Below are positions 1 to 34,255 of a DNA stretch of 34,255 nt, piece after piece. The notes under the pieces are model-generated. The model did not search any database. It was given only the letters and a program-made list of their open reading frames with translations, and was not told where the DNA came from. The stretch comes from Fibrobacteria bacterium GUT307 (GTDB lineage: Bacteria > Fibrobacterota > Fibrobacteria > Fibrobacterales > Fibrobacteraceae). The stretch covers positions 1 through 34,255 of the forward strand of contig LIUI01000026.1 in NCBI GenBank assembly GCA_001462235.1, given 5' to 3'. The position numbers and the translations under genes are program-made. Numbering within the stretch: the first letter of the stretch is position 1; every line of letters starts with the position of its first letter.

Positions 1-199
1 TTTTAGGGAATTTAGGATTATCGGCTTCAAAAGGCATAACGGCTATGCGTTTGATACCGGTTGTATTTAAGGTTGATGGTCGTTCCACTTCCACTGGAAT
101 TTTGGTAGGACCACAACCTGTGAGCATTAAAACCAATAACACGAACAGTGTTATAGTTTTTCCATTAGCAGTTAATTCTGCAGTTATTGATCTATTCAT
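1..199 (-). CDS. Lipoprotein N-terminus, truncated by the window edge; CsgG/LpoB-like start
   Basis: Reverse-strand translation from ATG at 199 gives MNRSITAELTANGKTITLFVLLVLMLTGCGPTKIPVEVERPSTLNTTGIKRIAVMPFEADNPKFPK. It has a lipobox (LTGC), an 'RIAVMPFE' segment typical of CsgG-like lipoproteins, and a strong SD (AGGAGGTTAT) directly upstream. It is absent from the ORF track because it runs off the window. Confidence 0.75.
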   Translation of the reverse strand, partial: MNRSITAELTANGKTITLFVLLVLMLTGCGPTKIPVEVERPSTLNTTGIKRIAVMPFEADNPKFPK

Positions 200-239
200 A
201 ATAACCTCCTTAGTTTATTGGTATTTGAACTTGCCATAT

Positions 240-1289
240 TCATAAATCTCCCAGAATTTTATCCTTAACACTAGCCCACACTTCCGAAGCAGCAGATCTG
301 AACGCTTTTTCTCCTGCGTTTTCAACGCTCAAACCACCCTCTTTTGGTCCTGTAATGCTTGCGGTAATTTCGTTTGCTTTGGTTTTTGTATTTGTCAAAA
401 TCACATTCACACACGCATTTGCATAGTGAAAATTCTTATTTGCTCTCAAATTGCAAACTTTAGCATCTATTTCAAGAATATAGCCAGCCTTATTTCGATT
501 TTCGGCCACCGCGACATCATTCTCGGAAAGAATTGCCCGCAGATCAGACACTATAATATCTGTACCTGTGATAAAAACGGGCATGGCTTCGAATTTTGCT
601 TTGGCTTTAGTCTTGGCTTTGATTTGCGTTGTCGCAATCTCATTTAAAAGCTCGTTTATTCGCTCACCTTGTGACCGCTCTGTACCATTTTGGGAATCCA
701 CGATTATCAGCAATGACCTGTAATATGCGGTAGAATCAATAACCTTTTTGCTGCCGTCCAATTTTTCAAGAGCTTCTTTTCTTTTATCCAGTTCAAGCAA
801 TTGCTTGGAAAGTTCAATGCCTCGCTGTGCTTCGTTCAAGTAAAATTCTATCCGCGTGGCGTAATAGTCTGCCAAATCAGATTTTCTGACTGCAGCAAAG
901 GCGTAGATAATGTTGTTTCTAGCATCGTGATAAGAGTAAGTCTGGGCTTTGGCTATTTCTGCGCTGGTTGACATCTGTATTTGTTGGGCGTAGTTTTGGT
1001 CTATGGTTTCGCTGCTGTTTTTGCCGCCTTGTTTGCTTGCCATTTTCGTTTGCAAGGTTGAGCTTCCGCTTATGCGGACATTGATGCTTTCTATGAGTTT
1101 TTTTTGGGCTTCTTTTTCTATGCTTTGGTAGGTTTCTGAATTAGGCTGGCCTTTTATGTTATTCCCCGCAAAGCCTGTGTACCATTCCGCATTCGGATAG
1201 CGGGCGGCACGCCAGGATTCTTGAATCCATTGCGGGGGAGGGTTCTGGGCAAGAACGGGCAGGGCGAGGAGTAAAAGGAGCAGGGGCAT
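240..1289 (-). CDS. LPP20-like secreted/envelope protein
   Basis: 349 aa ORF with signal peptide MPLLLLLLALPVLAQ. 'WYTGFAGN...EKEAQKKLIESINVRISGSS' resembles LPP20-family proteins. Same strand as the CsgG-like lipoprotein. Confidence 0.7.
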   Translation of the reverse strand: MPLLLLLLALPVLAQNPPPQWIQESWRAARYPNAEWYTGFAGNNIKGQPNSETYQSIEKEAQKKLIESINVRISGSSTLQTKMASKQGGKNSSETIDQNYAQQIQMSTSAEIAKAQTYSYHDARNNIIYAFAAVRKSDLADYYATRIEFYLNEAQRGIELSKQLLELDKRKEALEKLDGSKKVIDSTAYYRSLLIIVDSQNGTERSQGERINELLNEIATTQIKAKTKAKAKFEAMPVFITGTDIIVSDLRAILSENDVAVAENRNKAGYILEIDAKVCNLRANKNFHYANACVNVILTNTKTKANEITASITGPKEGGLSVENAGEKAFRSAASEVWASVKDKILGDL

Positions 1290-1315
1290 GATTAAACGTT
1301 TAGCTGTTTAGTCTT

Positions 1316-1657
1316 TTACGCTGTTGTAACAGAATTTTCTGGCACAAATGAGGTATTTTTGACCTTCCATTTTTCTAACGCAATTAAGACCCAAAAGGAA
1401 TAAATACCCAAAGTAATGATACAAAGCAACCACCACTTTATCCAGTTTCCAAATAGGCTTACAGCCGAACCATTGAATTGCAACCTACGCCCTTCGATTA
1501 TGGTATGATTAATTTTCCAGCCATAAATCATGCAAACTGCCCATGGAAAACATATACCAAACGTAAACATAGTAATAAGCCAACCAAGAATACTCCAGCC
1601 GATAAGCTGAAGCAATCCACCATCGAAGTACGAATTTTGATCTTCTGCGACGCTCAT
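1316..1657 (-). CDS. DUF898-like small membrane protein
   Basis: 113 aa; 'GLLQLIGWSILGWLITMFTFGICFPWA...HTIIEGRRLQFNGSAVSLFGNWIKWWLLCIITLGIYSFW' is typical of DUF898-like membrane proteins. Confidence 0.7.
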   Translation of the reverse strand: MSVAEDQNSYFDGGLLQLIGWSILGWLITMFTFGICFPWAVCMIYGWKINHTIIEGRRLQFNGSAVSLFGNWIKWWLLCIITLGIYSFWVLIALEKWKVKNTSFVPENSVTTA

Positions 1658-1875
1658 AAAAAACTCCTTTCTCCCGCTAATTCACTCAGCGAACTTTTCG
1701 CTAAATCTTGCTCCAAGACCACAAGACTATCATAAAAAATTCTAATTTCTATATTAGACATACTCGTAAATATAGTAAATTTTTCTGAAAAAAACTAGGA
1801 GGGAATGAAAAAAAGTGATTTTTTCTTTATTTTTATTGAAATTTTGCCTAAATTTCTTAAAAAGGGGTCTTTATA

Positions 1876-2187
1876 GTGTCAAAAATTGACTTTTTAAGCT
1901 TTATGAATAGGCAAAAAATTTCCCAAACGGAACTTGCCGAAGCTTTGGGTGTTCACCAATCTGCCGTTAGCCAATACGTAAGCGGTAAATCCGGTGTGGT
2001 TTTTGACAAAGTGGAAAAACTCGTAGAGTTGGGAATAACTCCGGAAGAACTATTCGGCGAAACTATGGGTAAAAAAATGAGAGATGCCATAATTAGGGAC
2101 TACTTGTCAAAATCTGGAGAAACAACAAATCAAAATCCACTTGAAATAGTTAAGGAAGGTCTAATTGAGATTTTGAGAAGGGTTTGA
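1876..2187 (+). CDS. XRE-family HTH transcriptional regulator
   Basis: 103 aa, GTG start; 'MNRQKISQTELAEALGVHQSAVSQYVSGKSG' is a canonical Cro/C1 HTH. Confidence 0.85.
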   Translation: MSKIDFLSFMNRQKISQTELAEALGVHQSAVSQYVSGKSGVVFDKVEKLVELGITPEELFGETMGKKMRDAIIRDYLSKSGETTNQNPLEIVKEGLIEILRRV

Positions 2188-2318
2188 AACGCTAGAAATC
2201 CCACAAAGCAAATTTTTCTATATTTGTAAATTGAAAATGAGGTTTTCAATATGCAAAGATATATTAGAATCCCTTGCTGGCAGGGTAGGCTTTATTGAAC
2301 AAAAACGACACATAACAC

Positions 2319-2347
2319 TTGACAAGTGTTTAAATTTTTGCTATATT
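2319..2347 (+). promoter_or_regulatory. Sigma70-type promoter for tRNA-Phe
   Basis: TTGACA (2319-2324), 17 nt spacer, TATATT (2342-2347); tRNA starts 10 nt after the -10 box. Confidence 0.85.
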
Positions 2348-2356
2348 TACCTATAT

Positions 2357-2429
<73 letters not shown>

Positions 2430-2457
2430 CTAAAGGCCACTAGAAATTCGGGGTATT

Positions 2458-3798
2458 TTATATTCCTCTTACCATGATTTTTGAATTTCTGTTCTGGTTG
2501 TATTTTTCCATTTTTAATTTTGGCAGGTCTTCCAGAGAGCCATCCTTGAAGCCTAGGGTGTAGAACCAGTCGGAGGCTTGGGTTGTTAAAAGAAAGAGTT
2601 TCTTTGCTTTTAATTTTTTTGCCTTCTCTATCAAAAAATTCACAACAGCTTCGCCTATGCCGGCATCTTTATAATTTGCGTCAACGGCAATGGCCGCAAT
2701 TTCGTAGCTATGATTTTCAAAGGCGTGCAATGCGCCGCAACCGTGGATAGCATTATCCACAGCGTAAACTACATAGTCGCTTAGTTTTTCTTCAATGTCT
2801 TCTTGGCTTCTTGCAAGCAAAAGCCCGCGTTCCACATAATTCTGCATAATGCCGAGCATATCCGGAATATCCTCAATGATTGCGGTACGCAAGTTCAAAT
2901 AATCATTTGCATAAACCATAGTTCCATTGCCTCGGCTGGAGAACACTTCTTGCAAAATGCTTCCCTGCCATATACCGTGAACCAAATGAATTCTCTTTAC
3001 CCCTGCACGGCAGGCTTTTATGGCATTTTCCAGATAGTCGCGTTGCGCAAAGGGCAGTTGCGGATTTAATTCCAGAATTTCTGTGGCTTGGCTAATGTCT
3101 AGCGCAGAGATTAAGCCGTGGTTGGAGAGTTCCAATTTCTTTGTAAATTTGCCACGCACAAGCCCTTCGGTTTTTATTCCTCCTTCTTCCCCTATAAAAA
3201 ATAATTTCCCAACGGAAAGATAGCGGCTGAATTCGGTTGCAAGCTCTGTGCTGGAAATGTTGTAAGCATGCCCAAGTTTGTTCCAGCCAATGGGCGGCAA
3301 AATAGGGATAAACCCCTCTTGCAGGAGCTTTTCTATAATGGTTTTTTCAATGCGTTCTATCTTCCCGGTTTGCATATAATCTACGCCGTTTATAACGCCT
3401 AAACTCCGTGCCTGCACCCAATTCCCCTGAATGCCGTTAATTCCGTTTGCCGTTAAATGAGAGAGTATGCGTTGTGCCGCCCCTAGCGATGCCTGCTCTG
3501 CCAAAGGCAATGCTTCTTGCGAGGTTAAGCGAATTCCATTTTGGAAAACGGATTGCAACCCATAAGCATCGAGTTGGCGGTCTATGCTATTCCTTGTGCC
3601 CGGCACTATCAAGATTTTTATGCCCACGCTATGCAACTGCGCAATATCACGCACAAGCACCGGAAATGCCGGGTTATCCAGAAGAGAATCTTCAATTTTT
3701 AATATGAACAACTGCCCTTTGAACCTAGAAATGTAAGAAAACACTTCCCTGATTGAACTTGCAAGGGCATTGTTAAAATGATTATTTGCTACAGGCAT
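2458..3798 (-). CDS. argA: Amino-acid N-acetyltransferase (N-acetylglutamate synthase)
   Basis: 446 aa with N-terminal amino-acid kinase-like domain and C-terminal GNAT domain ('DAGIGEAVVNFLIEKAKKLKAKKLFLLTTQASDWFYTLGF'). Confidence 0.88.
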   Translation of the reverse strand: MPVANNHFNNALASSIREVFSYISRFKGQLFILKIEDSLLDNPAFPVLVRDIAQLHSVGIKILIVPGTRNSIDRQLDAYGLQSVFQNGIRLTSQEALPLAEQASLGAAQRILSHLTANGINGIQGNWVQARSLGVINGVDYMQTGKIERIEKTIIEKLLQEGFIPILPPIGWNKLGHAYNISSTELATEFSRYLSVGKLFFIGEEGGIKTEGLVRGKFTKKLELSNHGLISALDISQATEILELNPQLPFAQRDYLENAIKACRAGVKRIHLVHGIWQGSILQEVFSSRGNGTMVYANDYLNLRTAIIEDIPDMLGIMQNYVERGLLLARSQEDIEEKLSDYVVYAVDNAIHGCGALHAFENHSYEIAAIAVDANYKDAGIGEAVVNFLIEKAKKLKAKKLFLLTTQASDWFYTLGFKDGSLEDLPKLKMEKYNQNRNSKIMVRGI

Positions 3799-3808
3799 AG
3801 AAGGAAGG

Positions 3809-3822
3809 TAGAAAATTTTCTA
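3809..3822. promoter_or_regulatory. Perfect palindrome TAGAAAATTTTCTA at the centre of the divergent argA/secA promoter region
   Basis: Read directly; on each strand it continues into a -10-like hexamer (TATATT towards secA, TACCTT towards argA). Confidence 0.65.
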
Positions 3823-3856
3823 TATTACCGCCTCACATCATTCCCAACGGATAACA

Positions 3857-6637
3857 ATGAGCATACTAGATAAATTGCTTTATAAAATGTTTGGCACGCC
3901 TCATGCGAGAAAAGTTAAACGCTTGCAGCCAACGCTTGACGCTATTAGCGCAAAACTCGCAGAATGTCAAAAATTGAACGATTCCGAACTCGCTGCAAAA
4001 ACCGCAGAGTTCAAAGAACGCCTAAATAAGGGGCAAACTCTGGAAGACATTAAAGCAGAAGCCTTTGCTGTTAGCCAAGAAGCCTGCGATAGGCGGCTCG
4101 GTATCTTTAATGTATTTGACCCCCAGTATGAATTTGATTTTTCAAAACTTTCTGCTGCACGGCAAAAAGAAGCAGAGGCGGCAAAAGAGCTTTTGGCAAA
4201 CGGAACATCTGAATGGGAAGTTCACCTCTCGGCAGATTTTTATGCGGAAATTCGCGAACTCTATCCGGAATCCGTAAAACCTTTTAGAATGATGCCCTTC
4301 CCTGTGCAAATAATAGGCGGCTTAATTTTACACGAAGGCGCAATCGCAGAAATGGCAACCGGCGAAGGTAAAACCTTGGCGGCGGCTTGCCCGGTGTACT
4401 TAAACGCACTCTCCGGCGATGGTGTTCATGTGGTAACCGTGAACGATTACTTGGCGGGGCGCGATGCCAAAAATATGGGCAGGGTTTATAAATTTCTGGG
4501 CTTGCAGGTAGGCTTAATAGTTCATGGCTTAGACAACGAACAACGCAGAACCAGCTATAACTCCGATGTTGTTTACGGAACAAACAACGAATTTGGCTTT
4601 GACTATTTACGCGACAATATGGCAATCCAAAAAGAAGACCTTGTGCAAAGGGTTCTAAATTTTTGCATAGTGGACGAAGTGGATTCCATTTTAATAGACG
4701 AAGCCCGCACTCCACTTATCATTTCTGGAGCGGCAGAAGATGCAACAGATAAATACCGCAAAGCAAACGACTTAATAAAACGCCTTAAAAGAGATGATGA
4801 CTATACCATAGACGAAAAGCACAAGAATGTGCAAATCACAGAAAAAGGCGTAAATAGTATTGAATCAATAATGGGCATAAAAGGGCTTTACGGGGAACAC
4901 GCAGACTGGGTGCATTATATTTTGCAGGCAATAAAAGCACACAATGTTTTTGTAAAAGATGTTGACTACATTGTCCGGGATAGCGAAATTGTAATTGTGG
5001 ACGAAAACACAGGCCGCCTTATGGAAGGGCGCCGCTACTCCGAGGGCATTCACCAATCCATTGAAGCAAAAGAAAATGTGCAAATTCGCAGGGAAAACCA
5101 AACCCTTGCAACAATAACCTTCCAAAACCTGTTCCGCATGTATAAAAAACTCTCCGGCATGACAGGCACAGCAGAAACCGAGGCTACGGAATTTTTGAAA
5201 ATCTACAATATGCCAACTTGGGTTATACCAACGCACAAACCTTGTATTCGCAACGATATGCAAGACCAGATTTACAAAACAGCAGATGCAAAATGGAAAG
5301 CGATTGTAGCAGACATAAAAGAAAGGCACACAAAAGGGCAACCTATTTTGGTTGGAACAATATCGGTAGAAAAATCAGAAAAACTTTCCAAATTGCTCCG
5401 CATTGAGGGAATTCCCCACGATGTTTTAAATGCAAAAAACCACGGAAGAGAAGCGGAAATTATCCAGTTTGCAGGCCATAATGGAAAAGTAACCGTTGCC
5501 ACCAATATGGCAGGCCGCGGAACAGATATAGCTCTTGGTCCCGGCGTTATTGAGCTTGGAGGCTTGCACGTTCTTGGCACAGAAAGGCACGAAAGCCGCC
5601 GCATAGATAACCAACTCCGAGGCCGCTCCGGCAGGCAAGGAGACCCAGGCTCTTCGCAATATTATTTATCTCTAGATGACGATTTAATGCGAATTTTTGG
5701 CGGCGATAATGTTAAAAGAATAATGGACAGATTTGGATTCAAGGACGACGATGTAATTGAGCATCCTTGGGTTACAAAGAGTGTTCGCAACGCACAGCGC
5801 CGCATTGAAGGGCAAAATTTTGATGCACGTAAACATCTGCTAGATTACGATAACGTTATGAACGAGCAAAGAAAGGTTATCTATTCCTTGCGCCGTAGCA
5901 TCCTTATGGGCGAAGACATCAAAAACGAAATTTCAAACCGCATAGAAGACGCCGCAGACATAAAGGTGAGCAAATACGTTGTAGCAAATTCCTACCCGGA
6001 AACCTGGGATATGGAAGGCTTAGAAACAGACCTAAAAAGAAGCATGGGTCTTGACTATAAACCCGAACCTGAAAAACTCGCAGGCATGAGCGCAGAGCAG
6101 GTTTTAGACGATGTTATTAAACTGTATCAAGAACGCTATGCAAAATTAGCTTTAATGCTTCCTCCGGATGCACTCTCCGGCTTTGAGCGCACAGTTCTTT
6201 TGCACTGCATAGATTCGCAATGGAAAGAGCATCTTTACGGAATGGACCATTTGCGGGAAGCAACTCGCTTCCACGGCTATGCGCAAAGAGACCCGCTCAT
6301 TGTGTATAAAGGCGAAGGTTTTAAGATGTTTCAAGAATGTTTGGAAAACATAGCTTCTAACACTATTGCTGGAATTTTAAATGCACGTGTTGAAGTAAGC
6401 GGGCAATCCGTTCCAATCGCATCAGTTCCAACTCCGCAAAAACCAACCATGACTTTTGAAAACAGAAGTGACTCCGGCGAAACAACTCCTCCTTCTGGCA
6501 TCAATGTTCCGCTTAGGCAGCAGCAACGTCCGGTTTCAAAACCAGCTCCCGTTGTAAATAAAACGCAAAAGGTTGGCCGTAATGACCCCTGCCCCTGTGG
6601 CAGCGGAAAAAAGTTTAAGCAGTGCCACGGGCCTTGA
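3857..6637 (+). CDS. secA: Protein translocase subunit SecA with C-terminal SEC-C zinc motif
   Basis: 926 aa; '[20 protein letters not shown]', '[20 protein letters not shown]', '[13 protein letters not shown]', C-terminal '[21 protein letters not shown]'. Confidence 0.98.
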
Positions 6638-7550
6638 GCAATCTGTCGTTTATCGCATTGCCCAAACCTGCTTTGGGCAATAGCGTTGCAAAAATTTTGC
6701 TGAGTTTGCATGAATCAAGTTTATGCAGCATACCGTATAAATTAACTGCCGCCTCTATAGGGTTCCCATTTTCCGATAAATTCAAAATTTTCGCAAATCT
6801 GCTTGAATTCTCCGGCAATTTTCCAAAAGCCAGCAATCCCGAATTTGGCGGAATCTCGTTTGGCAATTCAAGGCACAAAGGAGTATTTGGGCTATAATGT
6901 TTTTCCAATAAACCTGGTGAGATTAAATTCCCCTCTTTTAGAGGGGTGGCAGCAAAGCTGACGGGGTGTCCTATCATTTCCATTGCTACCCCCCCGGGTC
7001 TGTATATTATAGGCGTTTCATTTTCAAAACCTATAACGGTGCTCTCAATGCCAACCTCACAGGCACCCCCATCAACAATACCATCTATCCGCCCCCCCAG
7101 TTGCTCAAAAACGTGTTCTGCGCTTGTTGGGCTTAGGTGCTGAAACATATTTGCGCTTGGAGCCGCAAGAGGAAAACCGGCGAGTTTAATTATATCTCTA
7201 GCTATTTGTTTTTTAGGCATTCTAACGGCAACAGTTGAAAGCCCGCCTGTGGTTAAATTTGGAACTTTGTCTTTTTTTGGCAAAACTAGCGTTAGAGGGC
7301 CGGGCCAAAACTTTTCTGCGAGTATTTTTGCATTTTTCGGTATTTCTGCCACTAATTCCTCAATTTCGCCAAATTCCGCTATGTGTACAATCAAAGGGTC
7401 AAAAAAAGGGCGCTCTTTTGCTGCAAAAATCTTAGCAACGGCGGTTTCATCAAAGGCATTGCCGGCAAGCCCGTAAACCGTTTCCGTTGGGATAGCTACT
7501 ATTCCGCCTCCCTTTAAGATTTCTGCGGCTTTGTTAATTGAAATATACAC
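6615..7550 (-). CDS. sua5: L-threonylcarbamoyladenylate synthase (YrdC + Sua5 domains), GTG start
   Basis: 311 aa; '[43 protein letters not shown]', 'RPGGV', and a C-terminal Sua5 domain starting near '[15 protein letters not shown]'. Confidence 0.92.
6930..6969. repeat. REP-like palindromic element inside the sua5 coding sequence
   Basis: CCCCTCT-TTT-AGAGGGG hairpin (6930-6946), then TGG, then CAGC-AAA-GCTG hairpin (6950-6960), then ACGGGGTGT; resembles GC-rich palindromic repeats recalled from other bacterial genomes. Confidence 0.5.
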
Positions 7551-7562
7551 GGAATTGCAAGG

Positions 7563-7575
7563 TAGAAAATTTCTA
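7563..7575. promoter_or_regulatory. Palindrome TAGAAAATTTCTA in the 35 bp divergent sua5/VIT-lipoprotein spacer
   Basis: Read directly; flanking -10-like TACCTT (minus) and TATCTT (plus). Confidence 0.6.
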
Positions 7576-7585
7576 TCTTATAATT

Positions 7586-10500
7586 ATGTCCATTCGTTCA
7601 TTGTTCACTCGCACATTCCTGCCGTTTTTGCTCTGCATGTTAAGCGTACTTTTGAACTCCTGTTCTCCGCCAGAAAAGAAAATTGTTCAGCAATATGCAC
7701 AAGAGCAAGCACCTCAAGCACCCTATACTGTCGATACCGTAACCTCAGATACAATTTTGCAACAAGCGCAACTGCCTGTTCTGAAGATTGACAGGAAGGA
7801 AAATCCCGATGTTTATCTGCAATCGCTTGATATTCAAGTAGAAGTAACAGGAAACATCGCTTCCACACGCTACACAATGGTTTTCAAAAACAAAACCGAT
7901 CGCATTTTGGAGGGCGAACTGACTTTTCCATTGCCGGATGGACGCACCGTAACATCTTATGCGTTGGATATTAACGGCAAAATGCGTGATGCTGTGCCTG
8001 TGGAAAAGGCAAAAGCAACACAGGTTTTTGAGGAAATAGAACAAAGGCAGGTGGACCCCGGCTTGCTTGAAAGAGTGGAGGGTAACAATTTCCGCACCCG
8101 CATCTATCCCATTCCTTCAAATGGAATACGCACAATTTCAATTGGCTACGAAGAAGAATTGGCACTTGAACGAGGTTTGCAGTATTACCGCTTGCCTATG
8201 GCTTACCCGGATTCGCTGGAGAAATTCGCTGTAAAAGCAACTGTTTGGAAGAGTAGCCAAAAGCCGCTTGTGCCAGAATCCGATGATGAAATTCGCTTTG
8301 ACATAGCAGGCGAAAATTATGTAGCCTCGCTTGCCCGCGAAAATTATCGCCCTTCCCGTGCATTGATTTTCGCATTGCCGGTCCCAACTGATATTCCCCA
8401 AGTGATGATGCAGCCAGCACAGGGAAGCCACTACTTTTTTGCATCAGTTGCTCCTAAAATGGAAACACGCAAAAAGCAATGGGACAGCGATTTGGCAATA
8501 ATATGGGATGTTTCCCTAAGCGGCTCGCAACGCAATTTGGAACGCGAAATGGAGATACTGGACATTATTTTTGCCGAGAAGAAAAATGCAGATGTCAATC
8601 TTTATCTTTTGAACAATAAATTAAACGGCAAGGGCAAATACAAAGTAGCGAATGGAAATTGGGACGAATTAAAAAATGCTTTGAATACGGCAATATTCGA
8701 CGGCGGCACGGATTTCTCAAAAATAGACTTAAATAATATTGCGGGAAATGAGATATTGTTTTTCTCTGACGGGATTTCCACTTTGAGCGATGCCGATTTC
8801 TTAAAAAATGCCAAGTTGAACCGCCCCGTGCATAGCTTTGTGTCTTCTTCAAAAGCCGATTACAGCACAATGAAATTGATTGCTGGCAAAACGAAAGGCA
8901 AATTTGTTAATATCAATGCTTTGTCTCCGGAAAGATTGAAAACCGAATTGCTGAACGAGACTTTGCAATTTTTAGGCACAGAGCATGGAAATGCTGTTAG
9001 CGAGGTATATCCTAGCATTGCTACGCCAGTTCATGGCAATTTTTCGGTGGCAGGCATTTCAAGCGTAAATGATGCAGAACTGACTTTGCTTTTTGGTTTT
9101 GGCAATAAGGTAGAGAAGCGTATAAAGGTTCAATTAGATGCCAAAAAAGCAGTTGGTCAAGGAAATGTGTATAAGATTTGGGCACAGAAGAAAATCACGG
9201 AGCTTGATTTGAGCTATGAAAAGAACCGCACCGAGCTTGCCGAGCTTGGCCAGCAATTTGGCATTGTTACACGGAACACTTCGCTCATTGTGCTTGAAAC
9301 CATCAGTGACTATGTTCTCTATGGCATTGAACCGCCGGCTACCGAACCCGGACTGCGAACAGAATACCTGCGCAGAGCAAAAGGACGTGAAGACAGGCAA
9401 CAAGATACGGGATACAATCTGCTCAAATATGCGGTAGCCGCCGCCGAAAAAATAAAAATATGGTGGAACACCGATTTTACGTCCAAAAAACCTAAATATC
9501 CAACGCCAGATAATATGGAAAGACCGGTTTCGTTATCTCAGGCCGATACTTCCGCACGGAATAATATCCCTAAGGGCATGAACGTCGAGGCAGTTGATGT
9601 TGTTGGGTGGATGGACAATCCGAGTGCCGATTTTGTTCTTGATCAAGCTACAGAAGGCTCGGGTACTTTACCTGATTTAATGGGCGGTCTTCTTATGAGC
9701 GGGCCTACAGGGAGCAAATCTCAGCCTACCATCACAATTAAACCTATTAAACAAGATAATGATTATTTGAACAAACTCACGGGAAAAACCGCAGATGATT
9801 ATCAAATATATTTAAAATTAAGGAATGATTATGCCAATTCGCCAACTTTTTATTTTGATATGGCAAACTGGTTTTATACGCACAACGATAGGGAAACCGC
9901 GCTTCGCGTACTTACATCCATTGCAGATTTGGAACTTGAAAATGCCTCGCTTTATCGTTTGCTTGGCTATAGGCTCAAAGAATATGGCGAGTATGCATTA
10001 GAGAAGTTTGTTTGCCAAAAGGTGATTGAATGGCGGCCAATGGAACCGCAAAGCTATCGCGACTACGCCTTAGCCCTTGCAGACAACGGAGAGGCACAAG
10101 CGGCACTTGATACGCTCTATTCTACGCTCACAAAATCCTATTCGGAAAACCTTGGCAGACGTAACCTCGGAATAGCAGAAGTTGTGATTATGGAAATAAA
10201 TCATTTAATTGCTAAAAATCCAAGCCTGAATACTTCAAGGATTGACAAACGCCTAATAATAAATATCCCTGTTGATATTCGCGTGGTTATAAACTGGAAT
10301 ATGGACAACACAGATATTGACCTACATGTGAAAGACCCAAACAACGAACAATGCTATTACAGAAAACTCGAAACGAGCATTGGCGGGCGTATAAGCGATG
10401 ATATTACAAGCGGCTATGGACCTGAGCAGTTCCTTTTGAAAAAGGCGGTAAAGGGGAAATATCGAGTTTATGTCAATTATTACGGAGACCGCCAATTTAC

Positions 10501-10639
10501 CCAAGCCGGGCCATCCACCATTATGGCAGAAATTTTCACAAAATACGCAGACAAAACCGAACAACGGAAAATTGTATCTTTGCAAATGTCAAACGCAAAA
10601 AAGGACAGAATGGTGGAGGTAGCAGAATTTGAATTTTAA
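7586..10639 (+). CDS. VIT + VWA + TPR-like + DUF2135 lipoprotein
   Basis: Start placed at the internal ATG ([32 protein letters not shown]), which gives a signal peptide with lipobox LLNSC. VIT-like '[51 protein letters not shown]'; VWA-like '[16 protein letters not shown]'; C-terminal DUF2135-like '[26 protein letters not shown]'. Confidence 0.85.
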   Translation: [1017 protein letters not shown]

Positions 10640-11225
10640 GATACTAATAATCGCAACTGTTTTGGCTCAGCAGGTTTTTTCTGCTGGGCAAACTGCCATG
10701 ATGGCGGATTACAGAGACGGCAAGAGATATGAAACCGTCAAAATAGGCACCCAAACTTGGATGGCAGAGAATTTGAATTACGATCTAAACGGCAGTATAT
10801 GCTATGGCAACAACCCTGCCAACTGTGCAATATACGGCGGATTGTATAATTGGGAAAGAGCTATGAAAGCTTGCCCCTCCGGCTGGCATTTGCCAACTAA
10901 AGAGGAATGGGAAGTGATGACATCTTATATTGGCGGAGCCGAAAAAGAAGGAAAAAGACTAAAAGCGGCAAACGGCTGGAATAGAAGCGGCTGGAGCAAG
11001 AACGGCATTGGTACGGACAGCTACAACTTTTCTGCGCTGCCGGGCGGCAGCGGCAACTCGGGTGGCAGTTTCTACGGTTTAGGCAGCAATGGCTACTGGT
11101 GGAGTTCCAGCGAGAGCAGTAATCGCACCGCCTACCGCCGGTTTATGCATTACCTCAGCGAATCTGCTATTTGGAAAAGCGAAGATAAGAATGAATTGTT
11201 CAGCGTTCGTTGTTTGAAAAACTAA
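10629..11225 (+). CDS. Secreted FISUMP-domain protein, TTG start
   Basis: 198 aa; 'DGKRYETVKIGTQTWMAENLNYDLNGSICYGN...CPSGWHLPTKEEWEVM...FSALPGG...FSVRCLKN'; GGAGGT at 10615-10620 upstream of the TTG; overlaps the preceding gene by 11 nt. Confidence 0.87.
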   Translation: MNFKILIIATVLAQQVFSAGQTAMMADYRDGKRYETVKIGTQTWMAENLNYDLNGSICYGNNPANCAIYGGLYNWERAMKACPSGWHLPTKEEWEVMTSYIGGAEKEGKRLKAANGWNRSGWSKNGIGTDSYNFSALPGGSGNSGGSFYGLGSNGYWWSSSESSNRTAYRRFMHYLSESAIWKSEDKNELFSVRCLKN

Positions 11226-11244
11226 GCGGTTTTGATCAGATACT

Positions 11245-12204
11245 TTACAAAATCAATCCGCAAATCGCAAGTTCAAATGATGCCAAATCATAGCGAAAGC
11301 CAACTTTTTTGCCGTAAGAAATCTCGTCAAGCCGCAGAATTGCTCTTCGCAAACCCTCAGCGTTCCAATAGGTGCTTTGCTCCGGCAAGCGGTTTTTCTG
11401 ATAGGAAAAAACTCGATTTGGGGGCAAAACTTTAGCGGCTATTTCGCTATCTGGAATTCTTTTTTTTCGCATAGTTTGTATGTGCAAAAGGGTAAGGCAA
11501 TGGCTTCTGAGCGTATCAATTACTCCCATGAAGGCTTTTTCCCAATTATCTTGCCTAAGCGTAACTCCGCGAAATTTAGGCACAAAGGCCTTTATATTCC
11601 TAAAACCAAAAGGCTCCTGCAATTCATAAAGCGGGAGCACTCTATTTGGCTTTATAAACAGCAAACAATGTTGAACACCTATTTCTTGTATGCTATTATC
11701 GAATAAGAGTATTTTTTTTATCTCGTTGTGTATGCGTTTGGTATCTTTGCCAATGGCATCTGCTATGCATTGTGCGGCAGCTGGGTTTATTTTTCTCTTA
11801 AAATATTTTTGCACATGGTCTATTATCCATTTATCGATATATTTTGGAGGCTCAAAAAGTTCTGCATTTCCTTGCTTCTCAAGGAATTTCCACAGAACGC
11901 TTCTTTTATCTAGTTCAGAAAAATCCAGAGCCAGATTTCCCTGAAAATTGCTCAAAAAATTTACAAGCGAACGCTGCACATCTGCAAGCATAAATTCGCA
12001 GTGCCTAACCAGAACGCTCGCAGCCGGTTCAAAAAAAGAAGGAGTTAAAGCCTGTGCTATACCTGCTACCAAAGGACTCTCGTTCTGAGACTCTGTGGCA
12101 AAAAATACCCTGCGCTGCGAGCCTCCGGTCAAAGATTCTGCCCAGAACTTGGCAATTCTTTCTTCCTTGGCAATCTCGTTTAAACCTACTAGTGCAAGAA
12201 GCAT
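11245..12204 (-). CDS. holA: DNA polymerase III delta subunit (HolA-like)
   Basis: 319 aa; organisation and 'RKINPAAAQCIADAIGKDTKRIHNEIKKILLF' resemble the HolA delta subunit. Confidence 0.7.
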   Translation of the reverse strand: MLLALVGLNEIAKEERIAKFWAESLTGGSQRRVFFATESQNESPLVAGIAQALTPSFFEPAASVLVRHCEFMLADVQRSLVNFLSNFQGNLALDFSELDKRSVLWKFLEKQGNAELFEPPKYIDKWIIDHVQKYFKRKINPAAAQCIADAIGKDTKRIHNEIKKILLFDNSIQEIGVQHCLLFIKPNRVLPLYELQEPFGFRNIKAFVPKFRGVTLRQDNWEKAFMGVIDTLRSHCLTLLHIQTMRKKRIPDSEIAAKVLPPNRVFSYQKNRLPEQSTYWNAEGLRRAILRLDEISYGKKVGFRYDLASFELAICGLIL

Positions 12205-12214
12205 AACGATAATG

Positions 12215-12226
12215 TAGAATTTTCTA
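12215..12226. promoter_or_regulatory. Inverted repeat TAGAA-TT-TTCTA in the 33 bp divergent holA/gatC spacer
   Basis: Read directly; flanking TACATT (minus) and TAAGTT (plus), each 6-7 nt from the start codon. Confidence 0.55.
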
Positions 12227-12237
12227 AGTTACAAGGC

Positions 12238-12513
12238 ATGAGTGAGTCTATAGATATAGATAAGTTGGCAAAGCTTTCTAGGTTAACCCTTTCTGAGAGG
12301 GAAGCTGCGCAGGCTAAAGAAAGGTTGCAGGAATTGCTTAAACTTATGGAAAACTTAAAGGAGTTGGATTTGAAAAATGTTGAGCCTATGGTTGCAGATG
12401 AGGCTTCTGCATTAAGGGAAGATATTCCTTTGCAAGGCTTCTCGCACAAGCAAGCTTTTATGAACGCGCCGCAAGAAGAAAACCACCATTTTGCAATCCC
12501 AAAAGTGATATAA
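12238..12513 (+). CDS. gatC: Asp-tRNA(Asn)/Glu-tRNA(Gln) amidotransferase subunit C
   Basis: 91 aa; 'IDKLAKLSRLTLSEREAAQAKERLQELLKLMENLKELDLKNVEPM...LREDIP'. Confidence 0.92.
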   Translation: MSESIDIDKLAKLSRLTLSEREAAQAKERLQELLKLMENLKELDLKNVEPMVADEASALREDIPLQGFSHKQAFMNAPQEENHHFAIPKVI

Positions 12514-12516
12514 ATT

Positions 12517-13248
12517 ATGGCTATAGGCTCTAAAATTCTCATCTATTCAAGCGATGCGGTAGAAAGCGAAAAGTATATCCGCCTTCTTATGTATCAAAAA
12601 TTTGTGCCTAAGGCGGTGGAATCAATATCATACGTAACTCTGGCTTTGGTATCTGGCGAGTTTCCAATATTTTTGTGCACCTACGCCCCAGAAGATACTG
12701 CAACTTTTGATTTCCTAAAATTCATGAGGCAAGATGCCCAAATGCGTTCTGTTATTCCTGTTGTGATACTAACTAAGCCAACGCATGATAGCGTTTCTGA
12801 CCTTATAAAAGCGGGTTGTTCAAATTTTATTTTGGAAGGCGCAGGCCAGCAAGTATTCATAGATAAAATTGACGCAATAGCAGCATCTATCGGTGATATA
12901 CGCGATAAAAGGCAGTTTGCCCGTGTTCAAATTCCCGAATATGAAAATGCGCAGCTTTTGGTAACTGCAAAAAACGGAAATAAATATCCTATGCGGGTTA
13001 GCAATATATCCATGGGTGGTTTGCAGCTCACTTGGTCTCCGGGAAAAACGTCTGTGCAAAAAATGGTTGCAGGCGATACTCTTATGAACTGCCTTTTGGT
13101 AGCAAAAAATCTAGACCTTTATGTGGACTTAAAAGTCATTTCCGTTTTCAATTACAAAATAGGTTCGCAATTCTTTGGCTTAAACGAAGAACGCCTATCC
13201 AAACTTTGTGATTTTGTTTACGAGAAATTTTTATCCGAGAAGATTTAG
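12517..13248 (+). CDS. Receiver-like + PilZ domain protein
   Basis: 243 aa; N-terminal CheY-like fold pattern; C-terminal PilZ features 'KRQFARVQIPE' and 'NISMGGLQL'. Confidence 0.75.
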   Translation: MAIGSKILIYSSDAVESEKYIRLLMYQKFVPKAVESISYVTLALVSGEFPIFLCTYAPEDTATFDFLKFMRQDAQMRSVIPVVILTKPTHDSVSDLIKAGCSNFILEGAGQQVFIDKIDAIAASIGDIRDKRQFARVQIPEYENAQLLVTAKNGNKYPMRVSNISMGGLQLTWSPGKTSVQKMVAGDTLMNCLLVAKNLDLYVDLKVISVFNYKIGSQFFGLNEERLSKLCDFVYEKFLSEKI

Positions 13249-13956
13249 CATTTCTTTCACCGCTCTTTCCATTCCAACAAGAGCCGCACGTGCTACTATG
13301 CTATGCCCTATATTGAGTTCCTCTATACCATTCAGTTCTGATATCCGCTTTACATTGCGGTAATTCAAGCCATGCCCGGCGTTTACTCTTAACCCGCTCT
13401 TAGAGGCAAAGGTGATTTGGTCTTGCAATTTTGAAAGCTCCAATTCTATCTCATTTTCATTGCGCCGCTCAAAGGCATCTGCGTAAGGGCCTGTGTGAAA
13501 TTCAACATAGTCTGCGCCTGCTTTGCGAGCAGCCTTAACCTGTTCGGTTTTAGGGTCTATGAACAAACTCACCAGAATGCCAGAGGCACGCAGATTTTGA
13601 ACCGCAGCGGTAATCTCAGAGATACCTGCTTCCACATTCAAGCCACCCTCCGTAGTAAGCTCGTTTGGACCTTCCGGTACAAGGGTTACCATATTGGGAA
13701 GCACGGTTTTTGCAAACTGCACCATTTCTGCGGTTGGGGTCATCTCCAAATTCAGGGAACCCGTGACGGTATGGCGCAAAAGATGCACATCGCCATCGTT
13801 TATATGGCGGCGGTCTTGCCTTAGGTGCACGGTTATGCCATGGCAGCCTGCAAGTTCTGCTATTATAGCCGCAGCTACAGGCTCAGGCTCTCTCACCTTG
13901 CGAGCTTCCCTGATTGTCGCAATGTGGTCAATGTTTACGCATAAATATTTAGCCAT
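13231..13956 (-). CDS. pdxJ: Pyridoxine 5'-phosphate synthase
   Basis: 'MAKYLCVNIDHIATIREARKVREPEPVAAAIIAELAGCHGITVHLRQDRRHINDGDV'; start set at the internal Met (ORF track starts at 13968). Confidence 0.96.
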   Translation of the reverse strand: MAKYLCVNIDHIATIREARKVREPEPVAAAIIAELAGCHGITVHLRQDRRHINDGDVHLLRHTVTGSLNLEMTPTAEMVQFAKTVLPNMVTLVPEGPNELTTEGGLNVEAGISEITAAVQNLRASGILVSLFIDPKTEQVKAARKAGADYVEFHTGPYADAFERRNENEIELELSKLQDQITFASKSGLRVNAGHGLNYRNVKRISELNGIEELNIGHSIVARAALVGMERAVKEMLNLLG

Positions 13957-14045
13957 GGTATTCCCCAAGCAAGTTTTGGCGTAAAATTAGAATTTTTTAA
14001 AAAAAATTATCTATATTTCTCACTCATTCCCCAATGAGGTATTTT

Positions 14046-15716
14046 ATGAAGAAAACATTTTTGACGTTACTTTTGGTTCTCTGCGCAGGCATCCACGCTC
14101 AGAGTAGGCACGAATTCTCATTATATGGCGGTGTTGGTTGGTCAACTATGCTATATGATAATGAATTGGGAAAAGGTACTAGCGAAATAGGCGGCGGATT
14201 ATTCGGGCTAGGGTACACCTTTTTCTTTTCCGAATATTTAGGATTGGGATCGGGAGCCGAATATGCCTATTACCGAAATAAAGAAGAAAGCGGAGGTGAA
14301 GACCTTCACAAACAACGAGTTCATCAGCTTCAGATTCCGCTAATGCTTCAGTTTCAGATAGGTGACTGGCATAAGTACTATCTTGCAGCAGGGGCTAAAG
14401 TTGGAATACCTTTAGATATATCCTCTGAATTTGTATCCCCTAAATTCGAAGTAGGCGGAAAAGATTATTCCGACGATCTCCGAACAACCTTTCTGGCATC
14501 TGCAGAAACAGGTATGAAATGGCAGTTAAAAGAACATCTGTATTTATATACAGGAGCTTATTTGGACTATGGGCTGAATTCTTTTGTCAAAGATGTTAAG
14601 AGTAAGCCGTTTGCGGTTGGGCTTAAATTAAAATTGGCTTTTGGAAGCGGTTCTGTTGTAGATTCGCTTCATTTGAAATTCAGCGCAGGGGCCGATTCCA
14701 TACAAATGGGAGAAAGCACTGTTTTGAATTGGATTGCCATAAACGCAAACGAAGCTAGCATAGAAGGCATAGGGCCTGTTCCGGTAGAAGGTTCAATTAA
14801 GGTCAATCCTTCCCAAACTACTAGATATACCATCACTGCAAAAGGCAAGGGTGGCGAAAAAACAGAATCTGTAATTGTTGCGGTAAAACTTCCGCCACCT
14901 CCCTCAATTGTGTTTACAGTAAGCCCAAAAACAATACAAGCAGGGCAGGTTGCCGCACTGAATTGGATGGTTTCCAATGCCGATGAAATTATCATAAAAG
15001 ATGTAGGGGCTGTTCCCGACAAAGGTACAGCGGAAGTAAAACCTTCGGAAACAATAAGATATACTATTATCGCGAAGGGCAAAGGTGGCGAAAAAACAGA
15101 AACTGTGGAGCTAGTTGTAGAGCCTCCGCCAGGCCCTTCTGTTATATTCAATGCTGTTCCGGGGTCAATATATAGAGGGCAAATTGCTACATTGAACTGG
15201 ATTACCACGGATGCAGACGAAGTGAGCATAGAAGGAATTGGCTCTGTTCCTCTTAAAGGCACAAGTGAAGTAAAGCCTTCCGAAACCACTAAATATACTC
15301 TTATCGCAAAAGGAAATGGCGTAACTAAAACGCAAATTGCAGAGGTTATAGTGGAAGAGCCGCCACCCATAGAAGAAAAAGTCAACTTGAAAGGCGTAAA
15401 CTTCCTTTCTGGCAAAGCTGAGCTTTCGCTTGATGCCAAGAAAGTACTGGATGGAGTCGCAGAACAACTTTTGACATACCCTAATGTTAAAATTGAAATT
15501 CACGGATACACGGATAATGTAGGCCAGGCAGTTACAAACCAGAAATTATCCGAAGCCCGTGCAAAATCGGTTATGAATTATTTGGTTAGCAAAGGCGTTA
15601 AATCGAATAGAATGAAAGCGACTGGCTATGGACCAAAGCAACCCATCGCAGACAATTCAACCGAAGAAGGCCGTGCACTTAACCGCCGTATAGAGATGGT
15701 AAGGGTAGATAAATAA
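14046..15716 (+). CDS. OmpA-family protein: N-terminal beta-barrel-like domain, three Ig-like repeats, C-terminal OmpA domain (copy 1)
   Basis: Signal peptide MKKTFLTLLLVLCAGIHAQ; repeats near 'SIQMGESTVLNWIA', 'TIQAGQVAALNWMV', 'SIYRGQIATLNWIT'; OmpA C-term 'IEIHGYTDNVGQAVTNQKLSEARAKSVMNYL'. Start chosen by alignment to copy 2. Confidence 0.9.
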   Translation: MKKTFLTLLLVLCAGIHAQSRHEFSLYGGVGWSTMLYDNELGKGTSEIGGGLFGLGYTFFFSEYLGLGSGAEYAYYRNKEESGGEDLHKQRVHQLQIPLMLQFQIGDWHKYYLAAGAKVGIPLDISSEFVSPKFEVGGKDYSDDLRTTFLASAETGMKWQLKEHLYLYTGAYLDYGLNSFVKDVKSKPFAVGLKLKLAFGSGSVVDSLHLKFSAGADSIQMGESTVLNWIAINANEASIEGIGPVPVEGSIKVNPSQTTRYTITAKGKGGEKTESVIVAVKLPPPPSIVFTVSPKTIQAGQVAALNWMVSNADEIIIKDVGAVPDKGTAEVKPSETIRYTIIAKGKGGEKTETVELVVEPPPGPSVIFNAVPGSIYRGQIATLNWITTDADEVSIEGIGSVPLKGTSEVKPSETTKYTLIAKGNGVTKTQIAEVIVEEPPPIEEKVNLKGVNFLSGKAELSLDAKKVLDGVAEQLLTYPNVKIEIHGYTDNVGQAVTNQKLSEARAKSVMNYLVSKGVKSNRMKATGYGPKQPIADNSTEEGRALNRRIEMVRVDK

Positions 15717-15744
15717 TTATCTACATTAGGGAACGAGGTATTTT

Positions 15745-17460
15745 ATGAAAAAAACGTTTTTGATGTTACTTTTGGTGCTCTGTGCAGGTCTTCATGCTCA
15801 GAGCAGGCATGAATTCTCGTTATATGGCGGTGCCGGTTGGGCTACTTTGCTTTATGATGATGTGGCTACCGATAAATTTAATAAGTTTAAAGGCAGAACA
15901 GACTTTGGCGCCTTAGGCGGGTTAGGGTACACCTTCTTCTTTAACGAATATTGCGGTTTGGGGTTAGGAGCCGAATATGCTCTTTACAACAGTGAACCCG
16001 AATTTGGCGATCCTATTGAACGAGCAAAATTGCAACTCATGGCAGTTCAAATTCCGCTTATGCTTCAAGTACAGGTAGGCGGCTGGCACAAGTTCTTTCT
16101 TGCAGCAGGAGGTAAGCTAGGATTGCCCATTGATGCAAGTTCCAAATCAAAAAAAGATGGCTATAAAGATTGGCCAGAAAAGCCCAAACTTGAAGTAACA
16201 GATGCTATCATTTCTGCGGAAATGGGAGCGAAATGGAAGTTTAAGGAGGGTATATATCTTTATTCCGGATTTTATTTGGATTACGGAGTGAACAGCATGC
16301 TAAAGAGTGGATACAGAAATGCAACCAAAGAAAATCCGGATATGACGCCGCTTGCAGCCGGGTTTAAGCTTAGACTAGCCTTAGGGGGCGGTTCTGTACT
16401 CGATCCGCCTGTTTTGGAATTCGTCACAGGGCAAGATTCTATATCTGCCGGGCAAAGCGCTGTTTTAAAATGGATTGCTTCCAATGCAGATACGGTATAT
16501 ATAGACGGCGTAGGGGCTGTTCCGGCCCAAGGCTCGGCAGAAGTAAGCCCTTCCCAGACAGAAAGATATACCATCACTGCCAAAGGCAGGGGCGGCGTAG
16601 AGACAAAGTCCGTGCTTGTTGCGGTAAAACCTTTGCCTATTCCCTCAGTAGCATTTAGCATAAGTCCAAAAACCATACTGAAGGGGCAAGCTGCTACTCT
16701 AACCTGGATGGTTTCTGATGCAGATCAAATTAACATGGTTGGCGTTGGACTCATGCCAGACAAAGGCACTATGGAAGTAAAACCCTCGGAAACAACTAAA
16801 TACATTCTTACCGCTAAAGGAAAAGGTGGTGAGAAAACGGAATTTGTAGAAGTAGTTGTAGAGATTCCACCTGGCCCATCGGTTATATTCAATGCAACTT
16901 CCCCGATAATACAAAAGGGACAATCTGCTACTTTGAATTGGATTACCACAGATGCAGAAAGTGTGAGCATAGAAGGAATAGGGCCTGTCCCTGATAAGGG
17001 CACTAGAACTGTGAAGCCTACTCAAACCACTAAGTATGTTCTTACCGCAAAGGGAAAGGATGAGGTTAAAACAGAAATGATGGTGGAAATCATCGTGGAA
17101 GAACCACCTCCCATAGAGGAAAAAGTCAACTTAAAGGGTGTAAACTTCCTTCCGGGCAAATCAGTGCTTTCGCTAGATGCCAAGAGGGTGTTGGATGGAG
17201 TTGTAGAACAGCTTTTGGCGTATCCTAATGTTAGAATTGAAATTCAGGGTCACACAGATAATTTGGGCAAGGCAGTTACAAACCAGAAATTATCAGAAGC
17301 CCGTGCCAAGGCAGTTGTGGCTTATTTGGCTAGCAAAGGCATTAAACTGAATAGAATGAAAGCGGTTGGCTATGGACCAAACCAACCAATAGCAGACAAT
17401 TCAACCGAAGAAGGCCGTGAGCTTAACCGCCGTATAGAGATGATCAGAGTAGATAAATAA
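15745..17460 (+). CDS. OmpA-family protein, tandem paralog (copy 2)
   Basis: 571 aa; same architecture and near-identical signal peptide and OmpA domain ('IEIQGHTDNLGKAVTNQKLSEARAKAVVAYL'). Confidence 0.9.
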   Translation: MKKTFLMLLLVLCAGLHAQSRHEFSLYGGAGWATLLYDDVATDKFNKFKGRTDFGALGGLGYTFFFNEYCGLGLGAEYALYNSEPEFGDPIERAKLQLMAVQIPLMLQVQVGGWHKFFLAAGGKLGLPIDASSKSKKDGYKDWPEKPKLEVTDAIISAEMGAKWKFKEGIYLYSGFYLDYGVNSMLKSGYRNATKENPDMTPLAAGFKLRLALGGGSVLDPPVLEFVTGQDSISAGQSAVLKWIASNADTVYIDGVGAVPAQGSAEVSPSQTERYTITAKGRGGVETKSVLVAVKPLPIPSVAFSISPKTILKGQAATLTWMVSDADQINMVGVGLMPDKGTMEVKPSETTKYILTAKGKGGEKTEFVEVVVEIPPGPSVIFNATSPIIQKGQSATLNWITTDAESVSIEGIGPVPDKGTRTVKPTQTTKYVLTAKGKDEVKTEMMVEIIVEEPPPIEEKVNLKGVNFLPGKSVLSLDAKRVLDGVVEQLLAYPNVRIEIQGHTDNLGKAVTNQKLSEARAKAVVAYLASKGIKLNRMKAVGYGPNQPIADNSTEEGRELNRRIEMIRVDK

Positions 17461-17462
17461 TA

Positions 17463-18230
17463 CTAATCAGACGCTAGGAATGCTGTAAGAGGACTACTTG
17501 CAGCAGCCCCGTCTCTCTGTTCTGCTAAACCAATTTCAAATGCCATTCTGCCACTTTCTACCGCTTGCTTAAAACTTTTAGCCATGAGCACGGGGTCTTT
17601 GGCAATGGCTATTGCTGTGTTCACCAAAACTGCGCTTGCGCCTATTTCCATAGCGAGGCAAGCATGGGAGGGCGCACCAATTCCAGCATCAATCACAACA
17701 GGAATTTTGCTTTGAGCTATTATTATTTTTAGCATGGCTTCTGTTTGCAAGCCCTTATTGCTGCCTATTGGTGCTCCGAGCGGCATTACCGCTACGCAAC
17801 CGCAATCTTCCAATCGTTTGCAAAGAACAGGGTCTGCTGGGATGTATGGCAAAACCACAAAGCCATCTTTTGCGAGTTCGTTGGCGGCATTTAATGTTTC
17901 AATTGGGTCTGGTAGCAGATATTTTTGGTCTGGGTGAATTTCCAGTTTAAGCCAGTTGGTTCCCAGGGCTTCTCTTGCCATTTGCGCAGCAAACACTGCT
18001 TCTTTTGCGGTGCGTGCTCCGGATGTGTTAGGCAAAATTTGCCCTTTGAAATCTTTTAACGCATCTAAAATGGAATCTTCTTTTTGGTTTTTGCCAATTC
18101 GTTTTAAGGCAAGCGTTATCATTTCACTTTGGGATTCCTGCAATGCAAGCACCATTTCTTTTGGCGATGCAAATTTGCCACTACCGAGGAAAAGCCGAGA
18201 ATTGAAAGTTCTATTTGCAATTTGGAGCAT
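17463..18230 (-). CDS. thiG: Thiazole synthase
   Basis: '[26 protein letters not shown]...[57 protein letters not shown]'; start trimmed from 18287 to the ThiG-like Met. Confidence 0.95.
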
Positions 18231-18280
18231 TGCATTGAATGTAGAAAAATTTACCATTGAATGACAATTGGGCCAAAACC

Positions 18281-18309
18281 TTGACATTTGTCATAAAAAA
18301 TGCTATATT
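18281..18309 (+). promoter_or_regulatory. Sigma70-type promoter for the Ser-linker lipoprotein
   Basis: TTGACA (18281-18286), 17 nt, TATATT (18304-18309). Confidence 0.85.
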
Positions 18310-18340
18310 TATAGCTGATTTAACCTTTGGAGATGCAATT

Positions 18341-18925
18341 ATGAAAAAAGCATCAAAATTCTTGGCTTTTGTAGTCTTTATTGCAGTCATAGCTGCTTGC
18401 AGCAGCGGCAATGACAATAACGATGAAAACAGCGGCAACCTTTCATCCTCTTCGGGTGGCGGTAGCAACATATCTTCTTCCAGTGACGTTGGCAACAACA
18501 CGCCATCTTCAAGCAGCGATGGCGCACCCTCTTCTAGCAGCGGTGGTAACATTGGCGATGGCGGAGCGTGCTATCTCAATATTAATTTATTCGGACTTGT
18601 CAATGTAGGTACATGTGCAGAAGGACAGCTCATGAGTCAAGAAGAATGCGATTTAGCAGCGGAAGAAGCAGAAGCGGAGGGATTAGAATATGAATTTGAA
18701 TATGGGACTTCTTGCCCATCCGATTACGCACTTGACTGCGGGATAGATGATGAAGGTCTCCATGTTTATGTATATGGCGATGCTACCGTTCTTGCAGCAT
18801 TAGGAATGGCAACTTGCGAAGATCTTGAAGAAGATGATGGAGAAGAGTATTATGCTAAAAAAACATCTTCCTCCAAAAAACATTTTTCTCCTATTAAAAA
18901 ACTTTCCCCCTTGACAAAGTTTTAA
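18341..18925 (+). CDS. Lipoprotein with poly-Ser linkers and an acidic Cys-containing domain
   Basis: 'MKKASKFLAFVVFIAVIAACSSGNDN' lipobox, then repeated SSSS blocks and an acidic domain; start set at the ATG downstream of the promoter. Confidence 0.85.
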   Translation: MKKASKFLAFVVFIAVIAACSSGNDNNDENSGNLSSSSGGGSNISSSSDVGNNTPSSSSDGAPSSSSGGNIGDGGACYLNINLFGLVNVGTCAEGQLMSQEECDLAAEEAEAEGLEYEFEYGTSCPSDYALDCGIDDEGLHVYVYGDATVLAALGMATCEDLEEDDGEEYYAKKTSSSKKHFSPIKKLSPLTKF

Positions 18926-18939
18926 ATTTTTTCTATATT
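18911..18939 (+). promoter_or_regulatory. Sigma70-type promoter for the glnB-amtB leader
   Basis: TTGACA (18911-18916), 17 nt, TATATT (18934-18939). Confidence 0.88.
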
Positions 18940-18947
18940 TTACCCAA

Positions 18948-18969
18948 GTAACCCATGAGTATGGGTTAC
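18948..18969 (+). promoter_or_regulatory. Leader hairpin P1 (GTAACCCAT-GAGT-ATGGGTTAC)
   Basis: Perfect 9 bp inverted repeat beginning about where transcription should start. Confidence 0.75.
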
Positions 18970-18987
18970 ACACACAAAGGCGTGTGT
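18970..18987 (+). promoter_or_regulatory. Leader hairpin P2 (ACACAC-AAAGGC-GTGTGT), overlapping the terminator 5' arm
   Basis: 6 bp stem with a hexaloop having A at position 1 and G at position 4. Confidence 0.6.
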
Positions 18988-19036
18988 TTGTCTATGGCTG
19001 TCTTTAGGTAGCTGTAGGGGAACACGCGCCTTTTTT
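18979..19036 (+). terminator. Intrinsic terminator/attenuator in the glnB 5' leader
   Basis: GGCGTGTGTT (18979-18988) pairs with AACACGCGCC (19021-19030) with one G-U pair, followed by TTTTTT (19031-19036); an internal hairpin CTATGGCT/AGCTGTAG lies in its loop. Confidence 0.75.
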
Positions 19037-19055
19037 ATTTAGAGGAGATTGCAAA

Positions 19056-19397
19056 ATGAAGCTCATAACAGCATACGTCCAGCCAGATAGGCTCAATGAT
19101 GTAAAAAAGGCGCTCTACGAGAGCCAGATTTACAAAATGTCAATAACAAACGTTCTCGGATGCGGCCAGCAAAAAGGCTACGTAGAATCCTACAGAGGCG
19201 CAGAAATAGAGGTGAACTTGCTCAAAAAAGTTCGCATAGATATTGGCGTAAACGACGACTTTGTGGATAGCTGCATAGCAGCCATAGTAAAAGGTGCACG
19301 CTCCGGGAATATAGGAGACGGAAAAATATTCGTTTCTCCCTTGGAAAAGTGCATAAGAATAAGAACAGGTGAAACCGGGCCAGAGGCCATAGGCTAA
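19056..19397 (+). CDS. glnB: Nitrogen regulatory P-II protein
   Basis: 113 aa; '[29 protein letters not shown]' T-loop region, 'IGDGKIFV...[10 protein letters not shown]'. Confidence 0.95.
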
Positions 19398-19407
19398 GGA
19401 GGCAACA

Positions 19408-20730
19408 ATGAAGAAGATACTAACAATTACCGCAACCCTCTTGCTTTGCGCCACAAGCGTAATGGCACAGGATTTAAAGGCACCGGATTATGCAAGCGAT
19501 TTTGTGGGCGTGAATTTCACATTCACAAACATCTGGATTATGCTCTGCGCACTCTTGGTGTTCATAATGGGCCTTGGCTTTGCGCTCTTAGAAAGCGGCT
19601 TAACCAGAGCTAAAAATACAACCAACATTCTTTTCAAGAATTTGGTAACCCCCGCCATTGGCGTTACTACCTATGCCCTTTTGGGTTTTAACCTTATGTA
19701 TCCCGGTGATGCTTGGATTATCCCAAACGTCTTGGGCTTTGGCGGGTTTGGCTTGCCGGGCATTGGAGACGATGCTTCTTTCACGGCAGCATACAACCCA
19801 GGCTACACCTACCTCTCTGACTTCCTTTTCCAGAGCATGTTTGCAGCTACTGCCGCAACAATAGTTTCTGGTGCGGTTGCAGAGAGAATAAAATTGCACG
19901 CATACCTTGTGTTCACGCTAATCTACGTTGCATTCGTCTATCCATTTGTGGGTAGCTGGAACTGGGGCGGCGGTTGGTTAGATGCAAGAGGTTTCCACGA
20001 TTTAGCCGGTTCTACCCTTGTTCATAGCGTTGGCGGCTGGGGTGCTTTGGCAGGTGCCATTGTTCTTGGACCTCGTTTAGGCCGCTATATTGGCGGGAAA
20101 GCAAAGGCCGTGCCCGGCCATAATTTGACTTTTGCTACCATAGGCGTGTTTATATTGTGGTTTGGATGGTGGGGCTTTAACGGTGGCTCAGCTTTGAGCA
20201 GCAGCCCAAAAGATACCGCTTGGATTTTGGTGACCACTAATATAGCTTGCGTATGCGGAATTTTGGGTGCCATGCTTACAAGCTGGTTTGTCCAAAAGAA
20301 GCCAGATTTGACCATGGTTTTGAACGGCGCACTTGCAGGTTTGGTTGCAATTACGGCTCCTGCAGACGTTGTAAGCGTTCCTGCTGCAGCTATAATAGGC
20401 GCTATCGCGGGCATTTTGGTTGTTTTCAGCGTGTTATTCTTTGACAAGGTGAAAATTGACGATCCTGTTGGTGCAATTTCCGTTCATTTAGTCTGCGGAA
20501 TTTGGGGAACCATTGCTGTTGGAATCTTCGGTGAATTCAGCATTCTAACCCAGTTGATAGGCGTTTTGGCTTATGGTGCGGTTTGTTTCCCGGTGGCATT
20601 TGCAATATTCTTTGCCATAAAGAAAACAATCGGCTTAAGAGTAAGCGAGCGCGAGGAATTGCGTGGTCTTGACCTTGGCGAACACGGACAAGAAGCGTAC
20701 AACGGTTTCCAGATATTTACCAATACTTAA
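19408..20730 (+). CDS. amtB: Ammonium transporter
   Basis: 440 aa; signal sequence, 'GSTLVHSVGGWGALAGAIVLGPR', 'ISVHLVCGIWGTIAVGIF', C-terminal 'GLRVSEREELRGLDLGEHGQEAY'. Confidence 0.97.
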   Translation: MKKILTITATLLLCATSVMAQDLKAPDYASDFVGVNFTFTNIWIMLCALLVFIMGLGFALLESGLTRAKNTTNILFKNLVTPAIGVTTYALLGFNLMYPGDAWIIPNVLGFGGFGLPGIGDDASFTAAYNPGYTYLSDFLFQSMFAATAATIVSGAVAERIKLHAYLVFTLIYVAFVYPFVGSWNWGGGWLDARGFHDLAGSTLVHSVGGWGALAGAIVLGPRLGRYIGGKAKAVPGHNLTFATIGVFILWFGWWGFNGGSALSSSPKDTAWILVTTNIACVCGILGAMLTSWFVQKKPDLTMVLNGALAGLVAITAPADVVSVPAAAIIGAIAGILVVFSVLFFDKVKIDDPVGAISVHLVCGIWGTIAVGIFGEFSILTQLIGVLAYGAVCFPVAFAIFFAIKKTIGLRVSEREELRGLDLGEHGQEAYNGFQIFTNT

Positions 20731-20752
20731 TTTGTTAACACTCTCTCAAAAG

Positions 20753-20812
20753 CCCGCCGTCCTAACCTACTGGTTATCTTCTTGCCAGGTTATGGACGGC
20801 GGGTGCCTTTTT
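20753..20812 (+). terminator. Strong intrinsic terminator/attenuator between amtB and the ATP-grasp gene
   Basis: CCCGCCGTCCTAACC (20753-20767) pairs with GGTTATGGACGGCGGG (20788-20803) with one bulged T; T-tract at 20808-20812. Confidence 0.85.
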
Positions 20813-20832
20813 GTTTGATGGAGGATAGGGAT

Positions 20833-22173
20833 ATGGACATGCTTTCTACAACCGCTGCTCATGAAATCAACAAGTTGATGGTGAGATATGGTGTGAAATT
20901 TGGAATTTACAAGAACGGAAAGTTCATAGAACAGCTATTTCCTTATGATGCTATTCCACGAATTATCCCCCACGAGGAATTTGCCCTTTTAAACAAGGGC
21001 CTTGTTCAGAGAGTGGATGCCCTAAATTGTTTTTTAGCGGATGTTTATTCCAAGGGGCGCATTATAGCAGACAAAGTGGTGCCCGAGGAATTTGTTTATA
21101 TTTCAAAGGGTTATTTGCCGGAATGCAAAAATATAGCTCCTCCTAAAAATGTGTATAGCCATATTTCCGGCATAGACCTTGTTCAAGCAAAAAGCGGTGC
21201 ATGGTACATATTGGAAGATAATTTGCGAGTGCCTTCCGGTGCTTCTTATCCGCTTATTGCCAGAGAGCTTTGCCGCATAGCAAATCCGGATGCTTTTTCC
21301 GACAATAATGTAATAGACAATCGCAATTATTCCGATATGCTACGCGAAACTATGGATAATGTAAACTGCGGGGGTTTAAACGTGATACTTACGCCCGGCA
21401 GGTATAATGCCGCCTATTTTGAGCATTCATATCTTGCAGAGCGTACAGGTGCTTTGCTAGTTGGGGCATCTGATCTTATTGTTGAAAATGCTATGCTGTA
21501 TGTAAAGGATTATCTTGGCGTAAAGGCAAAAGTAGGTGCAATATATAGGCGAATTTCCGATGAATACCTAGACCCAATGACATTCCAAGCGGATTCTCTT
21601 ATTGGCGTGCCGCACATAATGGATACATACCGCACAGGTAATTTAGCGATAATAAATGCACCCGGCAATGGCGTAGCAGACGACAAGGGCATTTATTACT
21701 TTGTGCCAAAGATGGTAAAATACTATCTAGGCGAAGACCCAATATTGGAAAACGCGCCAACATATTTGCCCTATTACGAGGAAGACCTTAAATACACGTT
21801 GGATAACATACAGAAGCTGGTTATCAAAGATGTTTCTGAGGCGGGTGGCTATGGCGTTGTATTTGGCAGTGAACTTTCTGCAGAAAAACTTTCCGATTTC
21901 AAAGCCTTAATTCAGCGTGAACCAAGGCGTTTTATTTCGCAAGAAGTAATAGATTTCATAGACCTTGACATAATGGAAGAGGACGGCAGCTGCATTGCCA
22001 GAAAAGCCGATTTAAGGGCATTTGTGCTTACAGGCAGCACCACACGTGTATGGCCAAGCGGGCTTACGCGTTTCTCACGCATTGAAGGTTCGTTTATAGT
22101 CAATTCTTCGCAAGGCGGCGGTTTTAAGGATACTTGGGTGTTGAATGAGATTTCTAAATTGCCCGTATGTTAA
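20833..22173 (+). CDS. Circularly permuted ATP-grasp type 2 protein (DUF404/DUF407, COG2308-like)
   Basis: 'SHISGIDLVQAKSGAWYILEDNLRVPSGASYPLIAREL', 'DVSEAGGYGVVFG', 'LRAFVLTG...RVWPSGLTRFSRIEGSFIVNSSQGGGFKDTWVL'; start assigned by GGAGG at 20820-20824. Confidence 0.87.
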   Translation: MDMLSTTAAHEINKLMVRYGVKFGIYKNGKFIEQLFPYDAIPRIIPHEEFALLNKGLVQRVDALNCFLADVYSKGRIIADKVVPEEFVYISKGYLPECKNIAPPKNVYSHISGIDLVQAKSGAWYILEDNLRVPSGASYPLIARELCRIANPDAFSDNNVIDNRNYSDMLRETMDNVNCGGLNVILTPGRYNAAYFEHSYLAERTGALLVGASDLIVENAMLYVKDYLGVKAKVGAIYRRISDEYLDPMTFQADSLIGVPHIMDTYRTGNLAIINAPGNGVADDKGIYYFVPKMVKYYLGEDPILENAPTYLPYYEEDLKYTLDNIQKLVIKDVSEAGGYGVVFGSELSAEKLSDFKALIQREPRRFISQEVIDFIDLDIMEEDGSCIARKADLRAFVLTGSTTRVWPSGLTRFSRIEGSFIVNSSQGGGFKDTWVLNEISKLPVC

Positions 22174-22637
22174 GAATAGGCATTGGTTTTGATGTTCACC
22201 GTTTGGTTGAAGGGCGAAAATGCATAATTGGCGGAGTGGAAATTGAGCATTCCAAAGGGCTTTTGGGGCATAGCGATGCAGATGTGCTTACCCATGCTAT
22301 TTGCGATGCCTTGCTCGGAGCGGCTGGCCTTGGAGATATAGGCACTTATTTTCCAGACACAGACCAAAAATTCAAAGACATGGACAGCCAAATTCTTTTG
22401 AAACAAGTTAAAGAGGAAATTTCAAAACTCGGCTTTAAAATAGAGAATATAGATAGCATTGTAATGGCAGAAAAGCCAAAAATCAATCCGCACCGCATGG
22501 CTATGAAAACCATCCTGTCCAAAACCCTTGAAATAGAAGAATCAAAAATTGGCATTAAAGCTACAACCACGGAAAAATTGGGCTTCACAGGCAGAGAAGA
22601 AGGCATAGCCGCCCAAGCAGTAGCCCTGCTTACCTAG
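22167..22637 (+). CDS. ispF: 2-C-methyl-D-erythritol 2,4-cyclodiphosphate synthase
   Basis: 'RIGIGFDVHRLVEGRKCIIGGVEIEHSKGLLGHSDADVLTHAICDALLGAAGLGDIGTYFPDTD'. Confidence 0.97.
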   Translation: MLRIGIGFDVHRLVEGRKCIIGGVEIEHSKGLLGHSDADVLTHAICDALLGAAGLGDIGTYFPDTDQKFKDMDSQILLKQVKEEISKLGFKIENIDSIVMAEKPKINPHRMAMKTILSKTLEIEESKIGIKATTTEKLGFTGREEGIAAQAVALLT

Positions 22638-23434
22638 TCCCTGCTCTCGGAATAAAATTTATCCCACGCTTCGTACTTTCCATTGCGGGTTATTTCTACA
22701 GAGATAAAAGCCGTATCCCGCGGAGGCAAAAAACCAAGAGCAAGGTCTGTGGAAACTATGCCGCCTGCATAAGCATAATCGCTCAATTTACCCAAACCGC
22801 TTGTTTTTGAATATATATTTTCTCCGTGGTAAATTGTAATCGAAAAAAGAGAATCCTGCTCTACACTTAAAATTTTTCCCGGCAAAATTGCATTCACTGG
22901 AGCTTTACCTATAGCGCTGAATCTATTTCTGAAAATTTGCTCTGCGTTGTTGAATTCCCTAGCAAATTCCTGTGGAATAGCAGAACCTTTTAGTGGTATT
23001 ACTGGGCAAGGACCGGGAAATTTGCAACCGTTTTTCCTATTTCGCCAACCGGAATTTTTATCTCTGGTAATCTCTATGCTTGTTCCGGAAATCCCTATTG
23101 AATCTGCGGTTTTGCCGGGAAAGGAAAAAATGTGCCTAACCCTTATGGGAAGCTCGTTTGGAAATCTATCTCCTATAAACTTTACCATTGGAATGTAAAG
23201 AGTATCTGCACCCTGCGGGTTTGCCGGAAAATCGAAATTTGATTCAAAATGCAAAAAACATTCTACCATGTCATTTTTATTTGAATGTATTTTAATCTCG
23301 TTGCAATTAGGGTTTTGCTCTGCATAGCTCTGCGCATCTTGTACAGGCTTTGATTCTTTTGCAAAAAAAGTGACTGCAAAGAGAGCAAAAACAGCTAAGA
23401 ACAGCGTAAGGAGCAGGGTTCTTAAACTTGGCAT
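22634..23434 (-). CDS. Secreted/membrane-anchored hypothetical protein
   Basis: 266 aa ORF with N-terminal hydrophobic segment MPSLRTLLLTLFLAVFALFAVTFFAKES; no family recognised. Confidence 0.65.
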   Translation of the reverse strand: MPSLRTLLLTLFLAVFALFAVTFFAKESKPVQDAQSYAEQNPNCNEIKIHSNKNDMVECFLHFESNFDFPANPQGADTLYIPMVKFIGDRFPNELPIRVRHIFSFPGKTADSIGISGTSIEITRDKNSGWRNRKNGCKFPGPCPVIPLKGSAIPQEFAREFNNAEQIFRNRFSAIGKAPVNAILPGKILSVEQDSLFSITIYHGENIYSKTSGLGKLSDYAYAGGIVSTDLALGFLPPRDTAFISVEITRNGKYEAWDKFYSESRD

Positions 23435-23435
23435 A

Positions 23436-24080
23436 TTATAGGAGTTTCACTTTTCCGTATATGAGCTTTTGGCGAAACTGCTCAACAAATTCCGGGCTTG
23501 CTCCGGTAATGGAAACCGTACGGTTATTGGCAATTTTGTCTAAAAAGGTTAAGGATTCGGAATCTATTGATTGCAAATCTGAAAAATCAAAGTTTATGCA
23601 AAAAAAGTCCAAAATGCTTTTTTGAAGTTCTTCCAGTTGTTCGCCTGCAAACATATTTCCCTTGCATACAACAGTTGCAGAATCATTTTCGGTTTTTGTT
23701 ATTTGCCATTCAAAACTTAACTCTGTTTGTTGTTCGGTACTCATGGATTTTAAGGTTTTTACAAAATCTTCTAAAGTTTCATATATGAAAAAAATACTGT
23801 CTAATTGGGTTATTTGCAATAAATTTCTTATCTCTGGAGAAACATCGGAAATAACAAAATGCAGGTTGTTTTTATGCATCACCTGGTGCATTCTAACCAG
23901 CACTGCAAGGTGCGAACTATAAAGCACACCAACCGACGCAAGCGACATGAGCACATCTTGCTTTTTTGCTTTTAGAGCATTCTCTATTTTTGGAAAAATA
24001 TCATGAAAATTTTCGGCCTCAAAATCAAAATCAATGATTTGGTGATAACCGCCTCTATCTTTAATAACACATTCTGCCAT
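23436..24080 (-). CDS. STAS-domain protein, probably two STAS-like halves
   Basis: N-terminal half 'DVLMSLASVGVLYSSHLAVLVRMHQVMHKNNLHFVISDVSPEIRNLLQITQLDSIFFIYET' is STAS-like; C-terminal half 'FDFSDLQSIDSESLTFLDKIANNRTVSITGASPEFVEQF' repeats the pattern. Confidence 0.7.
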   Translation of the reverse strand: MAECVIKDRGGYHQIIDFDFEAENFHDIFPKIENALKAKKQDVLMSLASVGVLYSSHLAVLVRMHQVMHKNNLHFVISDVSPEIRNLLQITQLDSIFFIYETLEDFVKTLKSMSTEQQTELSFEWQITKTENDSATVVCKGNMFAGEQLEELQKSILDFFCINFDFSDLQSIDSESLTFLDKIANNRTVSITGASPEFVEQFRQKLIYGKVKLL

Positions 24081-24119
24081 ACCTTTGCCTCCGTTGAGCA
24101 ATGCTCAAAATACAAAATT

Positions 24120-25742
24120 TTACATAGAGTCCATTTTAATTGTGCCTTTTCTCCAACCTATTCTCAAATTTAACAATTCTTGCTTAAATTCTCTTTCAAA
24201 ATCAAATATTGAGACCTTAAGAATGGGGAAAAGCGTGTGAGCACTTATCATAGCGTCCTTATCTGGCATGGTTTCTATAAGTCTTATGAGTTTTTTGCGT
24301 TTTTCCGTAAGTTGCTCTTTGCTGTTATTGCAACTGAATAGCTGCGAGACCAAGAGCTTTTTTTGGTTTTCAAGTTCTGGGGTTAAGGTGGTAATTTCTG
24401 AATTTATTGGGAGTAGCTTGGACTCCAAAAGCTCTATGGTGGCATTCAATTTTAGCAAAAGGTCGGTTAGTTTTTGGAGTTCTTTTTTGTAGTTGTCGCG
24501 TTCGTTTTCAACAAAGGTAAATTCATTTACAGATTCTATTTTGCCGCCTATGCTTCCGCATTTTAAGCTTCCTCTAAAAGCTATGGAACTGCCTATAATT
24601 TGCCCGCTAAACGGCATATTTAGATTTTCAAGTTCAATTTTGCAGTTGCGAATTTGCCCTTTAACCGTAAGTGTTTTGCCAATTTTAATGGTGGCATCTT
24701 GGAGGTTTTCTGCAGTCATGTTTTTTTCTGCTATTATATTTGCGTTGTTTTGCCCAAATACGGAGTTTTTTATGAATATATTGCCGGTTTTTGATTCTAC
24801 ATGGGCAGATTCAACGGAGCCTTCGACGGATATATTCCCGCCTGCTATAACGGAAAAACCCGCGTTTACGTTTCCCCTAATAAGAACATCGCCTGAGTAA
24901 TCTATGTTCCCTGTTTTAAAACATACATCTTCTTTTATTATATAAAGGCCGCCAACGCAAATATCGCGCCCGTTTCTATAAAGGAAGCCTTCTATGGTGG
25001 CTACGAGTTTTGTTTCATGGTCTATGACTCTGGTATTCATCCCTCTTGGCAAACTATAATCTTCGCCCGGAGTTGGCGATAGAGGATGGCCAAACACACT
25101 AATGCCGGGAATGCCGGGTGTTGGCGGAGTGCGGGTGCATATAACTTCGCCTTTATTTATTTGCCTTATATTATCCCATCTTTTATAATCAACAGAACCG
25201 TCTTCATTTAAGAATGGTCTTGCATCCGGGTCTATGGGTTGTACTTCGGTTACAACAGCATCCCTGCCTGCCACAGGCGGGTCTGCAGAGGCTATTATAA
25301 ATTCCTGCCCATAAAACTGCTTTGATATAATCTCGTCTATAGTTTCGTAATCTATTCCGTAAACAACGGATTTTTCTGCCAGAACAAATAATACATCGGC
25401 ATTTGTTATATGATAATCGGTTTTCAACACTTCCATATTTATGGAAAAGCGGGCTTGCATGGGTGTAACATGTAGGTACATGTATCTGCGCTTTCCCTCT
25501 TCAAAGAGTTCTAGCGGGCCGCCTATATACTCCATTGTTCCAGAAGCGGCTTTTATAACGCTTTCAATTCTTGCAATATCAAAATCAATCACCTTGTTTT
25601 TGACAAGGGTTTTTCTGATTTCGTTTATGTCCCATTTTTCTGGAACAAGTTCTGGAATAACGGTTAAATATGTGCCTTCTGGCAATATTTTCCACAAAAG
25701 CCATCTAGGACCCTCAACATCAAGGTTATTAGGAAACGCCAT
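24120..25742 (-). CDS. FapA / DUF342 family protein
   Basis: 540 aa; central 'GNIDYSGDVLIRGNVNAGFSVIAGGNISVEGSVESAHVESKTGNIFIKNSVFG' beta-helix-like region and C-terminal coiled coil typical of DUF342. Confidence 0.87.
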   Translation of the reverse strand: MAFPNNLDVEGPRWLLWKILPEGTYLTVIPELVPEKWDINEIRKTLVKNKVIDFDIARIESVIKAASGTMEYIGGPLELFEEGKRRYMYLHVTPMQARFSINMEVLKTDYHITNADVLFVLAEKSVVYGIDYETIDEIISKQFYGQEFIIASADPPVAGRDAVVTEVQPIDPDARPFLNEDGSVDYKRWDNIRQINKGEVICTRTPPTPGIPGISVFGHPLSPTPGEDYSLPRGMNTRVIDHETKLVATIEGFLYRNGRDICVGGLYIIKEDVCFKTGNIDYSGDVLIRGNVNAGFSVIAGGNISVEGSVESAHVESKTGNIFIKNSVFGQNNANIIAEKNMTAENLQDATIKIGKTLTVKGQIRNCKIELENLNMPFSGQIIGSSIAFRGSLKCGSIGGKIESVNEFTFVENERDNYKKELQKLTDLLLKLNATIELLESKLLPINSEITTLTPELENQKKLLVSQLFSCNNSKEQLTEKRKKLIRLIETMPDKDAMISAHTLFPILKVSIFDFEREFKQELLNLRIGWRKGTIKMDSM

Positions 25743-25762
25743 ACTCTATGTAATTTAGAAAA

Positions 25763-28186
25763 TTAATTTACAATTTTCATGTGAATCCTCCTGTTTCCGG
25801 ATTTGATTTGCACGATTTGCGGGCAATTTTGCCTGAGTTTCACAAAAACCGAGCCTTTGGCATTGGCTTTTTCCCTTTGAATTTCCACGCCATTGAAGTT
25901 ATATGCCCGGAGTTCAAATTCGCCACTTAAACCACTGATTTGCAAACCATTCTTGGTGTGCATGGCATTTAGGTTTTGAATCTGTGAATTTGCAATTATG
26001 GGGCTTGTATCGGGCACCGGCATAAGAGTTATTTTGCGGTGCTTTATTTGCCCGTTCTCTGTGTAGGCAATGGATATATCTGCTACATCAACCTTTAATA
26101 TGTGCAGATAATCGCCAATAATTTCTGCATAAACTCCTAGCATATCTTGAGTTATATCGTAGGTGTAAATATTCCCGCTTGAATTTGAGCGGGGCAAGGC
26201 TATGTATTTTTTTTGAGCAGTGTTCCAAATAGTGTCATTGCCGGGATTTGCCTGAATTCCGTTGTAAAGAACTTTGGATGAATCTGCTACGTGCAAGCGA
26301 AGAATATGATTTTCTGTTGTTAAAAGACCAATAGATAAAGTGAAAATAAGCGTATCTATGCCTTCTTTTTGAGAGAATGGAGTTATCGAAAGCCCTTCTT
26401 CCAAACTACCAGTAGCGGCGCTCAATCTTAACCTATTTGCGTTCCAACTTATACCAGTGCTGTCCAAATCAGGATTTTTAAAGTAAGAACGAGATTTTAA
26501 ATCGTTTAAATTTACCTGCCCGTAATACGGAATAATTATGTTTTTTGGAATCCTAAGCACAGTACTCGGCTTTTTGTCTGTGGAATGCACATGAACAAAA
26601 ATTGTATCCTTTCTTTTGCAAATTTTGTATGAGTCACAGCTACCGCTGCTGGAAAGTTCTATGCTGCTCCAGGAATCAATGGCTTTTTCTTCGCCAAGAC
26701 ACAAAAGATTGCCGCTTTCAATCTTGCAGTTCACAGACCCAGAAAGGTTTTTTGCCGAAAAACCTGTAGTTCCGCTTCTGTAAAAAAGGCTATCTATGTT
26801 CGCCACTGTTTCCTGTTCACCTGCTTTTATGGAAAAATTCTTTGAAGCATCCGCATCCATAATCGTAAAAATCGCCATTGAATGGATAGTATTACCAGGG
26901 TAGCTGTTATAAATTACGGCCTGTGCAATAAAATGCAAATCGTTTTTATGATTTTTTATCGCTATGGGATTAGAATAAACATTATAGACGGCCTGCGCTG
27001 GTGCTTTTGTGCTTATTTTCTCTGAGGATAATATGGAGCTATTTAAAATATTTCCGGTTGGATCTAAAACTATATCTTTTATAATTATGATGCTAGAAAT
27101 ATCGCCATTGTTGCCGCCAGACACGGATAGTTTACAAGAAACAAGCAGATGAGTTGTTTCGTCTTCCCAATTTGCCACTCCTAATCCACCGCAATTTTGA
27201 CTTTGCTCAGGATTTTCCAGCCAAGGTTTTAAAGAACTTGCTATCACTATAGGTTGTTCCGTGCTTGGGGTCCAGTCGTTAATCATTTTGAATATGTAGA
27301 GTGCACTGTTGGGAAATGTCGTGGAAATAGGCAGCAAAACAGCAAGTGCTTTTCCACCTTTTTTGTCAAAATTATCAATTACGGCTAAGTCTTTTCCAAA
27401 ATAAGTATTTTCGCTAAAGAAATACCCGTCTTTTCCGTCAGTTAAACCATTTTTATTTGGTTGATAAAACGCCCAGGAATTCTCCGTTATATTAAAGAAA
27501 TCAACTCTGCCGCTTTTTTCATAAATTCCATTTTTGCTGTAGGGATTTCCTGTTGCCAAATGATAAGTTTTATCTGTGTTGCTTTGGCTTGTTCCCAAAA
27601 GAGCAAGCCGCCTTGTATAGTTTCCAAGATTCTGAGATACATTGTAATTTCCATCTACTTCCCACATAGATTCCGGCATATCCATATTGCTTAAAATGCT
27701 GAAGTTTATGCTATTTGCACTGCTTATGGTTATCCGCATTACAATTAGTTTTCTCAAGCTCGCAAAAAGCACGATTGCTGTGTTTTTGCTGTTGTTAAGC
27801 GAATCCAAAACAACTACTGCCGTAGCACTGTTGTCGTGGATTTCATCGCCATTTGGCATGAAAAAAACATTTGGCACGCTAATAGGGTGCACAATTCCCA
27901 GAACATTGCCATGGCTGTTCACAACATTATAAGTGCCAACACTTTTTTGCCCTTCTATAAATGAGGTGTCTCTGCCGCCAAGCAACATTAAATTTGCATA
28001 ACTTGAGTTTTTCTCTCCCAAAGCTGCTATTTGTTTTAAACTCGGGTAATATCCATATTTTTTGCCAGATATACTTGATATGGTGCCGGTTCGCAATGTA
28101 TCCGGCTCTATGGTTGTGAACCTTTGCGCAAAAACCTGCGCACTCAAAACCAGAAGTAGGCAAAAACCCATTTTCAAAGTTTTCAT
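25763..28186 (-). CDS. Large secreted protein with possible C-terminal sorting-type domain
   Basis: 807 aa, signal peptide MKTLKMGFCLLLVLSAQVFAQ, RBS AAGGAG upstream; C-terminal 'FELRAYNFNGVEIQREKANAKGSVFVKLRQNCPQIVQIKSGNRRIHMKIVN'. Confidence 0.7.
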   Translation of the reverse strand: MKTLKMGFCLLLVLSAQVFAQRFTTIEPDTLRTGTISSISGKKYGYYPSLKQIAALGEKNSSYANLMLLGGRDTSFIEGQKSVGTYNVVNSHGNVLGIVHPISVPNVFFMPNGDEIHDNSATAVVVLDSLNNSKNTAIVLFASLRKLIVMRITISSANSINFSILSNMDMPESMWEVDGNYNVSQNLGNYTRRLALLGTSQSNTDKTYHLATGNPYSKNGIYEKSGRVDFFNITENSWAFYQPNKNGLTDGKDGYFFSENTYFGKDLAVIDNFDKKGGKALAVLLPISTTFPNSALYIFKMINDWTPSTEQPIVIASSLKPWLENPEQSQNCGGLGVANWEDETTHLLVSCKLSVSGGNNGDISSIIIIKDIVLDPTGNILNSSILSSEKISTKAPAQAVYNVYSNPIAIKNHKNDLHFIAQAVIYNSYPGNTIHSMAIFTIMDADASKNFSIKAGEQETVANIDSLFYRSGTTGFSAKNLSGSVNCKIESGNLLCLGEEKAIDSWSSIELSSSGSCDSYKICKRKDTIFVHVHSTDKKPSTVLRIPKNIIIPYYGQVNLNDLKSRSYFKNPDLDSTGISWNANRLRLSAATGSLEEGLSITPFSQKEGIDTLIFTLSIGLLTTENHILRLHVADSSKVLYNGIQANPGNDTIWNTAQKKYIALPRSNSSGNIYTYDITQDMLGVYAEIIGDYLHILKVDVADISIAYTENGQIKHRKITLMPVPDTSPIIANSQIQNLNAMHTKNGLQISGLSGEFELRAYNFNGVEIQREKANAKGSVFVKLRQNCPQIVQIKSGNRRIHMKIVN

Positions 28187-28269
28187 AATAGTCTCCTTTT
28201 TTGTTGTCTATATACTTAGACGCGTTTCAGAGGAAAAAAGTTCCAATAAGCCGCATTTTGCAACAACTG

Positions 28270-28298
28270 TTGACACTTTTTTTCATTTTTTTTATTTT
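28270..28298 (+). promoter_or_regulatory. Candidate promoter upstream of fliF
   Basis: TTGACA (28270-28275), 17 nt, TATTTT (28293-28298); a second -10-like TACATT sits at 28315-28320. Confidence 0.55.
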
Positions 28299-28327
28299 GG
28301 TGCATTTTTTTTTCTACATTCCCTCTC

Positions 28328-29887
28328 ATGTCTGAATTTTTTCGGCAATTATTAACCCAGTTCAGGGATATATGGCAAAGATTTAATGCGGTGCAGAAGG
28401 CAATTCTAGCATCTTCCATGGTTTTGATGTTTGCCGGCGTGGTGGTGGTGGTATCGCTCCAGGCCGTGAATGCAACGGATGCCCGCATGGCAACGCTCTT
28501 TGCGAACATGGAAGTATCTGCCGCTGCAGACATTACCGCTTTTTTGACCGAGAATAAATACGAGTATAAATTGGATAACGACGGCCGCACAATCTTGGTT
28601 CCAAAGGAAAACCTTTACGAAGTTCGAATGTCTTTGGCGAGGAACGGGCTACCCAGGTCCCAGAACAAAGGCTATGAGCTTTTTGATAAAAACCAGCTTG
28701 GCATGACGGATTTTGCCCAGAATTTGAATTATCGCCGCGCCGTAGAAGCAGAACTGGCACGTTCCATTGAAACCTTTAGCGAGGTTGAGCAGGCAAGGGT
28801 TCATGTGAGTATTCCCAAACAGACCCTTTTTATGGAAAAAAAGGAAGAAGCTACCGCAAGCGTTATAATCAAACTGCGCCCGGGCGGAGATTTGCAGGAT
28901 AGGCAGATAAGAGGTATTCAGCATTTGATTTCAAGCGCTGTGGAGGGCTTGAAGTCCAGGCAGGTGACCGTTTTAGACGATAATGGAAATATGCTCACAA
29001 AGGGATACGCAGATAACGCCGTTGCCGAGCATACGGACCACAATATGGAACTTCGCCGCTCCACGGAAGAACGCTTTAAAAGGCAGGTTCTCAAAATGCT
29101 GGATGGGGTTTTGGGCCCCAACAAAGCAACAGTAGAAGTTTCCGTAGATTTGGATTTTGACCAGATAAGCAGAACAGAAGAACGCTATGACCCCACAAAA
29201 AGAGTAGTCCGCTCCGAGCAGCGAGAAGATGGCACTCGCTCAAATGTTCCACCAGAAGCCGGCAACGAAACAAGGGAAAGCTCAATTGCCAACTACGAGG
29301 TGAATAGAATAGTTGCGCAAATAATAAGCAGCCCCGGCACAACCAAAAGGCTTTCCGTTTCTGTAATGGTAGATGGCCTTTACGATAGAGACAGTCTTTC
29401 CGGGCGAAGAATTTACCGCCCTCGTTCCGAAGAAGAAATATTAATACTTACCCAAGCGGTTAAAAACGCCGTTGGTTTTTCACAAGAGAGAAATGATAGC
29501 GTTTATGTTGCCAATATGCAATTTGACCGCAGTTATTGGGAAGAAGAGCGTGAGGCTATGGAACAATTGGGCAATAAGGAATTGTGGGAAACATGGGCTT
29601 TAAGAATTACGATAGTTTTAATAGTGATTTTGGCTTTTGTATTCCTAAGAATAGTTGCGGAGAGTTTGCTGCGGTCTATGAACCCGCCTGTGCCTCCCCA
29701 CGAAAAGATTGCCATTGAAGCAGAAACCGAAGACATCCCGGAACCTGTTCGAAAGCAAAACGAGCTTATACAAAAACTGGAAGATTGGACAATAGCCAAC
29801 CCGGACAATGCGGCTAATCTGCTAAAACTGTGGCTTGCAGAGGGAGCAGAAGCACAGAGCCCCAGCAGCAGCAAAAAGAAGAGGTAG
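28328..29887 (+). CDS. fliF: Flagellar M-ring protein
   Basis: 519 aa; 'NLNYRRAVEAELARSIETFSEVEQARVHVSIPKQTLFMEKKEEATASVIIKLRPGGDLQDRQIRGIQHLISSAVEGL', C-terminal 'NPDNAANLLKLWLAEG'. Confidence 0.95.
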   Translation: MSEFFRQLLTQFRDIWQRFNAVQKAILASSMVLMFAGVVVVVSLQAVNATDARMATLFANMEVSAAADITAFLTENKYEYKLDNDGRTILVPKENLYEVRMSLARNGLPRSQNKGYELFDKNQLGMTDFAQNLNYRRAVEAELARSIETFSEVEQARVHVSIPKQTLFMEKKEEATASVIIKLRPGGDLQDRQIRGIQHLISSAVEGLKSRQVTVLDDNGNMLTKGYADNAVAEHTDHNMELRRSTEERFKRQVLKMLDGVLGPNKATVEVSVDLDFDQISRTEERYDPTKRVVRSEQREDGTRSNVPPEAGNETRESSIANYEVNRIVAQIISSPGTTKRLSVSVMVDGLYDRDSLSGRRIYRPRSEEEILILTQAVKNAVGFSQERNDSVYVANMQFDRSYWEEEREAMEQLGNKELWETWALRITIVLIVILAFVFLRIVAESLLRSMNPPVPPHEKIAIEAETEDIPEPVRKQNELIQKLEDWTIANPDNAANLLKLWLAEGAEAQSPSSSKKKR

Positions 29888-29894
29888 CCCGGCC

Positions 29895-32588
29895 TTAGAA
29901 ATCAAGATTTAAGCCTCTTTCTCTGGCTTCTTCAATAGGGGTAAGGGGCTTTTCTTCCTTACGGCTCAGGGTATCGCGGAGTTTTTGCTGTTTTTCGTAG
30001 TTCTCTTGCAAGAATGCGTTTTGTTTGGATTTGTTCAAAATGGACTGTGCTACAAAGACAGCTCTCCCGGCATCAGGGACATAGACAACGGGTTGTTTGC
30101 CAAGCGGTGCTATTTTTGCCGCGGTGTGCAAAGCAGAAGTTGTTGCACCGCCTATCATAACGGGAATATCAAGATTCTCTTTTGAGAGAATTTCCACAAC
30201 AAAACTCATTTCTGCGAGGCTTGGAGTTATAAGCCCGGAAAGCCCAACCAAATTCGGAGTGTGTTCCTTGACTGCTTCCAAAATTTTTTCTGCGGGGCAC
30301 ATTACGCCTAGGTCTATTATTTCGTAGTTATTGCAGGCTAGCACAACTGCTACTATATTTTTTCCAATATCGTGAACATCGCCTTTTACGGTTGCCAGCA
30401 ATACCTTTCCCGCCTTTGCACCCAATCCTTTGCGTTCTGCTTCAATATGGGGTTGCAAAACGGCAACCGCCTTTTTCATAACTCTTGCGCTTTTCACAAC
30501 CTGCGGCAAAAACATTTTTCCCGCACCAAAAAGTTCGCCGACTTTATTCATGCCGTTCATCAAGGGTTCTTCTATTACTTTGAGCGGGCTGCCAAAAGCG
30601 ATGCGTGCTTCTTCTGCATCAAGTTCTATAAAGGAATCCATGCCTTTAACCAGGGCATAAGAAATACGCTCTTCCAAAGGCAATTCTCTCCAAGCAAGAG
30701 CATTTGCGTTGCCCGTTGTTTCGCTTTTGCGTTCCTTGATGCTTTCTGCATATTGCAAAAGGCGGTCTGTTGCATCCGTGCGGCGGTTGAAAATAAGGTC
30801 TTCTATCAAGTCCCTTTCTATAATGGGAATATCATCGTAAATAGGGAGCTGCCCTGCGTTCACTATGCCAAAATCCATGCCGGCTTTTGAGGCGTGGTAT
30901 AAAAAGCAGGAGTGCATACTTTCACGGATTGCATTATTGCCCTTAAAAGCAAAACTCAAATTTGAAATTCCGCCTACTATGTGCGAGTGCGGCAAATTTG
31001 CCTTTATGAATTTGCAAGTCTCTATAAAATCTTTTGCATAGTCTGCGTGTTCTGCAATGCCCGTTCCTATGGAAAGAACATTTGGGTCAAAGAAAATATC
31101 GCAGGGGTTAAAATTCAATTTTTGAGTGAGCAAATCATATTGCCTTTTGCAAACCTCAATCCTTCTCTCGTAGCTATTCGCTTGTCCCTGCTCGTCAAAA
31201 GCCATGCAAACAAGGGCAAAGCCCATACGCTTTACTTCCTTCGCTTTTTTTAAGAATGCCTCTTCGCCTTCTTTTAAGCTAAGCGAATTCACAATGCCTT
31301 TTCCGGGGAAGCATTCCATTCCCGCAAGCAAAACTTCAAAGTCCGAGCTATCCACCATAATGGGGCATTTTGCCGCTGCCGGTTCGGAAACATAGAGGTT
31401 CACAAAATGCTGCATTTTTTCTTTTGAGTTTAGCAAACCGTCGTCCACATTTATATCTATGATTTGCGCGCCGTTTTCAATTTGGGTAATGGAAATAGCT
31501 ATAGCTTCGCTCCAGTTATTTTCCCGGACCATCTTTGCGAATTTCAAACTGCCCGCCATATTATTCCGTTCGCCGATATTTATAAAATTGCTGTTTTCTG
31601 TGATTTCAATGGGTTCCAAGCCGGAGAGTTTAGTTGTTTTTTTTATATCAGGGATTTTTCTCGGGGCTTTATTTTGCACTGCCTTTTTCATGGCCGCGAT
31701 AGTGTCTGGGGTAGTTCCGCAACAACCGCCCACTATGTTGAGCCATCCGTTGTCTGCAAATTTTTCAATGTGCTTTGCCATGCTTTCCGGTGTTTCGTCA
31801 TAACCGCCGAGTTGGTTTGGAAGCCCTGCGTTGGGATATGCGCTTACAAAAACATTTGCAATTCTTGAGAGTTCCGCAATATGCGCACCCATTTCTTCTG
31901 CGCCAAGGGCGCAGTTCAAACCTATGCCGAATAAATCATATTCGCAAATAGAATTCCAGAATGCTTCTAAAGTTTGCCCGGCCAAAAGCCTTCCGGAAGC
32001 ATCGCTTATAGTCCCCGAAACCATAACAGGAACTTTTATCCCTCGTTCTTCTTGTTCCAGCGAGGCGGCATATAGGGCTGCTTTGCAGTTGAGGGTATCG
32101 AATACCGTTTCTATCAAGAGAATGTGTACGCCGCCGTCTAAAAGCCCTTTTATTTGCGTTTGGTAAGCGTTTGCGAGTTCTCTAAAGCTAACACCTCTGC
32201 TTGCAGGGTCTTCTACTTTGCTTGCCATGCCGGATGCTTTTGATGTTGGGCCTATGGAGCCTGCTACAAAGTGTTTGCCACCGTGCTTTTCAATGGCTTT
32301 GCGAGCTATTTCTGCACCGGCTTTGTTCAGTTTATAGCATTCGTTTTCCATTCCATAGTCTGCTTGGCTAATGGCATTTGAGTTGAATGTGCAAGTTTCT
32401 ATGATGTCTGCACCGGCTTTAAGGTATTCGGAGTGGATGCTTTCTATAACATCCGGGTGAGAGAGCACCAGAGAATCGCTTGCTGTTAAATTGTGTTTTT
32501 GAATCATAGTTCCCATTCCGCCGTCTAGCAGCAGGATGCGTTCTTTAGCTAAGGAAAGTAAGGAAGAATAAGCGGCGGTTGGTTGCAT
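29895..32588 (-). CDS. metH: Cobalamin-dependent methionine synthase without the C-terminal activation domain
   Basis: 897 aa; Hcy-binding '[11 protein letters not shown]' and '[11 protein letters not shown]', pterin-binding region, B12-binding '[12 protein letters not shown]'; ends '...[22 protein letters not shown]'. Confidence 0.95.
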
Positions 32589-32622
32589 GGGGGGTAAAGG
32601 TAGAAAATTTTACCCCAGCCGC

Positions 32623-33169
32623 TCAGTCTTTGACGCAACGGACAGAGAACAAAGAATGCATACCGTATTCGGTGGGAGTTGCTCCATCATTGTAGGAGCT
32701 TATAATATATACACATTTGTTCTCGGAGTTGGTAGTGCACGTTGTTCCTGCATTCCACCAGAAACCGCCGTTGCCCATATCTTGGTGATTGTTATCATAG
32801 TAGCCTCCTCCTGGCAAAGCGGAAAAGCCGTAATAGTCTTCACCATTGCCATTGTTATCCCAGCCACTTACTGCTTTAAGCCTCTTTCCAACATCTGTAG
32901 TACTGATACAATAAATTATCATTTCCTCCCACTCGGCTCTGCTTGGCAAATGCCAGCCCGTGGGACATACTGTATTAGCCACTTCCCAGTTGTAAAGCCT
33001 GCCGTACTCAACGTTTCCTCGCTGGATGAGCTGGGCGGCACCGCAACCGAACTGCTACTTGTGGGAACGCTACTGGAAGAAGGCAATGCTTCCACGCTGG
33101 AAGAGGAATTTTCCACTTCGCTTGAAGAGCTTGACGCAGCCAGTAAGAGGGGAAGATAGAAAATGCTCC
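32623..33169 (-). pseudogene. FISUMP-domain protein remnant (poly-Ser linker region and FISUMP domain in different frames)
   Basis: Frame 1: 'SIFYLPLLLAASSSSSEVENSSSSVEALPSSSSVPTSSSSVAVPPSSSSEET'. Frame 2: 'VEYGRLYNWEVANTVCPTGWHLPSRAEWEEM...FSALPGGG...HSLFSVRCVKD'. The N-terminal FISUMP part is missing at the junction. Confidence 0.7.
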
Positions 33170-33252
33170 GCAAACTTCCTTTCTCCGGTGGGGAGAAAAT
33201 TGGGGTAACTGGTGGAAGTAATTTAAAGACAGAATTTCCTATATTACCCACT

Positions 33253-33672
33253 ATGCAAAGCATGGAATTAGATATTGCACCGCTGAAAAATGCTGTTAGA
33301 GCACTCAAAGCCAGTATTGGCGATTACAATGAGTATTCTCCCAAAGGAGGGACATTAAAAGATACTCTTCGTTCCGGTGTAATTCAGAATTTTGAAGTGG
33401 CTTACGAGCTTTCTTGGAAATTTATGAAACGATGGCTTTCTTTTAATGTTAGCCCGGAACTTATTGAAGGAGCTCCTCGTTATGAGCTTTTTAAATATGC
33501 TATGGAAAAGGATTTAATATCGGATTTAGATAAATGGTTTGATTTTCATAAGGCGAGAAACAGAACAGTTCATGAATACAACGAAACAACCGTAGAAGAA
33601 GTTCTTGGTTTTGCAAAAAAATTTGTTTCTTATGCAGAGGAATTTATCGAAAAATTAGAGGCGAAATTATGA
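33253..33672 (+). CDS. hepT: HepT-like HEPN toxin (nucleotidyltransferase substrate-binding, HI0074-type)
   Basis: 'MQSMELDIAPLKNAVRALKASIGDY...' with RNRTVHEY (RX4HXY) at 33556-33579; start after TATATT at 33240-33245. Confidence 0.87.
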   Translation: MQSMELDIAPLKNAVRALKASIGDYNEYSPKGGTLKDTLRSGVIQNFEVAYELSWKFMKRWLSFNVSPELIEGAPRYELFKYAMEKDLISDLDKWFDFHKARNRTVHEYNETTVEEVLGFAKKFVSYAEEFIEKLEAKL

Positions 33673-33968
33673 TTGCGATTTCAGAAAATTCTTTGAATTT
33701 GGTTAAGGATATTTTGAAAAATACAGTTCCGAACAGTGAAGTCCGAGTTTTTGGCAGCAGAGTTAACGGAACAAACAGAAAACATTCCGATTTGGATTTA
33801 GCCTTAATAGGCAAGGAAAAATTTGGAATTTCCATTCTCGGAAATGTCAAAGAAGCTTTTATGGAATCAACGCTCCCGTTCAGGGTTGATGTTTTGGATT
33901 ATAATGCTGTTTCTGAAAATTTTAGAAAAATTATAGATGCAAATTATGAGATGATAGATTTCAATTAA
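33669..33968 (+). CDS. mntA: MntA-like minimal nucleotidyltransferase antitoxin
   Basis: 99 aa; 'VRVFGSRVNGTNRKHSDLDLALIG' contains GSX10DXD (33753-33797); ATGA overlap with hepT. Confidence 0.88.
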   Translation: MIAISENSLNLVKDILKNTVPNSEVRVFGSRVNGTNRKHSDLDLALIGKEKFGISILGNVKEAFMESTLPFRVDVLDYNAVSENFRKIIDANYEMIDFN

Positions 33969-34255
33969 GAGGTATGACAATGTAATGGAAAATTACGATA
34001 TTGAACATACACTGCCAAAAGAAGATACTTTGGAGGCTTTATCTTGCATTGCTCGTAAAAACGGCGGATATATTGTATGATTTTATTTCACTATTGAAGA
34101 AAATGGGAGCATACTGAGATGTATAATGAAGCATAAAATAGAAAATGATTGGGCGGGTTTTCTATATTTCCTTCAACCAAGGAGTATCAAGATGAAAAAA
34201 ATCATAGCAATTATCGCTTTAGCAGCATTGCCGGCACTTTTAATTTTCTAAATTA

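Follow-up and report, generated by a model that had tools for sequence, protein, structure and literature searches.

A putative ANTAR-type attenuator with a single canonical hexaloop in front of glnB-amtB in termite-gut Fibrobacterota

ANTAR target RNAs and the glnB-amtB leader

Dual-hexaloop targets of ANTAR antitermination proteins are known in front of PII, ammonium-transporter, nitrogenase and glutamate-synthase genes in other bacteria (PMC3369931). By the accepted rule these RNAs need two hexaloops in vivo, and in the EutV system deletion of the first hairpin, P1, abolishes induction in vivo (PMC3369931). The crystal structure of EutV pointed instead to one hexaloop as the minimum: the minimal ANTAR binding motif was redefined as a single hexaloop, and the existence of single-hexaloop sites was foreseen (Walshe et al. 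2022, PMC8934654). A described regulator of nitrogen genes is NitR, an ANTAR protein of Clostridium saccharobutylicum which antiterminates the GS/GOGAT genes on nitrogen limitation (PMC6316151).

We analysed a window of 34,255 nt, the whole stretch of contig LIUI01000026.1 from Fibrobacteria bacterium GUT307 considered here. Judged from sequence comparison, the leader of its glnB-amtB operon is, with a probability of roughly 0.86, an ANTAR-type transcription attenuator through which nitrogen status controls the operon. Like the eut, nas and ami target RNAs (Ramesh et al. 2012, PMC3369931), it combines an A1/G4 hexaloop overlapping an intrinsic terminator with an ANTAR protein in the same genome and nitrogen genes downstream, and it shares with eut the AC/GU closing pairs that were found necessary there. 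Unlike those RNAs (PMC3369931), the sites described here have one canonical hexaloop each, frequently at the transcript's 5′ end, and the P1 hairpin of Fibromonas leaders has a YGAAUG loop and no linker; the eut hairpins are separated by approximately 5–12 nt, whereas P1 and P2 of the window leader abut (linker 0 nt).

The original prediction had placed a transcription start, two hairpins and a terminator ahead of glnB; the hairpins and the terminator are present in the sequence, behind a sigma-70 promoter (Table 1). Transcription would start near 18946. P2 follows P1 directly, as had been proposed, and its hexaloop carries A1 and G4 above closing pairs A-U and C-G. The terminator does reuse the loop and 3′ arm of P2, and is longer than had been claimed, with 14 outer pairs and a 12-pair inner helix; an RBS lies between it and the glnB start codon. 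In the predicted fold of the window leader P2 overlaps the terminator and excludes it, and the leader as a whole folds with −49.2 kcal/mol, compared with −22.4 ± 3.2 for shuffled sequences (z = −8.5, 0/200).

Table 1. Elements of the glnB-amtB leader and the genes behind it, in window coordinates
Feature	Position	Strand	Details
sigma-70 promoter TTGACA-17-TATATT	18911..18939	+	11/12 consensus matches; TTGACA 18911-18916, spacer 17 nt, TATATT 18934-18939
P1 hairpin GTAACCCA-TGAGTA-TGGGTTAC	18948..18969	+	covarying; not an A1/G4 hexaloop; drawn with tetraloop GAGU, 9 bp: GTAACCCAT 18948-18956 / GAGT / ATGGGTTAC 18961-18969
P2 antiterminator hairpin ACACAC-AAAGGC-GTGTGT	18970..18987	+	predicted ANTAR binding site; ACACAC 18970-18975, loop AAAGGC 18976-18981, GTGTGT 18982-18987
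intrinsic terminator	18976..19036	+	5′ arm = P2 loop and P2 3′ arm; fold, family covariation; AAAGGCGTGTGTTT (18976-18989) pairs with ..GGAACACGCGCCTTT; six T at 19031-19036
glnB/glnK, PII protein	19056..19397	+	PF00543, 8e-24; ATG at 19056
amtB, ammonium transporter	19408..20730	+	PF00909, 3e-116
circularly permuted ATP-grasp gene, downstream neighbour	20830..22173	+	PF14403/PF04174

The AAAGGC sites and their putative regulator

Searches by pattern and by covariance model, run also on the window genome itself, identified approximately 40 AAAGGC hairpins with a terminator in Fibromonas-type genomes and in one other Fibrobacterota genus, g22. The window genome has one further site, before a porin gene. 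The P2 loop reads AAAGGC at 36 of 41 Fibrobacterota sites, and the genes behind them include nifH (TIGR01287), nifE, a nifN-nifB fusion, GSIII and parts of glutamate synthase, together with genes for a homocitrate-synthase-like protein, 4Fe-4S proteins, alpha-E and permuted ATP-grasp proteins, an EAL-domain protein and a porin. Sister leaders have a promoter of the same type as that of glnB-amtB. A permutation test of the P2 arms gave p = 0.001, and the terminator arms are conserved and covary across the family. Because homologues of the window's ATP-grasp gene carry an AAAGGC leader in three genomes (G001, G010 and G059), this gene probably belongs to the same nitrogen regulon. Model matches in G039, G021, G024 and G009 (C203) were discarded as ordinary terminators or as lacking the hexaloop or promoter context.

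Several leaders depart from the common form. Genome G005 has four near-identical AAAGGC attenuators before lipoprotein-like genes (L118 14919, L120, L121 and L122); their promoter region is unusual, P2 lies 19 nt from a −10-like box, and the set resembles a duplicated cassette. A tandem pair of attenuators precedes nifH in G009 (L126 955-1045), and the leader of the EAL-domain gene in G010 (c-di-GMP phosphodiesterase-like; L133 6979-8272) has the divergent loop AAGGGU. The nifH leader of G012 (L135 5656-5727), in whose 77% complete genome no ANTAR gene was found, has an altered P2 loop, AGAAAG, and is possibly a decaying site.

The same module extends beyond the phylum. Homologues of the ANTAR protein were found at 79 loci, largely in Clostridia and also in termite-gut Treponema, Endomicrobia and Synergistaceae, and approximately 40 sites with the P2/terminator module accompany ANTAR genes linked to glnA in Clostridia, Treponema and Endomicrobia. 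These precede parts of gltB, GSIII, an ammonium transporter, gdhA, asparagine synthase, purine genes, carA and genes of glnA operons, the names outside Fibrobacterota having been read from translations rather than assigned by a family search. In these sites, found with a covariance model and loop expression that are biased towards the AAAGGC loop, 42/42 loops retain A1 and G4, and position 3 varies. A scan without a loop constraint again returned hexaloops, with AAAGGC the commonest, a loop whose G4-G5-C6 are also constrained by the terminator stem. Stem pairs −2 to −5 swap between G-C, A-U, C-G and U-A in a compensatory manner. A control scan of the glnB loci of relatives in which no ANTAR gene was found gave one site.

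The original prediction, which had seen no ANTAR gene in the window, made its case depend on such a gene elsewhere in the genome and on covariation of P1 and P2 among relatives. Both are present: P1, P2 and terminator all covary, and a PF03861 search of the window genome yields exactly one ANTAR gene (E = 4e-16), directly behind glnA, in the order GXGXG glutamate-synthase-like gene (gltB3-like), glnA, ANTAR. Among motif-bearing genomes 10/11 have an ANTAR gene, compared with 27/169 Fibrobacterota overall (Fisher p = 2e-8, a value that ignores relatedness and involves two clades); against the 13 glnA-type ANTAR orthologues the same test, again ignoring relatedness, gives p = 8e-13. Three genomes with a glnA-type ANTAR gene have no covariance-model match, and the ANTAR gene of G030 (25% identity), for which no leader was found, was set aside as a different type. 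In G001, which has about ten leaders, neither an ANTAR gene nor glnA was found. Unrelated ORFs stand behind its gltB3 gene (L112, 1650 onwards) where glnA-ANTAR would be expected; insertion and misassembly are candidate readings of this break, and since glnA is missing too and the contig turns to unrelated DNA, the block is probably lost in an assembly gap.

The ANTAR protein consists of a receiver-like N-terminal half (PF00072 slightly below the cut-off) and a full ANTAR domain (PF03861 above the cut-off), a combination that, together with linkage to glnA, characterizes a NitR-type regulator. It aligns with Rv1626, EutV, AmiR and NasR. The residues reported as RNA contacts of EutV include Met172, Lys143, Lys147 and Tyr164 (PMC8934654); in our alignment Met172 is kept, K143 and K147 are replaced by Arg, and Tyr164 by His, as in AmiR. 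The phosphoacceptor position holds Asn in the window genome (G000), G002 and G010 and Tyr in genus g22, and the Asp is kept only in G007, G009 and G084. Control by phosphorylation is doubtful in the window genome, given the Asn at this position. EutV depends on P1 and on being phosphorylated by EutW; here, by contrast, the phosphoacceptor is Asn, Asp or Tyr and the ANTAR gene has no linked kinase gene. As with NitR (PMC6316151), the protein is tied to GS/GOGAT genes; compared with NitR, the host is a member of the Fibrobacterota, the regulon adds nitrogenase, PII-AmtB, GSIII and porin genes, and the RNA target is mapped by comparison only.

An AAAGGC hairpin with overlapping terminator precedes the ANTAR-containing operon in four ANTAR-bearing relatives. 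The glnA-ANTAR operon of the window genome has no AAAGGC leader, so the regulator does not appear to control itself there; G007 and G009 differ in this respect.

One hexaloop or two

The strongest competing explanation keeps to the textbook architecture, with P1 as a divergent hexaloop that is bound first by the same ANTAR dimer. P1 lies upstream of P2, is conserved, fits a hexaloop drawing and usually has a purine at loop position 4. It is, on comparative evidence, a real covarying hairpin: 17 sequences keep an 8-bp helix with two-sided changes in 6/8 pairs, and the cells with two-sided changes number 20, compared with 6.5 in shuffles (0/500), a signal that slid controls fail to reproduce. 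The loop, however, is UGAGUA in the window and YGAAUG by family consensus, with A1 absent and G4 mostly absent; the U at position 1 of the window's loop had been conceded as a weak point when P1 was first proposed. The 0-nt linker of the window leader also departs from the eut spacing, and linkers in most of the P1-bearing sister leaders measure 0–5 nt. P1 itself occurs in about half of Fibromonas leaders, and most family members lack it.

A canonical second hexaloop was not found in its place. Within 45 nt upstream of P2, 0/80 sites have an A1/G4 hexaloop with a stem of at least 4 bp, and the two such hexaloops downstream of P2 (2/80) equal chance. Relaxing the stem to 3 bp gave upstream candidates at 7/80 sites against about 2 expected; several of the listed candidates include the −35 box ATTGAC and so lie outside the RNA, and a hidden second hexaloop was rejected. 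Promoter geometry bears on the same question. At approximately 16 Fibrobacterota sites, and at most of those in Clostridia whose promoter is clear, 0–10 nt separate the −10 box from the P2 stem, which leaves no room for P1, and P2 would there begin at the transcript start. At another 16 Fibrobacterota sites, the window's included, the distance from −10 to P2 is 26–33 nt, and P1 occupies this gap.

We consider a canonical dual-hexaloop target unlikely on these grounds. Of the two-hairpin reading originally put forward, ANTAR antitermination by P2 against the terminator stands, and the canonical two-hexaloop motif does not, in view of the P1 loop, the abutting hairpins and a family that mostly lacks P1. 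The window leader does not belong to the dual-hexaloop family in any simple sense, though it most likely works like one of its members. Textbook ANTAR switches need two binding hairpins, but most members of the regulon seem to manage with one. P1, probably an addition of the Fibromonas lineage with a conserved loop of its own, may act in recruitment, with an altered specificity, or as a 5′ stabilizer.

A proposal that P2 acts as DNA, a palindromic operator near +1 for a nitrogen repressor with the terminator incidental, would account for an inverted repeat at the usual position of a repressor site, so near the −10 box at many sites. It is nonetheless improbable, since the best-conserved part of P2 is the non-palindromic loop AAAGGC, at the large majority of sites the terminator can still pair with the loop and 3′ arm, the stems vary by compensation, P2 is shifted to about +25 where P1 exists, and the sites co-occur with the gene of an RNA-binding ANTAR protein. 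Slightly less credible still is ordinary constitutive attenuation by a 5′ hairpin and a leaky terminator that need no dedicated regulator. The terminators are indeed strong and P2 weak (medians of approximately −26 and −4.7 kcal/mol), but against it stand the conservation of loop letters between phyla, the association with glnA-linked ANTAR genes and the nitrogen theme downstream. Least likely of all is a ligand-binding riboswitch or leader-peptide attenuator, which the attenuation architecture and the 18-codon ORF noted earlier across the window leader might suggest, because P2 with its short loop falls below the usual size of an aptamer, neither the window leader nor any of 14 sister loci matches an Rfam family at the gathering threshold (the permissive threshold gave chance-level matches only, e.g. 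mir-2450, E = 0.04), and the ORF, absent from most sister leaders and different where one is present, is probably incidental.

Proposed mechanism and change of control

Our data are consistent with a model of ANTAR antitermination in which, by default, the sigma-70 transcript would fold into the strong terminator and stop near 19036. Under nitrogen limitation the ANTAR protein would bind the P2 hexaloop through G4 and the AC/GU closing pairs, and bound P2, held through the poly-U stretch, would exclude the terminator and allow polymerase to read into glnB-amtB. Under nitrogen excess the protein would be inactive and transcription would again end near 19036. In this target family one canonical hexaloop, placed at the transcript's 5′ end or close to it, would suffice, and such a switch needs protein behaviour unlike that of EutV, whose induction requires P1. 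Nitrogen limitation is the probable signal in view of the gene content and of clostridial NitR; more speculatively, the tight coupling of glnA and ANTAR makes glutamine synthetase a candidate partner in nitrogen sensing. Taken as a whole, the sites very probably represent a NitR-type ANTAR antitermination regulon, induced by nitrogen limitation and comprising dozens of nitrogen genes with single-hexaloop targets.

Control of the glnB-amtB operon appears to have shifted from one mode to another. Among Fibrobacteraceae relatives in which no ANTAR gene was found, a sigma-54 box precedes the same glnB in 15/16, so that in termite-gut Fibrobacterota the operon looks rewired from a sigma-54 promoter to a sigma-70 promoter with attenuator. 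Loss of sigma-54 as the cause is ruled out by the presence of rpoN in all 61 genomes examined. On balance, we lean towards the broader view that a cross-phylum family of single-hexaloop ANTAR targets at the transcript start, with a glnA-coupled pseudo-receiver regulator and tuning by the YGAAUG hairpin in Fibromonas, runs ammonium uptake and nitrogenase in termite-gut Fibrobacterota in place of sigma-54/NtrC.

In the open-access literature we found no report of a single-hexaloop, transcript-start ANTAR family, of such a family in Fibrobacterota or of a YGAAUG P1; subscription journals may differ. A natural family in which a defined protein goes with approximately 80 single-hexaloop sites, at a defined position at the transcript start, makes the question of one hexaloop or two directly testable. 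For termite-gut Fibrobacterota the regulon also provides a first candidate system of nitrogen control, one that takes in the nitrogenase genes.

Elsewhere in the window, the gap between amtB and the ATP-grasp gene contains a GC-rich, terminator-like hairpin followed by a short T-run (20751-20815). Upstream, at 14034-17460, lie two adjacent and closely similar genes for OmpA-like outer-membrane proteins with repeated segments, apparently a tandem duplication.
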